Source: an uncultured Maribacter sp.
GTDB taxonomy: Bacteria; Bacteroidota; Bacteroidia; Flavobacteriales; Flavobacteriaceae
Reading direction: 5' to 3'
DNA: 64,000 bases
NCBI GenBank assembly: GCA_947493885.1
Contig: CANLTE010000003.1
Location: forward strand, 434,001 to 498,000
Shown here: piece by piece, positions 1-64,000 of the stretch
Numbering within the stretch: position 1 is the first letter of the stretch
Layout: the number at the start of each line of letters is the position of its first letter
The notes under the pieces: model-generated
The model's input: only the letters and a program-made list of their open reading frames with translations
The model's database searches: none
Told to the model about the DNA's origin: nothing
Position numbers and translations under genes: made by a program

Positions 1-504
1 CGAAGAAATATACATAGGTGCTTCATCTAAAAGCACTAGATTTTGGTCTATGTTTCCACCTCTAATATTAAATCCAGCAGTACCTTCACCCACTGAGGAA
101 ACGCCGGGTTGAGTTAATATTGCTCTTGTAATATCGGGCTCACCAAAAAAAGCAGGTAATTTTTTAATTTCTGCTGCGCTTAAATTATTGACGCCTGTTA
201 AGACTTTACGTACTTGACTTTTATTTTTGTTTTCTGAAGTTACTATTACCTCGTCCAGTGTATCAGATGATGGTTGCAGTTCAAAATTCTTTTTAATATT
301 GGCATTCAAATCTAAAGTTTCCTCTAATGAAGCGTATCCTAAATAAGATATTTGAAGTGTATGTGTTCCTTGCGGAAGGGTTAGGGAATAAAAACCATAT
401 TCGTTAGTGGTAGCACCAATGCTTTTGTCAACTACTATAACATTGGCTCCAAGTAGAGTTTCTTCTGTTTCAGCATCTGTAATAGTTCCGCTTAAGGTAT
501 AGGT
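1..504 (-). CDS. TonB-dependent receptor, carboxypeptidase-like and plug part (partial, runs off left edge)
   Basis: Read on the minus strand, one open frame runs from the A8 tract at 504-511 to the window edge without a stop. It begins KKTYTLSGTITDAETEE, the start of a carboxypeptidase-D-like regulatory domain, followed by VIVVDKSIGATTNEYGFYSL, then SLEETLDLN and an LDEVIV-type linker. It ends inside a plug domain (GFNIRGGNIDQNLVLLDEAP). This is the outer-membrane receptor type usually paired with FecI/FecR, not the SusC subclass. It is the direct continuation of the STN-domain fragment at 492-878 but lies in the -1 frame, so the receptor is disrupted, or is read through by slippage. The barrel lies outside the window. 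The family is clear; whether the gene is intact is not. Confidence 0.85.
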
Positions 505-878
505 TTTTTTTGTGCTTTTTGATTGGAAAGCACCACCAAGTTTTTTCGGAATTTGTACTTTATATCTGTATTCTTAAATAACGCATCCATAGTAGATGCA
601 ATATCTTTTTCAAGTACGTTTATACTGAATTTCTGTTCAACATTTACTTCGTCATTATTATATACAAAGCTATAGTCTGTTTGATTTTCTATCTGATTAA
701 GAATGGATTGCAACGAAGCATCCTCTAGTTTGAGGCTGATTTTATTTTGAGAAAAACTGGTAAGTGCCATCAGTTGAAAGCAGCCTACCAGATACATTGT
801 TAGTGATAATTTCATTAAAAAAATAGTTCTTTTTGAAACGCGTTTTCGTTTTAATGAAACAGCTGTTTTTATTTTCAT
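492..878 (-). CDS. N-terminal signal peptide + STN domain fragment of the TonB-dependent receptor
   Basis: This 128-residue frame has a basic N terminus, a signal peptide (about 20-43, ending in LTSFSQN) and an STN (secretin/TonB short N-terminal) domain at about 45-118. STN domains of TonB receptors signal to a FecR-type anti-sigma factor, which fits the fecR gene 88 bp upstream. The frame stops at TAA 492-494, just after an A8 tract (504-511 on this strand). A shift of -1 there joins it exactly to the carboxypeptidase-like and plug frame at 1-504. It is therefore not a free-standing small protein but the first exon-like piece of a broken or slippage-read receptor. Confidence 0.85.
   Translation of the reverse strand: MKIKTAVSLKRKRVSKRTIFLMKLSLTMYLVGCFQLMALTSFSQNKISLKLEDASLQSILNQIENQTDYSFVYNNDEVNVEQKFSINVLEKDIASTMDALFKNTDIKYKFRKNLVVLSNQKAQKKPIP
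501..512 (-). other. A8 homopolymer / potential -1 slippery site in the receptor gene
   Basis: On the minus strand the zero-frame codons are CAA AAA AAA CCT, so the heptamer A AAA AAA sits in the register required for tandem -1 slippage. Moving back one base gives ACC TAT ACC TTA AGC, which restores the receptor frame. The zero frame stops three codons after the run. Transcript slippage or an indel-prone phase switch would act at the same place. No strong stem-loop is evident directly downstream, so a programmed event is only a possibility. Confidence 0.5.
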
Positions 879-936
879 AACTTTGAAAGTTGTTAATTAA
901 TACTAATCTTAGGCGATTGGTTTTATTGACAGTTAT

Positions 937-967
937 AGTGGGAAAGCGGCAATTTTCCCACTTTTTT
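937..967. repeat. Hairpin between fecR and receptor, T6 on the + strand side
   Basis: AGTGGGAAA at 937-945 pairs with TTTCCCACT at 954-962 around an 8-nt loop (GCGGCAAT). A T6 run (962-967) follows on the plus strand. In the direction of the operon (minus strand) the poly-A comes before the hairpin, so it is not a conventional terminator for fecR. It would terminate plus-strand antisense transcription, or shape the fecR-receptor mRNA. It starts only four bases after the fecR stop codon. A similar structure lies at 57611-57644. Confidence 0.6.
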
Positions 968-1940
968 ATTTAATCATCCACTCATTTGTTTCTGGATTTA
1001 GGTTATACGTAAAGTTTTTAGTGTCTTGCAACACCTCTAATATGTGTTTTACTGGGGTTGATTTATCAAAAACAGCCGTAAATCTAGACTCGGCAATAGT
1101 TGTATTCTTAAATATTAGTTTAATATTCAACTGATTATTAAGGTCATCAGCAATATCTCTAAATGCCATATTTTCAAATCTGATTTTGTTTTCTCTCCAT
1201 AGCAACACAGCTTTCTTATTCTGAATGGTCGATTTTAAAGGAATACCATCTACTTTTAGAATTTTAATATTGTCATTGGGTATCATGATGATTTTCTCAT
1301 CAAAATAATTTTCTGAAGTCACTTCTACCTTACCCGTTAAAAGTGTAGTTTCTAAATAGCTATTTTCTGGATAGGCTTTCACATTAAAGCTGGTACCCAA
1401 AGCCTTTACGATTACATGGTCTGGTGTTTCTACAGTAAAAGGATGCTCTTTGTCTTTGGCTACTTCAAAAAAGGCTTCTCCATTTAATTGGATGGTTCTG
1501 GGCGCGTCTTTTTTATATGAAATATTACTTCCTGAGTTTAACCAAACTGTTGAACCATCTGGAAGTTCAACTTTCTTTTCTTCTCCAAAATTTGTGGCTA
1601 TGGCTACAGTGTTATTTGAGAAACTTTGGTAAGCAATACCTGCAATTGAAATGAACAACACGACCACTGCGGCGTATTTAAAATACTTTTGTAATCTGTT
1701 ATTTTTCTTAACCGTTGGTGCTACTGTCTCAAAGAATTTAGCTTTTTCATCTTCTACATTTATACTTTCTGTATATGGATTTTCTGCTGTTGTCTCGTAA
1801 AGTTTAGCAATAGTATTGAAACGTTGTTCATTAAAATCAGGTGAGTTTTTCCAAGTCTCAATTTTACTTAGAATGGTTTCATCTGCAGTTTTGGAAACAT
1901 AGGCCCAAATCTCAGTATCTTCAACTATGTTGTCTTTCAT
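966..1940 (-). CDS. FecR family anti-sigma factor
   Basis: This 324-residue protein has the standard FecR layout. A cytoplasmic N-terminal region (1-85) would bind the sigma factor, followed by a single transmembrane segment (about 88-106, KYAAVVVLFISIAGIAY), a periplasmic FecR domain (about 113-210, with VELPDGSTVWLNSGS) and a C-terminal DUF4974 domain (about 254-320) that resembles STN and would contact the receptor. It lies 53 bp downstream of the ECF sigma gene and directly upstream of the TonB receptor, the usual sigma - anti-sigma - receptor order in Bacteroidota. It presumably passes a ligand signal from the receptor to the sigma factor. The ligand is unknown. Confidence 0.93.
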   Translation of the reverse strand: MKDNIVEDTEIWAYVSKTADETILSKIETWKNSPDFNEQRFNTIAKLYETTAENPYTESINVEDEKAKFFETVAPTVKKNNRLQKYFKYAAVVVLFISIAGIAYQSFSNNTVAIATNFGEEKKVELPDGSTVWLNSGSNISYKKDAPRTIQLNGEAFFEVAKDKEHPFTVETPDHVIVKALGTSFNVKAYPENSYLETTLLTGKVEVTSENYFDEKIIMIPNDNIKILKVDGIPLKSTIQNKKAVLLWRENKIRFENMAFRDIADDLNNQLNIKLIFKNTTIAESRFTAVFDKSTPVKHILEVLQDTKNFTYNLNPETNEWMIK

Positions 1941-1993
1941 AATTAGGTATTTACTAAAAGACGTTTGTCAACCAGTAACACCCTATTTTTATT

Positions 1994-2500
1994 TTACAAA
2001 TAGTCTTTTAATCCTTTTTTAAATGCTTGAAGAGCCTTATAAATATGAGCTTCTACAGTTTTAACTGAAATATTTTTTAAGGCTGCTATTTCTGGATAAG
2101 TCAGCCCTTTTGTTCTAGATAATTTGAATATTTCTGAAGTTTTAGGATGCAGTGCATTATAAATACCATCTATTTTTTTCTCCAGTTCCCATTTGTTGTC
2201 TATATCAACCGAAAACTCTGTATTTAGTTTATATAAATCGTAGTGTTTTTCTTGAATCTTATTTTTTCTATGATTATCAACAATCTTGTTTTTCAACACC
2301 GTGATTAGGTAAGATTCTATTGCTCGTTCATCATTTTTGATGTTTTCAATAGTTTCCCAAAGTTTTATAAATGTTTCTTGTACAAGACCATTAGCAATAT
2401 CTTTATCATTGACCACTTTATAAGCGTAATTAAAGAGTCTTCTATAGTGCTTATCAAATAATGCTGAGAATATTTTTTTCTTAGTGCTAACTGATTTCAT
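1994..2500 (-). CDS. ECF RNA polymerase sigma factor (FecI-like)
   Basis: This 168-residue sigma-70 family protein has region 2 at about 12-75 (LFDKHYRRLFNYAYKV, then DIANGLVQETFIKLWE) and region 4 at about 110-165 (LTYPEIAALKNISVKTVEAH). There is no region 1 or 3, as is typical of extracytoplasmic-function sigmas. It is the first gene of the sigma-fecR-receptor unit and probably drives the receptor operon when released by FecR. The normal DIA(E/N)xLVQETF core is preserved, with G in place of the usual D/E before LVQ. Confidence 0.92.
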   Translation of the reverse strand: MKSVSTKKKIFSALFDKHYRRLFNYAYKVVNDKDIANGLVQETFIKLWETIENIKNDERAIESYLITVLKNKIVDNHRKNKIQEKHYDLYKLNTEFSVDIDNKWELEKKIDGIYNALHPKTSEIFKLSRTKGLTYPEIAALKNISVKTVEAHIYKALQAFKKGLKDYL

Positions 2501-2604
2501 TTACAAATTCCCTGTACATCTTTCTATTATGAAAGCCTAAAGCTATAAAATATTGCGTACTGAAAAATTAAATAGTTATAAATATAATTGGAGGTATAAT
2601 TCTA

Positions 2605-3033
2605 TTAACCATTTGAATCATAAAATTTGGATTGTTTTGCGTCGTTTTTAAGACCAAAAATAAGTAGAGTGCAAAAAATAAGCATAAACACAGATTGCGT
2701 TAAAAGGTCTTGGAATATTTCTGTGCCCTTTATCCATCCCGTTAGAATAACAACACAATACCTTCCTATATTAATTCCTAAAATTAACAATACTGCAAGT
2801 TTTACCTGCTGTCTATCTCTAATTATGGCGGCAACAACAAGACCAATAACACAAACAAATGAGGTTGATGTTGGAAGGTTCCAACCCATAAATAAATTTT
2901 GTTTAATCACCGATTCAATATTAGCAGTATCTAAAGCAGGAAATAACATTAGCTCTCCGTAATATGGATGCGCAAAAACAGATATTACCATCATAAACGC
3001 TCCAACCAAATAATAAAAGTTATATATCTTCAT
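2605..3033 (-). CDS. Small four-helix membrane protein, unknown function
   Basis: This 142-residue protein has four likely transmembrane helices (about 6-24, 55-72, 77-98 and 108-128) and a short charged C-terminal tail. A conserved-looking extracytoplasmic loop contains AHPYYGELMLFPAL. I do not recognise the family with confidence; the helix layout is reminiscent of small DoxX-like or DUF-type inner-membrane proteins. It stands alone between the sigma-factor gene and the cold-shock gene on the same strand. The 104-bp gap to the sigma gene suggests a separate transcript or a read-through leader. Confidence 0.7.
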   Translation of the reverse strand: MKIYNFYYLVGAFMMVISVFAHPYYGELMLFPALDTANIESVIKQNLFMGWNLPTSTSFVCVIGLVVAAIIRDRQQVKLAVLLILGINIGRYCVVILTGWIKGTEIFQDLLTQSVFMLIFCTLLIFGLKNDAKQSKFYDSNG

Positions 3034-3150
3034 AGGTATTGATTGTTAAACAGTTACTCAAAAGTATACTTTCTTTTAACATGTTGCATATTAATTATTT
3101 ACATCCCGTTTGGAAATGTTTCAGACGTGGTGCGTTACAATGTGAAAAAC

Positions 3151-3184
3151 AAAAAGCCCATCAAATATTTGATGGGCTTTTTTT
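3151..3184. terminator. Bidirectional rho-independent terminator downstream of the cold-shock gene
   Basis: The perfect palindrome GCCCATCAAAT/ATTTGATGGGC (3156-3177) is flanked by A5 on the left and T7 on the right, so it can terminate in either direction. On the minus strand it lies 18 bp after the cold-shock stop codon. Confidence 0.88.
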
Positions 3185-3201
3185 AAAACTTGAAGTATGT
3201 G

Positions 3202-3393
3202 TTAGATAACTTTTACGTTCACTGCATTTAATCCTTTGTTTCCTTCTTGAAGATCAAATTCAACTTGGTCACCTTCGCGAATTTCGTCTACTAATCCAGA
3301 AATGTGCACAAAGTGATCTTTTTCAACTCCTTCTTCAGTGATAAATCCAAATCCTTTAGAATCATTGAAAAATTTTACTGTTCCTTTACTCAT
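3202..3393 (-). CDS. Cold-shock domain protein (CspA family)
   Basis: This 63-residue single cold-shock domain starts MSKGTVKFFNDSKGFGFI, with RNP1 (KGFGFI) and RNP2-like (HFVHIS) nucleic-acid-binding motifs, and ends in the usual NVKVI strand. It would act as an RNA chaperone or anti-terminator on single-stranded nucleic acids. I chose the ATG at 3391-3393. A 17-residue in-frame upstream extension exists (to 3444) but has no homology to the family, and the domain begins exactly at MSKG. A strong terminator follows. Confidence 0.95.
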   Translation of the reverse strand: MSKGTVKFFNDSKGFGFITEEGVEKDHFVHISGLVDEIREGDQVEFDLQEGNKGLNAVNVKVI

Positions 3394-3727
3394 TGTAATG
3401 TAATTAAATTTATAATACTTTTTAAAAGACAAAGATGGTGCCATTTTTTCACTTTTAACCTATTAATTTATTTATTTTCAATTTATTAGGTGTAATTATC
3501 AAAAAATAACGTATCAAAGGGTAAATACTAGTCTGTTTTCCGAAGTACTACTATACATAATAAAAAAATGTACCAAATTTCGCTGTTTCATTTTTTAAAA
3601 TAAAAACAGGTTAAAATGTTATTTTTTAACACATCTTAAATTATTGAGTGTTCATTTTTATATATTTCTATTTTTTTAACAAAAAATATAGTTTTTTAAT
3701 ATTTAACCAACCAATAAAGATAATTAC
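3394..3727. promoter_or_regulatory. Divergent 334-bp regulatory region between cold-shock gene and amtB
   Basis: There is no credible gene here. The stretch is very AT-rich with long A and T runs. On the minus strand CATCTTTG (3430-3437, one mismatch from TAnnTTTG) could be the -7 box of the cold-shock gene, giving a leader of roughly 30 nt. No clear -7 box was found ahead of amtB, where TTTAACCAACC and other AT-rich sequence precede the start. I see no riboswitch-like fold by eye. Confidence 0.4.
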
Positions 3728-4981
3728 ATGGAAGGAGTTGTAACCACAGCCATAGAACAAACTGAACTTATTTCTGCAATTGATACTGTTTGGGTTTCAA
3801 TATGCGCAGCAATAATTTTTTTAATGGAAGGCGGTTTTGCTCTTCTGGAAGCTGGTTTTGTTCGAGCTAAAAACGCGATGAGTATTATAGCAAAGGTTAT
3901 TATTGATATCGTTTTTGGAGGATTAGCATTTTATGCAATTGGTTTTGGAATAGCATATGGAAACAGTAATGGTTGGTTTGCTTTTGATTTAGGAATCATG
4001 ACCGAAGATTTAGGTCTTGGATTAACTGTTTCTAATAAATTGTTTTGGTTTATTCAATTAGGTTTTGCTATTGCCGCTATCTCAATAGTTTCTGGAGCAG
4101 TAGCAGAAAGAATGAAAGTTTGGGCTTACGCGGTTTTTGTAGTGCTTTTTTGTGCAATAATGTATCCATTAGCGGCTAATTGGGTTTGGAATCCTAACGG
4201 CTGGCTTGCAGCTAGAGGATTTAATGATTTCGCAGGATCTGCTGCAGTACATGCAATGGGAGGTTTTGCCGCATTAGCAGCTGCTATAGTTTTAGGACCA
4301 CGAATGGGTAAATACGATAAAAACGGAGAACCTATTGCTATTCCTGGTCATAATTTACCTTTGGCTGCAGTAGGTGGATTTATATTATGGTTTGGATGGT
4401 TTGGATTTAATCCTGGTTCTACCCTTGGTGCGGTAGGTAATTGGGAGTTGATTGGCGTTATTGCCACGAATACTTTTTTAGCTTCTGCCGCAGGTGGTAT
4501 GTCAACTATTTTTTACACTTATTTCAAATACGGACAAATAGATATTACCATGACTATCAACGGTGTACTTGCAGGTTTAGTTGCCATTACCGCTGGATGT
4601 AATGTTGTTGAACCTGGCTCAGCTATTATTATTGGTTTAATTGCTGGAGTGTTAGTGGATGTTGCAGTATTATATATAGATAAAATAAAAATAGACGATC
4701 CTGTTGGAGCTATTGCCGTACATGGTGTAAATGGATTATTTGGTACTATAGCGGTTGGATTGTTTGCAACAGAAGATGGCTTACTTTTTGGAGGCGGTAC
4801 AGCTTTATTAATTACACAGGTTATTGGAGTTGTAGTAATAGCTATCTTTTCTTTTGTAATAACATATATTATTATGACCGTAATCAAAAAAACTATTGGT
4901 ATTAGAGTCAATAAATCAGAAGAAAGAGCCGGTATTGATGCTGTGACTTTTGGAGCTGAAGCATATACCACTTTTGAGTAA
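3728..4981 (+). CDS. amtB: Ammonium transporter AmtB
   Basis: This 417-residue Amt/Rh family inner-membrane channel has about eleven helices. The substrate-path signature residues are present: Asp167 in NDFAGSAAVHAMGG, and the twin histidines His175 and His332 (AVHGVNGLFGT). The GxxERMKVWAY segment is also typical. It conducts ammonium/ammonia into the cell. There is no cleaved signal peptide or C-terminal fusion domain. It is followed 27 bp later by a PII protein gene, the classic amtB-glnK pair in which PII plugs the channel when nitrogen is replete. Confidence 0.97.
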   Translation: MEGVVTTAIEQTELISAIDTVWVSICAAIIFLMEGGFALLEAGFVRAKNAMSIIAKVIIDIVFGGLAFYAIGFGIAYGNSNGWFAFDLGIMTEDLGLGLTVSNKLFWFIQLGFAIAAISIVSGAVAERMKVWAYAVFVVLFCAIMYPLAANWVWNPNGWLAARGFNDFAGSAAVHAMGGFAALAAAIVLGPRMGKYDKNGEPIAIPGHNLPLAAVGGFILWFGWFGFNPGSTLGAVGNWELIGVIATNTFLASAAGGMSTIFYTYFKYGQIDITMTINGVLAGLVAITAGCNVVEPGSAIIIGLIAGVLVDVAVLYIDKIKIDDPVGAIAVHGVNGLFGTIAVGLFATEDGLLFGGGTALLITQVIGVVVIAIFSFVITYIIMTVIKKTIGIRVNKSEERAGIDAVTFGAEAYTTFE

Positions 4982-5008
4982 AAAAATAGGAGAATATAAA
5001 TTATAGAA

Positions 5009-5350
5009 ATGAAAAAAATTGAAGCTATAATAAGGCCATCTAAATTAAAAATGGTACAGCGTGGTTTAAAAGAGGCAGGTATACCATGTATAACCGTAAT
5101 TCCTGTAAAAGGAACTGGCTTACAAAAAAGTTACTCTGAACGCTATCGTGGTACAGAGCAGTCCATGATTTTACAGAGTAGGGTGATGATTATGTGTATA
5201 GTAAGCGATATACATGTTCAAAAATGCATTAATGTTATAAAAGAAAATGCTTCAGAAGGACAAGTTGGTGATGGTAAAATTTTCATCTATAATGTCGAAG
5301 ATGCTATTCGCCTTAGTACAGGAGTACAAGGAAATGATGCTATTATATAA
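5009..5350 (+). CDS. glnK: Nitrogen regulatory protein P-II (GlnK-like), T-loop Tyr51 replaced by Gln
   Basis: This 113-residue PII protein starts MKKIEAIIRPSKL and carries a B-loop motif (GQVGDGKIFIYNVEDAIRLSTG) for ATP/ADP and 2-oxoglutarate binding. The T-loop reads SERYRGTEQSM: Tyr46 is kept but residue 51, the uridylylated tyrosine of enteric PII, is Gln. It cannot therefore be regulated by GlnD-type modification at that site. It is coupled to amtB (27-bp gap), so its likely role is reversible blocking of AmtB in response to ATP, ADP and 2-oxoglutarate alone. Confidence 0.95.
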   Translation: MKKIEAIIRPSKLKMVQRGLKEAGIPCITVIPVKGTGLQKSYSERYRGTEQSMILQSRVMIMCIVSDIHVQKCINVIKENASEGQVGDGKIFIYNVEDAIRLSTGVQGNDAII

Positions 5351-5426
5351 TTATTGATTGGGGCGTTCTAAATTAAAAAACACGAAGAGCTTTACGGAAG
5401 TTATTTGTAGTCATAACTATAGACAA

Positions 5427-6134
5427 TTAGCTATTAAGACTCCCAGAAATTGCCTTTTCAACGGCCATATAAGCATGTATTTTACCAGTATCAAATGTAG
5501 GCATTGAAACATCTTGTTCTTTAATAAGCATTGACAATTCTGTACAACCAAGAATTACTCCTTCTACTCCCACCCTATGTGATTTTTTAATAATTTTTAG
5601 GATACTTTGTTTTGAAGTATCTGTAAAAACACCTTTTAGCAATTCTTTGTATATAATATTATGAATACTATTTCTATCCCGTTCTGCGGGAACAATTACT
5701 TCTAATCCATAAGTTTTCTCTAACGTTTTTGTATAAAAATCTTTTTCCATGGTGTATTTAGTACCCAGCAACAATATTTTTTTCAAGTTCTTTTTTCTTA
5801 TGGCCTCTCCAGTAGCATTTGCGATATGTAAAAAGGGAACTGAAATATTCTTCATAATATCTTCACCAATAATATGAATTAAATTAGTACAAAGTACAAT
5901 CATATCCACCCCTGCTCTTTCCAATTGTTTTGCGCTTTTTATAACAATTCTACCTATAGCACTCCAATCATTTTTAAAGGTTAATTTTTCGATTTCCGCA
6001 AAGTCAACAGAAACCAATACTATTTTTGCAGAGTGCGAACCTTTTAAGGTTTCATTTACTTTTATATTTATTCGTTCGTAATAAAGCTTAGATGACTCCC
6101 AACCCATACCTCCTATTAATCCTATTGTTTTCAT
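5427..6134 (-). CDS. Aspartate/glutamate racemase family protein
   Basis: This 235-residue protein of the cofactor-independent Asp/Glu racemase superfamily starts TIGLIGGMGWESSKLYYE. Both catalytic cysteines are in their expected contexts: Cys82 (VLCTNLIH) and Cys197 (VILGCTELSML). It would interconvert L- and D-aspartate or a related amino acid in the cytoplasm. It is transcribed divergently from a MetR-like LysR gene 146 bp away, with a palindromic MetR-type box in between, so it is the probable target of that regulator. Exact substrate is not determinable from sequence. Confidence 0.9.
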   Translation of the reverse strand: MKTIGLIGGMGWESSKLYYERINIKVNETLKGSHSAKIVLVSVDFAEIEKLTFKNDWSAIGRIVIKSAKQLERAGVDMIVLCTNLIHIIGEDIMKNISVPFLHIANATGEAIRKKNLKKILLLGTKYTMEKDFYTKTLEKTYGLEVIVPAERDRNSIHNIIYKELLKGVFTDTSKQSILKIIKKSHRVGVEGVILGCTELSMLIKEQDVSMPTFDTGKIHAYMAVEKAISGSLNS

Positions 6135-6229
6135 ATGATTACTTTTATATTTTACACATTATTTTTTTAAAAGTATTCCTAACAATGAATACCTCATAAA
6201 ATATTAACTGAATGTGTAAATAATTATGA

Positions 6230-6244
6230 TTGAAATATTTTCAA
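6230..6244. promoter_or_regulatory. MetR-type LysR operator (TTGAAATATTTTCAA)
   Basis: The 15-nt inverted repeat TTGAAA-TAT-TTTCAA contains TGAAATATTTTCA, a full match to the enteric MetR consensus TGAA-N5-TTCA with an A/T centre. It sits 36 bp upstream of the LysR start and 95 bp upstream of the racemase start, in the divergent intergenic region. Confidence 0.6.
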
Positions 6245-6249
6245 CTACT

Positions 6250-6275
6250 TTGACAGTTAATGTATTGTACCTTTG
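6250..6275 (+). promoter_or_regulatory. Candidate Bacteroidota promoter of the LysR gene
   Basis: A TTG at 6250-6252 and a perfect TACCTTTG -7 box at 6268-6275 are separated by 15 bp, a little shorter than usual. The expected transcription start would fall at about 6281, on the start codon itself, suggesting a leaderless or nearly leaderless mRNA. Confidence 0.4.
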
Positions 6276-6280
6276 AAAAC

Positions 6281-7168
6281 ATGGAACTCAAGTATTTTAA
6301 GCTTATTAAAACTATTGTTGAGGAAGGTAGTATTGCCAATTCGTCTGAACGTTTGTTTTTGACGCAATCGGCTTTAAGTCATCAATTAAGAGATCTTGAA
6401 GAACGTTTAGGGTTTAAAGTTTTTCATAGAAGCCGAAACAAATGGCAACTTACCAGTGAAGGAATGGAACTTTATAACCTAGCGAATAAGTTATTTAATT
6501 CCATTGATGAAAGTTTTAGTAACATTCAGCATATACAAGAGGGTTCTAAAGGGTTCATAAAATTGAGCGCAGAATGTCAATCGTTTTTTCATGAATTACC
6601 TGGTTTTATTCAGAAAATGGGAATATTGTATCCGGAAATTGATATTGATCTAACTATAGGAGCAACACGCCAAACTATTTCGCAAGTATTATCTAATGAA
6701 ATTGACATAGCGCTTGTAACCTCTGAACCAAAGTCTGAAGGGTTAACTTGTATTAAAGTATTTGAAGATGAAATTTTTGCCATAATGCATAATGAACATC
6801 CACTCCATATACAATCGCATTTAGAAGCAAGTGATTTTATTGATGTACATTTATTAATTAATTCTTTCCCTATTGAAGGTGTTTCGGTTTACGAACATTT
6901 TTTAAGGCTTTATAAAATTAATCCCGTCAGAATATCCGCTATTCCGTTTACAGAAATTACATTGTCAATGATAAAAGCAAACATGGGAATCATGTGTGCT
7001 CCTAAATGGCAACTAAAACCTTTTAAACTCCCAAATGATATTGTTTTTAAACGTATTAGTAAAAATGGACTAAAAAGAAATCATTACTTGGTTGTAAAAA
7101 CTTTAAACAGAAATAAAAAATACGTTCATGATTTTATTTCAAACTTTAAGGACGATTTTTTAAGCTAA
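6281..7168 (+). CDS. LysR family transcriptional regulator, MetR-like
   Basis: This 295-residue LysR-type regulator has an N-terminal winged helix-turn-helix (MELKYFKLIKTIVEEGSIAN, then LTQSALSHQLRDLEERLGF) closest in wording to MetR. It is followed by a substrate-binding domain (about 90-290) with the CQSFFHELPGF and DIALVTSE segments. I chose ATG 6281 because the family begins here; an ATG seven codons upstream (6260) is also open but would place the start ahead of the -7 box. It is divergent from the racemase gene with a MetR-type box between them, implying autoregulation and control of the racemase. Whether it senses homocysteine is unknown. Confidence 0.9.
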   Translation: MELKYFKLIKTIVEEGSIANSSERLFLTQSALSHQLRDLEERLGFKVFHRSRNKWQLTSEGMELYNLANKLFNSIDESFSNIQHIQEGSKGFIKLSAECQSFFHELPGFIQKMGILYPEIDIDLTIGATRQTISQVLSNEIDIALVTSEPKSEGLTCIKVFEDEIFAIMHNEHPLHIQSHLEASDFIDVHLLINSFPIEGVSVYEHFLRLYKINPVRISAIPFTEITLSMIKANMGIMCAPKWQLKPFKLPNDIVFKRISKNGLKRNHYLVVKTLNRNKKYVHDFISNFKDDFLS

Positions 7169-7196
7169 TACTCCATAAAATAAATTCCCTTATTTT

Positions 7197-8216
7197 TTAC
7201 TCATTATAAAGGTTTTGAATTTCTGAATTGGACAACGCCCTATCGTAAAGCCTTAAGTTATCTAAGCGACCTGTTAGGAAATTTGGATTTGAATCATATG
7301 GGTCAGTTCCAATGAAAAGTTCATATGGTGTTTGAGAAATACCAGATGTACCTATATTTTTTGAGGAAGATTCTACCCCGTTAATATATACTTTAAGAGA
7401 ACTACCATCAAAAGTTCCTACCAAATGGTTCCAAGAGTTAACATTAAGAGGCTCCCCTGCATTTAAACATTCTTGACAAAGACTCTGTGGGCAGGTATCA
7501 GGTTCAATACATATTTGTATTATACCACCACCATGCACCCACATACCATATCTAGAATGTCCTCCTGCGTCTGGATTCGTTTTTTCCAAAAGTGTATAAA
7601 ACCAACCATTTTGTTGTTCTTCATAATAAAACCACAATGCAATTGTCATTTCCTTATTTAGATTTATAGAACTACTATGAGGCACTTTTATGCTACTTTC
7701 ATTTGCTGCTAAAAAAGCTCCAGCCGAATTTTCTATGTCAAACCTATCAGGAGCATATGTAAAATTTATAGCTTCGGTAGGGTTGTTATGTATACTTTTA
7801 TCAGTTACGTCACTATCAAAATCCATACGAAGTACATAATCATCTGGAATTGGGCCTATTTCTTCTACTTCTTCTAAAACTTCAATAAATCCATTTTTCA
7901 CTTCTGAAGCTTCACCATTTGCAGATTTAACCTTTAAACTAACATCAAACATCCCAGCATTCTTATAAATGACTGTTGGAGATTTAATATTAGAGGTGCT
8001 AGGGTCTCCTCCTGGAAAAGACCATTCTCTAGTTACAACCTCCCCTTTCGACAAGTCGGTAAAATTAACGCTGCCATTTACGTCAATTTTTTGCACACTC
8101 GTATCAAAATCAACTGAAAGGTCTTCTTTTGGCTCTTCTTGGGTTTCGTTAGAAGAATGGCTACTGCAAGAAAAAACTATAAATAAAATTAAATAATAGG
8201 GTTTTATTATTTTCAT
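7197..8216 (-). CDS. Secreted lipoprotein with PKD and LamG (concanavalin-like) domains
   Basis: This 339-residue protein starts at ATG 8214-8216 with a lipoprotein signal (MKIIKPYYLILFIVFSCSS, lipid Cys17). A PKD domain lies at about 35-125 (VDFDTSVQKIDVNGSVNFTDLS, WSFPGGDPSTS), followed by a LamG/laminin-G jelly roll at about 140-338 (MTIALWFYYEEQ, NHLVGTFDGSSLKVYINGVESS, GRLDNLRLYDRALS). The fold suggests cell-surface carbohydrate or protein binding, not catalysis. A 25-residue upstream extension is possible but would bury the signal peptide. It lies just downstream of the beta-helix lipoprotein gene on the same strand, with a terminator between. Confidence 0.85.
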   Translation of the reverse strand: MKIIKPYYLILFIVFSCSSHSSNETQEEPKEDLSVDFDTSVQKIDVNGSVNFTDLSKGEVVTREWSFPGGDPSTSNIKSPTVIYKNAGMFDVSLKVKSANGEASEVKNGFIEVLEEVEEIGPIPDDYVLRMDFDSDVTDKSIHNNPTEAINFTYAPDRFDIENSAGAFLAANESSIKVPHSSSINLNKEMTIALWFYYEEQQNGWFYTLLEKTNPDAGGHSRYGMWVHGGGIIQICIEPDTCPQSLCQECLNAGEPLNVNSWNHLVGTFDGSSLKVYINGVESSSKNIGTSGISQTPYELFIGTDPYDSNPNFLTGRLDNLRLYDRALSNSEIQNLYNE

Positions 8217-8403
8217 ATTGGTTGAATAGAAGTGTAGTTTTAAAAGTTTATGTCGTAATAATAAATAATAGCTTACATTGAAATTTAACAATGCTCAGTA
8301 CATTTATCTTTAAAATTAATTAAGTAATAAACTCTAAGTACTAATCATCTAATTTTTACAAAAGCTGAGACAATTAAAAAAGAATTATCATGGTAATAAA
8401 AAA

Positions 8404-8425
8404 GCACCTAGAATAGGTGCTTTTT
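8404..8425. terminator. Rho-independent terminator after the beta-helix lipoprotein gene
   Basis: GCACCTA (8404-8410) and TAGGTGC (8414-8420) form a stem with a 3-nt loop, with an A6 run on the left and T5 on the right. On the minus strand it lies 24 bp after the stop codon at 8449. Confidence 0.85.
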
Positions 8426-8448
8426 ATTTGGTTTAATTGGGGTAAAGG

Positions 8449-10284
8449 CTATCGGTTAAAACCTCCTCTTATCCATTGATTTATATATGGAGCAGTTAAA
8501 TTAACATCCCAATTGTTGCGAGATTGCTCATAAAGTGTATTTATAAAATCATCCATTGTATTGCCTTTTCCTAACATGTTTATATAAGAATCAACATCTC
8601 TTTCTGGTTCCGGCCAATCTGAAATATCAAAAGTTTCTGCATCACTCTCATAATTAGAACGCCAAGCTTCAATATCCAAAGAATTTTTATTACTATAAAA
8701 CCAGCTTCCATTTGGGTTTTCTCCCATGTAATAATTTTTAGAAAACGAAAAACCAGATTCTCCATTATAACTTACTACAGCAGAACCACCTGAATCGTAA
8801 ATATAATTTCCAGAAACATTAATATTAGTCGCACTTCCCTCTGTTGTAATTCTTAACAATGAGAGGTTCCCGTTTCCTCCCGTAAGTCCATAAGCAATAT
8901 TATTTGTGAATGAAACATTTCGTGATTCCGTCTCGGTATTAATATGAATGGCAAACAGATTGGTTATTTCATTATTTTTTTGATGAAGAAATAAATTATT
9001 TTTCACTTCTCCCCCATCCCAATCTTTAACACCTAGTCCCCATGCTAAGGTTCTATTTGTAGGTTGACTTTTTCCAATATTAGAGAAAACATTATCACTT
9101 ATCATAATATTTTGAAATCTAAGTGGTCCGTTTTCATTACCTCCCATACTAATTCCTATTTCACCTTCAACATATAAGTTATCAACTAAAGCTACATCTC
9201 TAGAAGATGCGGGGCCGTCATTAGCTGTCCATTTTGAACCAATAGATGAGCTCCTTAAAAAAATATTTCCATAAAACAATACTCCCTTTGCATTTGCGAA
9301 ATAGGTATTGTGATTAAAGAAAGTTGCCTGACCATTATCAGCGTTCATATTATTAGTAGAATTTTGAACACGCCATCCATTGTGATCAAAAATATTTTCT
9401 TCCAATAAAATTGTAGTTCCATCTGTGTCTCCAGATCCGTTATAAAATAACCCTTGACTATGTGTTGATGGGTTATAGTTTCTTGAAAAAATATTACGAC
9501 GCAGTACTATTTTTTCCAATTTAACTTTTTCAGCAGCATCTACCTTACCTGTAATTACATTTCCTTTATACGAACGAAAAAAGCAATCTTCAATAAGCAC
9601 ATTTAATATTGGTTTGTCGTGACCATTAAAAAAGTTAAAACCAGGACCACCCGCTTGAAGCGATTCAAAATAAGCACCTTCATCATCTCGAGAATGTGCC
9701 CAAAATTTAATTCCAGATACAATTACATTTGTTATCTGCAGATTAGTAATTCCAGAAGCATAACCTGTACGTAACTCTGGACGGTTACCTTCACCATATG
9801 CTCCATAAATACTTCGTTCGTTAATAGATTTACCATGAGTTAACTTCAACGACTCATTCCAAACTTCTCCGGCAGCTAACAATAACACATCTGCCTGATT
9901 GTCTCTCATATTTTCTTGAGCAGCAGCAATAGTGGTATAAGCTTTTATATCACCACTTGGAGCAAAAGGGTTCTCTCCTACCTCTGGACTATCAACTCCA
10001 TAAATTTCGCCAGTATCATCGTTTCCACTAGAACTATTCACATAAATAATTCTACTGTCCGACTGTGCTTTTAGTATTGTAAAGCCATTTTCATCTTGTT
10101 CTGGCAACTCAAAATCGCTAACATTTAAAAAAGAAATTACTTGTTCTGGAACGTCTTGTTCTACGTTATTTTCATCAGAATTAACTGTTTCCGCTAAGTC
10201 TGTATCTGAAGAACAACTCCACAAAGCAAATACTCCGAAACTTAACGTAAATATTTTTTTTGAATAATGTACGATTTTTTTCAT
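8449..10284 (-). CDS. Secreted right-handed beta-helix lipoprotein (pectate-lyase-like fold)
   Basis: This 611-residue protein has a lipoprotein signal (lipid Cys24 in FALWSCSSD). From about residue 90 it has the hallmarks of a right-handed parallel beta-helix: IIYVNSSSGNDDTGE, then repeated N-rich coil turns such as VLIEDCFFRSYKGNVI, ILLEENIFDHNGWRV and IMISDNVFSNIG. The family includes polysaccharide lyases and hydrolases as well as non-enzymatic binders. I do not see a definite catalytic motif. It is likely surface-exposed and involved in polysaccharide degradation or binding. It stands next to the PKD-LamG lipoprotein, which may act on the same material. Confidence 0.85.
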   Translation of the reverse strand: MKKIVHYSKKIFTLSFGVFALWSCSSDTDLAETVNSDENNVEQDVPEQVISFLNVSDFELPEQDENGFTILKAQSDSRIIYVNSSSGNDDTGEIYGVDSPEVGENPFAPSGDIKAYTTIAAAQENMRDNQADVLLLAAGEVWNESLKLTHGKSINERSIYGAYGEGNRPELRTGYASGITNLQITNVIVSGIKFWAHSRDDEGAYFESLQAGGPGFNFFNGHDKPILNVLIEDCFFRSYKGNVITGKVDAAEKVKLEKIVLRRNIFSRNYNPSTHSQGLFYNGSGDTDGTTILLEENIFDHNGWRVQNSTNNMNADNGQATFFNHNTYFANAKGVLFYGNIFLRSSSIGSKWTANDGPASSRDVALVDNLYVEGEIGISMGGNENGPLRFQNIMISDNVFSNIGKSQPTNRTLAWGLGVKDWDGGEVKNNLFLHQKNNEITNLFAIHINTETESRNVSFTNNIAYGLTGGNGNLSLLRITTEGSATNINVSGNYIYDSGGSAVVSYNGESGFSFSKNYYMGENPNGSWFYSNKNSLDIEAWRSNYESDAETFDISDWPEPERDVDSYINMLGKGNTMDDFINTLYEQSRNNWDVNLTAPYINQWIRGGFNR

Positions 10285-10472
10285 GTTGTGTTTTTTTGGG
10301 GATACTTGTTATAAACCAAGAAAGGTTTATATTATTGTTTTGCTTTAACAGAAATAGCATTACTTTTCGACGTAATGCAAATACTACTTTTTTGAATGCT
10401 CAATGAAAGTGTTTTAAACTTAAAATAACAATAACTAAAGCTCTTTCGTCAAGATGTCGTTAATTAAAAGGT

Positions 10473-11888
10473 TTATTTAGAAAACAAGAATTCGTCTTTA
10501 AATATGTATGCTGACTTTTTATAATTGGAATTTACTTTTTGTAACTTGGAAATTACATTTTGAGGAATTTTTATAAAATCTTTATCAGGAATTATTATCA
10601 AAGCTTTCTTATTTGATGACGACAATAACCCTATTTTTTTTAACCCAATAACCTTCATTTTACCTCTTGTATAAAACTGACCTGAATAACTTTTGTAATT
10701 TAAATGATATACAGTATCGTAGGACGAACTTTTCTCGATGAAGTACTTATCAGTATTCATATAATAGGGCAACTGCTTTGTAACTAATCCGTATAAACAA
10801 GCGAACAAAGCTATTATGGGTACTAAATAACCAATTTGTAATATGTTTTTACTAAATGATATATTTTTCCACCAGTTTGTAATTAACAATGCTAATGGAA
10901 CCATTGCTGGCATAATATATGGGTGTATTAAACTTTTAGATATGGTAAAAAATATGGGTGTCCATAAAAACCATAAAAGCAAAAAGGTAACCCATTTGTT
11001 TTTTAATACCTCTTTTCGTTTTTGCCAGAATTTTAAAATCAAAACACCCCCCCAAGGAATCGTAAATAAAAGTAAAAAAACCCAAATTATTCCGTATGGT
11101 TGTGATTTAGGGAATCCATATTTGTCACCAACCCAAGTAGCATCAAAAAAACGTTTAAAATGTTCTCCAACAATAAAATAATCGATAAAACCTGGAGAAT
11201 ATAATTCTGCTATTAGGTACCACGGGAATCCTATTAATAGCATTATTAGAATTCCTGAAACCAAAGCTATTTTTTTAAATACTTCCTTGTGATTTCTATA
11301 AACTAATATCCAGATTACTATTGGTGGAAGTGTTAAAATGCCAACAATAGGACCTTTAGCTAATAAGCCAATGCCTAAGCCTACAAAAATTAAGTACTTC
11401 CAATATTTTTTTGCATTTTCTTGTATTGCCTCCCAAAAGGAAAGCATTACCATAGTTACCGAAAAAGCCAAGACAGTATCTGTAGAAACTACACCAGCAT
11501 GTATAATAAATTCTGGTATTGTTAATAAAACACAACCTGGTAAAAAAAAGGGTAAATATGCTCTTTTAGCATATTTACCCACAAAAAACACCAACATTAT
11601 AACCAGTAATAAATATGGTAATCTAACTACAAACTCATTTACTCCAAATACTTTAATACACAAGGCAGATAGCCATGTGGACAATGGAGGCTTTGCCCAA
11701 AAAGGTATGTCATAATCTATTTGAGGAGTTACCCAATTACCCGTTTCAACCATTATGCGTGCTATTTCAGCATATCTGGCCTCTGTTTTATCCATTAAAG
11801 GTAAAACCGCATTTAAAAAACCTCTAATAATTAATAGCATAACTACGCCAAAACCATAGAAAGAGGGGCTATTCAAATACCGTTTCAT
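10473..11888 (-). CDS. Glycosyltransferase family 39 / ArnT-like membrane protein
   Basis: This 471-residue polytopic inner-membrane protein has about eleven to twelve helices. The first periplasmic loop carries the GT-C signature DKTEARYAEIARIMVETGNW followed by PPLSTWL, as in ArnT and protein mannosyltransferases. It would transfer a sugar from a polyprenyl-phosphate donor to a lipid or protein on the periplasmic side. Its start overlaps by 20 bp the GT2 gene just upstream, which is of the type that makes such polyprenyl-phosphate sugars, so the two form a translationally coupled donor-synthase and transferase pair. The acceptor (lipid A or other) cannot be read from sequence. Confidence 0.88.
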   Translation of the reverse strand: MKRYLNSPSFYGFGVVMLLIIRGFLNAVLPLMDKTEARYAEIARIMVETGNWVTPQIDYDIPFWAKPPLSTWLSALCIKVFGVNEFVVRLPYLLLVIMLVFFVGKYAKRAYLPFFLPGCVLLTIPEFIIHAGVVSTDTVLAFSVTMVMLSFWEAIQENAKKYWKYLIFVGLGIGLLAKGPIVGILTLPPIVIWILVYRNHKEVFKKIALVSGILIMLLIGFPWYLIAELYSPGFIDYFIVGEHFKRFFDATWVGDKYGFPKSQPYGIIWVFLLLFTIPWGGVLILKFWQKRKEVLKNKWVTFLLLWFLWTPIFFTISKSLIHPYIMPAMVPLALLITNWWKNISFSKNILQIGYLVPIIALFACLYGLVTKQLPYYMNTDKYFIEKSSSYDTVYHLNYKSYSGQFYTRGKMKVIGLKKIGLLSSSNKKALIIIPDKDFIKIPQNVISKLQKVNSNYKKSAYIFKDEFLFSK

Positions 11889-12654
11889 TTCTTATGCTTT
11901 TGGGTTGATCTTTTATTTTATATGCTCTTCCTATATTTCGAAGATCTATCCATAGTTTAAAAAAATAGCTAAATGGAACACTAGAATTTTCTGTATCTGA
12001 CCATGACTTTAATGGAACTTCTTTAACCATATGTTTTATTTGTTTTTTTCCATATATCGCAATTAATCTATGAAAAAGCTCAACATCAAATAACCATCTA
12101 GAAATAAATTTATCATGAAAAAGTTTATTGGCCAATGTTCGTTCAAATACTTTACAACCGCATTGGGTATCATAAACTTTTAATCCAAGTTGATTAGAAA
12201 TTAAAGTTGCGATATACCTTCCAATTAAAAATCGATATAATTTTCGGTCAATAGTTGTATCCAATTTTGCTATGCGTGAACCAAAGGCAAAATTAGTAGC
12301 AATATCCACTTGTTTACTAACCGATACACATTCTGGTAAAGATGTAGAAAGGTCTGCATCTAAATATGCTATTTTTATGAAACTAAACTCATATAAACAC
12401 CTTAAAAAGCCTTCTCGTATAGCGGATGCTTTTCCTTTATTTTCAATCAAGTTTATGACTAAAACTTGCGAAGAAAAGTTATTTCTTAGCTGTTTTAACA
12501 CGTCTATTGTGTCGTCTGTTGAACCATCATTCACAAAACATAACAACACATTATCATTTTTTTTTAGGAAGTTACTATAGCATTCTATTTTAAATCTATA
12601 TTCCTCATTATAACACGGAATAACTACTACCAATTCAAAACTTGTATTCATCAA
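11869..12654 (-). CDS. Family 2 glycosyltransferase, dolichyl/undecaprenyl-phosphate hexose synthase-like
   Basis: This 261-residue GT-A enzyme reads VVVIPCYNEEYRF at the start, VNDGSTDDT at about 42-49 and DADLS (Asp99-Asp101) as the metal/nucleotide-sugar site, followed by DTQCGCKVF. This wording is that of dolichyl-phosphate beta-glucosyl/mannosyltransferases. There is no C-terminal membrane domain, so it acts at the cytoplasmic face and charges a polyprenyl phosphate. Its 3' end overlaps the GT39 gene. The promoter region upstream holds a 34-bp inverted repeat at 12767-12800. Confidence 0.9.
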   Translation of the reverse strand: MMNTSFELVVVIPCYNEEYRFKIECYSNFLKKNDNVLLCFVNDGSTDDTIDVLKQLRNNFSSQVLVINLIENKGKASAIREGFLRCLYEFSFIKIAYLDADLSTSLPECVSVSKQVDIATNFAFGSRIAKLDTTIDRKLYRFLIGRYIATLISNQLGLKVYDTQCGCKVFERTLANKLFHDKFISRWLFDVELFHRLIAIYGKKQIKHMVKEVPLKSWSDTENSSVPFSYFFKLWIDLRNIGRAYKIKDQPKSIRNETVFE

Positions 12655-12766
12655 AATTATAGTTTAAAGTAAAAATGCTTCATAGGCTTAATTAGGATTA
12701 AAAAAGAATGAATTATTTATTTTAATTCAAAAGTATCTTGCATTTAATTCTCTCTAAAACAAAACA

Positions 12767-12800
12767 GGTTCAGAATACGTATTTTGAACGTATTTGAACC
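12767..12800. repeat. 34-bp imperfect inverted repeat upstream of the glycosyltransferase pair
   Basis: The arms GGTTCA (12767-12772) plus ATACGT (12775-12780) match ACGTAT (12788-12793) plus TGAACC (12795-12800), twelve paired bases with a 7-nt centre. It lies 113 bp upstream of the GT2 start and about 100 bp downstream of the AraC-type gene. On the minus strand it is followed by TGTTTTGTTTTAG, so it could be a weak terminator of the AraC gene. Its size and symmetry also fit an operator. The rest of 12655-12903 shows nothing else recognisable. Confidence 0.5.
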
Positions 12801-12903
12801 ATGTAAAACATCCAAATTATTGATTATAAGGTGTTTTGGAAGCGTTTAATTTTAACAATACTGGCCTTTCGAAGGATAAAAAAACGATAGGGATAAGACC
12901 TTT

Positions 12904-13959
12904 TTAAGTTAATTGTTTTTTAAACTCACTAGGAGTCATTCCTTTTATTTTTTTAAAAGTAGTATTAAATGAAGATTTGGAATTGAAACCTACCTCTTTT
13001 GCAATAGCTAAAAGTGTATAATTTTGGTACGTTTTGTTTTGTAAACAAGAAACAAAATCTTCAACACGATAATGATTTAATAAATCTTGAAACCCAATAT
13101 TCATATGAACATTTAAAATTTCAGATAAATGCTGTCTTGGAATGTTAAGGCGTTTCGCAACATTATCCACGGTAAGTTTTTTGTTTTTAAATAACTTTTC
13201 TTCCGTCATTAAATATTTCAGTTCGTTTTTATAAAGTAAAACATCCTTTTGTTTTAAACTAGAGGTTTTGTATTTATCAGTATGCAAGCCAGATATGACT
13301 TCTTTAGGTACCATTATTAATTTATATAGTACATAGTAAAACAAAAAAATTGCAACTAATAATACGCCGTAACTATCTAGAAAAAAAGGTGATTCAAAGG
13401 ATTTTGTAAATAATACGGATACTTCATCAATTATAAAGATTGCAGTTAGTGGTATCGCAAAATATAGTAATTGATTTTCCTTTTTTGTTTTAATAATATG
13501 ATATACCGTATGGCATAAATACCCTATTAAAGAAATTTCCACAAGTATTTTTAATAATAAGGTAAAAGCATTAATTTCTAAAATACCCCATTCTTTTCCC
13601 GTAATTAACAAAACATTAATTACATAAGGTATAAAGTATATGTAATCTTTTGGATTAAAAACAGTATTACCTGATTTGTAATACCTAATGAATAAAAAGA
13701 AAAACGTAATTATTAAAGTATCGTGAAAAAAGTACCAATTAGCATTTTCAACAAACAGATTATAATTGTCGTCTCCAAGGGTATACAACATCACAGAAAC
13801 TACGCAGCCAAATAACAACCAAAAATTTGGTTTTTTATAGTACTTTTTATGCTTAAATACTATAAATAGTAAAAAAAAACCTTGTAACAAGGCAACAATT
13901 TGAATAGTCTTTAACATTGCGGGGTAGCTTAACAAGCTACTAAAATAAATTAAAATCAA
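12904..13959 (-). CDS. Membrane-bound AraC family transcriptional regulator
   Basis: This 351-residue protein has seven or so hydrophobic helices over residues 1-215 followed by a C-terminal AraC/XylS DNA-binding domain at about 245-350 (KLTVDNVAKRLNIPRQHLSEILN; TLLAIAKEVGFNSKSSFNTTFKK; GMTPSEFKKQL). This 7TM-AraC layout is common in Flavobacteriia and implies sensing at the inner membrane. The next gene downstream on the same strand is the GT2/GT39 pair, about 250 bp away and separated by the 34-bp inverted repeat, so it is a candidate regulator of that pair. The ligand is unknown. Confidence 0.88.
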   Translation of the reverse strand: MILIYFSSLLSYPAMLKTIQIVALLQGFFLLFIVFKHKKYYKKPNFWLLFGCVVSVMLYTLGDDNYNLFVENANWYFFHDTLIITFFFLFIRYYKSGNTVFNPKDYIYFIPYVINVLLITGKEWGILEINAFTLLLKILVEISLIGYLCHTVYHIIKTKKENQLLYFAIPLTAIFIIDEVSVLFTKSFESPFFLDSYGVLLVAIFLFYYVLYKLIMVPKEVISGLHTDKYKTSSLKQKDVLLYKNELKYLMTEEKLFKNKKLTVDNVAKRLNIPRQHLSEILNVHMNIGFQDLLNHYRVEDFVSCLQNKTYQNYTLLAIAKEVGFNSKSSFNTTFKKIKGMTPSEFKKQLT

Positions 13960-14004
13960 ATACTCAAATTACTACTATTTGCTAAAAAGTGTTAAATAAA
14001 AAAA

Positions 14005-14028
14005 GACAGGAATTTATCCTGTCTTTTT
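14005..14028. terminator. Terminator after the isochorismatase-like gene
   Basis: GACAGGA (14005-14011) pairs with TCCTGTC (14017-14023) around a 5-nt loop, flanked by A7 on the left and T5 on the right. It serves the minus-strand gene ending at 14062. Confidence 0.8.
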
Positions 14029-14061
14029 AACAACCAAACCAACACCTTATGAAACTCAAAA

Positions 14062-14793
14062 CTATTTTTTAAACGCCTTAATTTCTTGAACAATTTCTTC
14101 GGTAGTAAATACATGACTAGCTATCATTTGAAAATTAACCAATGAAGCTTCATAAGCATTTAACCCTGGTAATATTGCCCCAGCAGTAGCATCTTTAACT
14201 ACTGATACTTGAAAACCAGATTCTACTAAATCTCTCATGTGAGATTCTGTACATAAATTTGAAGACATACCTGCCAAAATCACCTTACCGTAACCGTGCT
14301 TACGTAATTGCAAAGCCAAATCGTTAGATTCTGGACCATATACTTTATGAGGACTTGTTACAACAACATTATCTTCAGAAATATACTTTTTGTAACGATC
14401 TAACCAGTCTGCTCCTGACCCTTCAAAACCATCTGTATGTAATACATGAGTTCTATCAAACATTTTAATTTTATGCATTAAAGCTTCTAAAGAACCCTCA
14501 ATTTTCCAATTGTGATCATGCTTAAAGTAATAATGTGGAGATACAAAAACAGTAATGTTTTTCTCTTTTGCTATTTTAAAAAGTTTTTCCAAATTTTCAA
14601 CGGTGTTATTTGCGGTAACACTTTCTCCTACTACACCCCACGTTACTCCATCAGGACTTAAAAAATCGTTTTGAGGGTCTGTAATAACAATTGCCGTTTG
14701 CTCATCAACTGTGAAACCTGGATCGGGTAATTGTGCGAATAAAGTTGATATGCCTGCTAAGGTCAAAACCAAGGTGATTTTTAATTTTTTCAT
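14062..14793 (-). CDS. Exported isochorismatase-family cysteine hydrolase
   Basis: This 243-residue protein has an N-terminal signal peptide (MKKLKITLVLTLAGISTLFA) and an isochorismatase-like domain. The nucleophile Cys181 lies in VILAGMSSNLCTESHMRDL, the catalytic Asp39 in VITDPQNDF, and SPHK around 147-150 may hold the lysine. The signal peptide makes it unusual, because most members are cytoplasmic amidases or hydrolases. An in-frame extension upstream to 14988 exists, but it overlaps the end of the AraC gene and lacks homology, so I start at ATG 14791-14793. It lies 106 bp downstream of an AraC-type regulator on the same strand, which probably controls it. Confidence 0.88.
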   Translation of the reverse strand: MKKLKITLVLTLAGISTLFAQLPDPGFTVDEQTAIVITDPQNDFLSPDGVTWGVVGESVTANNTVENLEKLFKIAKEKNITVFVSPHYYFKHDHNWKIEGSLEALMHKIKMFDRTHVLHTDGFEGSGADWLDRYKKYISEDNVVVTSPHKVYGPESNDLALQLRKHGYGKVILAGMSSNLCTESHMRDLVESGFQVSVVKDATAGAILPGLNAYEASLVNFQMIASHVFTTEEIVQEIKAFKK

Positions 14794-14899
14794 TGTTCTA
14801 TGTTTATGATTAATACTACGTTTGAATTCTGGTACAAATATCAGATATGTATTAACCATACGAATAGGTAATAATTCCCAAAGAGTTAGCAATATTTCC

Positions 14900-15724
14900 C
14901 TAAGCCCTATTTTCTTTGTATTGAGAAGGAGAAATACCTTCCTGTTTTTTAAAAAAACGACTAAATGCCTGAATATCATCATAACCAACTTCGTATGCGA
15001 TTTCTTTTATAGACATTGATGAATAATATAATAAACGGCGAGCTTCAAGCATTTTTCTTTCTTGAATGAATTGCAAGGGAGATTTTGAACCTATTTTTGA
15101 AAAAATATTGGAAAGTGTTTTTGGTGACTTATATAAAAGTGATGCGTATTCTGAAACCGAATGAATACTTTTAAAATGTTGTTCTACTAAAAAATTAAAT
15201 TCTCGAATAATATCTGAATCACCTTTTTCTACTGGATAATTAACCTGTTGTTTATATAGCCTGGCGCAAAGTATCAAGTACCTTTTGAGCATCATCTGTA
15301 ACATAGAAATTTGTAAATTATCTGTAGATTTCATTTCTATGCTAAACATCTCCCATAGTGTTTCAAATTTATTACATTCACACTCGGGTACCTTTACAAT
15401 AGGAAGCTGCGATGCTCCAAAAAATAAAACACCTTTACAGCCTACTTCCATATCATGATCTAAAATGCAATAAAATGGTCTATTGAATCTAAGAAACCTT
15501 ATTGTACCAATACTTTTAGCTTTCACATTATGAAATTCGGTTAGAAATACAATTTCGTTTTGTTTAAAATTATACGCCTTACCATCTATAACTAGAATAT
15601 TATTATTTTCCTGAAACCATAGCACCGTTAGGCTACTTTCAAGACGCTCTGATAATATCATAGAATTTTTACTGGTTATAATTTCCAGTTGTAAATACTC
15701 CGCAATACCTCCTAAAAACTTCAT
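14900..15724 (-). CDS. AraC family transcriptional regulator
   Basis: This 274-residue soluble regulator has an N-terminal cupin-like sensing half (about 1-150, with LVIDGKAYNFKQNEIVFL) and a C-terminal AraC double helix-turn-helix at about 180-272 (SVSEYASLLYKSPKTLSNIF; SIKEIAYEVGYDDIQAFSRF; EGISPSQYKENR). It is followed by the exported isochorismatase-like gene on the same strand. It is divergent from pta (163-bp gap). Probable local activator; inducer unknown. Confidence 0.9.
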   Translation of the reverse strand: MKFLGGIAEYLQLEIITSKNSMILSERLESSLTVLWFQENNNILVIDGKAYNFKQNEIVFLTEFHNVKAKSIGTIRFLRFNRPFYCILDHDMEVGCKGVLFFGASQLPIVKVPECECNKFETLWEMFSIEMKSTDNLQISMLQMMLKRYLILCARLYKQQVNYPVEKGDSDIIREFNFLVEQHFKSIHSVSEYASLLYKSPKTLSNIFSKIGSKSPLQFIQERKMLEARRLLYYSSMSIKEIAYEVGYDDIQAFSRFFKKQEGISPSQYKENRA

Positions 15725-15833
15725 TTATTTTCCTATGTAAAGTTTCTATTTAAGACTTAAGAGTCCTCTACCAATTTATTAGCCATTAAAAACTAACAAT
15801 TCTCATATTAACATTATTTATATTCATATAAAT

Positions 15834-15859
15834 TTGAAAACATAATAATTGTATCTTTT
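15834..15859 (+). promoter_or_regulatory. Candidate pta promoter
   Basis: TTG at 15834-15836 and TATCTTTT at 15852-15859 (one mismatch to TAnnTTTG) are spaced 15 bp apart, and the box ends 28 bp before the pta ATG. Weak but well placed. Confidence 0.3.
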
Positions 15860-15887
15860 AATAAGATAGTAAAAAATCAAATACTAC

Positions 15888-17978
15888 ATGACAAAAGCTC
15901 TTTATATTGCCACTCTTGAATCGCATAGTGGTAAATCATTAGTAGTTCTAGGTTTAATGAAATTGCTTCTAGGAAAAATGGCCAATGTTGGCTATTTCAG
16001 ACCTGTAATTGATGATGTTTACTCGGAAGGTGTTGACAATCATCTACATACTGTTATTTCTCATTTTAACCTTGATATTGTTCCCCAAGATGCTTTTGCT
16101 CTAACGCAAAGTCAGGTGATAGACATGTACAATAATGGTCGTAAAGGAGATATTCTGGATGAAATTATAGCCAAATACAAGGATTTTGAAAAACGTTTTG
16201 ATTTTGTTCTTGTTGAGGGTAGTGATTTTTCTAGTGATAGTAGCGTTATTGAATTTGATTTAAACACTGCTATAGCTAAAAACCTTGGCACTCCTGTAAT
16301 TCTTGTAGATAATTCGGTCGGAAAAAAATTAGAAGAGTTTTGTGGCAACCTGGAATCTGCTGTTAATTCCTATATCCAAAAAGGCATTGAAGTTTTAGCT
16401 GTTGTTGCCAATAAGGTTCGACCAGAAAACATGGACATTGTAAACAAAAGTTTAAACAAAGAACTAAAAGGAAAGGCAACTGCCTATACCCTTCCGAGAG
16501 TAGTTAACTTATCTCACCCCACACTAAAAGAAATTTTAGAAGAGTTAAATGGAGAAGTATTGTTTGGAGAGACTTATCTGGATAATCAAACTGGACGTTT
16601 CGGGGTTGGTGCTATGCAATTACATCACTATTTAAATCATGTAGAAGATAATAACACTTTGGTAATTACACCAGGTGACAGAGCAGATATTCTTTTAGGA
16701 GCCTTACAAGCGCACTGGTCCGAAAATTATCCCTCAATTTCTGGAATTGTTTTAACCGGCGGACTTATCCCAGAACCGTCGATAATGCGTCTTTTGGAGG
16801 GTTTTAAAATTAATACTCCTATAATTTCTGTTAAGCTTGGTACTTTTAACACTGCAAATGCTATTGGTAATATAAAATCAAAAATATATGCAGAAAGCAA
16901 GCAAAAAATAAACACTTCTATTTCGCTGTTTGACACTTATATTGATGGAGAGTCTTTATTGGAACGTTTAAAAACCTATACTCCAAAAGGCACTACTCCA
17001 AGAATGTTTCAGTACAACCTGTTACAGCGAGCAAAACTAAACAAAAAACATATTGTTTTACCCGAAGGAAAGGACTCCCGGATTTTAGAAGCCGCCTGCC
17101 AACTAACCAATTTAGGGATAGTTGATATTACACTATTAGGGAATGCGGATGAAATTGAAAAGAAAATAATGTCACATGGGTTAGATGGCTCCAACCTAAA
17201 CTATCTTACCCCTGAAACTTCATCAAAATTAGATGAATATGTAGAAACTTTCTATGAACTCAGAAAACATAAAGGAGTAAATATGGATATGGCCAGAGAT
17301 ACCATTTTAGATGTTTCATATTTTGGCACCATGATGGTTTATAAAGGTGATGCCGATGGAATGGTTTCTGGTGCCATACACACTACACAACACACTATTC
17401 GCCCTGCCTTACAATTTGTAAAAACCAAACCTGGCATTGGAGTGGTTTCTTCTGTATTTTTTATGTGCCTTGAAAACCGAGTTTCTGCATTTGCTGATTG
17501 TGCAATAAACCCAAACCCAACGGCCGAACAATTGGCAGAAATTGCTATTTCAACGGCGGCCTCTGCAGAAGCTTTTGGAATTACTGCTAAAATTGCAATG
17601 CTATCCTATTCATCAGGCAGTTCTGGTAAAGGCGCAGAAGTGGATAAAGTAAGGCAAGCTACCGAAATTGTTAAACAAAGTCATCCTCATTTACAAATTG
17701 AAGGTCCAATACAATATGATGCGGCTGTAGATCCTCTTGTTGGAAAAAGTAAATTACCCGATTCTGATGTTGCTGGTCAAGCCTCGGTCCTAATTTTCCC
17801 AGATCTTAATACCGGAAACAACACCTACAAGGCGGTACAAAGAGAAACAGGTGCCTTGGCCATTGGCCCAATGCTACAAGGCCTAAACAAACCTGTAAAT
17901 GATTTAAGCAGAGGATGTACAGTTGAAGATGTTTTCAACACAGTAATTGTAACTGCGATTCAAGCTCAAAATATTTAA
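15888..17978 (+). CDS. pta: Phosphate acetyltransferase
   Basis: This 696-residue long-form phosphotransacetylase has an N-terminal P-loop-like domain (TLESHSGKSLVVLGLMKLL), a central DRTGG domain (about 210-320) and a C-terminal PTA_PTB catalytic domain (about 370-695, with KHIVLPEGKDSRILEA, SGAIHTTQHTIRPALQ and DLNTGNNTYKAVQRE). It interconverts acetyl-CoA and acetyl phosphate. The next gene, 15 bp on, is acetate kinase, so together they give the acetate overflow and assimilation route and one ATP per acetate. Length matches the family norm of about 700. Confidence 0.97.
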   Translation: MTKALYIATLESHSGKSLVVLGLMKLLLGKMANVGYFRPVIDDVYSEGVDNHLHTVISHFNLDIVPQDAFALTQSQVIDMYNNGRKGDILDEIIAKYKDFEKRFDFVLVEGSDFSSDSSVIEFDLNTAIAKNLGTPVILVDNSVGKKLEEFCGNLESAVNSYIQKGIEVLAVVANKVRPENMDIVNKSLNKELKGKATAYTLPRVVNLSHPTLKEILEELNGEVLFGETYLDNQTGRFGVGAMQLHHYLNHVEDNNTLVITPGDRADILLGALQAHWSENYPSISGIVLTGGLIPEPSIMRLLEGFKINTPIISVKLGTFNTANAIGNIKSKIYAESKQKINTSISLFDTYIDGESLLERLKTYTPKGTTPRMFQYNLLQRAKLNKKHIVLPEGKDSRILEAACQLTNLGIVDITLLGNADEIEKKIMSHGLDGSNLNYLTPETSSKLDEYVETFYELRKHKGVNMDMARDTILDVSYFGTMMVYKGDADGMVSGAIHTTQHTIRPALQFVKTKPGIGVVSSVFFMCLENRVSAFADCAINPNPTAEQLAEIAISTAASAEAFGITAKIAMLSYSSGSSGKGAEVDKVRQATEIVKQSHPHLQIEGPIQYDAAVDPLVGKSKLPDSDVAGQASVLIFPDLNTGNNTYKAVQRETGALAIGPMLQGLNKPVNDLSRGCTVEDVFNTVIVTAIQAQNI

Positions 17979-17993
17979 AACAAAACAATATAT

Positions 17994-19184
17994 ATGCAAA
18001 TTCTGGTCATTAATTCCGGGAGTTCCTCCATTAAATTTCAAATTATTCAGATGCCCGAAGCAAAGGTGGTTTGTAAAGGTTTGGCAGAGCGCATTGGTCT
18101 TGATAATGCTAAAATTCATTATCAAGCAGGAAAACATTCTGTTTCTAAATCCTATGCACTATCTAACCATAAAGATAGCCTTACTGCTATTAATCAACTA
18201 CTCATGGATACTAAAATTGGCGTTCTACAGCATCCAGATAATATTAACGTTGTAGCACATAGAATTGTACATGGCGGAAACAAGTTTGATAAAACTACCG
18301 TAATTAATGCCAGTGTTTTAACCGAAATACACCGTTTATCTTCATTAGCGCCGTTACACAATCCAGCAAACGTAACGGGTGTTGAGGTTGCTACAGAATT
18401 GTATAAAAAAGCAACTCAAATTGCGATTTTTGATACTGCTTTTCACCAATCAATTCCAGAAAAAGCGTATCGTTATGCCATTCCAAAACAATTGGCTAAT
18501 GAAAACCATATTAGATTATACGGTTTTCATGGTACCAGTCACAAATATGTATCGGAACAGGCTATTGCATATCTGCAAAAACCAAAAAGTAATATTATAA
18601 GTATTCATTTAGGGAATGGTTGCAGCATTACCGCCATCAAAAACGGAAAAAGTATTGATCATTCTCTAGGTTTTGGTCCGTGCAATGGGTTAGTAATGGG
18701 AACCCGAAGCGGTGATGTTGATCAATCCGTTATTTTTTACTTAATGGATAGTTTACAACTTTCGTCTCAAGAGGTAAATCAAATGCTTCAAAAAGAAAGT
18801 GGATTTATTGGTCTTACTGGATTTTCAGATTTAAGAGATATTGAAAGTGAAGCGGAAAAAGGAAATATAGATTGTCAACTTGCTCTTCATCTAGCGGCTT
18901 ATCGCATAAAAAAATATATAGGAAGTTACACTGCTGCTTTAAACGGACTAGATACCATAATATTTACTGCGGGTATTGGAGAAAACTCTAGTACTTTAAG
19001 AGCAATGGTTTGTGAAAACTTAGATGTTTTTGGAGTTCAAATTGATAAAGCTAAAAATGAAATGAAACAAAGTGGTTTGACAGAAATTCAGAAAGAAGGA
19101 GCTAAAGTTAAAATTTTGGTTATCCCAACAAACGAAGAATTGGAAATTGCAAAACAAGCCTATTTATTATCAACTGATAAATAA
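17994..19184 (+). CDS. ackA: Acetate kinase
   Basis: This 396-residue ASKHA-fold kinase starts MQILVINSGSSSIKFQ, with the phosphate-binding NSGSSS motif and the signatures HRIVHGGNKF, FGPCNGLVMGTRSGDVDQS and FTAGIGENS. It converts acetyl phosphate and ADP to acetate and ATP. It sits 15 bp after pta on the same transcript. Confidence 0.97.
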   Translation: MQILVINSGSSSIKFQIIQMPEAKVVCKGLAERIGLDNAKIHYQAGKHSVSKSYALSNHKDSLTAINQLLMDTKIGVLQHPDNINVVAHRIVHGGNKFDKTTVINASVLTEIHRLSSLAPLHNPANVTGVEVATELYKKATQIAIFDTAFHQSIPEKAYRYAIPKQLANENHIRLYGFHGTSHKYVSEQAIAYLQKPKSNIISIHLGNGCSITAIKNGKSIDHSLGFGPCNGLVMGTRSGDVDQSVIFYLMDSLQLSSQEVNQMLQKESGFIGLTGFSDLRDIESEAEKGNIDCQLALHLAAYRIKKYIGSYTAALNGLDTIIFTAGIGENSSTLRAMVCENLDVFGVQIDKAKNEMKQSGLTEIQKEGAKVKILVIPTNEELEIAKQAYLLSTDK

Positions 19185-19206
19185 AAAATACATTTTCGAA
19201 TTTTGT

Positions 19207-19214
19207 TATATTTG
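19207..19214 (+). promoter_or_regulatory. -7 box (TATATTTG) ahead of the FKBP lipoprotein gene
   Basis: A perfect TAnnTTTG match lies in the 53-bp gap after ackA, 23 bp ahead of the TTG start. No clear TTG -33 element precedes it. Confidence 0.45.
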
Positions 19215-19237
19215 AGGAAACTCAAAAAAACATTGCT

Positions 19238-19690
19238 TTGAAAAAAAATTACTTATTACTAGTCTTTACTTTTATTTTGTCTTGTTCAACAGATGATATT
19301 AAAACTGATTTTACCGCCGAAAATGAAAAAGAAATAATTGATTATTTAACGGCTAACAATCTTACAGCTCAAAAAAGTTCCTCTGGACTACATTACATTA
19401 TAAACGAACCTGGTACTGGTGGGCAACCAGACGCTAATTCAGACGTTTCGGTAAACTATAAAGGATTCTTTACGAATGGTACTGTTTTTGACGAAAATAA
19501 TAATGGGCCAATTTCTTTTAACCTAAGAGAAGTAATTGCTGGTTGGACTGAAGGTATTCCACTATTTAAAGAAGGAGGAAGTGGAATTTTACTAGTCCCA
19601 TCTCATTTAGCATACGGTCATCAAGGAAGAGGAAATATTCCAGGAGGTGCAGTTTTAATTTTCGAAGTCGAATTGATTTCTATTAACTAA
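19238..19690 (+). CDS. FKBP-type peptidyl-prolyl isomerase lipoprotein
   Basis: This 150-residue protein has a TTG start, a lipoprotein signal (lipid Cys16 in FILSCSTDD) and one FKBP domain at about 60-150 (VSVNYKGFFTNGTVFDE, GWTEGIPLFKEGG, LAYGHQGRGNIPGGAVLIFEVEL). It would catalyse proline isomerisation in envelope proteins from the periplasmic or outer-membrane side. It has its own -7 box after ackA. The TTG is preferred because the lipobox spacing is right and no ATG is available nearby. Confidence 0.9.
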   Translation: MKKNYLLLVFTFILSCSTDDIKTDFTAENEKEIIDYLTANNLTAQKSSSGLHYIINEPGTGGQPDANSDVSVNYKGFFTNGTVFDENNNGPISFNLREVIAGWTEGIPLFKEGGSGILLVPSHLAYGHQGRGNIPGGAVLIFEVELISIN

Positions 19691-19712
19691 AATATACTAA
19701 CCTCATAAAACA

Positions 19713-20051
19713 TTAATTGGTAACGGTATAGATATAATTTTCTATGCCGTTTTCTAACTTTCTGGCCTCTAATAATAAGTCCATTGATTTTTTTAGTACA
19801 TCGTTTATATATTGCTTTTTCTCTTTAACTAGATTCATAACTTCTAAATGAGATAAACTTAGCCTTTCAAGATTATACCTAAGCTCTTGAGCTTGTTCAA
19901 ATGAATCATAAGTACGGGGCTCATAGACATAAGAACTTAACTTCCCCTTTAAAATCAAGAGTTTTTGATAACTCCTCTCCATGGAATGTAGACAGTTTTC
20001 ATTATTTGGTTTACGAATTTGAGCTTCTTTCATATTATTTATTAAATTCAT
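19713..20051 (-). CDS. Small hypothetical protein, helical
   Basis: This 112-residue soluble protein is rich in Leu, Glu and Lys with heptad-like spacing (LEVMNLVKEKKQYINDVLKKSMDLLLEARKLENGI), suggesting a helical bundle or coiled coil. It has no signal peptide or known motif. The start may be the second Met (residue 7), since the first six residues look like leader. It is convergent with the FKBP gene, 22 bp away. Not recognised. Confidence 0.6.
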   Translation of the reverse strand: MNLINNMKEAQIRKPNNENCLHSMERSYQKLLILKGKLSSYVYEPRTYDSFEQAQELRYNLERLSLSHLEVMNLVKEKKQYINDVLKKSMDLLLEARKLENGIENYIYTVTN

Positions 20052-20244
20052 AATAATTCAGGTTAAATAAATTTGAAGGAATTTTCTTATATAATGCAAA
20101 TTAACAAATTAACTGATTACTATTACCTGATATATATCAGCTTATTAAAATTTAACCTTTTTTTTACACAAAACAATCTTTTATAACTTCCAATAATACT
20201 TGTATATATACCAGTATTTAACTATCTTAAATAAAAGTTTTAAT

Positions 20245-20547
20245 ATGAACATAAATTTTGAATATGACGATGTAAAAGCCAGTAATCGTCTGGAAATTAT
20301 GGCAGCTGAAAAGCTAGATAAATTAATGGATAAGTATGATTTTATTGTTAGAGCTGATGTTTTTTTCAAAAAGGAAAATACATCCGAACCTAGCACTGGA
20401 AAAATATGCAAAATGAGACTTAGTGCTCCAGGACCACGTTTATTTTCTGAAGCCAGTCACAGCAGCTACGAAGCCTCAATAGCCGAGGCCATTAACGACT
20501 TGGAACGGCAATTATCTAAAAGAAAAGCAAAAATGCGAACGCATTAA
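20245..20547 (+). CDS. hpf: Ribosome hibernation-promoting factor / RaiA family
   Basis: This 100-residue protein has the HPF/RaiA fold pattern: MNINFEYDDVKASNRLEI, then KLDKLMDKYDFIVRADVFFKK, and the helix SSYEASIAEAINDLERQLSKRK. It binds the small ribosomal subunit and promotes inactive ribosomes in stationary phase or stress. The short form lacks the C-terminal dimerisation domain of long HPF. I chose ATG 20245; an upstream in-frame ATG at 20200 adds 15 non-homologous residues. Confidence 0.88.
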   Translation: MNINFEYDDVKASNRLEIMAAEKLDKLMDKYDFIVRADVFFKKENTSEPSTGKICKMRLSAPGPRLFSEASHSSYEASIAEAINDLERQLSKRKAKMRTH

Positions 20548-20550
20548 AAA

Positions 20551-20585
20551 AAAGCCCTCCTTTGACTTCTCATAGGAGGGCTTTA
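20551..20585. terminator. Convergent terminator between hpf and the next gene
   Basis: AGCCCTCCT (20553-20561) pairs with AGGAGGGCT (20574-20582) around a 12-nt loop, with an A-run to the left and short T-rich sequence to the right. It serves hpf (+) and the minus-strand gene ending at 20602. Confidence 0.85.
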
Positions 20586-20601
20586 TATGTTTTATTCTTT
20601 T

Positions 20602-20970
20602 TTAATTGTCTTCTTCAAATTGAGTTTCAGCGGTCATAACCTTAGATAATCGGTTCGAAAATGGACTCTCTTTTAAATCTCTCAAAAGTTTTCTTCTTTT
20701 GCGGTCAGAAATTTGAAGTGTATCTATAGCCTCCTTAGCATTTACAATAAACTCATTGTATTTCTCCCTTAAAGCAATTCTCTCTTCGTGAGGAATAACC
20801 AATTTAGGTTCAAACTTATCCATTACCGTATGCTTTTTCACATCGGTATTCTCATTAGCTTTAACTATAGTTTTGTTTGAGATAGCGGCCTGAGTTTTTT
20901 GTGCATGCACATTAATTGCTCCTATCATAAAAAATCCAAGGCCAAATAAAATTAGCTTAGAGGTTTTCAT
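20602..20970 (-). CDS. Small exported hypothetical protein
   Basis: This 122-residue protein has a signal peptide (about 1-23, ending NVHAQ) and a charged helical C-terminal half (HEERIALREKYNEFIVNAKEAIDTLQISDRKRRKLLRDLKESPF). It is periplasmic in all likelihood. Not recognised as a named family. It stands alone, with a terminator after it and yceI divergent. Confidence 0.65.
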   Translation of the reverse strand: MKTSKLILFGLGFFMIGAINVHAQKTQAAISNKTIVKANENTDVKKHTVMDKFEPKLVIPHEERIALREKYNEFIVNAKEAIDTLQISDRKRRKLLRDLKESPFSNRLSKVMTAETQFEEDN

Positions 20971-21119
20971 AATTTCATAATTGTGTTCATAACCAAAATA
21001 CTACTTTTACCGTATTTGACCATATTTTTACTGTATTTTATCAATATATCGAAATTTATATACATTTTGCCGACATATATAATACATGCTTATTTTAGCA
21101 AACCTAAATACTCCTGAAA

Positions 21120-21632
21120 ATGAAAAAACTTATCTCTCTATCAATTTTAATGCTTCTAGTATTGACAGTTAATGCACAGGAAACTATACAAATTGTTTCC
21201 GCAGACATAGGGTTTGAGTTTATTGCTAAAAAAGTAAAGGGAACATTTTCAGGATTTCAATCTTCGTCAAAAATTAATTTAAACAACATAACAGAATCTG
21301 TTTTTGAAGGAACGGTAGATGTTGGCTCGTTGGATTCGGGAAATTTTTTAAGAAATTGGTCTCTAAAAAGTGACAAATATTTTAATGAAGATGACTATCC
21401 CAAAATAAAATTTAAAAGCACAAAAATTAAGGGCGATACCAACAATTTTGTTGTTCATGGTAATTTAACCATCAAAAACATTAGCCAGCCTATTGTTATA
21501 ACTTTTAAGAAAAACGGAAACAAACTAATTGGTAGCTCTACAGTATTGTCTTCTGACTATGACATTGTAATTATTAAAAAGAAAAAAGAAGATAACAAAG
21601 TAAATATTATCTTTACTTTTATAATAAAGTAA
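21120..21632 (+). CDS. YceI family protein (periplasmic lipid/isoprenoid-binding lipocalin-like)
   Basis: This 170-residue protein has a signal peptide (1-19, VNAQ) and a YceI domain covering the remainder: SADIGFEFIAKKVKGTFSGF, then VFEGTVDVGSLDSGN and LKSDKYFNEDDYPKIKFKS, NLTIKNISQPIVITF. The YceI fold is a lipocalin-like barrel that binds long-chain isoprenoids or amides in characterised members. It is convergent with the type III PKS operon, 22 bp from that operon's last gene. The lipid-binding fold next to a lipid-making operon is suggestive, but the genes lie on opposite strands. Confidence 0.9.
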   Translation: MKKLISLSILMLLVLTVNAQETIQIVSADIGFEFIAKKVKGTFSGFQSSSKINLNNITESVFEGTVDVGSLDSGNFLRNWSLKSDKYFNEDDYPKIKFKSTKIKGDTNNFVVHGNLTIKNISQPIVITFKKNGNKLIGSSTVLSSDYDIVIIKKKKEDNKVNIIFTFIIK

Positions 21633-21654
21633 CACATTATATCATAATATATAA

Positions 21655-22080
21655 TTAAATTTTAATCAATGATTTATATATTATTGATACTCCCCAATTT
21701 CCTAAAGGAAAGTATAACGCAAAAAACAAAGCCATACCCAAAGAAAAGTTGCGTATCCCAAAAAACTGGTCTAATAAATTATTTGGAAATGCGTAAGAAG
21801 ATTCTATAGCATACCCCCCAAATTCTAAGAAAGCCATTGCCACCAAACCATATGCATATTGCGCATGAAAAGGTAAGTTTCGTAACAACAAAGATATTGG
21901 CACCATATATAAAATATAACACGTAATTACCTGCCACCAATATGTAAATTTAGCGATACCCACTTCGATCCCAAACCAGTTCATACCTAGTCCCCAAAAA
22001 AAATAGACAATGCAATAAATTAAAACAAGTTTTTTTTCCACGTTTAATTTACTTTTAATCCAATCTATTATTTCACTCAT
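21655..22080 (-). CDS. Small membrane protein at the end of the type III PKS operon
   Basis: This 141-residue protein has four predicted helices (about 17-35, 45-65, 73-92 and 112-132), with aromatic-rich motifs MNWFGIEVGIAKFTYWWQV and FLEFGGYAIESSYAFP. Not a family I recognise. It begins 2 bp after the acyl carrier protein gene, so it belongs to the operon. It could anchor the biosynthetic enzymes, or transport or modify the lipid product in the membrane; this is inference from context. Confidence 0.75.
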   Translation of the reverse strand: MSEIIDWIKSKLNVEKKLVLIYCIVYFFWGLGMNWFGIEVGIAKFTYWWQVITCYILYMVPISLLLRNLPFHAQYAYGLVAMAFLEFGGYAIESSYAFPNNLLDQFFGIRNFSLGMALFFALYFPLGNWGVSIIYKSLIKI

Positions 22081-22082
22081 AA

Positions 22083-22334
22083 CTACTTATTTGACAATTT
22101 GGTTTCGATAATTTCAACTGCACTTTTTACCGTTTGCATTTGATCCATATCTTCATTTTCAAGCATAATATCAAAAGCATCTTCAACGTCCAATATAATA
22201 TCCACAAGGTTAGCTGAGTTGATATTAAGTTCATTAATAAAATGGCTTTCCTCTGTAATATCATTTACTGAAACATCTTCAGGAAGATACAATGCTATTA
22301 TTTCTTTCAATTTTTGATACTTTTCACTATTCAT
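22083..22334 (-). CDS. Acyl carrier protein dedicated to the type III PKS operon
   Basis: This 83-residue carrier protein is acidic with the four-helix ACP pattern (HFINELNINSANLVDIILD, VEDAFDIMLENEDM). The phosphopantetheine serine is Ser40 in an INSANL context, not the canonical DSL, which distinguishes it from housekeeping AcpP and suggests a specialised partner set. It sits between the ketosynthase (15-bp gap) and the membrane protein (2 bp). It would carry the growing acyl chain that feeds the polyketide synthase. Confidence 0.88.
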   Translation of the reverse strand: MNSEKYQKLKEIIALYLPEDVSVNDITEESHFINELNINSANLVDIILDVEDAFDIMLENEDMDQMQTVKSAVEIIETKLSNK

Positions 22335-22349
22335 CTATTTCTATATTTA

Positions 22350-23621
22350 TTAATCAATATATCTTTTAAAAAAAACACAAGCGTTAACATCTCCAAACCC
22401 AAAACTCGCCTTAGCAATTATATCAGCTTTAAAAGAAAACGTTTTTAACGGAATTTTTGTGGACGCTATCTGACTGGTAATATCTGGATGAATGTCTTCA
22501 CAATTTACATTACCAAAAATTTGATTATTGGCCAATTGCAAAACAACTCCAACACATTCAATACTACCTGCAGCTGCTAAACAATGCCCCACCATACTTT
22601 TAAATGAGTTTATATACGGAAAATTTACCTCTTTAAGGTCTAATGCTTCGCTCCAATTACTAATTTCAGCAGCATCTTTACTGGTTGCTGTTAAATGGCC
22701 ATTAATAGCATCTATTTCATGCGACTCTATATCCGCATTTTTCATTCCCTTTATTATGCATTGCTGAACGGCCTCATTATTTGGAGCAGTCATGGTTCCA
22801 CCACCACGTTGTCCACCACTATTTACATGCCCGCCAAGTACTTCTGCATATATTTTTGCGTTTCTATGCAATGCGCTTTCCAAACTCTCCATAACCAAAG
22901 CCCCAGCTCCACTCCCAGGAACAAAACCGCTAGCTGTTTCACTCATTGGCCTGCTAGCTTCACTTGGATTATTGTTATACTTTCTCGGTAAAATTCGCAT
23001 AGCATCAAAACCTCCCCAAACATAAGGACCACTATCACTACAACTACCAACTAACATTCGCTCTGCATTGCCAGATATAATTCTATCATAAGCCATTAAA
23101 ACACTTTCTGTACCCGTACTGCAAGCCGATGAATTTGTTGTCACCTGATTACCACAACCCAAAATACCCCCTAAATAAGCACTTATTCCACTCGCCATTG
23201 TTTGCATTACTGCTGTGCTTCCTAGTCTACGAACGTTATGTTCATCAACTTTATAAATAGCTTCTCTGAATTTATCTACACCTAATATTCCTGTACCAAA
23301 CAAAATACCACTATCCCAATCAGGAGTTCCTGCTGGTGATTTGGATAACCCAGCATCATTCCAAGCGTCAACACCTGCTATAACGCCATAAACCAAACCA
23401 CTTGCATTGAGCCCCCTTAATTGTAATGGCGTAAAATATTTTTCTTTAACACCTTCTTTTAGTAGAGGGTTTGCTGCAATTTGACATCCAAATTGAAGTT
23501 CCTTTAATTTAGGTTGAAATCGAACACCGCTTTTACCTTGCCTCAAAGCCTCCGAAAAGTCATTTAAACCAATACCATTAGGAGCACAAACTCCCATACC
23601 CGTAATAACTACTCTACGCAT
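22350..23621 (-). CDS. Beta-ketoacyl-ACP synthase (FabF/KAS II type)
   Basis: This 423-residue thiolase-fold condensing enzyme has the complete Cys-His-His triad: Cys167 (TNSSACSTGTES), His309 (INGHLTATSKDAAE, where most members read NAHGTST) and His346 (KSMVGHCLAAAGSIE). It extends an acyl-ACP by two carbons with malonyl-ACP. The altered His309 loop and its own ACP suggest a pathway-specific enzyme, not housekeeping FabF. The gene overlaps the dehydratase by 8 bp and lies in the middle of the type III PKS operon. Confidence 0.92.
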   Translation of the reverse strand: MRRVVITGMGVCAPNGIGLNDFSEALRQGKSGVRFQPKLKELQFGCQIAANPLLKEGVKEKYFTPLQLRGLNASGLVYGVIAGVDAWNDAGLSKSPAGTPDWDSGILFGTGILGVDKFREAIYKVDEHNVRRLGSTAVMQTMASGISAYLGGILGCGNQVTTNSSACSTGTESVLMAYDRIISGNAERMLVGSCSDSGPYVWGGFDAMRILPRKYNNNPSEASRPMSETASGFVPGSGAGALVMESLESALHRNAKIYAEVLGGHVNSGGQRGGGTMTAPNNEAVQQCIIKGMKNADIESHEIDAINGHLTATSKDAAEISNWSEALDLKEVNFPYINSFKSMVGHCLAAAGSIECVGVVLQLANNQIFGNVNCEDIHPDITSQIASTKIPLKTFSFKADIIAKASFGFGDVNACVFFKRYID

Positions 23622-24078
23622 TTTTATTTACTTTTAGCATTCCCGAAAGCTCTCCCTTACACAATAACTCTCTGTCGGTATTATACATTTTAACTCCACA
23701 CTTAAGCTTTCCAAACCTAAAAAATATTTTTTTTGACTCCACAATTACTTTTTCCCCAGGAAAAACAGGTTTATAAAAATCCATTTGCGAACTGCTAAAG
23801 CCAATTTGAAAATTATTGTCATCCAAATTAAAATCGGTTGCCTTTTGCATTAAATACACCCCTAAACACACCAAACCTATTTGAGCACAACACTCCGTTA
23901 AAATCACCCCAGGAGTAATCGGATTATCCTTAAAGTGCCCTTTATAAAAATCTGAATTTTCACTAAAAGTATACGTACCTTTTACTCCCACTTCGTTAAT
24001 TTCCAAAATCTCATCAACAAACAAAAATGGTTTTTGATATGGTAAACTTTTTAAAAAATTTTGATGACCCATAAGCAC
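23614..24078 (-). CDS. 3-hydroxyacyl-ACP dehydratase, FabZ-like hot-dog protein
   Basis: This 154-residue hot-dog fold protein starts LPYQKPFLFVDEILEI and has the FabZ active-site pair His48 (YKGHFKDNPITPGV) and Glu62 (VILTECCAQIG). It dehydrates beta-hydroxyacyl-ACP to trans-2-enoyl-ACP. It overlaps the ketosynthase gene by 8 bp, indicating coupled translation. A 99-bp AT-rich gap separates it from the reductase gene upstream in the operon; I found no perfect promoter there. Confidence 0.92.
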   Translation of the reverse strand: MLMGHQNFLKSLPYQKPFLFVDEILEINEVGVKGTYTFSENSDFYKGHFKDNPITPGVILTECCAQIGLVCLGVYLMQKATDFNLDDNNFQIGFSSSQMDFYKPVFPGEKVIVESKKIFFRFGKLKCGVKMYNTDRELLCKGELSGMLKVNKNA

Positions 24079-24177
24079 TTTTAGATTTGCCTAAAAAAAA
24101 TATACTAATACATTTATTATATTAAAAATCAAATAATTAAATAGTTTTACCAAAATAATAGATTTAATAATATGTTT

Positions 24178-24969
24178 TTAACGCAAACTCTCTCCTCCAT
24201 CCACTTTAATCACCGTTCCAGTCACCCATTTTGCCTCATCTTTTGATAATAAATAAACAACGTTAGCCACATCCTCGGGAGTCGTTAGCCTATTATTTGG
24301 ATTTCGACCCAAAGCATGTTTTTCTATTAAATCACTACCAGGAATCATCTTAAACGATTTTGTTAATGTAACACCAGCTTGAATACAATTTGCCTTAATA
24401 CCCAGAGATGCAAATTCCAAAGCTATACTTCTAGTTAATGACTCCAATGCTGATTTTGCAACGGAAACTGCTGCATAATTCTTAATCACCCTACTACTAC
24501 CCTCACTAGTAAAAGACAATACACGGGCATCCTCACTAAAAAGCTGCGCAACAATCAAATCCTTCACCCAATCATATAAACTAAAAGACATTGCTTGTGT
24601 TGTAATTTGAAAATCTTGATTAGACAAACCACCAATTCCATCTGTTTTCATTGGCTTCAAACTGCCCTTTGCAACACTATGCACAAAAACCTTTACAACA
24701 TCATTAGTTAAAAAACCATTTTTAATATCATTTATAATAGCACTTCGCCCATCCGCACTTAAGCCGTCTACGTTAAACGCCATTAACTTAATCCCTTGAG
24801 ACTTTATCTTTTTAAACTCTGATTCAATTTGAGGTAAATCAGACCTCCTATCCCTATGAACAATTATTATATTATAACCATGAGAAGCCATTTTATGTGC
24901 AGAAGCAAGCCCCAAGCCAGAACTCCCCCCTAAAACTAAAACCCACTGATTATCTCTTTTTATTTCCAT
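24178..24969 (-). CDS. SDR-family reductase, enoyl-ACP reductase (FabI/FabL)-like
   Basis: This 263-residue short-chain dehydrogenase/reductase has the nucleotide-binding GGSSGLGLAS at 14-23. The catalytic motif is Tyr165-(x)6-Lys172 (NYAAVSVAKSALE), the spacing of FabI/FabL enoyl reductases and not the Tyr-x3-Lys of ketoreductases. The C-terminal DVANVVYLLSKDEAKWVTGTV and VDGGESLR segments are also typical. It probably reduces enoyl-ACP, giving the operon its own ketosynthase, dehydratase and enoyl reductase, while ketoreduction would have to come from housekeeping FabG. A specialised ketoreductase with unusual spacing is the main alternative. Confidence 0.8.
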   Translation of the reverse strand: MEIKRDNQWVLVLGGSSGLGLASAHKMASHGYNIIIVHRDRRSDLPQIESEFKKIKSQGIKLMAFNVDGLSADGRSAIINDIKNGFLTNDVVKVFVHSVAKGSLKPMKTDGIGGLSNQDFQITTQAMSFSLYDWVKDLIVAQLFSEDARVLSFTSEGSSRVIKNYAAVSVAKSALESLTRSIALEFASLGIKANCIQAGVTLTKSFKMIPGSDLIEKHALGRNPNNRLTTPEDVANVVYLLSKDEAKWVTGTVIKVDGGESLR

Positions 24970-24982
24970 AATTTAATACAAG

Positions 24983-26038
24983 TTACCATTCCAACAATAC
25001 ACGCTGAGCTGAAAAACCAGGACCAAAACTCAATACCAACCCCTGCTCACCTTCTGCAATATTTTTTTCTAAAAACCGTTCCAAAACATACAATACGGTA
25101 ACACTACTCATATTTCCGTACAAACGCAAAACTTCACGGGTATCTTCTATATTCTTACCTAACTTCCCAAACAAATCATCAACAGTCTGAACTATTTTTC
25201 GACCACCTGGGTGAAATATCAAATGCCCAACCTTATCAATAGATGACTTATTTTTTTCAAGAAAAGGATGAATAATTTTTGGAAAATTACTTGCAATAGC
25301 CTCGGGAACAGATTGATCCAAAATCATTTTTAGACCCGTATTAGTCAAATCAAAACCCATAAGGTGAGTGGCATTTTTAAAATGAAACATTTCTTCACCA
25401 ATTATTTTAGGACCAACAGCATTATCCTCTGACGATAACAACACACAAGCTGCACCGTCTCCAAAAATTGCTGCGCTCACCATATTCGCCATGGAATAAT
25501 CATTTAATTGAAATGTAGCTGTGGGACTCTCAACAGCCACAAGAGCGATGCGCTTATCAGGATTAGACTTTAAAAAGTTGTGCGCATAAATTAAACCCGA
25601 AACACCCGCCGCACATCCCATTTCGGTCACCGGAAGCCGCATCACGTCATCTCTTAAACCTAGAGCATTTATAAGATAAGCATCTAAAGAAGGGATCATT
25701 ATACCTGTGCAACTAACTGTAATAATATAATCTAACGAAGAAGCCCCCCAGCTCGCTTGATTTAAAGCTTTTTCCAAAACCGAAATGCCCAATTTTTTAA
25801 CTTCGCGAACATAGATAGCATTTTTGTCTGCAAACGAGGCAGCATTAAAGACCTCTTCAATATTCATTATACCATACCGCTTATCAACTCCAGCTCCTTC
25901 AAAAATTTTAATCACCTTTCGACGAAAACGATCATCTTGATTTTGAAGCCATAAATTCACAAATGGTAAAATATCTTTAGTACTTCTGCTATATCTCGGA
26001 AGCTGTTTTGCTACAGTAACAATTTTAGTTTGAGTCAT
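24983..26038 (-). CDS. Type III polyketide synthase (chalcone/stilbene synthase superfamily)
   Basis: This 351-residue homodimeric condensing enzyme has all three catalytic residues: Cys142 (EMGCAAGVSGL), His276 (LIFHPGGRKIV) and Asn309 (LYGNMSSVTVLYVLE). The C-terminal SFGPGFSAQ loop (337-345) corresponds to the GFGPG loop of chalcone synthase. It would take a fatty acyl starter and condense it with malonyl-CoA, then cyclise to an alkylresorcinol or alkylpyrone. It sits 4 bp downstream of a methyltransferase gene and 13 bp upstream of an SDR reductase, embedded among fatty-acid elongation genes. Length and motifs are those of active bacterial enzymes. Confidence 0.93.
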   Translation of the reverse strand: MTQTKIVTVAKQLPRYSRSTKDILPFVNLWLQNQDDRFRRKVIKIFEGAGVDKRYGIMNIEEVFNAASFADKNAIYVREVKKLGISVLEKALNQASWGASSLDYIITVSCTGIMIPSLDAYLINALGLRDDVMRLPVTEMGCAAGVSGLIYAHNFLKSNPDKRIALVAVESPTATFQLNDYSMANMVSAAIFGDGAACVLLSSEDNAVGPKIIGEEMFHFKNATHLMGFDLTNTGLKMILDQSVPEAIASNFPKIIHPFLEKNKSSIDKVGHLIFHPGGRKIVQTVDDLFGKLGKNIEDTREVLRLYGNMSSVTVLYVLERFLEKNIAEGEQGLVLSFGPGFSAQRVLLEW

Positions 26039-26042
26039 ATAT

Positions 26043-26759
26043 TTATAGTCGCTTAACTTCCATTACCCATACATACCTAAAAGCCCATTTCCATTTAATA
26101 GAATGTTTTACTAATGGAATTTTACTAGCGTAATTAACAATGTCGGATTTTACAAAACCTCTGGAAATAGATATTAGTCCATCTATTTTAGCGGTTTTTG
26201 TTTTTATGTAAATTAATCTAAATAATTTAAAAAGATAATACGCAATTGAACTCCTATGCAAATCGTTCACCACAATCCCTAAGTCAACTATTTTCACCAA
26301 ATGGTTTGTAAATTTTAAAATATAATCATCCGTAAAGTGATGATACGTAAGGGTACTTATTGCAATATCTATATTCAAGTAAGATAAATCCGTTTTTAGC
26401 ACATCCTCTTCCAAAAACTCAATTTCAGCAAAATCCTTAGAAGCCTCTCTGCCTAAAATTAAAGCTTCTTTACTAAAATCCACGCCTACGAATTTAGCTT
26501 TAATACCTTGTTTTCTAAAAACCCTTGCCATTTGACGCAGCATCGCACCTTCAGCACAACCTACATCCACAATAACATATTCTTTTTTAGAATACTTGTT
26601 CACCAATTCTAAAACAGCATTTATTGTTATTGAATTCCCTCCAAGAACTCTGTTTACCCTATTTATGTCTTTAAGAACAACTTTCAATTCCGAAATACCA
26701 TCTTTAAAATTGTCCATTAGCTCAATATCTTCACTACGTTGTGACAATTTTTTCAGCAT
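26043..26759 (-). CDS. SAM-dependent methyltransferase of the type III PKS operon
   Basis: This 238-residue class I methyltransferase has SAM motif I YVIVDVGCAEGAMLRQMA (61-78) and motif II VGVDFS. Its N-terminal block (LSQRSEDIELMDN, then DINRVNRVLGG) resembles methyltransferases commonly found beside bacterial type III PKS genes. It lies 4 bp upstream of the PKS and overlaps the FAD oxidoreductase gene by 7 bp. It probably methylates the phenolic/pyrone product, as BpsB and SrsB do in Bacillus and Streptomyces; the position of methylation is unknown. Confidence 0.88.
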   Translation of the reverse strand: MLKKLSQRSEDIELMDNFKDGISELKVVLKDINRVNRVLGGNSITINAVLELVNKYSKKEYVIVDVGCAEGAMLRQMARVFRKQGIKAKFVGVDFSKEALILGREASKDFAEIEFLEEDVLKTDLSYLNIDIAISTLTYHHFTDDYILKFTNHLVKIVDLGIVVNDLHRSSIAYYLFKLFRLIYIKTKTAKIDGLISISRGFVKSDIVNYASKIPLVKHSIKWKWAFRYVWVMEVKRL

Positions 26760-27886
26760 ACCAATGGTTTTCCATGTGTTTGTTTTATCAAAAATTTTAA
26801 AAGCCTTGGTGACTTTCCAACAATAACTAACAGCAGATTAAACATCTTTGCATTTAACATCAACCTTTGAAATTGCCTTCCCATCCATAATCTCTTTTTA
26901 AAAACAGTACCCCATGATTTAGTATACTCTTTTTCCAATTGCTTACGAGAAAACGTTTTATTACTAAAAAATTCCGCAATTAAATCTGAAGCAATTTTCG
27001 CACTATGAATAGCCATAGCCATTCCATTTCCACATAAGGGATGTATTAAACCTGCCGTATCACCGCACATTATCACGTGTTCTTCAACTGGCTTTTTCTC
27101 ATGAAATGAAATTTGAGCAATACTCAATGGTTTTTCAAAAATCGGAATGGCGTTGTCTAGAAATTTAGATATGTAAAGATTTCTACTAACTACATGCTTA
27201 TTAAACTCCGTAACATTTTTAAACGACTTAAAACTATCATAGGAGGCCAAATAACAAAAATTAACATCACCCGTTTCTGTTTTAGACAACCCTCCGTAAC
27301 CACCATTAAAATTATGAAGCGCAACCAAATTATCTGGAAAATCATCTATTCTGTAATGACACTTTACCCCTAACCAAGAAGATTTCTGCTGTATAAACTT
27401 TCTTTTTAATTGTTTATCCAATACCGTCCTTTTTCCATAAGCACCAACAACAATACTTGAAGTATAACTTTCAATAGAGCTTATAAAAACCTCAAAATCA
27501 TTATTTTGAAAACTAACAGATGTTACATTTCTAAAAACAAAATCCACCCCACATTCTGAAGCTCTTTTATATAGTATATCATCAAAAGCATATCTACTTA
27601 TACCATACCCACCCTGTGGCAATCCAACCTCTAGTAAATTTCCGCTAACAGTACTTAACTGAAAAGTATCAATAAAAACAGCACCGTGTTCTATTAAATT
27701 TACACCTAGTTTTTCTAAATAAGGAGCCACCTCGTAAGATACATACTCACCACAAACCTTATGATGAGGATACGGCTGTTTCTCTAACACTAATACGGAA
27801 TGGTTTTCCAATGACAAATGTATGGCAGCAGTTAAGCCAGCGAGACCGCCGCCCACAATTATAACATCGTAAGAATTCTTTTTCAC
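26753..27886 (-). CDS. FAD-dependent oxidoreductase (geranylgeranyl-reductase / phenol hydroxylase-like)
   Basis: This 377-residue flavoprotein has the dinucleotide-binding motif YDVIIVGGGLAGLTAAIHLS near its N terminus, HKVCGEYVS after the second strand, and the FAD-ribityl motif CGDTAGLIHPLCGNGMAMAI. This group includes geranylgeranyl reductases and aromatic hydroxylases. I chose a GTG start at 27884-27886, just before YDVIIV; an ATG at 27979 would add 31 mostly hydrophobic residues and overlap the E1 gene by 35 bp. In context it may hydroxylate the resorcinol ring to a quinol/quinone (SrsC-like) or reduce double bonds. Confidence 0.85.
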   Translation of the reverse strand: MKKNSYDVIIVGGGLAGLTAAIHLSLENHSVLVLEKQPYPHHKVCGEYVSYEVAPYLEKLGVNLIEHGAVFIDTFQLSTVSGNLLEVGLPQGGYGISRYAFDDILYKRASECGVDFVFRNVTSVSFQNNDFEVFISSIESYTSSIVVGAYGKRTVLDKQLKRKFIQQKSSWLGVKCHYRIDDFPDNLVALHNFNGGYGGLSKTETGDVNFCYLASYDSFKSFKNVTEFNKHVVSRNLYISKFLDNAIPIFEKPLSIAQISFHEKKPVEEHVIMCGDTAGLIHPLCGNGMAMAIHSAKIASDLIAEFFSNKTFSRKQLEKEYTKSWGTVFKKRLWMGRQFQRLMLNAKMFNLLLVIVGKSPRLLKFLIKQTHGKPLVC

Positions 27887-27944
27887 GAAGAAAAGGTATA
27901 CAAAATAATAGATTTTAACAATTGAGAAAGTATCACCAAACCAA

Positions 27945-29921
27945 TTAATACGCCATAAGCTCTTTAAGCGCAGTAACAAATCTATCTTTTGGGAGATAAT
28001 TATTTTCCAAATTGTATGAAAACGGTATTGGTGTTTCCAAACTAGCTACACGCTTTACTGGAGCATCTAAAAACTCAAAACAATTTTCCATAACTAGAGC
28101 CGATATATCACTCGCGATGCCACCAAAAAGGCTATCTTCCTGCAAAATAATAAGTTTTCCTGTTTTTTTAACAGAACGGTAGATTGATTCCATATCTAAT
28201 GGCTGAAGTGTTCTTAAATCAATTAAATCAGCTCCAAACCCAGATACCTCTTCTAATGTTTCCAAAGCCCAATGCACACCCATTCCATATGAAACAATAG
28301 TTATATCTTCCCCTTGTCTTAAAACACTTGCAACACCCAACGGCAATGTATAATAACCAGTAGGAACATCTTGATATGAGCTACGATACAGTGCTTTATG
28401 TTCAAAGAACATTACAGGATTAACATCATTAATGGCGGTAGCCAACAACCCTTTAGCATCATACGGGAAAGCTGGGTAAACAACTTTTAAACCAGGGGTT
28501 TTAGTAAACCAGGCCTCATTGGTTTGTGAATGAAAAGGTCCAGCTGCAACACCTCCTCCACATGGCATACGAATTACAACATCTGCTTTTTCCGCCCAAC
28601 GATAATATGACTTTGCCAAATAATTAACAACAGGATTAAACCCCGTACTTGCAAAATCTGCAAACTGCATTTCCATAACGGCTTTCATTCCATTTATGGA
28701 CAACCCCATTGCGGCTGAAACAATTGCAGATTCACATATAGGAGTATTACGAACACGTTCTTTTCCAAATTGATTTACAAATCCGTCTGTAACCTTAAAA
28801 ACCCCACCATAATCAGCTATATCTTGCCCCAAAATCACCAAATTATCATGACGCTCCATTGATTGCTTTAACCCATTAGAAATCGCATCGACTAATCGAA
28901 TATTATCGCTACTCGAATTTGTTACAACATGCTTATAGTCAAATTTTTTAAACACATCATTTACTTCATTACTTAAACTTGAAACAATCTCAGGTTCGTC
29001 AAAAGATTTTTGCAAATTTTCATCAATTTCAACTGCTATCTCTTCTTTAAAAAGGGATTCCATTTCATCCGTTAATAACTCCAAATCTTTAAGATACTTT
29101 GTGTAGTTTTCCAAGGGATCTTTTGCTGCCCATTCATCCAAAATATTTTGAGGAATATATTTTGTTCCACTGGCCTCCTCATGACCACGCATTCTAAACG
29201 TTTTAAATTCCAATAGAACAGGTCTAGGGTTTTCTCTAATACTTTTTACAATTTCATTTACTTTAGCATATACCTCCAAAACGTTATTTCCTTCAATAAT
29301 ATGCCCCTCCATTCCATAACCAACCGCCCTATCAACCAGGTTTTTGCAACGGTATTGCTCTGATACAGGAGTTGAAAGCCCGTATCCATTGTTTTCTATA
29401 CAAAAAAGCACAGGTAAATCCCAAACAGCAGCAACATTAAGCGCCTCATGAAAGTCCCCCTCACTGGTTCCTCCTTCACCCGTAAACACGGCAGTAACTA
29501 ATTTCTTGCTTTTTAATTTATTAGCAAGTGCAATCCCGTCTGCAACGCCAAGTTGCGGTCCCAAATGAGAAATCATTCCAACAATATTATACTCTTGCGT
29601 TCCAAAATGAAAACTACGGTCTCTACCTTTAGTAAATCCACTGGCCTTACCCTGCCATTGTGCAAATAATCTATACAATGGTATTTTTCTTGTGGTAAAC
29701 ACTCCTAAATTGCGATGCATTGTTAGAATGTACTCTTCGTTTTTCATTGCCATGGTTACGCCAACCGAAATAGCCTCTTGCCCTATACCGCTAAACCATT
29801 TGGATATTTTTCCTTGACGTAAAAGAATAAGCATTTTTTCCTCTATCATTCTTGGCTTAAGCATTGCTTTATACAATGCAATTAACGTATCACCACCATA
29901 ATCGAAACCAGTATAGTTCAT
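27945..29921 (-). CDS. Alpha-keto acid dehydrogenase E1, alpha-beta fusion (branched-chain type)
   Basis: This 658-residue protein joins an E1-alpha part (about 1-330) to an E1-beta part (about 335-658, starting NIRLVDAISNGLKQSMERHD). The thiamin-diphosphate motif is GEG(148-150)...NN(177-178), with Glu in place of the usual Asp. It decarboxylates branched-chain or related 2-oxo acids and passes acyl groups to an E2 lipoyl protein that is not encoded here. It is the first gene of the operon, 59 bp ahead of the FAD enzyme, and could supply iso- or anteiso-branched starters. It may also be the cell's general branched-chain E1. Confidence 0.9.
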   Translation of the reverse strand: MNYTGFDYGGDTLIALYKAMLKPRMIEEKMLILLRQGKISKWFSGIGQEAISVGVTMAMKNEEYILTMHRNLGVFTTRKIPLYRLFAQWQGKASGFTKGRDRSFHFGTQEYNIVGMISHLGPQLGVADGIALANKLKSKKLVTAVFTGEGGTSEGDFHEALNVAAVWDLPVLFCIENNGYGLSTPVSEQYRCKNLVDRAVGYGMEGHIIEGNNVLEVYAKVNEIVKSIRENPRPVLLEFKTFRMRGHEEASGTKYIPQNILDEWAAKDPLENYTKYLKDLELLTDEMESLFKEEIAVEIDENLQKSFDEPEIVSSLSNEVNDVFKKFDYKHVVTNSSSDNIRLVDAISNGLKQSMERHDNLVILGQDIADYGGVFKVTDGFVNQFGKERVRNTPICESAIVSAAMGLSINGMKAVMEMQFADFASTGFNPVVNYLAKSYYRWAEKADVVIRMPCGGGVAAGPFHSQTNEAWFTKTPGLKVVYPAFPYDAKGLLATAINDVNPVMFFEHKALYRSSYQDVPTGYYTLPLGVASVLRQGEDITIVSYGMGVHWALETLEEVSGFGADLIDLRTLQPLDMESIYRSVKKTGKLIILQEDSLFGGIASDISALVMENCFEFLDAPVKRVASLETPIPFSYNLENNYLPKDRFVTALKELMAY

Positions 29922-29945
29922 GTTATATTTTTATTCTTTTTTAAT

Positions 29946-29953
29946 CAAAAATA
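29946..29953 (-). promoter_or_regulatory. Candidate -7 box (TATTTTTG) of the type III PKS operon
   Basis: The minus-strand TATTTTTG is a perfect TAnnTTTG match 24 bp ahead of the E1 start. A TTG on the same strand (CAA at 29966-29968) is only 12 bp upstream, shorter than the usual spacing. Confidence 0.4.
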
Positions 29954-30022
29954 GGATATTTATAACAATCATATGTACTAAGAATTGAAATAAACCACCC
30001 CAAAAATATTGTTTATAATTTG

Positions 30023-30030
30023 TAATTTTG
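30023..30030 (+). promoter_or_regulatory. Candidate -7 box (TAATTTTG) of the 2OG-oxygenase gene
   Basis: A perfect TAnnTTTG match lies 24 bp ahead of the ATG at 30055, in the 133-bp divergent region shared with the PKS operon. Confidence 0.4.
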
Positions 30031-30054
30031 AATAAATAACCTAAAGTAAATATT

Positions 30055-31005
30055 ATGAGCAGCATACCTAGCGTAGATTTACAAGACTTTATTTCTAACA
30101 ATGATTCAAGAAAACAAAAATTTATTTCTGAAATTGGAAAAGCTTTTGAAGAGATAGGGTTTGTTGCTTTGGGCGGGCATTTTTTATCAGATGAATTAGT
30201 GAAAAATTTATATAGTGAAATTAAAAAGTTTTTTGAGTTACCTCAAGAAATAAAAGATAAATATGAAATTGAAGGTATCGGAGGACAACGCGGGTACACT
30301 TCTTTTGGAAAGGAACACGCCAAGGGCAGGAAAGAAGGGGATTTAAAAGAGTTTTGGCACTTTGGTCAATACGTTGAAAATAATGACACTCTTTTAGCTG
30401 AATACCCAAAAAATGTTATTGTAAATGAACTTCCTGATTTTAATAAAATTGGCAAAGAAACCTACAAAATGCTTGAAAAAACAGCAAAATATGTTCTAAG
30501 AGCATTGGCTTTACACCTTAATCTTAACGAAACCTATTTTGATGAATTCATTGTTAACGGCAACTCTATTCTTAGACCAATTCACTACCCTCCCATTACT
30601 ACGGAGCCTAAAAATGCCGTAAGAGCAGCTGCCCATGGAGATATTAACCTAATTACTCTATTAATGGGAGCGCACGGCAAAGGCCTTCAAGTGAAAAATT
30701 TAAATGGACAATGGGTTGATGCCATTGCCAGACCTGATCAATTAATGATTAATGTTGGGGACATGCTCTCTAGATTAACAAACAACAAACTAAAATCAAC
30801 AATTCATCAGGTGGTAAACCCTCCAAAAGAATTATGGGGAACTTCTAGATACTCCATTCCCTTTTTTATGCATCCTATAAGCGAAATGTCCTTAAATTGC
30901 CTTGAAAACTGCATAAGTGAGGAAAACCCTAAGCAATATTCTGACATAACTGCTGGTGAATTTTTACATGAAAGACTTATAGAACTTGGGCTAATTAAAA
31001 AATAA
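30055..31005 (+). CDS. 2-oxoglutarate/Fe(II) oxygenase, isopenicillin-N-synthase family
   Basis: This 316-residue enzyme has an N-terminal DIOX_N domain (SIPSVDLQDF, IGFVALGGH) and a C-terminal double-stranded beta helix. Iron ligands are His194, Asp196 (AAAHGDINLITLL) and His251 (STIHQVVNPP); RYSIPFF at 265-271 supplies the 2OG-binding Arg-x-Ser. Substrate is unknown. It is followed 1 bp later by a SUI1-family gene, and is divergent from the type III PKS operon, so it might tailor the same product or be unrelated. Confidence 0.9.
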   Translation: MSSIPSVDLQDFISNNDSRKQKFISEIGKAFEEIGFVALGGHFLSDELVKNLYSEIKKFFELPQEIKDKYEIEGIGGQRGYTSFGKEHAKGRKEGDLKEFWHFGQYVENNDTLLAEYPKNVIVNELPDFNKIGKETYKMLEKTAKYVLRALALHLNLNETYFDEFIVNGNSILRPIHYPPITTEPKNAVRAAAHGDINLITLLMGAHGKGLQVKNLNGQWVDAIARPDQLMINVGDMLSRLTNNKLKSTIHQVVNPPKELWGTSRYSIPFFMHPISEMSLNCLENCISEENPKQYSDITAGEFLHERLIELGLIKK

Positions 31006-31006
31006 T

Positions 31007-31336
31007 ATGGATTTACAGGATCAGTTAAAAAACCTTTTTCCCGACCATGTATCGGAAAAAACTGAGAGCATTACTTCTAAAGAAAGTGATATTTGGATGC
31101 AAAGCGACCCCATAATTTGCAAGTACGAAAAAAGGAAGGGTAAACCCATTACGATTCTTGAAGGGTACACGGGCGCCGAAACTGATTTTAAAAAGCTCGC
31201 TAAAGAACTTAAAACAAAGCTAAGTGTTGGCGGAAGTTTTAAAAACGACCAAATAATTATCCAAGGAGACTACCGAGATAAAATCATGAAAATCCTTCAG
31301 GAAAAAGGCTTCAAGGTAAAACGGGTCGGAGGCTAG
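31007..31336 (+). CDS. SUI1/eIF1-family translation factor (YciH-like)
   Basis: This 109-residue protein has a C-terminal SUI1 domain (ITILEGYTGAETDFKKLAKELKTKLSVGGSFKNDQIIIQGDYRD in outline, residues about 48-92) ending VKRVGG. Bacterial homologues bind the 30S subunit and affect start-codon fidelity. It follows the 2OG-oxygenase by a single base, so the two are co-transcribed. The length is that of YciH. Confidence 0.9.
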   Translation: MDLQDQLKNLFPDHVSEKTESITSKESDIWMQSDPIICKYEKRKGKPITILEGYTGAETDFKKLAKELKTKLSVGGSFKNDQIIIQGDYRDKIMKILQEKGFKVKRVGG

Positions 31337-31473
31337 CACGCAATAAAGTGCTTTTACTTTTAATATGAGACAAAGCAATTTGTTTTATACGCTTCGGTTT
31401 TTGTGTTAATTTTTTTTGATATATCCGATTAAATGTTACTTTTATTCGTCACAACCAAAATTAATCTTACAAA

Positions 31474-32406
31474 ATGAGTTCCCTGTTACATATTACTAAC
31501 GGAGATAGTTTTACTGAACGCTTAAATACACTTAAGTTAGGTGGCGATGTAATAACTTGGCGAGAAATGTTATGCGAAGGCAAAACGTTGACAAATGTTG
31601 GAAGCGAATCCTTCTGGAAAACACGTTTTGAATTTCTCAATAAAAACTATAAAGTTTCTAAATCTTCTTTTATAGAAAAAACATTAAAAGAATACCGTTC
31701 TCTTTGTAATCACAAACAACAAGACCAAATTGTTTTATGGTTTGAGTACGATTTGTTTTGCCAAATAAACATGCTAGCGGTAATAAGCTGGCTTCAACAA
31801 CATAGAAAGTACACACAAATTTCATTAGTATGTAGTGGAAAGGAAGATGATTCTGATAAACTATATGGCCTTAATGAGTTAAACAATGAACAACTTTTAG
31901 ATTTGTACAAAAATAGAGTTGTTCTGGATCAGGATGATATAGAATATGCAGACTATGTTTGGCAATTATATTGTAGTGACAACCCAATACGTTTAGAAAA
32001 TCTTACTGATTTTAAAAATTACAAATTTAACTACCTAGAAAATGCTATTCAAACACATTTAAAGCGTTTTCCATCCATTGCTAATGGTTTAAATATAATG
32101 GAGAATAACATTTTAGATTTAGCCATTACTAAAAAACCTACTAGCAAAAAAGCCTTTTTACATACCGTTCTAGAAAATCAAGACAACTTAGGTTTTGGAG
32201 ATACTCAGTATGAAAGAGCCATAAACAGATTAAAGCCGTTATTCTCTTCATTTAATCCTGTTAGATTAACAAAAAAAGGAAAAGAAATACTTGATAACCA
32301 AACATCTTATTACTCCTGCCTACAAGACAACAATGTGTACTTAGGAGGCGCCTTAAAATATAACTTCTTATTCAATACTCAATCAGACAGGATTCTAAAA
32401 CTATAG
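31474..32406 (+). CDS. DUF1835 domain-containing protein
   Basis: This 310-residue soluble protein starts LLHITNGDSFTERL, the hallmark of DUF1835, and has the QIVLWFEYDLFCQINMLAVI block at about 90-110 typical of the family. Biochemical function is unknown. It is followed 1 bp on by a nucleoside-phosphorylase gene and then by a binding-protein-like gene, so the three are an operon. Confidence 0.88.
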   Translation: MSSLLHITNGDSFTERLNTLKLGGDVITWREMLCEGKTLTNVGSESFWKTRFEFLNKNYKVSKSSFIEKTLKEYRSLCNHKQQDQIVLWFEYDLFCQINMLAVISWLQQHRKYTQISLVCSGKEDDSDKLYGLNELNNEQLLDLYKNRVVLDQDDIEYADYVWQLYCSDNPIRLENLTDFKNYKFNYLENAIQTHLKRFPSIANGLNIMENNILDLAITKKPTSKKAFLHTVLENQDNLGFGDTQYERAINRLKPLFSSFNPVRLTKKGKEILDNQTSYYSCLQDNNVYLGGALKYNFLFNTQSDRILKL

Positions 32407-32407
32407 C

Positions 32408-33277
32408 ATGTCTTTAGAACATTCTGAGCTTATCTTAAATAATGATGGTAGTATTTATCATCTGAACCTCTTACCTGAAGATATAGCGGAAACTGTAATT
32501 TTTGTTGGTGACCCAGACAGAGTACCTAAAGTCTCCTCTTTGTTTGATACCATTGAAATAAAAAAAAGGAAAAGAGAATTTGTTACCCATACGGGTCATC
32601 TAAACGGAAAACGTTTAACGGTTATCTCAACTGGTATTGGTCCTGACAATATTGACATTGTAATTAATGAGTTGGATGCTCTTGTTAATATTGATTTTAA
32701 AACTAGAAAGGTTAGAAAAAATCGTATACGATTAAGTATTGTTCGTATTGGTACATCTGGAGCAATTCAAAAAGATATTCCCGTAGACTCTTTTATTTTA
32801 AGTAAACATGTAATAGGTTTTGATGGCCTTCTTCATTTCTATGAACCCAAAAATATAGCATTAAAAAACATTTCGGAGGCTTTTGTAGAACACACCAACT
32901 GGTCTCCCAAAAAAGCAAGTCCGTATGTCATTGAATGCGACAAAGGTTTAGGACAAAAAATTATGTCAAATCGTATACGATTGGGGTTTACTGGAACAAA
33001 TATAGGCTTTTACGGACCTCAGGGAAGAATATTGCGACTGAAGGTTGAGGACGAAAAATTGAACGAAAAAATAGCTTCCTTTAGTTTCAATAACTTAAAA
33101 ATAACAAACCTAGAAATGGAAACATCTGCGATATATGCACTTTCTAAACTTCTTGGACATAGTGCTATTTCATTGAATTGCATATTAGCAAATAGAACCA
33201 CTGGAGACTTTTCAAAAAAACCAGAAAAGGCAACAAAAGATTTAATAAAGTATACACTTAACAAGCTTACACAATAA
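32408..33277 (+). CDS. Nucleoside phosphorylase (PNP/UDP family 1)
   Basis: This 289-residue enzyme of the NP-I family has GDPDRV (34-39) for phosphate/ribose binding, STGIGPDNIDIV (about 75-86), RIGTSGAIQ (about 117-125) and NLEMETSAIYALSKLLGH. It cleaves purine or pyrimidine nucleosides with phosphate to a base and ribose-1-phosphate. It lies 1 bp after the DUF1835 gene and 5 bp before the binding-protein gene. Two copies of the 12-bp palindrome ATCGTATACGAT lie in this gene, both encoding NRIRL. Confidence 0.93.
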   Translation: MSLEHSELILNNDGSIYHLNLLPEDIAETVIFVGDPDRVPKVSSLFDTIEIKKRKREFVTHTGHLNGKRLTVISTGIGPDNIDIVINELDALVNIDFKTRKVRKNRIRLSIVRIGTSGAIQKDIPVDSFILSKHVIGFDGLLHFYEPKNIALKNISEAFVEHTNWSPKKASPYVIECDKGLGQKIMSNRIRLGFTGTNIGFYGPQGRILRLKVEDEKLNEKIASFSFNNLKITNLEMETSAIYALSKLLGHSAISLNCILANRTTGDFSKKPEKATKDLIKYTLNKLTQ

Positions 33278-33282
33278 CAATT

Positions 33283-34128
33283 TTGAAAAAAATTAGCATC
33301 ATAGGCGTACCAGAACATTTTAATTTACCTTGGCATCTAGCAATTGAGGAAAATGCATTTGAAGAAAGAGGAATTCAGCTAGAATGGACGGACGTTCCAG
33401 AAGGCACAGGACGAATGTGCAAAATGCTTGAAAATAATGAAACCGATTTAGCTATAATTTTAACTGAGGGAATTACTAAAAGTATTACTGAAGGCAATCC
33501 TTCAAGAATAATTCAAGAATACATTTCAACTCCACTACAATGGGGAATACATGTAGCAGCACAAAGCCAGTATTATAGTATTGCTGATTTAGCCCATAAA
33601 AAAGTTGCAATTAGTCGTCTTGGTAGCGGAAGTCACCTTATGGCATATGTTAATGCCAAAAAACAGGGTTGGAATACCGCAAATCTAAAGTTTGAAATTG
33701 TAAACAACTTAGATAATGCTGTTGTTAGCCTTACCAAAGGAGAGGCCGATTATTTCATGTGGGAGCATTTTACCACAAAACCTTTAGTAGATAATAATAC
33801 TTTTAGAAGAATTGCAGACTGCCCTACACCTTGGCCCTGTTTCGTAATAGCAGGAAATTATAATTTTATAGCAAACAACGTAAATACAATAAAACACATT
33901 TTGGAAATCATAAATCTGTATACATCAGAGTTTAAAGCCATTCCTAGTATAGACCGTACTTTAGCTAACAGATACCAACAACAGCTAGTAGATATTCAGG
34001 AGTGGTTAAGCATGACCCGTTGGAGCCAATCTCAACTCACCCCTGAAACGCTTAAAATTGTTCAACAAAAATTAATAGAATTAAATTTAATTACAACAGT
34101 AAAGGAGGTAAAAGACATTATATATTAA
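33283..34128 (+). CDS. Cytosolic periplasmic-binding-protein-like protein (PBP2, Ca3427-like)
   Basis: This 281-residue protein has a TTG start and the type 2 solute-binding fold pattern of the NMT1/SsuA kind (ISIIGVPEHFNLPWHLAIEENAFEERGI; TDLAIILTEGITKSI; VAISRLGSGSHLMAYVNAKKQGW). No signal peptide or lipobox is present, and no ABC permease or ATPase gene is nearby. It looks like the cytoplasmic group related to fungal Ca3427. It follows the nucleoside phosphorylase by 5 bp, suggesting it binds a nucleoside-, pyrimidine- or thiamin-precursor-like small molecule inside the cell. Confidence 0.82.
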   Translation: MKKISIIGVPEHFNLPWHLAIEENAFEERGIQLEWTDVPEGTGRMCKMLENNETDLAIILTEGITKSITEGNPSRIIQEYISTPLQWGIHVAAQSQYYSIADLAHKKVAISRLGSGSHLMAYVNAKKQGWNTANLKFEIVNNLDNAVVSLTKGEADYFMWEHFTTKPLVDNNTFRRIADCPTPWPCFVIAGNYNFIANNVNTIKHILEIINLYTSEFKAIPSIDRTLANRYQQQLVDIQEWLSMTRWSQSQLTPETLKIVQQKLIELNLITTVKEVKDIIY

Positions 34129-34574
34129 GCAAACTCTCTGTTAAAATACTTTTTTATAAGCTTTTTAAACTTAATATCTGATAACGGTTTTCTTATATAC
34201 TCTGCAATATTGGGTTCGTTATTTGCTCTTTCAATATCGTCTTGATCTTCACTAATAGTTATCAAAACTATAACCAACTTTTCTTTAATGGCTTGAGGCA
34301 CCTCTTTTTCGTACGCTCGAAGAAACTGCCATCCATCCATAACGGGCATTCTAATATCTAACATTACTAAGGCAGGTCCTTGAAAAGGTTCTTTTTCCTG
34401 AAAAACATCTCTATTTAAAATAAAATCAAGACCCTCCTTTCCATTACTAAGGGCATGTACATTAATCTCAGAATCAACTTGTTTTATAAAAATTTTATTT
34501 AAAAAATTGCTCGATTCGTCATCATCTATTAATATGATGGATTTTGGGTAGTTAATTGAACTCATATGCAACAT
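34125..34574 (-). CDS. Single-domain response regulator (CheY-like)
   Basis: This 149-residue receiver domain reads SIILIDDDES (acidic pair Asp17-Asp19), with phospho-acceptor Asp73 in LVMLDIRMPVMDGWQFL and the switch residues LITISEDQ and YIRKPLS. No output domain is fused, so it acts by protein contact. Start may be Met1 or Met4. It overlaps the end of the convergent binding-protein gene by 4 bp. No partner kinase is nearby. Confidence 0.92.
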   Translation of the reverse strand: MLHMSSINYPKSIILIDDDESSNFLNKIFIKQVDSEINVHALSNGKEGLDFILNRDVFQEKEPFQGPALVMLDIRMPVMDGWQFLRAYEKEVPQAIKEKLVIVLITISEDQDDIERANNEPNIAEYIRKPLSDIKFKKLIKKYFNREFA

Positions 34575-34643
34575 TTTATTAGTTGTGAGAAAATTCTCTT
34601 TAATATGAAGTATAATTTACTAATTAATTTTAACATAAAAAAA

Positions 34644-35309
34644 TTACCAAATAATTTCTTGTCTTCCTATGGTCTTTAAAAAACTATTACAACAAGTAAA
34701 ATGAGCATTTCCAAACCAATACCCCCTGTTAGCACTTAATGGAGAAGGATGCCCGCTTTCCAAAACCTTGTGTCGTTTTGTATCTATTATTTTTTTCTTT
34801 TTTTTCGCAAATCCACCCCATAACATAAAAACAATATTCTCTTTTTCTTTCGATATTTTTTTAATTACAGCATCAGAAAAGGTTTCCCATCCCCTATTTT
34901 TATGACTCCCTGGTTCAGATTCTTTTACTGTTAAAATGGTGTTTAGTAACAACACACCTTGTTTTGACCATCTTTCTAAATTACCATCCTCACAATATAT
35001 GCTATCTGTATCACTTGCAACTTCTTTCAAAATATTTTTAAGCGATGGTGGATGCGCAACTCCTTCATATACAGAGAAACATAAGCCGTTAGCCTGATTA
35101 GGTCCATGGTATGGATCCTGCCCAATAATTACCACCTTAACATTATCTAAATTACAATGATTAAAAGCTGCAAAAATGGATTCCTTTGGAGGGTAGCATT
35201 GAAAATTTCGATACTCGTTTTCTATAAAACCCTCTAATTCCTTAAAATACGATTTTGCAAACTCATCCTTTAAAAAATCATGCCAATTACTGTTTAAAAG
35301 CGTCGTCAT
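34644..35309 (-). CDS. ung: Uracil-DNA glycosylase
   Basis: This 221-residue family 1 UDG has the water-activating loop GQDPYHGP (Asp65) and the Leu-intercalation loop HPSPLS (His187). It removes uracil from DNA. It is a single gene, divergent from mutS2, with normal length and motifs. Confidence 0.97.
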   Translation of the reverse strand: MTTLLNSNWHDFLKDEFAKSYFKELEGFIENEYRNFQCYPPKESIFAAFNHCNLDNVKVVIIGQDPYHGPNQANGLCFSVYEGVAHPPSLKNILKEVASDTDSIYCEDGNLERWSKQGVLLLNTILTVKESEPGSHKNRGWETFSDAVIKKISKEKENIVFMLWGGFAKKKKKIIDTKRHKVLESGHPSPLSANRGYWFGNAHFTCCNSFLKTIGRQEIIW

Positions 35310-35391
35310 AATAATGGTTAAATTAACTTTTAACCACTAATTTAACCGCATAATATATAGTATGCTAAAAAAATACAACTATAAAACTATG

Positions 35392-35399
35392 TACCTTTG
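35392..35399 (+). promoter_or_regulatory. -7 box (TACCTTTG) ahead of mutS2
   Basis: A perfect TAnnTTTG match lies 27 bp ahead of the mutS2-like ATG. No distinct TTG -33 element is seen. Confidence 0.45.
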
Positions 35400-35426
35400 C
35401 TTTTTTTAGTTAGGTAGATTAATATT

Positions 35427-37589
35427 ATGCATAAAAAAACCCTTCAAGATTTAGAGTTTCATACCGTTTTACAACATGTTGCCACACGATGTACTACAGA
35501 ATTAGGTAAAGAAATTGCTTTGCAAATAACACCTATTCAACAAAAAAATATTCTTTTAGATACGCTTGGGCAAACCTCAGAATATGTATCATCATTAATT
35601 AGCGATAACAAAATACCTAACCATCATTTTGATCATATTAATGTAGAATTAAAACTTTTAAAAATTGAAAATACTACGTTGGAGTTAATTGGTTTTAAAA
35701 GAATAGCTTCAATATGTATAAGCATATCCACGCATAAAAAATTTTTTAAAAAGTTTAAAGAATACTTTCCTCATTTATATAATTTTTCAGAAAGCGTGGT
35801 TCTCAATGAAGAAATTCCTTCGTTAATTAATCAAGTAATTGACAAATACGGAGAAATTAAAGACGGGGCTTCACCAAAGCTGTCTACTATTAGACAAAAG
35901 ATTAATGAAGTTCGCGTAAAAATTAATCAGAGCTTTACTTCAGCATTAAACACCTATCAGTCTTCTGATTATTTGGATGAAATAAGAGAGTCGGTAGTGG
36001 AAAACCGAAGAGTTTTAGCAGTAAAATCCATGTATCGAAAAAAAATTAAAGGTACTGTCATGGGCACTTCCAAAACAGGAAGCATAATTTATATAGAACC
36101 AGAAGCAACCCTTAATTATAGTAGAGTTTGTAGTAATTTAGAGTTTGATGAAAAAGAAGAAATTCAGCGTATTCTAAATCAGTTAACCAATAATATACGT
36201 CCATACTCGTATTTACTATCAGATTATCAAAATTTTCTAACCCATATAGACATTACAGCGGCTAAAGCAAAATATGCTTCTGAACTAAATGCTATTCTTC
36301 CTAAAATAAGTGAGAACAGAACCCTATTTCTTAGAGATGCGTACCACCCTCTACTCTATTTAAATAATAAACTAAAAAAAGAGAAAACATACCCGCAAAC
36401 TATAGAACTTCATCCTGAAAACAGAATAATAGTTATTTCAGGTCCTAATGCTGGCGGAAAAAGTATCACCCTAAAAACTATTGGATTATTACAGGTAATG
36501 TTTCAAAGCGGTTTACTTATACCTGTTCACGAACGAAGTACCATTTGTTTTTTCGACAAAATACTGACTGATATTGGGGACAATCAATCCATAGAAAATC
36601 ATTTGAGCACCTATAGTTATAGATTAAAAAACATGAATACCTTTTTACGCAAGTGTAATGAAAAGACCATGTTTTTGATAGATGAATTTGGAACCGGTAG
36701 TGACCCTGAACTAGGTGGAGCTCTTGCCGAAGCTTTTTTGGAAGTATTTTATGAACGTAATTCTTATGGAGTTATTACCACTCATTATGCTAATTTAAAA
36801 GCTCTTGCAAACGAGCTTCCTCATGCTACAAACGCCAACATGCGTTTTAATGCAAAAACACTGGAACCTGTATTTCAACTCGTGCTAGGAGAGGCAGGTA
36901 GCTCATTCACATTTGAGGTTGCACAAAAGAATGGAATTCCTTATAGCCTTATAAACAAGGCAAAGAAGAAGGTAGAGCGTGGTAAAGTGCGTTTTGATGC
37001 CACCATAGCCAAATTACAAAAAGAACGCAGTAAAATGGCTCAAACAGGCTCGAGATTGCAAGAAGAAGAAACCAAAGCAAGAAGCGAAGCCCAACGTTTA
37101 GAAGAACTTAACTCAAAAATAAAGGCTAAACTTGAAAATTATCAAGAATTGTTCGACTACAATCAACGAATGATTTATCTCGGAAACAAAGTAAATGTAG
37201 TGGCTGAAAAATATTTTCAAGATAAAAAGAAACGTGTTATGGTATCCGATTTAATTAGAATCGTAGAAACCGAAAATAGTAAGCGTAAAAAGAAAACTGC
37301 TCAAGAACATAAAGCCGAGCGTATAAAAAAAGAAAAGGTTAATGAGGAAGTCGAAAAAGAGGTAAAAGTAATTCGTCAAAAAAAGAAGGTTGAAAAAAAG
37401 AAAGCCGTAATTGCCGAAAAAAACAAACCAAAGCCAATATTTAAAGTTGGTGACCGAGTTAGGTTAATTGATGGAAAAGCTGTTGGTAGTATTGATACTC
37501 TTGAAAAAAACAAAGCCATTGTGAATTATGGTTTGTTTACCACAAATGTTAGTGTAGACCAACTTGAACTTGTTGAACGTCAAAAATGA
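35427..37589 (+). CDS. MutS2-like ATPase lacking the C-terminal Smr nuclease domain
   Basis: This 720-residue protein has the MutS core-lever region (1-300) and an ABC ATPase with Walker A GPNAGGKSITLK (339-350) and Walker B LIDEFGTGSDPELGG. A coiled-coil/lysine-rich stretch (about 500-660) follows, then a KOW/SH3-like segment (FKVGDRVRLIDGKAVGSI). MutS2 proteins usually continue with an Smr endonuclease domain; this one stops right after it, at residue 720. It therefore probably keeps ATPase and DNA- or ribosome-associated functions but not Smr nicking. It overlaps the DCC-family gene by 4 bp. Confidence 0.9.
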   Translation: MHKKTLQDLEFHTVLQHVATRCTTELGKEIALQITPIQQKNILLDTLGQTSEYVSSLISDNKIPNHHFDHINVELKLLKIENTTLELIGFKRIASICISISTHKKFFKKFKEYFPHLYNFSESVVLNEEIPSLINQVIDKYGEIKDGASPKLSTIRQKINEVRVKINQSFTSALNTYQSSDYLDEIRESVVENRRVLAVKSMYRKKIKGTVMGTSKTGSIIYIEPEATLNYSRVCSNLEFDEKEEIQRILNQLTNNIRPYSYLLSDYQNFLTHIDITAAKAKYASELNAILPKISENRTLFLRDAYHPLLYLNNKLKKEKTYPQTIELHPENRIIVISGPNAGGKSITLKTIGLLQVMFQSGLLIPVHERSTICFFDKILTDIGDNQSIENHLSTYSYRLKNMNTFLRKCNEKTMFLIDEFGTGSDPELGGALAEAFLEVFYERNSYGVITTHYANLKALANELPHATNANMRFNAKTLEPVFQLVLGEAGSSFTFEVAQKNGIPYSLINKAKKKVERGKVRFDATIAKLQKERSKMAQTGSRLQEEETKARSEAQRLEELNSKIKAKLENYQELFDYNQRMIYLGNKVNVVAEKYFQDKKKRVMVSDLIRIVETENSKRKKKTAQEHKAERIKKEKVNEEVEKEVKVIRQKKKVEKKKAVIAEKNKPKPIFKVGDRVRLIDGKAVGSIDTLEKNKAIVNYGLFTTNVSVDQLELVERQK

Positions 37590-38002
37590 TACTTCCTGAA
37601 AACAAACATATTATTCTTTTTGATGGAGTTTGCAACCTATGCAATAACGCCGTTAACTATATAATCAAAAAAGATACAAATGATCTTTTCCGTTTTACTT
37701 CTTTACAGTCCAAAACTGGAAAAATGCTACTTCAACAACGAAGTCTAAACCCCGATAGCATAGATTCTATTGTACTTATTATTCCTAATATTGCCTATTA
37801 CATAAAATCAGACGCGGCATTGGAAATTGTCAAAAAATTAAATACTCCTTGGCGGCTATTAAGTGTGTTTACCGTTCTTCCAAAAGGATTTAGAAATATC
37901 GTATACGATTTTGTTGCAAAAAACAGATACTGTTGGTATGGTAAAAAAGACCATTGCATGATACCAACACCAGAATTGCAAGCTAAGTTTTTAGAAGAAT
38001 AA
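37586..38002 (+). CDS. DCC-family thiol-disulfide oxidoreductase (DUF393)
   Basis: This 138-residue protein starts ILFDGVCNLCNNAVNYIIKKD, giving the DxxCxxC signature of the DCC (DUF393) family, and carries WRLLSVFTVLPKGFRNIVYDFVAKNRYCWYGKKDHC at the C-terminal side, a further family block. It is predicted to be redox-active but its substrate is unknown. It overlaps the mutS2-like stop by 4 bp (ATGA), so translation is coupled. A copy of ATCGTATACGAT lies near its end. Confidence 0.9.
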   Translation: MILPENKHIILFDGVCNLCNNAVNYIIKKDTNDLFRFTSLQSKTGKMLLQQRSLNPDSIDSIVLIIPNIAYYIKSDAALEIVKKLNTPWRLLSVFTVLPKGFRNIVYDFVAKNRYCWYGKKDHCMIPTPELQAKFLEE

Positions 38003-38106
38003 TTCAATGAGGTATTTTACTCACTGAAAAGACGCATTCACTTAAACATAGTTTTTCTTAATCATGGTTTCTCATAAGTTTATTTCAACAACAAAACCAA
38101 AAACTT

Positions 38107-40140
38107 ATGAAAAAGCTAATTTTCCTATTATTACTTCTACCTGTACTATTATCTGCAAATAACAATCAAGTCGCCTCTAAAATAAAAGAAGTAACTGTTT
38201 ACCTAAACGGGGCTCAGATAAAAAGAAACGCTGTTTTTAATTTAAAACAGGGTACTTCAGAAATCACTTTTACGGGTTTATCAACAAAAGTGAATGAAAG
38301 TAGCATACAAATAGGAGGACTACAAGCAGCATCAATTTTATCAATGAGTTACAACATTAACTACCTTTCTAGCTCTGACTCAAACGGTAGAACACAATTA
38401 CTTTACAACCAAATAGACGACTTAGATTTTAAAATTACTACACTAAATAATATAATACTAGGGCTCGAAGAGGAAGAAAAAGTGATAAGCGTAAATAGAT
38501 CTTTAAACTCTAACGTAAAAGACCTTGATTTAAATAAAATTAAGGAGATAAGCACCTATTATAGGGCACGAATTACTGCCATTAAAAACGAAATCTACAC
38601 AACTTCCTTACAGATAAAAAAACTAGAGATTAACAAAAGAGCTATGAAAAATCAAATTCAAGAAATAAATCAAACTCCGCAAAAAGAGCATGGAGAAATA
38701 AAAATAGTTTTTGACTCAGCAATTGAAACAAACTTAGACCTTTCTATAACTTATATTGTTTCTGATGCTGGTTGGATACCTAATTATGATTTAAAGTCCA
38801 ATACAATAAATACACCATTAAACCTTACTTATAAAGCGCATGTATATCAAAACACAGGAAATGATTGGAACAATGTTAAAATTAGTCTAGCAACAAACAA
38901 TCCAAATATTAACATTTCAAAACCCGATTTAAATGTCAAATATTTAAACTTCACTGGCGGATACAAATCTAAATATACTTCAGGGTTCGTTAAAAAAAAT
39001 AAGTATGTCTACAATCCAATGGTGAAACAAGTAACCGGTATTGTCACCGATGAATCAGGAGCTCCAGTTCCTGGAGTTAACATAGTTATAAAGGGAAGTT
39101 CAAAAGGAACTCAAACCGATTTTGATGGCAATTATAATCTAACAATTGAGAACGGAGAGCAATTAGTATTTTCCTATTTAGGTTTCGAAACACAGGAATT
39201 ACCTATTTTTTCTTCGCTAATGAATGTTAAAATGATTGAAAATATAGAAGCTTTAGATGAAGTTGTTGTGGTTGGGTATGGAACATCAAGTGGTTTAAAC
39301 GGCAGAGTTTCTGGCGTAAATATAAGAGGAGTCACAAGTAAAAACGAACCCAAGTTACCGCTTTACGTTGTAGACGGAATAGTAGCTAAAAACTTTGCAG
39401 AAGGAGACTTAGATTCTAATGAAATACAATCGGTCGAGGTTTTAAAAGGTAATAATGCCACTTCAATTTACGGTAATAATGGAACCCATGGAGTCATTGT
39501 AATTACTACAAAAAAAAGTCACAGTAGCGAAGAGCTAACGAATGTGAAATTTAACATTAAAAAATCGTATACGATAAAATCAAACTCAGATATTACGGCA
39601 ATTGAGATAAATACTTATAAACTAAATGCCGATTACGAATATTTAGCTGTACCAATAATTAACGAAAATGTTTTTTTAACAGCAAAGTTTAAAGATTGGG
39701 AGAAATACAACTTACTCCCTGGTGAGGCCAGTATATATTTCAACGGAAATTATTCTGGAAAAACAACAATAGATCCTTATTCGTTAAAAAAAGAAATGAC
39801 AATTTCGTTAGGGGTGGATTCAAACATTTCTGTTAACAGACGAAAAGTGCAAAACTTCAAAAGCAAATCTTTTAGCGGTAATAATCGCATTTTAACCAAA
39901 ACTTATGAACTTGTTGTTAAAAATAATAAAACCACTTCTGTTAAAATTAAATTACTTGACCGCATTCCCCTATCACAAAACAAAGAAATAAAAGTAGATA
40001 ATATTGAATTTGGCGATTCGAGTTACAATAAAAAGAATGGGATACTTTCATGGGATATATCTCTTGAAAAACAACAAAACCAAACCAAGTTATTTTCATA
40101 TCAAATTAAACATCCCAAATACAAACATATTTCATTATAA
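38107..40140 (+). CDS. DUF4139/DUF4140 (MuiA-like) protein with an inserted receptor-like module
   Basis: This 677-residue exported protein has a signal peptide (1-17), a DUF4140 N-terminal domain (about 24-120), a helical linker (100-190) and a DUF4139 beta region that begins at about 205. Between about 306 and 470 it is interrupted by a carboxypeptidase-D-like domain (QVTGIVTDESGAPVPGVN, TDFDGNYNL, SYLGFETQEL), a VVVVGYG linker and a plug-like piece (PLYVVDGIV, IQSVEVLKGNNATSIYGNNG, VIVITTKK), exactly the front part of a SusC receptor but without a barrel. DUF4139 sequence then resumes to the end. Function unknown; envelope-located. The insertion is the notable point. Confidence 0.88.
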   Translation: MKKLIFLLLLLPVLLSANNNQVASKIKEVTVYLNGAQIKRNAVFNLKQGTSEITFTGLSTKVNESSIQIGGLQAASILSMSYNINYLSSSDSNGRTQLLYNQIDDLDFKITTLNNIILGLEEEEKVISVNRSLNSNVKDLDLNKIKEISTYYRARITAIKNEIYTTSLQIKKLEINKRAMKNQIQEINQTPQKEHGEIKIVFDSAIETNLDLSITYIVSDAGWIPNYDLKSNTINTPLNLTYKAHVYQNTGNDWNNVKISLATNNPNINISKPDLNVKYLNFTGGYKSKYTSGFVKKNKYVYNPMVKQVTGIVTDESGAPVPGVNIVIKGSSKGTQTDFDGNYNLTIENGEQLVFSYLGFETQELPIFSSLMNVKMIENIEALDEVVVVGYGTSSGLNGRVSGVNIRGVTSKNEPKLPLYVVDGIVAKNFAEGDLDSNEIQSVEVLKGNNATSIYGNNGTHGVIVITTKKSHSSEELTNVKFNIKKSYTIKSNSDITAIEINTYKLNADYEYLAVPIINENVFLTAKFKDWEKYNLLPGEASIYFNGNYSGKTTIDPYSLKKEMTISLGVDSNISVNRRKVQNFKSKSFSGNNRILTKTYELVVKNNKTTSVKIKLLDRIPLSQNKEIKVDNIEFGDSSYNKKNGILSWDISLEKQQNQTKLFSYQIKHPKYKHISL

Positions 40141-40242
40141 ATTTCGCAAAACTGTTATTTGTAAAGTTTATACCAAGTTTAATTCTATAAAAAATCAGGC
40201 TTAATAAACTAAATTGGAGGTATCAAAACAATTATATAACCC

Positions 40243-42351
40243 ATGAAAAGAGAAATGTATTACCTGGCGTTGTTATTAACAATGTTTCAAATTTATTCAG
40301 CAACATGTCAAGATACCAATCAAGAGCTAATTTTATTTGATTTTGAAGAAAATTTAAATGATTCGCAAATTCAAACCCTAAACTCAACAGCGGTTATTGA
40401 TATCAAAGACGGTAATGGTTATTTAAAAGTTGAAACGAATATTAAACCAAAACAATCTAACTTCAAACTTAAAGAAGCTAAAGACAAACCTTGGGATTTA
40501 AATGGTTATCACCAAATAAAGGTAGATGCCACCAATATTGGGAATGATTTTATACAAGTAGAATTATTTGTTGGGAATGACCCAGATGGATTGGTAAGAT
40601 GGTACTGTTCAAATTATGTAGACCTAAATCCGGGAGAAACAAAAACCATAACTGTAAATTTATCTTGGACTCCTTGGGTTTTTACTCCTCAATTAGACGT
40701 TGTAGGCATGCGAGGCACGCCGGGAAAGATAAAAACAGATATTGATGCTATTGATGAATTAACTTTTAGGGCGAGGTATGCTAAGGGAAGAAGTAAGTTT
40801 AAACTTGATAACATTAGAGCAGTTGGAAAGTTAATTGAAAAAGACACTGCCAATTTTTTTCCTTTTGTTGACGCTTTTGGCCAATACAAACATAAAGATT
40901 GGAAAGGAAAAGCACATTCAATTAACGAACTCAAATCGCAAGGAAAAACACAATATTCTGAACTAGAAAATGCCTCTACTCCAAAAAACAGAAGTATCTA
41001 TGGAGGATGGACAGCTGGACCGAAACTTAAAGCTACTGGTTTTTTTAGAACCGAAAAATACAACAACAAATGGTGGATGGTGGATCCTGCTGGCTACCTT
41101 TTTTGGACAAGTGGTGTAAACTGTGTTTCGCCCAGAACAGGCAGAACAGGAGTTACTGGAAGAGAACATTACTTTGAAGAACTTCCTGAAAATAAAAATG
41201 AACACAAACATTTTTATGGTAAACGAAATGGTAGTACCCATGGATATTACAAAGGCAAAAAAAACTATACCACTTTTAATTTTTACGAAAACAACCTATT
41301 CAAAAAATATGGTGAAAACTGGCTTCCTACTTTTAGAGACTTAGTTCATATGCGTTTTAAAAGTTGGGGGTTAAACACTATTGGTTTTGTATCAGAAAAT
41401 GGAGCCATTAAACAACAAAAAACGCCATACGTAGGTTCTATTTGGATTAGAGACACGCCTAAAATTGAAGGTTCTGATGGTTTCTGGGGTAAATTCCATG
41501 ATGTATTTGATCCAAAATTTAAAATTGCTGTTCAAAAGTCAATGGCCGTTCAAAAAGATGGCGCTGGAGACCCATGGTGCATTGGTTATTTTGTAGACAA
41601 TGAAATGTCTTGGGGAGGAATAGGCTCTCTAGCTATTAGCACCTTGAAAAGTCCAAAAAACCAGTATGCCAAAGTTGTATTTATAGATGACCTTAAAATC
41701 AAATACAAAAAAATTGAAGCACTAAATAAAGTTTGGGGTACTTCTCACGAAAATTGGAACGCTCTATTAGAAAGCACTACACCTCCAAGCGAGGATAAGG
41801 CTTATAACGATTTAGCCAACTTTTACGAAAAAATCGCAGGAACTTATTTTAAAACTATTAAAGACGGTCTAAACCAAATAGCTCCCAATCAAAACTATTT
41901 AGGCTGTAGATTTGCTTGGGCTGATAATAGAATTGTGCTGACCGAAGCTAGTAAATATATGGATATCATTAGCTTTAACAAATATGAATATAGTGTAAAA
42001 CATGTTGGTTTACCAGATGGTGTTGACAAACCCATCATGATTGGTGAATTCCATTTTGGCGCTTTAGACCGAGGCAGCTTACACGTTGGTGTTAAAGAAG
42101 CTAAGAGCCAGGAAAATCGCGGAGAATTGTATCAAAAATATATTCAAAGTGCTTTACAAAACCCTCTAATGGTGGGAGCCCATTGGTTTCAATATGCAGA
42201 TCAACCCATAACTGGAAGGTTTGATGGTGAAAATTATAATATAGGTTTAGTGGATATTTGTGACAATCCATATGAAGAACTCATCGAAAAAATAAAGGAA
42301 ACTAATTACAACATGTATGAATACAGAAACTCCTTTAATACTAAAGAATAA
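40243..42351 (+). CDS. GH50-like agarase family glycoside hydrolase
   Basis: This 702-residue exported enzyme has a signal peptide (about 1-22), an N-terminal beta-sandwich, carbohydrate-binding-like region (about 28-195) and a (beta/alpha)8 clan GH-A catalytic domain. The likely acid/base is Glu454 (YFVDNEMSWGG) and the nucleophile Glu602 (MIGEFHFGALDRG). These two motifs match beta-agarases of family GH50. It would release oligosaccharides from agar or a related galactan in the periplasm or outside the cell. It is not part of a visible SusCD locus in this window. GH50 assignment is by motif only. Confidence 0.8.
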   Translation: MKREMYYLALLLTMFQIYSATCQDTNQELILFDFEENLNDSQIQTLNSTAVIDIKDGNGYLKVETNIKPKQSNFKLKEAKDKPWDLNGYHQIKVDATNIGNDFIQVELFVGNDPDGLVRWYCSNYVDLNPGETKTITVNLSWTPWVFTPQLDVVGMRGTPGKIKTDIDAIDELTFRARYAKGRSKFKLDNIRAVGKLIEKDTANFFPFVDAFGQYKHKDWKGKAHSINELKSQGKTQYSELENASTPKNRSIYGGWTAGPKLKATGFFRTEKYNNKWWMVDPAGYLFWTSGVNCVSPRTGRTGVTGREHYFEELPENKNEHKHFYGKRNGSTHGYYKGKKNYTTFNFYENNLFKKYGENWLPTFRDLVHMRFKSWGLNTIGFVSENGAIKQQKTPYVGSIWIRDTPKIEGSDGFWGKFHDVFDPKFKIAVQKSMAVQKDGAGDPWCIGYFVDNEMSWGGIGSLAISTLKSPKNQYAKVVFIDDLKIKYKKIEALNKVWGTSHENWNALLESTTPPSEDKAYNDLANFYEKIAGTYFKTIKDGLNQIAPNQNYLGCRFAWADNRIVLTEASKYMDIISFNKYEYSVKHVGLPDGVDKPIMIGEFHFGALDRGSLHVGVKEAKSQENRGELYQKYIQSALQNPLMVGAHWFQYADQPITGRFDGENYNIGLVDICDNPYEELIEKIKETNYNMYEYRNSFNTKE

Positions 42352-42373
42352 TTCGTAAAATTTTAATGATAAA

Positions 42374-42399
42374 ACGCCAGCAAAAAGCTGGCGTTTTTT
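42374..42399. terminator. Terminator after the agarase-like gene
   Basis: ACGCCAGC (42374-42381) pairs with GCTGGCGT (42387-42394) around a short A-rich loop, followed by T6. It lies 22 bp after the stop codon. Confidence 0.9.
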
Positions 42400-42483
42400 A
42401 TTACAAATTGCTTCATTGACCTCCCTCCACAGAAAATATATTACAATGTATAAATACAACCAGCAACGTATTGCTTAATCCCT

Positions 42484-42491
42484 TAATTTTG
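42484..42491 (+). promoter_or_regulatory. -7 box (TAATTTTG) ahead of the MscS gene
   Basis: A perfect TAnnTTTG match lies 26 bp ahead of the ATG at 42518. Confidence 0.42.
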
Positions 42492-42517
42492 CGACTTACA
42501 TTTTAAGGTTTAATTAT

Positions 42518-43765
42518 ATGGACAAGCTATCACATTGGATTACTAATCATTTACAATCTTTAGGTGTTCAAGAAATTTGGGCAAAATATTTAAACATGAT
42601 TATTCTTGTTTTAGCTCTGCTTGTTGTAGTTTTTATAATTGATTTTGTATTTCGAAAAGTATTATTAAAAGCCTTTAGTAAATTTACCAGTTCCTCTAAA
42701 ACCCATTTTGATGATTTTTTAATCAAAAACAAAACCCCTAGAAATTTAGCACATATATTACCTATACTGCTTGTTTATTGGGCAATACCATATATTTTAG
42801 TAGATTTTGAATATGCAAAAAACATTGCCTTAAAAGGAATTGAAGTATTTGGAATTATTTTATGCTTGTGGATTGTAAGGAGTCTTTTAAACACCTTTAA
42901 AGATTTTTTTAAAACTCTTCCAAATTTAAGAGATAAACCTATTGATAGTTACATTCAGGTATTTATGATTTTTGCCTGGGCGGTAGGTATACTATATGCT
43001 TTTTCAATTATTACTGGAGCCGCATTGTGGCAATTTTTAACCGCTTTAGGTACTGCTTCTGCTGTAATTATATTGGTTTTTAGAGACACTATTCTAGGCT
43101 TTGTGGCTAGTATTCAGGTTTCTATTAACGACATGGTTCGGATTGGTGATTGGATAACCTTTGAAAAATACGGAGCTGACGGTGATGTTGTAGAAATCAA
43201 CCTAGCTACAGTAAAAGTTCAAAATTTTGACAAAACCATAACAACTATCCCGACCTATGCCTTAATATCAGACTCTTTTAAAAACTGGCGTGGTATGACA
43301 AGTTCCCCTGGAAGACGAATAAAAAGAGCGGTAATTATAAAGCAAGAAAGTATTCGGTTTTTAAGCAATGATGATGTTGAAAACTTTAAAAAAATAGATT
43401 TAATTAAAGATTACTTAAACACCAGACAAAAAGACATTTTTGATTATAATCAAGAAAATAATATTGATAAGTCTATACTAATAAACGGAAGAAACTTAAC
43501 TAATTTAGGGGTATTTAGAAAATATATTGACGTTTACCTAAACAACCATTCTGCTATAAATAAAGAAATGATGATTATGGCTCGTCAGCTTGCACCTACC
43601 ACGCAGGGTATTGCAATAGAAATTTATGCTTTTAGTAACGATAAAAGGTGGGAAAACTATGAATACATCATTGCTGACATCTTTGATCACATGTTAGCTG
43701 CTACCCCGTATTTTGATTTGGAAATTTTTGAACTTGGAGATGTTAGAAATGTAAAAACACCTTAA
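42518..43765 (+). CDS. MscS family mechanosensitive channel (YbdG-like)
   Basis: This 415-residue inner-membrane protein has about five helices (residues 25-200) and an MscS core: the pore helix ends FRDTILGFVASIQV, followed by NDMVRIGDWITFEKYGADGDVVEINLATVKVQNFDKTI, the beta domain, and a C-terminal alpha/beta domain to 415. It opens under membrane tension to release solutes on osmotic downshock. The length and C-terminal region resemble YbdG, not the short MscS. Confidence 0.92.
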   Translation: MDKLSHWITNHLQSLGVQEIWAKYLNMIILVLALLVVVFIIDFVFRKVLLKAFSKFTSSSKTHFDDFLIKNKTPRNLAHILPILLVYWAIPYILVDFEYAKNIALKGIEVFGIILCLWIVRSLLNTFKDFFKTLPNLRDKPIDSYIQVFMIFAWAVGILYAFSIITGAALWQFLTALGTASAVIILVFRDTILGFVASIQVSINDMVRIGDWITFEKYGADGDVVEINLATVKVQNFDKTITTIPTYALISDSFKNWRGMTSSPGRRIKRAVIIKQESIRFLSNDDVENFKKIDLIKDYLNTRQKDIFDYNQENNIDKSILINGRNLTNLGVFRKYIDVYLNNHSAINKEMMIMARQLAPTTQGIAIEIYAFSNDKRWENYEYIIADIFDHMLAATPYFDLEIFELGDVRNVKTP

Positions 43766-43816
43766 GGGACTGTTTTTACTATATTTATCAATAAATCATA
43801 TACGATTACAACATAA

Positions 43817-45142
43817 CTATTTCACCTCATCTAAATGGTCATCCCATTCTTTAACATCTGGTTTTCCTAGTTTCCCAACCGATTTTGCCACTACCATAGA
43901 AACGGTTGCATCGCCAGTAACATTAATTACAGTTCTACACATATCCAATGGTCTGTCTACCGCAAAAATCAACGCCAAACCTACTGCAAATTTATCCGCT
44001 GGAAAACCAACCGATTCTAAAACTATAACTAACATTACCATTCCTGCTCCAGGAACCGCTGCCGATCCTATTGATGCTAATAAGGCTGTTAGAACAATAG
44101 TTAGCTGATCCGCTAGGGATAAATCAAAACTTAACGCCTGCGCAATAAAAACTGCCGCTACACCCTGATACAAACTTGTGCCATCCATATTTATGGTTGC
44201 TCCAACTGGTAAAACAAAACTGGAGACTTCTTTATCAACTCCAATATGCTCCTCTACCCTTTCCATAGTAACTGGAAGTGTAGCTGCACTTGAGGATGTT
44301 GAAAATGCTAATAATTGAGCAGGACTAATTTCTTTTAAAAACCAAAATGGATTTTTCTTAACATAAACTCCTACCACTATACAATAGAATACAACCATTA
44401 AAAACAACCCTAACACTACTACTCCCACATATTTAAGTAGCGCCAGTAGCAAATCTGGATCACTAGAAGACACCACTACACTTGCCAAAAGTGCAAAAAC
44501 CGCGTAGGGAGCAGAAAGCATTATAATATCAACCATTTTTAACACAACCTCGTTTAAAGAATCAAAGAAATCTTTTAATGGTTTTGATTTTTCTTCTCCT
44601 ATGAGAAGCATACTTATACCTAAAAAAATAGCAAAAAATATCACCTGTAACATTAGACTATTGCTGCCCATTGCTTTCATAGCATTATCTGGCACCATAT
44701 CTTCTAAAAATTGTAATGGTCCAGCATCTTTTTGTTTTGTTGCCTCATTAATTTTAGAAATTACACCACTATCGTTCGCATATGTACTCGTTAATCTACT
44801 AATAGTTTCTTCCGAAACGCCATCACCAGGGTTAATTATATTTACCAAGACAAGACCTATGGTTATTGCAATAACCGTTGTAAATATGTATATAACTATT
44901 GTGCGTAAACCAATATTTTTAAATTTTGAAATATCTTTTAAGTCAGATATACCTTTTATTAATGACGCTAAAATTAAAGGAATTGCAATTAGCTTTAAAA
45001 GCTTAATAAAAATGGTTCCAATGGGTTTAATCCAATCACTAACAAAACCAGCTCCCCAATCTATTTGCGTCATTCCAAAACCAAATAGTATTCCCAGCAA
45101 CATTCCAATAAGAATTTGCCAGTGTAATTCCAATTTCTTCAT
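43817..45142 (-). CDS. Dicarboxylate/amino acid:cation symporter (DAACS, GltP/DctA family)
   Basis: This 441-residue sodium- or proton-coupled symporter has about eight helices and two hairpins. The signatures are FSTSSSAATLPVTME (HP1) and the GATINMDGTSLYQGVAAVFIAQAL motif of helix 7, with GSAAVPGAGMVML in HP2. It imports glutamate, aspartate or C4-dicarboxylates. Single gene, convergent with the MscS gene. Substrate not resolvable by sequence. Confidence 0.95.
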   Translation of the reverse strand: MKKLELHWQILIGMLLGILFGFGMTQIDWGAGFVSDWIKPIGTIFIKLLKLIAIPLILASLIKGISDLKDISKFKNIGLRTIVIYIFTTVIAITIGLVLVNIINPGDGVSEETISRLTSTYANDSGVISKINEATKQKDAGPLQFLEDMVPDNAMKAMGSNSLMLQVIFFAIFLGISMLLIGEEKSKPLKDFFDSLNEVVLKMVDIIMLSAPYAVFALLASVVVSSSDPDLLLALLKYVGVVVLGLFLMVVFYCIVVGVYVKKNPFWFLKEISPAQLLAFSTSSSAATLPVTMERVEEHIGVDKEVSSFVLPVGATINMDGTSLYQGVAAVFIAQALSFDLSLADQLTIVLTALLASIGSAAVPGAGMVMLVIVLESVGFPADKFAVGLALIFAVDRPLDMCRTVINVTGDATVSMVVAKSVGKLGKPDVKEWDDHLDEVK

Positions 45143-45208
45143 AGATATTATCTGTTTAAACAGTGGTAATATACTATTTTGACAGGAAAATTGCCTCAGA
45201 AAAGAAAA

Positions 45209-46273
45209 CTATAATTTTGTAGCCCTGTTTAAAAGAGTAAAATCGGCTAATACAAGTGCTGCCATTGCTTCTACTATTGGCACTGCTCTTGGCACCACAC
45301 AAGGGTCATGACGCCCTTTTCCTTCGGTAACAACTTTATTTCCGTTTTTATCAATGGTTTCGTATCCCTGAATTACAGTAGCAACTGGTTTAAAAGCAAC
45401 TTTAAAATAAATATCCATTCCGTTACTAATTCCTCCTTGAATACCTCCGCTAAAATTTGTTTTGGTTGTTCCGTCTGAATTAAACTGGTCGTTATGCTGA
45501 CTTCCTTTCATTGCAACTCCTTCGAATCCGCTACCATATTCAAATCCCTTTACGGCGTTAATAGAAAGCATTGCTTTACCTAATTCGGCATGTAGTTTGT
45601 CAAACACCGGTTGCCCCAATCCTATTGGTACATTTTGAATCACACAATCAACAATACCACCGATAGTATCTCCTTCTTTGCGAATATCCTTAATGTAACT
45701 TTCCATTTTTGAAGCCATTTCCGCATCAGGACAACGTACTGGATTATTTTCTATCTCTATAAAATCAACCTCTTTATAACTTTTATCTAGCGCTAAACTA
45801 CCAACTTGTGATACATAAGCAGTTATTTTAATATCCTTTAAAAACTGCTTTGCTATAGCTCCTGCAACCACTCTACTAGCGGTTTCACGTGCAGAACTAC
45901 GTCCACCTCCTCTATAATCTCTAAACCCATATTTTTGGTCATATACATAATCCGCATGAGATGGTCTATACGAATCTTTAATATGTCCGTAATCTTTAGA
46001 TTTTTGGTTGGTATTATGGATGGCAAAACCTATTGAAGTTCCTGTTGTTTTCCCTTCAAAAATACCGGAATAAAACTCAACCGTATCGGGTTCTTTACGC
46101 TGGGTTACAATGGCAGATTGCCCTGGCTTTCTTCTGTCTAAGTCTTTTTGAATTGCATCTAAATCCAATGCTATACCTGCAGGGCACCCATCAACCACCC
46201 CACCTATAGCTACACCATGTGATTCTCCAAAAGTTGAAAGTTTAAATAGTGTACCATATGTATTTCCTGCCAT
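45209..46273 (-). CDS. aroC: Chorismate synthase
   Basis: This 354-residue enzyme has the signatures [15 protein letters not shown] near the N terminus, [14 protein letters not shown] and [18 protein letters not shown]. It converts 5-enolpyruvylshikimate-3-phosphate to chorismate with reduced FMN. A perfect -7 box lies upstream at 46293-46300. Length is normal. Confidence 0.98.
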
Positions 46274-46292
46274 TGTAATCGTAGTTTAAATT

Positions 46293-46300
46293 CAAAGGTA
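46293..46300 (-). promoter_or_regulatory. -7 box (TACCTTTG) ahead of aroC
   Basis: On the minus strand TACCTTTG is a perfect TAnnTTTG match, 19 bp ahead of the aroC ATG. Confidence 0.45.
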
Positions 46301-46453
46301 AATCTATTCTCATAAAAATGGAAATTTAGATCAGTTAATACATATTTCGCTGTGGTTTTGTTAAAAACAAATTAACCGTATTATTATAATTTAATGATTT
46401 GTGATTAACGTTTTAATCATATACTAAGTGTTATTTTGTGAAAAAGCAAAATC

Positions 46454-47305
46454 TTGAAAAAACGAAAAATAAACGTTGTAGTTATTTCTGATGTTCATTT
46501 GGGCACCACCGAGTGTAGAGCAGAAGAATTACTCGCTTATTTAAGTAGCATAAATCCATCTAAATTAATACTTAATGGAGATATTTTAGATATCTGGAAA
46601 ACAACATCATCTTATTTTCCATCTTCTCACATGAAAATTATCCGAAAAATATTTGGCATGGCCGCAAAAGGAACGGATGTGTATTACATTACGGGGAATC
46701 ATGACGACATGCTTAGAAAATTTCGAGGCAAATCTGTAGGAAACATTCATATTACAAACAAACTATCGCTTGATTTAGATGGAAAAAAAGCTTGCTTTTA
46801 CCACGGAGATATTTTTGACAACGTATTACAAAATGGTAAATGGATGGTTAAGTTAGGTTTTTATTCTTATAATGGTTTATATAGAATTAATACCTTGGTT
46901 AATAAAGTATTACGCAAAATTGGAAGGGAGCGCTCTTTTTCTAAAAAAATAAGCTCTGGAAACAAAAAAGCTCTTAAAAAACTCACTTTTTTCGAAAAAA
47001 CTAATGTAAATCTCGCTATTGAAAAAGGGTATAATTTTGTGGTTTGCGGACATACACACCGACCTAAAAAAGAGATTGTAATAACCAAAAATGGCAATTG
47101 CACTTATCTAAATTCGGGGGATTGGGTTAAAAACCTTACCGCTCTTGAATATTCGTTTAAACGATGGAAGATATATAGATATAACTATGACAAATTATCA
47201 CCGTTTTACGTTGATGAAGAATTAAAAGAAATGGATATTCACGAAATCATTAACTTTTATGCATCAAAAAACGACAACGAATTACTTGATGAGGGCGTTG
47301 TTTAA
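46454..47305 (+). CDS. Metallophosphoesterase, UDP-2,3-diacylglucosamine diphosphatase-like (LpxH family)
   Basis: This 283-residue protein has a TTG start and the calcineurin-like metal-site set DVHLG (17-21), NGDILD, GNHDD (~88) and GHTHR (~200). It resembles UDP-2,3-diacylglucosamine pyrophosphohydrolases, which make lipid X in lipid A synthesis. It overlaps the end of the convergent FAD/Fe-S gene by 24 bp. It may be an LpxH2-type enzyme of unproven role. Confidence 0.85.
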   Translation: MKKRKINVVVISDVHLGTTECRAEELLAYLSSINPSKLILNGDILDIWKTTSSYFPSSHMKIIRKIFGMAAKGTDVYYITGNHDDMLRKFRGKSVGNIHITNKLSLDLDGKKACFYHGDIFDNVLQNGKWMVKLGFYSYNGLYRINTLVNKVLRKIGRERSFSKKISSGNKKALKKLTFFEKTNVNLAIEKGYNFVVCGHTHRPKKEIVITKNGNCTYLNSGDWVKNLTALEYSFKRWKIYRYNYDKLSPFYVDEELKEMDIHEIINFYASKNDNELLDEGVV

Positions 47306-50194
47306 AATTGTTATTGGGTGTTGTGCTTTGCGTTTGGTTCCATCAAATATTTGATGCCTACAGCTTGTACCATTTGCTGAAATTATTACATCGTCCTCAG
47401 ATTTACGAACAGCGGGAAATAATTTTAACTCTCCTACCTGCATACTCACATCATAATGCTCTTTTTCATATCCAAAAGAGCCAGCCATACCACAACAACC
47501 TGAACTAATTATTGAAACCTTATAATTTTCAGGTAGATTTAGTACATCAAAAGTTACTTTTTGATTAGAAAGTGCTTTTTGATGACAATGATTATGGATT
47601 TTCACTGTCTTAGCTTCTTTTGTAAAACTATCTGAAGTTATATTTCCTTTGTTAATTTCTGAAGCTAAAAACTCTTCAATTAAGAAGGCATTATTGGCAA
47701 CAGCTTCCGCAACAGTCTTATCATCACATAATCTTTTATACTCATCCCTAAAAGTTAGAATAGCGGAAGGCTCTAATCCCAAGACAGGTATATTTTTGTC
47801 TGCAATCTTTTTAAGGTCTTTGCTATTTTTCAATGCCAGTTTTTTTGCTTGTTTTAAAAACCCTTTTGAAATATAAGTTCGACCACTTTCTGCATAAAAC
47901 AGCTCAACTGAATAACCTAAAGCATTTAAAACTTCAATAGCATCCTTACCTAAATTCACATCTAAATACTGCGTGAATTCATCGATAAATAGCACCACTT
48001 TTTTATTAACACTAACTAATTTATTATCAAAACTTTGAATATGTTTATTAAAATTAAAACTTGACACGTTAGGTATTCTTCTGTTTTTAGCAACTCCGGT
48101 TATATTTTTTAGTATACCACTAAAAAAAGATGAGTTAAACATTGCATTTGTAAGTCCAGAAAAATTACTTCCAAGCTTATTTAAACTTGTGCTATAAGCA
48201 AAGAACTTACTCCTAAAAGGGTATCCATTTTTTTCTTGATACTGATACAAAAACTCAGCTTTCAAAGTAGCTACATCCACATTACTTGGACACTCACTTG
48301 CACAAGCTTTACAACTTAAACATAAACTAAAAACCTCTTTTAGTTCTTTGTTATCAAACTTATTAAGTTCCTCCGAAGTGGTTAAAAATTCCCTTAATGC
48401 ATTAGCACGTCCCCTGGTAGTATCTTTTTCATTCTTTGTGGCATGATAACTGGGGCACATACCACCAGACATTTTATGCGTCTTACGGCAATCCCCGCTT
48501 CCATTACATTTTTCAGCTGCCTTTAAGATACCCTCACTATCAGAGAAATCCATTAATGTAGCTATAACGGGCTCTTTCCTATCTACCTCATACCTAAGTG
48601 ATTCATCCATAGGATAGGCATCAACTATTTTTCCAGGGTTGAAAATATTATTGGGATCAAAGTATGACTTAACGCGCTTTAAAAGCTCATAATTTTTATC
48701 TCCAATCATTAACGGAATAAACTCCGCTCTCACAATTCCGTCTCCATGCTCTCCACTAAAAGAACCCTTATATTTTTTCGTTAGCTTAGCTACATCAGTA
48801 GTTATTGACCTAAACAAACCAACGTCTTCCGCCTTTTTTAAATTTAATATAGGCCGTAAATGCAATTCTCCTGCTCCAGCATGTGCGTAATAAACTGCAG
48901 TTTGATTATAACCCTTCATTATTTCAGAAAATTCAAGAATAAAATCCTTTAAATCTTCTAAAGCCACCGCTGTATCCTCAATACACGCAACTGCCTTTCT
49001 ATCTCCCACTATATTTCCTAAAAGCCCTAAACCTGCTTTACGTAGTTCTATAGCTTTATTAATATCACTTCCTTTTAATACTGGATTGGCATAGCTTAGA
49101 CCCGACTTTTCTACAGTTTTTAATAATTCATCCACTTGATGTTGCAAGTCTTCCTGAGTATGCCCTTTTACCTCTAACATTAACAATGCTGCAGGATCGC
49201 CTTCTACAAAAAAACGATTAGCCAACTGAGCTCTATTGTTTTTTGTACAATCAAGAATCACTTTATCCATCATTTCGCACACATGCAAACTGTGATACAT
49301 TACTGGCGCAACATCGCTCAAGCAATCTTCTAAACTTTTATAATGCGTTACAACCATTGCTGATAATGGAGGCGGCAAATCATCCAACTGCAGGGTGATT
49401 TCGGTTGTAAAGGCTAAGGTTCCTTCACTACCACTTAATAATTCACAAAAATTAAAACCTAAATTATCTCCTCCGAAAACTTCAGATTTCAATAACTCAT
49501 CCACTGCATATCCTGTATTTCTACGGTGTATGGTACGTTTAGGAAATTCTCTTACAATTTCGTTTGATATTTCACTGTTATTTAATTCTTTAAATACATT
49601 TTTATAAAGTAAAGATTCAAATGTATTCGTATTGAATTTATCCTCAAAATCAACTTTGGATAAGGTATTAAATTCAGCTTCACTCCCATCAGCTAAAACC
49701 GTTTTTAAAGCAACAACCTTATCTCTTGTTACGCCATATTGAATGGAAGTTGTTCCTGACGAATTATTCCCAACCATACCACCTATCATGCACCTATTTG
49801 AGGTTGATGTATTTGGGCCAAAAAACAAACCATAAGGTTTTAAAAACAAATTTAACTCATCACGAATAACCCCTGGCTGAACAGTTACCTGTTTCTTCTC
49901 TTCATTAAGACTTAAAATTTGAGTGAAATTTTTAGAAACATCTACAACAATACCCTCTCCAACACATTGTCCTGCCAACGAAGTACCAGCTGTTCTAGGA
50001 ATTAACCCTAAGCCATTTTTAGTTGCATAGTTTACCAATATTTTAATATCGTCCACAGTTTCAGGAAAAGCTACTGCAAGCGGTGTTTTTCTATAAACAG
50101 ATGCATCTGTTGCATACAATGTCGTACTTAAAGTATCAAACTTTAACGTTCCTTTTAACTTTTTTTCCAGGATTTCTAGTGAATTTTTAGTCAA
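47282..50194 (-). CDS. YdiJ-like FAD/Fe-S oxidoreductase (GlcD-GlpC-type fusion)
   Basis: This 970-residue protein starts with TTG (minus strand, at 50192-50194). An FAD-binding PCMH domain lies at about 30-200 (PRTAGTSLAGQCVGEGIVVDVS) and an FAD oxidase C-terminal domain at about 280-525 (SFSGEHGDGIVRAEF). Two 4Fe-4S sites follow at about 560-660 (CNGSGDCRKTHKMSGGMCPS; CLSCKACASECP), then CCG-type cysteine-rich repeats (HNHCHQKALSN and SSGCCGMAGSFGYEK). The design matches E. coli YdiJ, a D-2-hydroxyglutarate dehydrogenase, and glycolate/lactate oxidoreductases. The electron acceptor is unknown. Confidence 0.92.
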   Translation of the reverse strand: MTKNSLEILEKKLKGTLKFDTLSTTLYATDASVYRKTPLAVAFPETVDDIKILVNYATKNGLGLIPRTAGTSLAGQCVGEGIVVDVSKNFTQILSLNEEKKQVTVQPGVIRDELNLFLKPYGLFFGPNTSTSNRCMIGGMVGNNSSGTTSIQYGVTRDKVVALKTVLADGSEAEFNTLSKVDFEDKFNTNTFESLLYKNVFKELNNSEISNEIVREFPKRTIHRRNTGYAVDELLKSEVFGGDNLGFNFCELLSGSEGTLAFTTEITLQLDDLPPPLSAMVVTHYKSLEDCLSDVAPVMYHSLHVCEMMDKVILDCTKNNRAQLANRFFVEGDPAALLMLEVKGHTQEDLQHQVDELLKTVEKSGLSYANPVLKGSDINKAIELRKAGLGLLGNIVGDRKAVACIEDTAVALEDLKDFILEFSEIMKGYNQTAVYYAHAGAGELHLRPILNLKKAEDVGLFRSITTDVAKLTKKYKGSFSGEHGDGIVRAEFIPLMIGDKNYELLKRVKSYFDPNNIFNPGKIVDAYPMDESLRYEVDRKEPVIATLMDFSDSEGILKAAEKCNGSGDCRKTHKMSGGMCPSYHATKNEKDTTRGRANALREFLTTSEELNKFDNKELKEVFSLCLSCKACASECPSNVDVATLKAEFLYQYQEKNGYPFRSKFFAYSTSLNKLGSNFSGLTNAMFNSSFFSGILKNITGVAKNRRIPNVSSFNFNKHIQSFDNKLVSVNKKVVLFIDEFTQYLDVNLGKDAIEVLNALGYSVELFYAESGRTYISKGFLKQAKKLALKNSKDLKKIADKNIPVLGLEPSAILTFRDEYKRLCDDKTVAEAVANNAFLIEEFLASEINKGNITSDSFTKEAKTVKIHNHCHQKALSNQKVTFDVLNLPENYKVSIISSGCCGMAGSFGYEKEHYDVSMQVGELKLFPAVRKSEDDVIISANGTSCRHQIFDGTKRKAQHPITILNNALIK

Positions 50195-50293
50195 CTTTGC
50201 ACAATTTAAGCCGCTAATTTAAGTTTTTATTGTTTGAACATAGATGCTATTTGGCGCATTTTTTTTGGAATCAATAATCATAAATCAGAACAT

Positions 50294-50779
50294 ATGAAAA
50301 TTGTTAAATTACTAACTATACTTCTTGTATTTGCTACCCTCTCAGTAAGTGCTCAAGATATTGCCACACACGCTTTGGGTGTGCGTTTAGGTGATAGCGA
50401 TGGTTTTGGAGCGGAAATATCGTATCAAAAGTCCGTGGGCAGATTCAATCGTTTCGAATTAGACATGGGGTTTAGAGATGGCAGAAATTTTGATGCTTTT
50501 AAAGCTGCATTAGTGTTTCAAAGAGTAAATGAAATTGATCGCAGCTTTAATTGGTATTACGGTGCTGGTTTTGGTGCTGGAAGTGTTGACTTTACGTATC
50601 CCGCCGACGAAGGCCTTTTTGTTTTTGTAGCTGGTGATATAGGCGTAGAATGCAATTTTGAATCTTTACCCCTACTAATATCCTTAGACTGTAGGCCCGA
50701 GATTGGACTTAAAGGATATAGCGGATTTTCAAATCGCTTTGATTTTGATGTTGCCCTTGGTATTCGATATCAGTTTTAA
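50294..50779 (+). CDS. Small outer-membrane beta-barrel protein
   Basis: This 161-residue protein starts at ATG 50294 with a signal peptide (MKIVKLLTILLVFATLSVSAQ) and alternating-strand sequence (THALGVRLGDSDGFGAEISY; RFELDMGFRDGRN; FNWYYGAGFGAGSV) ending in Tyr-Gln-Phe, a typical C-terminal beta-signal. A 20-residue upstream extension lacks signal features. It resembles short porin- or outer-membrane-protein-beta-barrel family members; function unknown. Confidence 0.8.
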   Translation: MKIVKLLTILLVFATLSVSAQDIATHALGVRLGDSDGFGAEISYQKSVGRFNRFELDMGFRDGRNFDAFKAALVFQRVNEIDRSFNWYYGAGFGAGSVDFTYPADEGLFVFVAGDIGVECNFESLPLLISLDCRPEIGLKGYSGFSNRFDFDVALGIRYQF

Positions 50780-50899
50780 GTCAAAATAAAGAAAGAGCAT
50801 GCTCATTAAAAAAGTAGTGAAAACTATTGAGGAATAAAGTTAAAACACACTGATATTATTCCTTTTATAAGTGTACTTTTATATGCAGTATAGAATAAT

Positions 50900-50907
50900 T
50901 ACATTTG
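50900..50907 (+). promoter_or_regulatory. -7 box (TACATTTG) ahead of the TlpA-like gene
   Basis: A perfect TAnnTTTG match, 19 bp ahead of the ATG at 50927. Confidence 0.42.
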
Positions 50908-50926
50908 TTGCTCTAAAAATAATACA

Positions 50927-52057
50927 ATGAAAAAAACGCTTTTTGCTCTTTGCATAGCTTTAACTGCTATTGCTTGTAATACAACTCCTGAAGGTTATGT
51001 TGTTAATGGAACATTAACTGGTGAAATTGAAAACGGGACTCAAGTTTTCCTAAAAAGGATAGACGAAAGAAATCAGCCTATTGTAATTGATACTGCTTTA
51101 GTTGAAAACGGGAATTTTAAATTTACAGGTAAAACTAACTATCCAGAGCTGCATTATATTTTTATTGATAAAATAGGAACTTTTGCCCCTATTGTTCTTG
51201 AAAATGGTGAGATTGAATTTAAAAGCCAAAAAGATAGCCTTAACATGGCTAAAATAAAGGGAACAAAGCAAAATGAAATTTTCAATGATTATATTGAAAA
51301 GTCCAGAAGTATTTCTCAAAGAGCTAAGTCTATTCAAGACGACATGCGCAAAGCATCATTAGAACGGCAGGAAGAAACTGCTTTAGCTTTGAAAGATGAA
51401 ATGGAGGAGTTAAAAGGAGAGTATAAAGACTTTGAAAAAAATTACATTACCAACAATCCAAGTTCTTTAATTGCTGCACTACTTATTGACAGAAGTTTAT
51501 CTGCTAAAGTAATTACTCCCAAAGAGGGAAAGGAATTTTACGATGCACTTACTCCTGAAATTAAAGACACAAAACCAGGCAAACGTATTTTAAAATCTTT
51601 GGAAAGATTAGAAACCGAAGAGGTTAAAGAAAATAATACAGCTGTTGGAGCTAAAGCTCCAGATTTTTCAGGCCCTTCTCCTGATGGAAAAGTTATTGCC
51701 CTTAATGATGTTTTAGGAAAAGTAACTCTAATTGATTTTTGGGCAGCTTGGTGTAAACCTTGTAGAGCTGAAAATCCAAATGTGGTTAAAGTATATAACA
51801 AGTACCATGATAAAGGACTTAATGTTATTGGTGTTTCTTTAGATAAAAAAGAAGATGCTTGGAAAAAAGCAATAGCTGATGATGGATTAGTTTGGCACCA
51901 AATCTCTAACCTTGCTTATTTTAACGATGAAATAGCAAAATTGTATAACGTAAATGCAATACCTGCTGCTTTTTTACTAGATGAGAATGGTGTTATTATT
52001 GCTAAAAATCTTAGAGGACCTGCTTTGGAGGCTAAAATTTCAGAATTGCTGAAATAA
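50927..52057 (+). CDS. TlpA-like thioredoxin-fold lipoprotein (DUF4369 + AhpC/TSA)
   Basis: This 376-residue lipoprotein (lipid Cys17 in TAIACNTT) has a DUF4369 domain (about 22-115), a helical linker (115-235) and a thioredoxin-like domain (about 238-376) with the redox pair Cys276-Cys279 (FWAAWCKPCRAENPN). It would reduce or isomerise disulfides in envelope proteins. Members of this group often accompany cytochrome or polysaccharide systems. It stands alone, with a terminator following. Confidence 0.93.
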   Translation: MKKTLFALCIALTAIACNTTPEGYVVNGTLTGEIENGTQVFLKRIDERNQPIVIDTALVENGNFKFTGKTNYPELHYIFIDKIGTFAPIVLENGEIEFKSQKDSLNMAKIKGTKQNEIFNDYIEKSRSISQRAKSIQDDMRKASLERQEETALALKDEMEELKGEYKDFEKNYITNNPSSLIAALLIDRSLSAKVITPKEGKEFYDALTPEIKDTKPGKRILKSLERLETEEVKENNTAVGAKAPDFSGPSPDGKVIALNDVLGKVTLIDFWAAWCKPCRAENPNVVKVYNKYHDKGLNVIGVSLDKKEDAWKKAIADDGLVWHQISNLAYFNDEIAKLYNVNAIPAAFLLDENGVIIAKNLRGPALEAKISELLK

Positions 52058-52085
52058 TATAATCTGTATATGATAAAATAAAAAA

Positions 52086-52110
52086 GGTGGGCATAAAACC
52101 CACCTTTTTT
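52086..52110. terminator. Terminator after the TlpA-like gene
   Basis: GGTGGG (52086-52091) pairs with CCCACC (52099-52104) with a 7-nt loop, preceded by A-rich sequence and followed by T6. It can serve both directions. Confidence 0.87.
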
Positions 52111-52209
52111 ATTTTTGATAGATATTAAATATTAACACCCTTTTTCAGCATATCATTAAAATTAGTAGGCAATCAAGAAATGTTGAATTGCCTACTAAAT
52201 AACAACTAA

Positions 52210-54021
52210 CTAATACCCTGGATTCTGTACTATTTTAGGGTTTTGATCTATAACATTCTGAGGTATTGGACTCATATATTGTTTAAGATTAAATACAGCA
52301 TCATCAAACTCTTCTTCCTCCACACTATAAATCCAAACACCAGAGTTATCAGAAGGAACTGAATTACGAATTACCATATTATGAGTTGGAACAGACATAA
52401 TATCTTCTGCTATTTTCCAGCGCTTGTTATCATAAAAGCGTTTATTCTCAAAGCATAGTTCCACTCGTCTTTCGGAACGGATTGCAATACGCATTTGATC
52501 TTTACTTAAACCTGTTGCCAAGTTTGGTAAATTAGATCTATTTCTCACCTTGTTAATTGCTTCATAAACGGATGCATCTGGTCCTATGGCTTCATTTTGA
52601 GCTTCAGCATAGTTTAACAAAATTTCAGCATACCTAAAGTAAACATCATTTTGTCCGCTAGCACTTCCTGGGTCTGCATCGGGGTTTAGTCTCTTTTTTT
52701 GGTAGTACCCAGAATCCCCTGCATCAGTAGCACCTGCCAAATCAATTTGATTCGTTTTATCAGGGTTTGCATAAGTTTCATCTATTCGCGTGTAAATAAT
52801 ATCTTCTTCTGGCATCCAATCTAATTTATAGGTGGCACCGTCATGTACTATAAAGTCATAAAAACGTTCCTCTCTATCTGTGTATGGAGATTGAGGGTCA
52901 TAACCTGATGTTGGATCTGTTATATCCTTCCCATTTGCCATTTTAAAATTATCCACTAATTCTTGAGTAGGATTATAATTACCCCATGTTCTATACTGTC
53001 CTAACACATATGTTGGACCACCTCTTCTTTCATAATTACTAGACAAACTCCCTACATCTTCCACAGCTTGTCTATCCCAAATAACTTCAGAATTATACTC
53101 ATTTGATGCTCGCCATAAATTTGAAAGATCATTAAACAACTCATAGGTGCCTTCATATTCATCCATAAACTTTTTGTTAGTAGCAGCCGCCCTAGCCCAT
53201 CTAGATTGGTCAGCAGTAGCAAAATGAACATAGTTCTCTGGATCTGAAAGGTATGCTTCCCCACTATTAAACAAAGGGCTAGCGGCGAAAAGTTCTATCC
53301 AGCCTTTAACCGCTAATGCGGCGCCTAAAGTAGCTCTACCTGCATCTCCTTCACCTGAATTGTACTTAACACTTAAATACTCATTATTAACTACACTTTC
53401 TAATTCGCTTGTAATAAAATTGAAGGTTTCTTCAAAAGTTGCTCTTGGTTTTAGCAGTTCATCTTCGGTAGAGGTATTTCTATCCAATGGTTCTAAAATA
53501 ACAGGAAGCCCACCCACATGCACAAAATACTCACTGTAAAAATATGCTCTTAAAAAGCGCACCTCATCATATCTTTTATTATAGAAATCCAAAGTAAAAC
53601 TCTCCTTGTTTTCTTCTAACTTTTGAAGTGCCGTATTACATTTTCTAAGCTTAGAAAAAAATGAAGACCATGAGTACCCATTAGTAGGGCCATGACTTCC
53701 AAACCAAGCACCAGTTGTACTGTTTCCTGGCACTTGACAAATACCTTTTCTCCATTGATAGGCTGTATAATAATGACTAATATTATAATCATCAGTATAA
53801 TAATCTAGCTGCTCGGCAAATCGATTAAAATGAGGAAGTTCACTATATAAATCGTTTATGAAAATATCGGCATTTGCATCTGAAGCCCACTGGGTGTCAT
53901 CAGTAAGTTTAGATTTATTTGTGTTTTCTAAAAACTCATCATGATTACATGAAACCATAAAAAGTATCATAACTACAAACAAAATAGATTTCCATTTTGT
54001 TATGAATTTTATTTTTTTCAT
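52210..54021 (-). CDS. SusD/RagB-family outer-membrane nutrient-binding lipoprotein
   Basis: This 603-residue lipoprotein (lipid Cys25 in FMVSCNHDEF) has the SusD-like N-terminal TPR region and C-terminal RagB/SusD domain: KLRKCNTALQKLEENK, RFLRAYFYSEYFVHVGGLPVI, then YFRYAEILLNYAEAQNEAIG and RRVELCFENKRFYDNKRW. It pairs with the SusC-like receptor 27 bp upstream and captures ligands at the cell surface. The substrate is not clear because no glycoside hydrolase, protease or sulfatase gene is next to it in this window. Confidence 0.96.
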   Translation of the reverse strand: MKKIKFITKWKSILFVVMILFMVSCNHDEFLENTNKSKLTDDTQWASDANADIFINDLYSELPHFNRFAEQLDYYTDDYNISHYYTAYQWRKGICQVPGNSTTGAWFGSHGPTNGYSWSSFFSKLRKCNTALQKLEENKESFTLDFYNKRYDEVRFLRAYFYSEYFVHVGGLPVILEPLDRNTSTEDELLKPRATFEETFNFITSELESVVNNEYLSVKYNSGEGDAGRATLGAALAVKGWIELFAASPLFNSGEAYLSDPENYVHFATADQSRWARAAATNKKFMDEYEGTYELFNDLSNLWRASNEYNSEVIWDRQAVEDVGSLSSNYERRGGPTYVLGQYRTWGNYNPTQELVDNFKMANGKDITDPTSGYDPQSPYTDREERFYDFIVHDGATYKLDWMPEEDIIYTRIDETYANPDKTNQIDLAGATDAGDSGYYQKKRLNPDADPGSASGQNDVYFRYAEILLNYAEAQNEAIGPDASVYEAINKVRNRSNLPNLATGLSKDQMRIAIRSERRVELCFENKRFYDNKRWKIAEDIMSVPTHNMVIRNSVPSDNSGVWIYSVEEEEFDDAVFNLKQYMSPIPQNVIDQNPKIVQNPGY

Positions 54022-54048
54022 CTTAATTATATTCTTTTACATTAATTT

Positions 54049-57000
54049 TTATAGGCTAATATTTACACCAAAGGCGAACGACTTACCAACTGGATAAGCT
54101 CTTTCCAGGTCTCTATACCCTAATTCTGGGTCGATAAAATCTAATCCACTAAAAGTTAAAAGGTTTTGACCAATTAAGTGAAAACGTATAGGCCCAACTC
54201 CCATTTTATCTGTTAATGCTACGGGTAACGTATACCCCAACGTCAACGTTTTTAATCTCAAATAGCTTGTATCTTCAATCCAAAAATCTGAATTCTGACC
54301 ATTATTTGGGGTTGGCGCTGTAGTTGCTCTTGGATACCTGGCATTTTGATTGTCTGGAGTCCATCTGTTATCAAAATATTCGTAAGCAAAATTACTTCCA
54401 TTATTACTAAATGGTACTGTTAAAAAAGTTCGCATACTTACACTTGATTTCGCTGCTCCTTGAAAAAACAAGGACAAGTCGAACCCTTTATGCTCAAAAG
54501 AAGTATTTAATCCAAAGGTCATTCCTGGATATTCCGAAGGGTCACCTATTACTGTTTCATCATTGATATCTATAATACCATCTGGCACACCATCAGGCCC
54601 GCTTAAATCTGCATATCTTATATCTCCAGGTCGTAAATCCCCAAATTGCTGAACATTGTAACCATCGTCTTCGTTTACAAAACCATCTCCATTTGTGTCA
54701 TCCGAAGTTGAAAAAAGTCCTAAAGATTTGTATCCAAAACGCGTTCTTAAAGGACGCCCTTTTCGTGTTCTATTTGCATTCTCCCTTTGAGCATCGGACT
54801 CAAACAATTCAACAACTTCGTTTTTAGCGTAGCTAAAATTAGCTCCGATGTTCATGATTAAACCGTTTTCAAATTTTTTAAAGGAGCTAACAGCGATTTC
54901 AAATCCGCGGTTATTCATTTCTCCCTTATTTTCCTGAGCCAGATCTAACCCATACTCCACAGGCAAAGTTACTTGTGGAGGAAGTAACATTCCTGTTCTG
55001 TCTTCCTTAAAATAATCAAACTCTAATTTCAACAAACTATTCCACATAGAAAGATCAAAACCAATATCCAATTTGGTTGCAATTTCCCAGGTAATATTCG
55101 GGTTTGATTCTCGTGGAATTCTTGAACCTTGTACAACTGCACCAGATCCAAAAGCATAAGCGTTACCACGTAAATCGTAACCATCTAAATACTGATAATC
55201 TGCAATTCTAAAGGTTCCATTATTATTTCTAAAGTATGGTAAATTCCCAGATTTACCCCAGGATCCCCGTAGTTTCAAATTATCTATGCTAGAAATGTTA
55301 TTCATAAATTTCTCTTCTGATATTCTCCAACCTGCGGAATAAGCTGGAAAATAACCCCACCTTGATCCAGGGGCAAAAGAATAATGACCATCATAACGAC
55401 CAGAAGCCTCAAGTAAATACTTGTCTTTATAGGTATATCCCAACCTATATACATAACCCAACTCGCTTTGAGTCCAGGAAGACCCTCTATTGCTAGAATC
55501 TAGCAAATCTGAACTACCCAAATCTAATTCGTCGATATCCAAACCAAATCTTTCTCGTCTTGCCTGAAACCAATCACCTTCTCGCTCCGTTGACTCTGCA
55601 ACAAATAATCCCGATACGTTGTGATTCCCAAAGCTTCTTTTATAATTAACATAGCCCTGATACGTAAAAGTTTTAGACCTTCTGTTTTGTATTTGCAACC
55701 ATGTAAATGGTGCTCCGTTACCTTCTTGATTGGAAATCGCATCTGTGAATGTATAAGGAGTCGCATCTAAATTTATATTTTGATAAACAAATGGTACATG
55801 AAACCCTTTTTCATATTCTGATTTAGAGTCATAGCTAAATACTCCTTTTACACTTAATCCTTTTATAAAACTCAAATCTTGTTCCACCGCAACTGAACTC
55901 AATAAGGTATTATCTTCATCCTTTCTGTATCCTTTAGATTTTAAAACTCCAACTGGAGTACTTGCTGAAGATTCCCCCCATTTATCGCCACCTGGATATA
56001 ATAAAGATTGTGTTGGCACAAATTTGTAAAAACTCCTGAATAAATGCGGAAGATTTTCATTAGCATCAATTCCTTTCGTATCTTCTATAGACCCTATAAG
56101 AGACAAACTAACCTTTGTTGTAGGAGTTATTTTAGTCTCCAATGACAAATCATAATTATACCTTTGATAACCTACTGGATCAAAAATACCTTCTTGTTTA
56201 AAACGACTAAGCGCCCCTCTATAGGTAACAAATTCTGTACCTCCACTAATTTCTATTCCGTTAGTTGTTACTGGTGATGTTGTTTTATAAACATCCGTAA
56301 ATTTAGAATCTGGGTACAAAAAAGGATCCTGTGCATGTAAATTATCATAATTTGCAACTAAATTTGGATCATTTGGTGGTGTTGATCCATTAGGATTATC
56401 ATTAAAATACCCTTCGTTTTGGATAATCATATAATCTTTAGCGCTTACCATTTCTGGAAGATATGTCGGTTTTTGAAAACCCACAGAGGTACTAATAGAA
56501 ACACTTGGTTTTCCTAATTTTCCTTTTTTTGTTGTTATCAGAATAACCCCATTAGCTCCTCCTATACCAAACGGAGCAACAGCAGCTGCATCTTTTAAAA
56601 CAGTAACCGTTTCAATAGAGTTTGGATTTATTTGTTGAAGGTTGTTTCGTCTTATACCATCAACAACTATTAACGGACTTGTACTACCATTAGTTACAAC
56701 CCCTCTAATATTTATATTTGGGCTGTCGTCTCCAGGAGCACCTCCATTTGGTCTCATATTTAACCCTGTTACCCTACCTGCTAACGAGCTAGCTACATTT
56801 GAAACTGGGATTTCAGAAACTTCTTTTGCCTTTAAGCTACTTATAGCTCCTGTTACGGTTGTTTTTTTCTGGGTACTATAAGCAACAATTACAACTTCTT
56901 CTAAACTTGCTGCATCTTCCTTTAAAGTTACATTTATAGTGTTTTTTCCATCAACTAGTAATTCTTTTGTGGTAAAACCAATATAAGAGATTACTAAAAC

Positions 57001-57558
57001 AGCGTTTTTATCGCTAACCTTAAGACTATATTTCCCATCAAAATCTGATTGCGTACCATTTGCAGTACCTTTCTCAACAATATTTGCTCCTGGTAAAGGA
57101 CTACCGTCTTCGCTAGTTATTATACCCTCAACCGTATAGTCCTGTTCTTTAAGTCTATTTTCATTGTTACTGACTTTTTTAACTTTAGACCTAGTATGTT
57201 TCCTTTTTTTTAAAACAATTTGATTTTTAACTAGTCGGTAGGAAATATTACTATTACTAAAAATAATTTCTAATATTTCCTTAATTGGAGTTTTGTGAAC
57301 TTTTATAGATACTTTTTGAGATACATCTACATCTCCAGTAATGTAAAAAAACTTAAATTGACTCTTAGATTCAATTTTTGCCAAAACATTTTCTATTGAT
57401 TGCTTTTCTACATTTAATGAGATTTTTTTATTCTGAGAATAAGTGCTTGCATTTAAATTAAACAACACCAGAACAAATAATAATAATGAGAGTTTCATTT
57501 CTCTGTTCTTTTTAAGGAAGTTTTCTAAAAACCCAGAAAACCTGTCTGTTTTTTTCAT
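54049..57558 (-). CDS. SusC/RagA-family TonB-dependent receptor with STN domain
   Basis: This 1169-residue outer-membrane receptor has, in order, a signal peptide (about 20-42), STN domain (about 45-118), carboxypeptidase-D-like domain (VEGIITSEDGSPLPGANI; TQSDFDGKYSL, about 141-225), plug (PLIVVDGIRRNNLQQINPNSIETVTVLKDAAAV, in two stretches) and a long barrel ending KSFAFGVNISL. The STN domain means it can signal through the FecR gene just upstream. It forms the import pair with the SusD gene 27 bp downstream. Confidence 0.96.
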   Translation of the reverse strand: MKKTDRFSGFLENFLKKNREMKLSLLLFVLVLFNLNASTYSQNKKISLNVEKQSIENVLAKIESKSQFKFFYITGDVDVSQKVSIKVHKTPIKEILEIIFSNSNISYRLVKNQIVLKKRKHTRSKVKKVSNNENRLKEQDYTVEGIITSEDGSPLPGANIVEKGTANGTQSDFDGKYSLKVSDKNAVLVISYIGFTTKELLVDGKNTINVTLKEDAASLEEVVIVAYSTQKKTTVTGAISSLKAKEVSEIPVSNVASSLAGRVTGLNMRPNGGAPGDDSPNINIRGVVTNGSTSPLIVVDGIRRNNLQQINPNSIETVTVLKDAAAVAPFGIGGANGVILITTKKGKLGKPSVSISTSVGFQKPTYLPEMVSAKDYMIIQNEGYFNDNPNGSTPPNDPNLVANYDNLHAQDPFLYPDSKFTDVYKTTSPVTTNGIEISGGTEFVTYRGALSRFKQEGIFDPVGYQRYNYDLSLETKITPTTKVSLSLIGSIEDTKGIDANENLPHLFRSFYKFVPTQSLLYPGGDKWGESSASTPVGVLKSKGYRKDEDNTLLSSVAVEQDLSFIKGLSVKGVFSYDSKSEYEKGFHVPFVYQNINLDATPYTFTDAISNQEGNGAPFTWLQIQNRRSKTFTYQGYVNYKRSFGNHNVSGLFVAESTEREGDWFQARRERFGLDIDELDLGSSDLLDSSNRGSSWTQSELGYVYRLGYTYKDKYLLEASGRYDGHYSFAPGSRWGYFPAYSAGWRISEEKFMNNISSIDNLKLRGSWGKSGNLPYFRNNNGTFRIADYQYLDGYDLRGNAYAFGSGAVVQGSRIPRESNPNITWEIATKLDIGFDLSMWNSLLKLEFDYFKEDRTGMLLPPQVTLPVEYGLDLAQENKGEMNNRGFEIAVSSFKKFENGLIMNIGANFSYAKNEVVELFESDAQRENANRTRKGRPLRTRFGYKSLGLFSTSDDTNGDGFVNEDDGYNVQQFGDLRPGDIRYADLSGPDGVPDGIIDINDETVIGDPSEYPGMTFGLNTSFEHKGFDLSLFFQGAAKSSVSMRTFLTVPFSNNGSNFAYEYFDNRWTPDNQNARYPRATTAPTPNNGQNSDFWIEDTSYLRLKTLTLGYTLPVALTDKMGVGPIRFHLIGQNLLTFSGLDFIDPELGYRDLERAYPVGKSFAFGVNISL

Positions 57559-57610
57559 AATTTAGTGTGATTTTGATTGGTTATTTTCATTTCTGTTAAA
57601 ATCGTTTTGT

Positions 57611-57644
57611 GTCGAGAAACGTTGCCGCGTTTCTCGACTTTTTT
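57611..57644. repeat. Hairpin between fecR and susC, T6 on the + strand side
   Basis: GTCGAGAAACG (57611-57621) pairs with CGTTTCTCGAC (57628-57638), eleven perfect pairs around a 6-nt loop (TTGCCG), followed on the plus strand by T6. In the operon's direction the A-run comes first, so this is not a simple terminator of fecR. It mirrors the structure at 937-967 in the other sigma-FecR-receptor locus; both loops contain a GCCG/CGGC core. Confidence 0.7.
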
Positions 57645-57672
57645 GTTTTCCTATCAAGTCATGTCTCTGTAT

Positions 57673-58797
57673 TTAAGGTTTATTAATTATTATTTTATTA
57701 TCTACAATTTTGTAATTAAATCCAGCACTTTCTTTAAAGGTGTCCAACAAATCAATTATGGACTCATTTTTAAAATCTCCCCTAAATCTTAATTTGTTTA
57801 ATTTTAGATATTTATTTTCAATAACTACATTGTACTTCCGCTCTATTTTTTTTACGATGTTCATAAAGTTTTCGTTGTTAAAGAGCAGCCTACCATCCAG
57901 CCAACCTAAATAATGGCTAATGTTAACGTTTTTAACCTCTATGTTTTGTTGTAACAATGATGCCTTTTGACCAGGAGCTATTTTTTTATGATATTTTGGA
58001 TTGTTTTTCTCAAGTTGATTGTATACCACCACGCTTCCTTCTGCCAACACCGCATAAGCCTCTGTATTCTCATAGGAATTCACATTAAAATGAGTTCCCA
58101 AAACCTTTACTCCAATGTTATTAGCATTTACTACAAAAGCATGGTTTAAGTCTTTGGAAACTTCAAAATATGCTTCCCCCTGTAAATAGATTTCTCTTTG
58201 CTTTCCTGGTATAAAGTTTACCGGGTACTTCATAGTTGACCCAGCATTTAAATGAACTGCCGTGCCATCTGATAATATTAATCTAAAAGTTCTTCCATTT
58301 GGAATTTCTATTTCATTATAAACAAGTTCTGTTACTTCTTTATTGGCTGTATAACTAATAGATGCTCCATTTTGTTTCCCTATAATTTGCCCATTATTAA
58401 GTAATGCTTGTTTGTCATTGGTGTTAATTACAACCTTTTTATTATCACCAGTTTTAAGAATTATTGGTTGTTCAGAAATTACTAAAGGAGGAGATTGGTT
58501 TTCTTTTTTATCAGTCCTAAAAAACCAAATGGATAAAGAAAATATTGCAATTAATACGGCAGCGTATTTTAAATACTTTACAAAAAACAACTTATTTTCT
58601 TTTTTACTTTCTATTGTCTCAAGTGCAATTTTTTGCCAAATTTTATTTTTAATATCCGATTCAAAATTTAATTCTTTAAGAGGTACACTTTTATCTTGAA
58701 AAGATTCTATGTAATTATCTAATAACTCCTTTTCGGCATCACTACACTCATTGTTAACATATTTTCTAAAAAGCCTTTTTGCTTGTCTCTTATTCAT
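57673..58797 (-). CDS. FecR family anti-sigma factor
   Basis: This 374-residue protein has a cytoplasmic N terminus (1-70, DUF4880-like), one membrane helix (about 73-92), a FecR domain (about 160-260, EIPNGRTFRLILSDGTAVHLNAGS) and a C-terminal DUF4974 domain (about 300-374). It lies between the ECF sigma gene (185 bp upstream) and susC (114 bp downstream), and links the STN domain of SusC to the sigma factor. Confidence 0.95.
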   Translation of the reverse strand: MNKRQAKRLFRKYVNNECSDAEKELLDNYIESFQDKSVPLKELNFESDIKNKIWQKIALETIESKKENKLFFVKYLKYAAVLIAIFSLSIWFFRTDKKENQSPPLVISEQPIILKTGDNKKVVINTNDKQALLNNGQIIGKQNGASISYTANKEVTELVYNEIEIPNGRTFRLILSDGTAVHLNAGSTMKYPVNFIPGKQREIYLQGEAYFEVSKDLNHAFVVNANNIGVKVLGTHFNVNSYENTEAYAVLAEGSVVVYNQLEKNNPKYHKKIAPGQKASLLQQNIEVKNVNISHYLGWLDGRLLFNNENFMNIVKKIERKYNVVIENKYLKLNKLRFRGDFKNESIIDLLDTFKESAGFNYKIVDNKIIINKP

Positions 58798-58982
58798 AAA
58801 TTACTAAACTAAAAAGTGTTTATATATACTAAGTACCATAAAATGACATATGGTACACGTTAGCATTCTATATTTTTAATTTTTATATGACAAAAATTAA
58901 AAAATACGCTGTTTTTTTGTAAAAAAAATAGGAATATGATATTGTTTTGAATGAAGTAACCCGTTTTACTTACGTATGATTA

Positions 58983-59567
58983 CTATATAGGAATAGAAAA
59001 ACAAATAAGAAAAAAATACAACACCACTTCTTCTGACTGAAGTCCTAATTTTATTTTTTGTATACCCTTGGAAATCTGATTCTTAACTGCCTGAATAGTG
59101 ATTCCTAATTCATTTGCGATTTCCTTATTAGACTTATGTTCGAACCTACTTAAAACAAAAATTTGTTTGCATCTATTAGGTAACTGGTTCTCGACAATAT
59201 TAATAATTAACTCTTCTAATTCCAGATATTCCATTTTTAAAGATATATTCATAGAAACATCTATTAAATTAAGTCTAGTTAAATCTTCGTTTGAGATTTT
59301 TCTGTTTCTGATATAATTAAAAATTTGAAATTTTACGCACTGAAAGAGGTAGGCTTTTAGGTTTTTAATACTGGTATCTTTACGCTTAGACCATAAGTCT
59401 CCAAAAATGTTTTGAATAATATCTTCACAGACTTCTTTATTATTTAATATTTTAAAAGCGTAGTGAAACATGTTCTTAGAATATTTATCATAAACTTCTC
59501 TAAAAGCACTTGGGTTTCCATTTGCTATGAGGTTTAGAATAATATCATCAGAAAGACTTTTAGTCAT
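58983..59567 (-). CDS. ECF RNA polymerase sigma factor
   Basis: This 194-residue sigma factor has region 2 (FREVYDKYSKNMFHYAFKI, then VCEDIIQNIFGDLW) and region 4 (LSRFEHKSNKEIANELGITIQAVKNQISK). It is the first gene of the sigma-FecR-SusC-SusD unit and likely activates susCD. The C terminus ends in a short hydrophobic stretch (VVLYFFLICFSIPI), an unusual tail for a sigma factor that could associate with the membrane or with FecR. Confidence 0.93.
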   Translation of the reverse strand: MTKSLSDDIILNLIANGNPSAFREVYDKYSKNMFHYAFKILNNKEVCEDIIQNIFGDLWSKRKDTSIKNLKAYLFQCVKFQIFNYIRNRKISNEDLTRLNLIDVSMNISLKMEYLELEELIINIVENQLPNRCKQIFVLSRFEHKSNKEIANELGITIQAVKNQISKGIQKIKLGLQSEEVVLYFFLICFSIPI

Positions 59568-59664
59568 TTTATGCTTGAGGAGATATAAATTTCGAAATAA
59601 ATATATTCAAAATATAACAATAATATAATGTATATCTAAAAATATTATATTAAATACAAAAAAA

Positions 59665-59698
59665 GGGAACCTAAACCATTGGTTTAAGTTCCCTTTTT
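59665..59698. terminator. Terminator after the LVIVD-type lipoprotein gene
   Basis: A long stem GGGAAC + TAAACC with its complement (59665-59693) has a two-base loop and one bulge, with A-rich sequence on the left and T5 on the right. It lies 24 bp after the stop codon at 59722 on the minus strand. Confidence 0.85.
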
Positions 59699-59721
59699 CA
59701 ATATAAAATTTAAGTAGTTGT

Positions 59722-61371
59722 TTAGAATTTCTTTTTTACATCTCTAAATGTTCCTGATACAGTAGCAGTTTCGGATTTAGTAACTTTTCCAAAAATGTTT
59801 ACCACAGAGCTTTCTCCAATAAATTCAAGAGTTGCACCATCATTTAATATTAAATCTCCGTATATCGTAAGGTTACCTTCTACTCTAAGCGTTGCATTTG
59901 CGTTTACAGTAACATTTTTTCTTTTATTGTTACGAGCTACAACAAATGTTCCATTCATTTCAAAAATAGAATTACTATTTAGGTTAACCTCATTTTTAAC
60001 AGTCCATGAACCACATAGAAGTAATTGTCCATTTACATTAAAGTCATTGAACCTTTTTGCACCTCTAAATTCAAAAGTATCTCCTTGATTTACATTTAAA
60101 TCAGAACTTCCTGAATATCGTTCTAAACTAGCACAACGCGCCGCTAAACTCTCGTTTGGCTTGTTCAATTTTATAATCTGTAAACCTTGTTTTCCAGAAG
60201 CAGCAAAAACATAATCGCCTTTAGAATCTACATAGTTTATAGAGCCTTCAAGCTCAATAATACCAACTAAATCCGTATTATTCGTTTGTTTCTCTGATAA
60301 ACAAAGTCCGGCTCCACCATTTGCCATTAACACAACTTCATCATTTGTTGCTACTGCATTGGTAACCACATCTGCTCCATCTACTCCATTTGGGTTTGCC
60401 AAAATTGGAACATATTCTACCAAAGTACCACTAGCTATATTATAAACTCCAGCTCCTTTGCTTCCTTCGGCTACTACAATGTTTTCACCAACAAAGTCCA
60501 AGGTTCTTTTTGTATTATTTCCAAAATCAGATTGAATTGCTATTTCTTTTGATACATTTAAATCTTGGTCTAAAATGGCAATACCTTTGCTGGCATCTAA
60601 TACGGCTATATTGTTGTCTTTAACAGCTACAGAACGTAAATCTTGAAAAGCTGTTTCATTTTGCACTGTTAATTCCGCTTTATCATAGGCTGTAACGTAT
60701 CCTTCCTGACCGCTAGTCACAAGAACTTTATCTCCCTGGGTATCCACATCAGTAGCGTTGTATCCTTCCTGGAATGCATAAGATATACCCGCTTCAAGGT
60801 TAAACTTACCACTAGAAGCATGTATTTTAGCTAAATATGAATTAGATGTTGCTCTAACCGATTTTTCGGAATCAACACCTCCTACCGCATAAACAAAACC
60901 ATCTTCATATTTTACAGCATTAACATCTGCATTTGTATAATAAAGTCTTGAAGAAACTCTAGGCTTGGTTGGATCACTAACATTAATAATATCAATTGCA
61001 CCTGCCAAACCATCTTCTACAGTATTATAAGATACATATGCGTAATTTCCATCAACATGTACATGAGAAGCTGTTAGGTTTTCTCCTCCGTTTCTAAATT
61101 TTGGAGGCGAAACTTGCGCAACTAACGTCAATGGATAATCCCCTGCTTCTGTGTTCTCTCCTTTAGCGCTTAAAGATTTTCCAGACAAAGTAGCTTCATC
61201 AAAAATATCTAAAACACCAGATTTATCATAGCTAATACTATTCTCTAAATCCTGCTCATTCTCCTCAATCGAAATATCATCTTTGGGATCGCTATATACT
61301 GTAGTTTCATCACTACACGACGCAGTCAGAACAACTGCAGCCATAGCAAAAAAGTATGCTTTTCTAATCAT
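59722..61371 (-). CDS. LVIVD-repeat beta-propeller lipoprotein
   Basis: This 549-residue lipoprotein (lipid Cys19 in VLTASCSDE) has repeated blades in the style of LVIVD/beta-propeller proteins: HVDGNYAYVSYNTVEDGL followed by IDIINVSDPTKPRVSSRLY; VNAVKYEDGFVYAVGG; ENIVVAEGSKGAGVYNI. A C-terminal region (about 435-549) of short beta turns (SIFEMNGTFVVARNN; ATLRVEGNLTIYGDLILNDGATLEF) is beta-helix-like. It is surface-located in all likelihood. It lies upstream of the sigma-FecR-susCD unit on the same strand but has its own terminator. Confidence 0.82.
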   Translation of the reverse strand: MIRKAYFFAMAAVVLTASCSDETTVYSDPKDDISIEENEQDLENSISYDKSGVLDIFDEATLSGKSLSAKGENTEAGDYPLTLVAQVSPPKFRNGGENLTASHVHVDGNYAYVSYNTVEDGLAGAIDIINVSDPTKPRVSSRLYYTNADVNAVKYEDGFVYAVGGVDSEKSVRATSNSYLAKIHASSGKFNLEAGISYAFQEGYNATDVDTQGDKVLVTSGQEGYVTAYDKAELTVQNETAFQDLRSVAVKDNNIAVLDASKGIAILDQDLNVSKEIAIQSDFGNNTKRTLDFVGENIVVAEGSKGAGVYNIASGTLVEYVPILANPNGVDGADVVTNAVATNDEVVLMANGGAGLCLSEKQTNNTDLVGIIELEGSINYVDSKGDYVFAASGKQGLQIIKLNKPNESLAARCASLERYSGSSDLNVNQGDTFEFRGAKRFNDFNVNGQLLLCGSWTVKNEVNLNSNSIFEMNGTFVVARNNKRKNVTVNANATLRVEGNLTIYGDLILNDGATLEFIGESSVVNIFGKVTKSETATVSGTFRDVKKKF

Positions 61372-61504
61372 TATGTAGGTATTTTAAAGATTTGGTCTTT
61401 CAAATAACGAAATTACCTACACAAAAGTATTCTTAGCCATTAACTTTTCGATGAACTACAAAATTAATAGCTTCAACTGTGTTAAATAGCTAACAATAAA
61501 CACG

Positions 61505-62155
61505 CTATATTTTCCTTGCTTTTGCCATTATAAACAAAATAACTATTGGAACCGCCAAAAAAATTACCATAAACGGTTGCGATGTTATTAAACTAGGCAT
61601 AAAAAGTAGTGTAGTAGCGTAACCTCCTATTGCCCCACCAAAGTGCGCAGTATGACCAATATTACCTAATCTACTTTTCATCCCATAAATAGAATATAAC
61701 AAATAGCCTATACCTATAACATAAGCGGGAACCGGAATAGGTATAAACATTAAACCAAGTTGCATATTGGGTTGTAGCAATATTGCAGCATAAAGCACGC
61801 CCGTAACAGCACCACTTGCTCCTACTGCACTATAATACGGTTCGTTTTTATGAAAAAACAAAGACAGTAAACCACCAGCAGCCAGGCTAATAAAATATAT
61901 AATTAAAAACTTACTTGAGTTAAACCAACTGATTACTACATCTGCAAAAAAGTAAAGCGTAAACATATTAAAAAACAAATGTGCCCAATCAACATGCAAA
62001 AATCCTGAGGTAAGCAAGCGTTCTTTTTGCCCTGCTTTAATGCCACTTATGTTAAATTTATAACGTTCGAAAAAAGGGTGATCCTCAAAACCTTTTAGAG
62101 AAACTATAACATTCGCAGCTATTATTGCTATGGTTACTAAATGAAGGTTGTTCAT
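61505..62155 (-). CDS. Rhomboid family intramembrane serine protease
   Basis: This 216-residue protein has six helices and the rhomboid dyad: Ser114 in SAVGASGAVTG and His171 in GHTAHFGGAIGGY, with the HxxxN motif HLFFNM in helix 2. It cleaves transmembrane substrates within the membrane. It is divergent from the LpxL-like gene, both reading from the palindromic promoter at 62179-62196. Confidence 0.93.
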   Translation of the reverse strand: MNNLHLVTIAIIAANVIVSLKGFEDHPFFERYKFNISGIKAGQKERLLTSGFLHVDWAHLFFNMFTLYFFADVVISWFNSSKFLIIYFISLAAGGLLSLFFHKNEPYYSAVGASGAVTGVLYAAILLQPNMQLGLMFIPIPVPAYVIGIGYLLYSIYGMKSRLGNIGHTAHFGGAIGGYATTLLFMPSLITSQPFMVIFLAVPIVILFIMAKARKI

Positions 62156-62178
62156 GCGCGTTCAATTATGTTTGGACT

Positions 62179-62196
62179 CAAATATAGCTATATTTG
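62179..62196. promoter_or_regulatory. Palindromic divergent promoter (CAAATATAGCTATATTTG)
   Basis: An 18-bp perfect palindrome contains a TATATTTG -7 box on each strand: 62189-62196 for the acyltransferase gene (+) and its mirror at 62179-62186 for the rhomboid gene (-). The two boxes point away from each other, one ending 20 bp before the + ATG and the other 24 bp before the - ATG. Polymerases cannot occupy both at once, implying mutual exclusion. Confidence 0.6.
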
Positions 62197-62215
62197 TGTA
62201 TTATAATATTAAGCA

Positions 62216-63109
62216 ATGCAGCTATTAGTTTTTATTTTGGCATATCCACTTATCTGGATAATATCTATACTTCCTTATCGAATTTTTTATTGGTTTTCTG
62301 ATTTCGTGCATTTTATTGTTGTCACCATTTTTAAATATCGGAAAAAGGTTGTTTATAATAACCTTAAGTTAGTTTTTCCTGAAAAAACTGAATCCGAAAT
62401 TAAACGGATTCAAAAAGAATTTTACAAACATATGATTGATATGTTTCTGGAAATGATTAAAACCATGAATCTTTCTAAAAAAGAAGTAAAGAAAAGATAT
62501 GATGTACAAAATATTGACCTTATTAAAAATATTACAAAAGAAAAAAGTGTTTTAATTGTTTGTTCGCATTTTGCCAATTGGGAGTGGAATGTTAGCATTA
62601 ACAACTATATAAATGCAGAAACTAAAGGTTATGCAATTTACCAAAGAGTGTCTAACAAATACTTTAATGATTTTATTAAAAACATGAGAGCTCGTTGGAA
62701 CACCGAATTAATTTTACAACAGCACACCATGAAGGCAATAATACAAAACGAACGCGACAATATAAAGGGTGTTTATGGTATGGTGAGTGACCAATCACCA
62801 CAAATAAGTAGAGCTAAATGTTGGGAAGAATTTATGGGTATAAAAGTTCCTATTTTTAATGGTGCCGAAGTGCTTGCCAAAAAATTAGATATTGCCGTAG
62901 TATTCTTAAAAGTATCTAAAGTAAAACGAGGATATTACAAAGCAGAATTTTATCCAATAACAACAGATGCCAAGCATACTGAAAAAAACGAGATTACGAA
63001 AAGCTTTTTAAAGCATGCCGAAACTCAAATTAGAGAAAAACCCGAGCATTACCTGTGGACACATCGTCGTTGGAAACACAGAGATAAAGTTCCTAAAGAG
63101 TTTTTATAA
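62216..63109 (+). CDS. Lipid A biosynthesis acyltransferase (LpxL/HtrB family)
   Basis: This 297-residue membrane-associated enzyme has an N-terminal hydrophobic segment (about 1-40) and the acyltransferase motif H-x4-E at His118-Glu123 (CSHFANWEWN). It adds a secondary acyl chain to lipid A. Single gene with a strong terminator after it. Confidence 0.93.
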   Translation: MQLLVFILAYPLIWIISILPYRIFYWFSDFVHFIVVTIFKYRKKVVYNNLKLVFPEKTESEIKRIQKEFYKHMIDMFLEMIKTMNLSKKEVKKRYDVQNIDLIKNITKEKSVLIVCSHFANWEWNVSINNYINAETKGYAIYQRVSNKYFNDFIKNMRARWNTELILQQHTMKAIIQNERDNIKGVYGMVSDQSPQISRAKCWEEFMGIKVPIFNGAEVLAKKLDIAVVFLKVSKVKRGYYKAEFYPITTDAKHTEKNEITKSFLKHAETQIREKPEHYLWTHRRWKHRDKVPKEFL

Positions 63110-63114
63110 AATAC

Positions 63115-63150
63115 AAAACCCCACCTTCGGCTTCGCTATGGTGGGGTTTT
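63115..63150. terminator. Convergent terminator after the acyltransferase gene
   Basis: AAAACCCCACC (63115-63125) pairs with GGTGGGGTTTT (63140-63150) around a 14-nt loop. It serves the + gene and the convergent phosphohexomutase. Confidence 0.9.
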
Positions 63151-63177
63151 ATTTATTCAAACAAGTTTAAGTAAATC

Positions 63178-64000
63178 TTAGATACCTGCAACTTCTTTAA
63201 TTTCATTAATAATATTATCTGCCAAAGCGTCTGCCTCAGATTGACTTTTTGCTTCAGTATATATTCTAATAATAGGCTCAGTATTAGACTTTCGTAAATG
63301 CACCCAGTTCTCAGCAAAATCTATTTTTACTCCATCAATAGTTGATATTTCCTCATTCTTGTATTTATCAGCCATTGCAGTTAAAATACCATCAACATCT
63401 AACTCTGGCGTTAATTGAATTTTCTTTTTGCTCATAAAATAGCTCGGATAACTAGCTCTAAGCTCGGCTACAGTCCCTCCTTTTTCGGCCATTAACATTA
63501 AAAACAAAGCAGTACCAACTAACGAGTCTCTACCGTAGTGACTTTCTGGGTAAATTATCCCTCCATTACCTTCTCCTCCTATAATCGCGTTATTAGCTTT
63601 CATTTTGGTAACTACATTTACTTCTCCAACTGCAGCTGCTTCATAAGTCCCTCCATGCTTTTGTGTAATATCTCTTAATGCCCTAGATGAAGACAAATTT
63701 GAAACTGTATTTCCTTTAGTTTTTCCTAAAACATAATCTGCACAGGCTACTAAGGTATACTCCTCTCCAAACATTTCACCATCGTTGCTAATAAATGCCA
63801 AACGATCTACATCTGGATCAACAACAATTCCGAAATCTGCTTTTTCTTTTATTACCAAGTCACAGATATCACCTAGGTGTTCTTTTAATGGCTCTGGGTT
63901 ATGCGGAAAATGTCCTGTTGGATCACAATACAGTTCAACGACTTCTACTCCTAAAGTTTTTAATAATTTAGGTATTGCAATACCTCCTGTAGAGTTTACA
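63178..64000 (-). CDS. Phosphohexomutase, GlmM/phosphomannomutase family (partial, N terminus outside window)
   Basis: The C-terminal 274 residues of an alpha-D-phosphohexomutase are present; the reading frame is open through the right edge (VNSTGGIAIPKLLKTLGVEV at the border). The metal loop DPDVDRL, the sugar-recognition loop GGEGNGGIIYPE and the phosphate-binding loop RKSNTEPIIRIY are all intact. The GEGNGG loop is the version common in Bacteroidota GlmM-like enzymes. It would isomerise glucosamine-6-phosphate or hexose-6-phosphate to the 1-phosphate for cell-envelope synthesis. Confidence 0.93.
   Translation of the reverse strand, partial: VNSTGGIAIPKLLKTLGVEVVELYCDPTGHFPHNPEPLKEHLGDICDLVIKEKADFGIVVDPDVDRLAFISNDGEMFGEEYTLVACADYVLGKTKGNTVSNLSSSRALRDITQKHGGTYEAAAVGEVNVVTKMKANNAIIGGEGNGGIIYPESHYGRDSLVGTALFLMLMAEKGGTVAELRASYPSYFMSKKKIQLTPELDVDGILTAMADKYKNEEISTIDGVKIDFAENWVHLRKSNTEPIIRIYTEAKSQSEADALADNIINEIKEVAGI

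Follow-up and report, generated by a model that had tools for sequence, protein, structure and literature searches.

A Bacteroidota gene island that joins a type III polyketide synthase to its own fatty-acid elongation cassette: a probable route to alkyl-phenol lipids

Introduction

The bpsAB genes of Bacillus form an operon of the polyketide synthase (PKS) plus methyltransferase/oxidoreductase type that yields phenolic lipids or alkylquinones, and both BpsB and SrsB are isoprenylcysteine-carboxyl-methyltransferase (ICMT)-like. The srsABC and pkqABC operons of Actinobacteria (PMC9927152) likewise combine a PKS, a methyltransferase and an oxidoreductase, the gene functions also found in the island described here, to form phenolic lipids or alkylquinones; the accessible accounts of these three systems describe no dedicated elongation cassette, whereas the island has one. 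The methyltransferase-oxidoreductase-type III PKS operons of Planctomycetota and the cyanobacterial hierridin operon hidABC likewise unite these three functions in a single operon; alkylresorcinols are the products of their PKSs, an acyl-ACP starter has been proposed for HidC, and the accessible text mentions no KAS, dehydratase or ACP gene (PMC10896814, PMC8086630). These operons lie in phyla other than that of the island. The arsABCD genes of Azotobacter vinelandii, as far as the accessible text goes, encode a dedicated fatty acid synthase and a phosphopantetheinyl transferase (PPTase) with the type III PKS, an association that recurs in the island for the candidate chain-making enzymes and in many of its relatives for the PPTase as well, and the chain can pass directly from carrier protein to PKS (PMC4824345, PMC6274091), the same hand-over that we propose for the island; ArsD is the PPTase (PMC4824345). 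The DarA-DarB dialkylresorcinol and flexirubin clusters also make a resorcinol ring, by the accessible account through DarB (a KAS III-like enzyme, distantly related to type III PKS within one superfamily) with DarA (PMC3992019), whereas the island would form its ring by a type III PKS.

Type III PKS clusters made up 9% and 10.74% of predicted clusters in two surveys of Flavobacteriaceae, with no product named in their accessible text (PMC7440613, PMC10734526). We examined a window (the whole stretch of 64,000 nucleotides analysed) from an uncultured Maribacter sp. that carries such a PKS.

Results

Gene layout and limits of the island

The nine minus-strand reading frames described earlier at 21655-29921 were confirmed by ORF coordinates and by Pfam and NCBIfam families that match the earlier description (Table 1). 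From the FAD gene to the membrane protein gene, the frames overlap or are spaced by 2-15 bp, the one exception being the gap of 99 bp that separates the reductase from the dehydratase. A 15-mer is repeated, once before the FAD gene and once inside that gap. For the FAD gene, the TTG given as its start falls within E1; a start at the GTG of position 27886 agrees better with the relatives and puts 58 bp between the FAD gene and E1.

Table 1. Features of the island and its neighbours (coordinates are those of the window)
Feature	Coordinates	Strand	Length (aa)	Remarks
E1 fusion	27945..29921	-	658	fused 2-oxoacid dehydrogenase E1 alpha-beta; core gene abutting the island
FAD-dependent oxidoreductase	26753..27886	-		geranylgeranyl-reductase / flavin monooxygenase / halogenase superfamily; likely ring-tailoring
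Methyltransferase	26043..26759	-	238	class I SAM-dependent; Methyltransf_31/25/11; order conserved
Type III PKS	24983..26038	-	351	catalytic C142, H276, N309
Enoyl-ACP reductase-like SDR (FabL-like; FabL/FabI-like)	24178..24969	-	263	Y165-X6-K172
FabZ-like 3-hydroxyacyl-ACP dehydratase	23614..24078	-	154	FabA-like Pfam domain
FabF-like beta-ketoacyl-ACP synthase (KAS)	22350..23621	-	423	cassette-specific clade; C167, H309, H346
ACP	22083..22334	-	83	PP-binding; phosphopantetheine Ser40 in INSANLVD motif
Small membrane protein	21655..22080	-	141	helical model; no family match
YceI-like gene	21120..21632	+		convergent; PF04264, 77.7 bits; probable accessory of the island

A search for the same gene order in relatives, as suggested by the earlier note, found it: the series FAD-MT-PKS-FabZ-KAS-ACP was found in unchanged order and on one strand in 55 of the 58 relatives whose flanks were long enough (68 contig loci minus 10 with short flank), and these six core genes were likewise collinear on one strand in all 20 loci fetched in a second, phylum-wide search (20 of 33 strong-band loci; species may overlap with the 58-locus set). 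Genes in related loci were called with our own HMMs and score thresholds. Of 395 genomes, 33 had the PKS clade (E <=1.1e-188), and these very 33, with no others, had the cassette KAS (>=724 bits); by their coordinates the two genes are less than 3 kb apart. With order conserved in 55/58 and 20/20 loci and co-occurrence in 33/395 genomes, fortuitous adjacency is rejected, and the proposed conserved operon of PKS, methyltransferase, flavoprotein, elongation module and its own ACP is borne out by the same loci. The gene set is co-inherited and is carried by many Bacteroidota.

The E1 fusion fared differently. It had been described as an operon member, and it could be a working part that supplies branched starters to the pathway; in the window it abuts the FAD gene, both on the minus strand, and may be co-transcribed with it because of this adjacency. 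Against this, E1 was single-copy and full length in 8/8 genus genomes, including six without the PKS, and in 6/6 of these PKS-less genomes it kept the same neighbour genes to its right. Of the 41 loci with a nearby E1, 39 had a lipocalin-like and an OmpA gene between E1 and FAD; 17/58 loci had no full-length E1 call in the surrounding 9 kb, counting only E1 genes above 1000 bits, with two of the 17 borderline (L066, E1 in pieces; L032, partial E1 at the edge). Operon membership was therefore not upheld, starter supply by E1 is very improbable, and E1 was rejected as a pathway enzyme; judging from these comparisons, we place it outside the conserved unit although it is contiguous with the island here. 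The pathway unit is best read as eight genes, FAD through membrane protein, with the convergent YceI-like gene.

The YceI-like gene had no match at the PKS-less site in the 5/5 genus genomes where both flanks were seen, and it probably belongs to the island. Members of the YceI family bind isoprenoid lipids. The N-terminus of this one was judged by eye to be that of a secreted protein. The membrane protein had no Pfam or NCBIfam match; its homologues were found in 5/395 genomes of the phylum sample, all five PKS-positive, and its AF2 model (pLDDT 80.7) gave a best PDB match of E 1.4 by Foldseek, i.e., no known fold match.

Type III PKS and ring closure

The PKS scored above cut-off for the chalcone-synthase-like N and C domains (PF00195 and PF02797) and has the Cys-His-Asn triad of a type III PKS; Cys142-His276-Asn309 was invariant in 33/33 aligned relatives, so that the catalytic residues are intact. 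It is 27-33% identical to eight other type III PKSs, a set to which ArsB, HidC, SrsA and PkqA do not belong. F229 and M238 fall at the positions that decide aldol versus lactone closure in ArsB/ArsC, as placed by inference rather than by direct ArsB/ArsC alignment; neither ArsB nor ArsC was named among the best 60 of 112 matching structure chains. F229 aligned to a Trp of PKS11 with M238 nine residues further, the same spacing as Gly284/Met293 in ArsC, and an aromatic residue was invariant at the inferred place of ArsB Trp281 in 33/33 PKS relatives.

The product might instead be an alkyl alpha-pyrone, decorated by the flavoprotein and methyltransferase. PKS11, the closest solved structure among the best 60 of 112 matches listed, is an alpha-pyrone synthase by name, and since it has Trp at the F229 place, the residue there is weak evidence on closure. 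The invariant aromatic nonetheless speaks against a pyrone, as does the pairing of a related cassette with a resorcinol-forming system (see below), and we hold the pyrone to be unlikely; aldol closure to an alkylresorcinol would be the likelier course.

Tailoring enzymes

The flavoprotein motifs GxGxxG, CGE and GD were present in 30/30 rows. The WxWxIP-type motif, typical of halogenases, was absent from the same 30/30, which disfavours a typical halogenase but is not proof. The AF2 model (pLDDT 89.8) matched Bmp2, PltA, 3-hydroxybenzoate 6-hydroxylase and GGR-like proteins by Foldseek, a fold common to hydroxylases, halogenases and reductases. The methyltransferase matched only class I SAM families in Pfam and NCBIfam, and not the ICMT type. 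The likeness of the PKS-methyltransferase-flavoprotein trio to srsABC/bpsAB, drawn in the earlier note, is accordingly loose: PKS, methyltransferase and oxidoreductase genes are present, but the methyltransferase is of another class. Methyltransferase, oxidoreductase and type III PKS genes do stand together in one operon, as in the Planctomycetota and hierridin trios, to which the gene content is nearer than to srsABC/bpsAB.

Elongation cassette

The reductase had FabL as its best NCBIfam match (143 bits, under the 328 cut-off), with Y and K of the YX6K motif invariant in 63/63 aligned sequences. It was missing in 11/58 loci, in 11/20 loci of the phylum-wide set and in 10/10 PKS clusters fetched from family f3 (high-scoring KAS batch), and being so often absent it is not essential to the proposed scheme. 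The FabA-like Pfam domain of the dehydratase was above cut-off, while its NCBIfam FabZ match was below (68 bits vs 113). In a tree that took in six of the window genome's ten other KAS-domain hits, all 27 cassette KAS formed a single clade (100/100) separate from FabF; the cassette KAS is 29-32% identical to L175/L176 and does not group with the FabF of its own genome. The phosphopantetheine Ser of the ACP was invariant in 25/25 aligned sequences. Ketoreductase and KAS III genes are absent from the cassette. The window operon also has no PPTase gene, and two PPTase hits lie elsewhere in the genome; an operon PPTase was called in 16/58 and 16/20 related loci. Reductase, dehydratase, KAS and ACP are best read as a dedicated type II elongation cassette that would supply the starter as acyl-ACP.

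Cassette relatives beside DarB and other genes

The ORF list, Pfam and NCBIfam gave no DarB gene within the operon; the window genome has a DarB above cut-off on another contig (L183), where the cassette was not seen. Related reductase-FabZ-KAS-ACP cassettes were found divergent beside DarA-DarB-DarH in 16/26 fetched loci (families f3 and f4, lower-scoring cassette KAS). The other loci had different neighbours (5), the cassette alone (2) or were cut by contig ends (3), so the family is not solely resorcinol-linked. NCBIfam confirmed DarB of L197 and L198 (634.8 and 614.7 vs a 550 cut-off) and DarH of L197 (453.7 vs 300); the remaining DarB/DarH calls rest on our own HMMs, and "DarA" was named by position (that of L197 has no NCBIfam match). 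The neighbours of more distant relatives include genes that match GNAT and GT2 weakly; the names GNAT, GT2, AONS and DarA rest on sub-cut-off matches or position. For these comparisons, 10 of the 45 high-scoring KAS genomes were fetched in the main batch, plus G087 and G145 earlier, and 10 of the 22 lower-scoring ones, plus G106 earlier. The unusual ACP motif SA[NHT]L[VI]D was present in 89/93 PKS-linked, 15/16 DarB-linked and 0/4 GNAT-linked ACPs; L055, L057 and L183 are left out of this count, as are loci where no ACP or no KAS was called.

Because relatives also adjoin a different ring-making enzyme, the chain-building half looks like an interchangeable part. The DarB-linked cassettes, invisible in the window on which the earlier note was based, are the best evidence for the role of the elongation module.

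It could be that the PKS uses ordinary housekeeping acyl-CoA or acyl-ACP, while the cassette makes a second chain that is added to the phenol later or serves another lipid. Such a division of labour would fit the FAD-MT-PKS trios that occur without the cassette (L148, L149, L151, L152) and the distant cassette relatives beside weak GNAT and GT2 matches. An acyltransferase is, however, absent among the order-conserved genes, the cassette KAS of at least 724 bits always occurred with the PKS clade in the 395-genome sample, and DarB, with which a cassette relative is paired, condenses acyl thioesters; we therefore think a second chain quite improbable.

Discussion

We consider it probable, taking the scheme as a whole, that the island makes an alkyl-phenol lipid from its own cassette-built starter, handed over as acyl-ACP. 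Housekeeping enzymes would provide the acyl-ACP primer and the 3-ketoacyl reduction; the cassette KAS and FabZ-like dehydratase, with the FabL-like reductase where present, would extend the chain on the ACP that belongs to the cassette and that a PPTase, encoded in the operon of many relatives, would charge. The type III PKS would take the chain straight from this ACP, add malonyl units and close the ring, and the flavoprotein and methyltransferase would oxidise and methylate it to a methoxy-phenol or quinone, which the YceI-like and membrane proteins may bind or move in the envelope. Both the product and the ACP hand-over are what we infer from the gene set; a tailored alkyl-phenol lipid is our best guess, in line with the methylated alkylresorcinol or alkylquinone among the products first suggested.

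The island is best read as working like Azotobacter ars, but with discrete enzymes: ars uses a multidomain type I FAS (ArsA), whereas the island has separate KAS, dehydratase, reductase and ACP. Unlike ars, its PKS is accompanied by a methyltransferase and a flavoprotein; and the ars PPTase is in the operon, while the window operon is without one that many relatives have. The literature searched, which lies outside subscription papers and preprints, described in its accessible text neither such a gene arrangement nor a cassette common to it and DarA-DarB, and gave no product for the arrangement, as the earlier note had held.

The elongation half is probably a separable cassette, with relatives that sit beside DarB in other bacteria. 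We give about even chances to a broader reading, in which an ancestral, portable starter-supply cassette of Bacteroidota, reductase-dehydratase-KAS-ACP(-PPTase), with a specialised ACP (the INSANLVD helix), has been joined to type III PKS and to DarA-DarB, with cousins joined to other lipid end-enzymes, such that chain-making and ring-making are separable and recognition is via the ACP.

If the scheme is true, a large share of the type III PKS class of Flavobacteriaceae may represent a single conserved phenolic-lipid pathway, whose starter route could be predicted. A swappable type II chain-maker common to type III PKS and DarA-DarB would then be a clean system for the choice of condensing partner by an ACP, and useful also for setting the chain length of phenolic lipids. 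For redox or membrane physiology, too, a phenol or quinone in the envelope of many Bacteroidota could be of consequence.

Results

Positions of features discussed in the text, in the window unless another locus is named
Feature	Positions	Orientation	Remark
Nine claimed ORFs	21655-29921	minus	
Fused 2-oxoacid dehydrogenase E1 alpha-beta gene (E1)	27945-29921	minus	
Membrane protein gene	21655-22080	minus	141 aa
YceI-like gene	21120-21632	convergent to operon	PF04264
15-mer AAATCTATTATTTTG, copy 1	27901-27915	minus	directly ahead of FAD start
15-mer AAATCTATTATTTTG, copy 2	24151-24165	minus	inside reductase-dehydratase gap
E1 of a MAG, locus L066	3748-5760		broken into several frames; decay or assembly error
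Second class I methyltransferase, locus L061	12843-13538		3' of ACP

The nine ORFs claimed in the earlier note were all found at their coordinates, with families as described, and the catalytic triad it had read in the type III polyketide synthase (PKS), Cys142-His276-Asn309, was unchanged in 33/33 aligned relatives. The reductase is FabL-like, with its YX6K residues (Y165, K172) unchanged in 63/63 aligned sequences; the ACP serine was kept in 25/25 ACPs, and Cys167, His309 and His346 of the KAS were present in 29/29. Judged by sequence, no gene of the operon appears decayed. The 15-mer has only these two exact copies within the window, and may be a shared control element or possibly a chance repeat.

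We scanned species genomes for the PKS and obtained 68 loci, mainly from Flavobacteriaceae (Maribacter, Zobellia, Salegentibacter, Polaribacter, Tenacibaculum and Flavobacterium) but including one Pedobacter and one Chitinophagaceae bin, of which 58 had sufficient flank for counting. Synteny was strong: the order flavoprotein oxidoreductase (FAD), methyltransferase (MT), PKS, FabZ, KAS, ACP was collinear on a single strand in 55/58, and no cluster ACP was called in the remaining three (L055, L057, L066). Optional genes were the reductase (47/58), an operon PPTase (16/58) and the membrane protein (17/58). In a phylum-wide sample, PKS genes of the strong clade (E no higher than 1.1e-188; next-best match 4.5e-76) occurred in 33/395 genomes, 30 of them in the window's family (41 members listed); 20 of the 33 loci were fetched and the six core genes were collinear in 20/20, with the reductase in 9, the PPTase in 16 and the membrane protein in 3. 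Within the window's genus the PKS was found in just 2/8 genomes. The PKS tree and the KAS tree each pair locus L212 (family f3) with L159 (family f1) at a support of 100/99, which suggests that the whole cluster was transferred between families. The second methyltransferase in L061 suggests that this lineage methylates its product twice.

E1 had been counted as an operon member, and this did not hold: it is a full-length single copy in 8/8 genus genomes, including the six without the PKS (69-75% identity), where its right-hand neighbours are retained in 6/6. At the five PKS-less sites with a visible left side, the left-hand genes adjoin E1 directly or past one short ORF; the PKS cluster and the YceI-like gene were both missing between E1 and these genes at 5/5 PKS-less sites with both flanks visible. 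A full-length E1 lay on the same strand within 9 kb in 41/58 relatives, and in 39 of these 41 lipocalin-like and OmpA genes intervene between E1 and FAD; the other 17 loci had none, two of them carrying a damaged or partial E1 (L066 in pieces, L032 partial at the edge). From the presence of E1 in PKS-less genomes and the intervening genes in relatives, the unit is eight genes, FAD through membrane protein, without E1. The convergent YceI-like gene is probably also part of the unit; since it was called in 17/58 and 5/20 loci, it is a frequent, not constant, companion.

The KAS profile of the elongation cassette (reductase, FabZ, KAS, ACP, in many relatives PPTase) matched at 724 bits or more in exactly the same 33 of 395 genomes as the PKS clade, each match lying within 3 kb of the PKS by coordinates. 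Five further genomes matched at 530-614 bits, none with a type III PKS adjoining the KAS. In two of these loci (L197, L198) a reductase-FabZ-KAS-ACP-PPTase set is divergent from adjoining DarA-DarB-DarH. Both DarB proteins, and the DarH of L197, exceeded curated NCBIfam cut-offs, and "DarA", with no NCBIfam match, is named from position. The others (L199-L201) carry a related set with GNAT-like and GT2-like genes (weak matches). Among 251 f3 genomes, 45 had a match of at least 733 bits and a further 22 scored 589-619 bits, and ten loci of each were fetched: the high-scoring ones all read FAD-MT-PKS-FabZ-KAS-ACP-PPTase, reductase absent (10/10); DarA-DarB-DarH adjoined in 8/10 low-scoring ones, and L203 and L205 had the cassette alone, with no DarB beside. 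The split was repeated in family f4 (matches in 20 of 195 genomes), where 5/5 at 721 bits or more were PKS clusters, reductase included; of 14 newly fetched lower-scoring loci, 6 adjoin DarA-DarB, 3 were ended by contig ends and 5 had other neighbours. Counting L197 and L198, 16/26 lower-scoring f3 and f4 loci were DarB-linked. In family f24 the KAS was found in only 4/92 genomes, all with the GNAT-like gene.

Several other sets were seen. Those of L199-L201 and L241 (FabZ-KAS-ACP beside a GNAT-like gene, in three also a GT2-like gene, below curated cut-offs) are perhaps dedicated acyl supply for another lipid; a serine-palmitoyltransferase-like gene, below its curated cut-off, lies about 4 kb off in L199. 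L236, L239 and L240 have FabZ and two tandem cassette-like KAS genes with SDR (FabI/FabG-like) genes close by, and neither DarA-DarB nor PKS at the locus. The window's genome has a separate flexirubin/dialkylresorcinol-type locus (L183, contig C5; DarB 663.6 bits, curated cut-off 550), where the cassette was not found.

In a KAS tree of 35 rows (27 cassette KAS, two FabF, and six of ten other KAS hits of the window's genome) the cassette KAS formed a single clade (100/100), separate from FabF and other KAS-like proteins, with PKS-linked (99/98), DarB-linked (90/86) and GNAT-linked (99/97) groups; four outgroup rows are long and unsurely placed, and L203 and L205 are labelled DarB-like, though neither has DarB alongside. 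The ACP motif SA[NHT]L[VI]D was present in 89/93 PKS-linked and 15/16 DarB-linked ACPs (the sixteenth reads SANMVD), counts that are non-independent, many rows being closely related. It was also present in L080, L203, L205, L227 and L237, but in 0/4 GNAT-linked ACPs, and it was missing from L233, L235, L236, L239 and L240, the last three without an ordinary ACP call.

Discussion

Known systems are compared here from portions of the cited papers. In Azotobacter arsABCD, a precedent for a dedicated chain-maker beside a type III PKS, ArsA builds C23-C25 chains, ArsD serves as PPTase, and the PKS can receive the acyl group straight from the ArsA carrier domain (PMC4824345, PMC6274091). Hierridin hidABC, for which an acyl-ACP starter is proposed (PMC8086630), resembles the window's trio in three functions (MT, oxidoreductase, type III PKS). 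Streptomyces and mycobacterial pkq operons yield polyketide quinones (PMC9927152). From the MT-oxidoreductase-type III PKS operons of Planctomycetota, six PKSs were selected and expressed in Corynebacterium, and this work yielded pentadecyl- and heptadecylresorcinols; one of these operons has a lipid/isoprenoid-binding protein gene alongside (PMC10896814).

FAD-MT-PKS trios without the cassette occur in other Bacteroidia (L148, L149, L151, L152); thus ring making and tailoring are able to stand alone, with the cassette as a chain-maker added to them. It would build an acyl chain and hand it to the PKS, as arsABCD sets precedent; the PKS would close the ring, which would then be oxidized and methylated. 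Trp281 of ArsB versus Gly284 of ArsC, with Met293 near, sets aldol versus lactone closure (PMC6274091, in part). In our PKS, F229 aligns with the Trp of PKS11 and M238 lies nine positions after it, as Met293 does after Gly284 in ArsC; F229 and M238 were unchanged in 33/33 relatives. These residues weakly favour resorcinol closure, weakly because PKS11 carries the name alpha-pyrone synthase, and ArsB and ArsC are themselves outside the alignment. Matches to the model of the flavoprotein (pLDDT 89.8) include hydroxylases and halogenases as well as geranylgeranyl-reductase-like proteins, and do not single out one of these groups. The reductase, absent from 11/58 loci, 11/20 phylum-sample loci and 10/10 f3 loci, is dispensable among relatives, so in clusters lacking it a housekeeping reductase may substitute, or the chain may retain double bonds.

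Our literature search found no published description of this gene arrangement. Flavobacteriaceae surveys report type III PKS clusters at 9% (PMC7440613) and 10.74% (PMC10734526), and the available portions of both do not describe the cassette-plus-trio anatomy. The operon is best read as a type III PKS pathway to a phenolic lipid, equipped with a chain-maker of discrete type II enzymes, and relatives of this chain-maker adjoin DarA-DarB as well.
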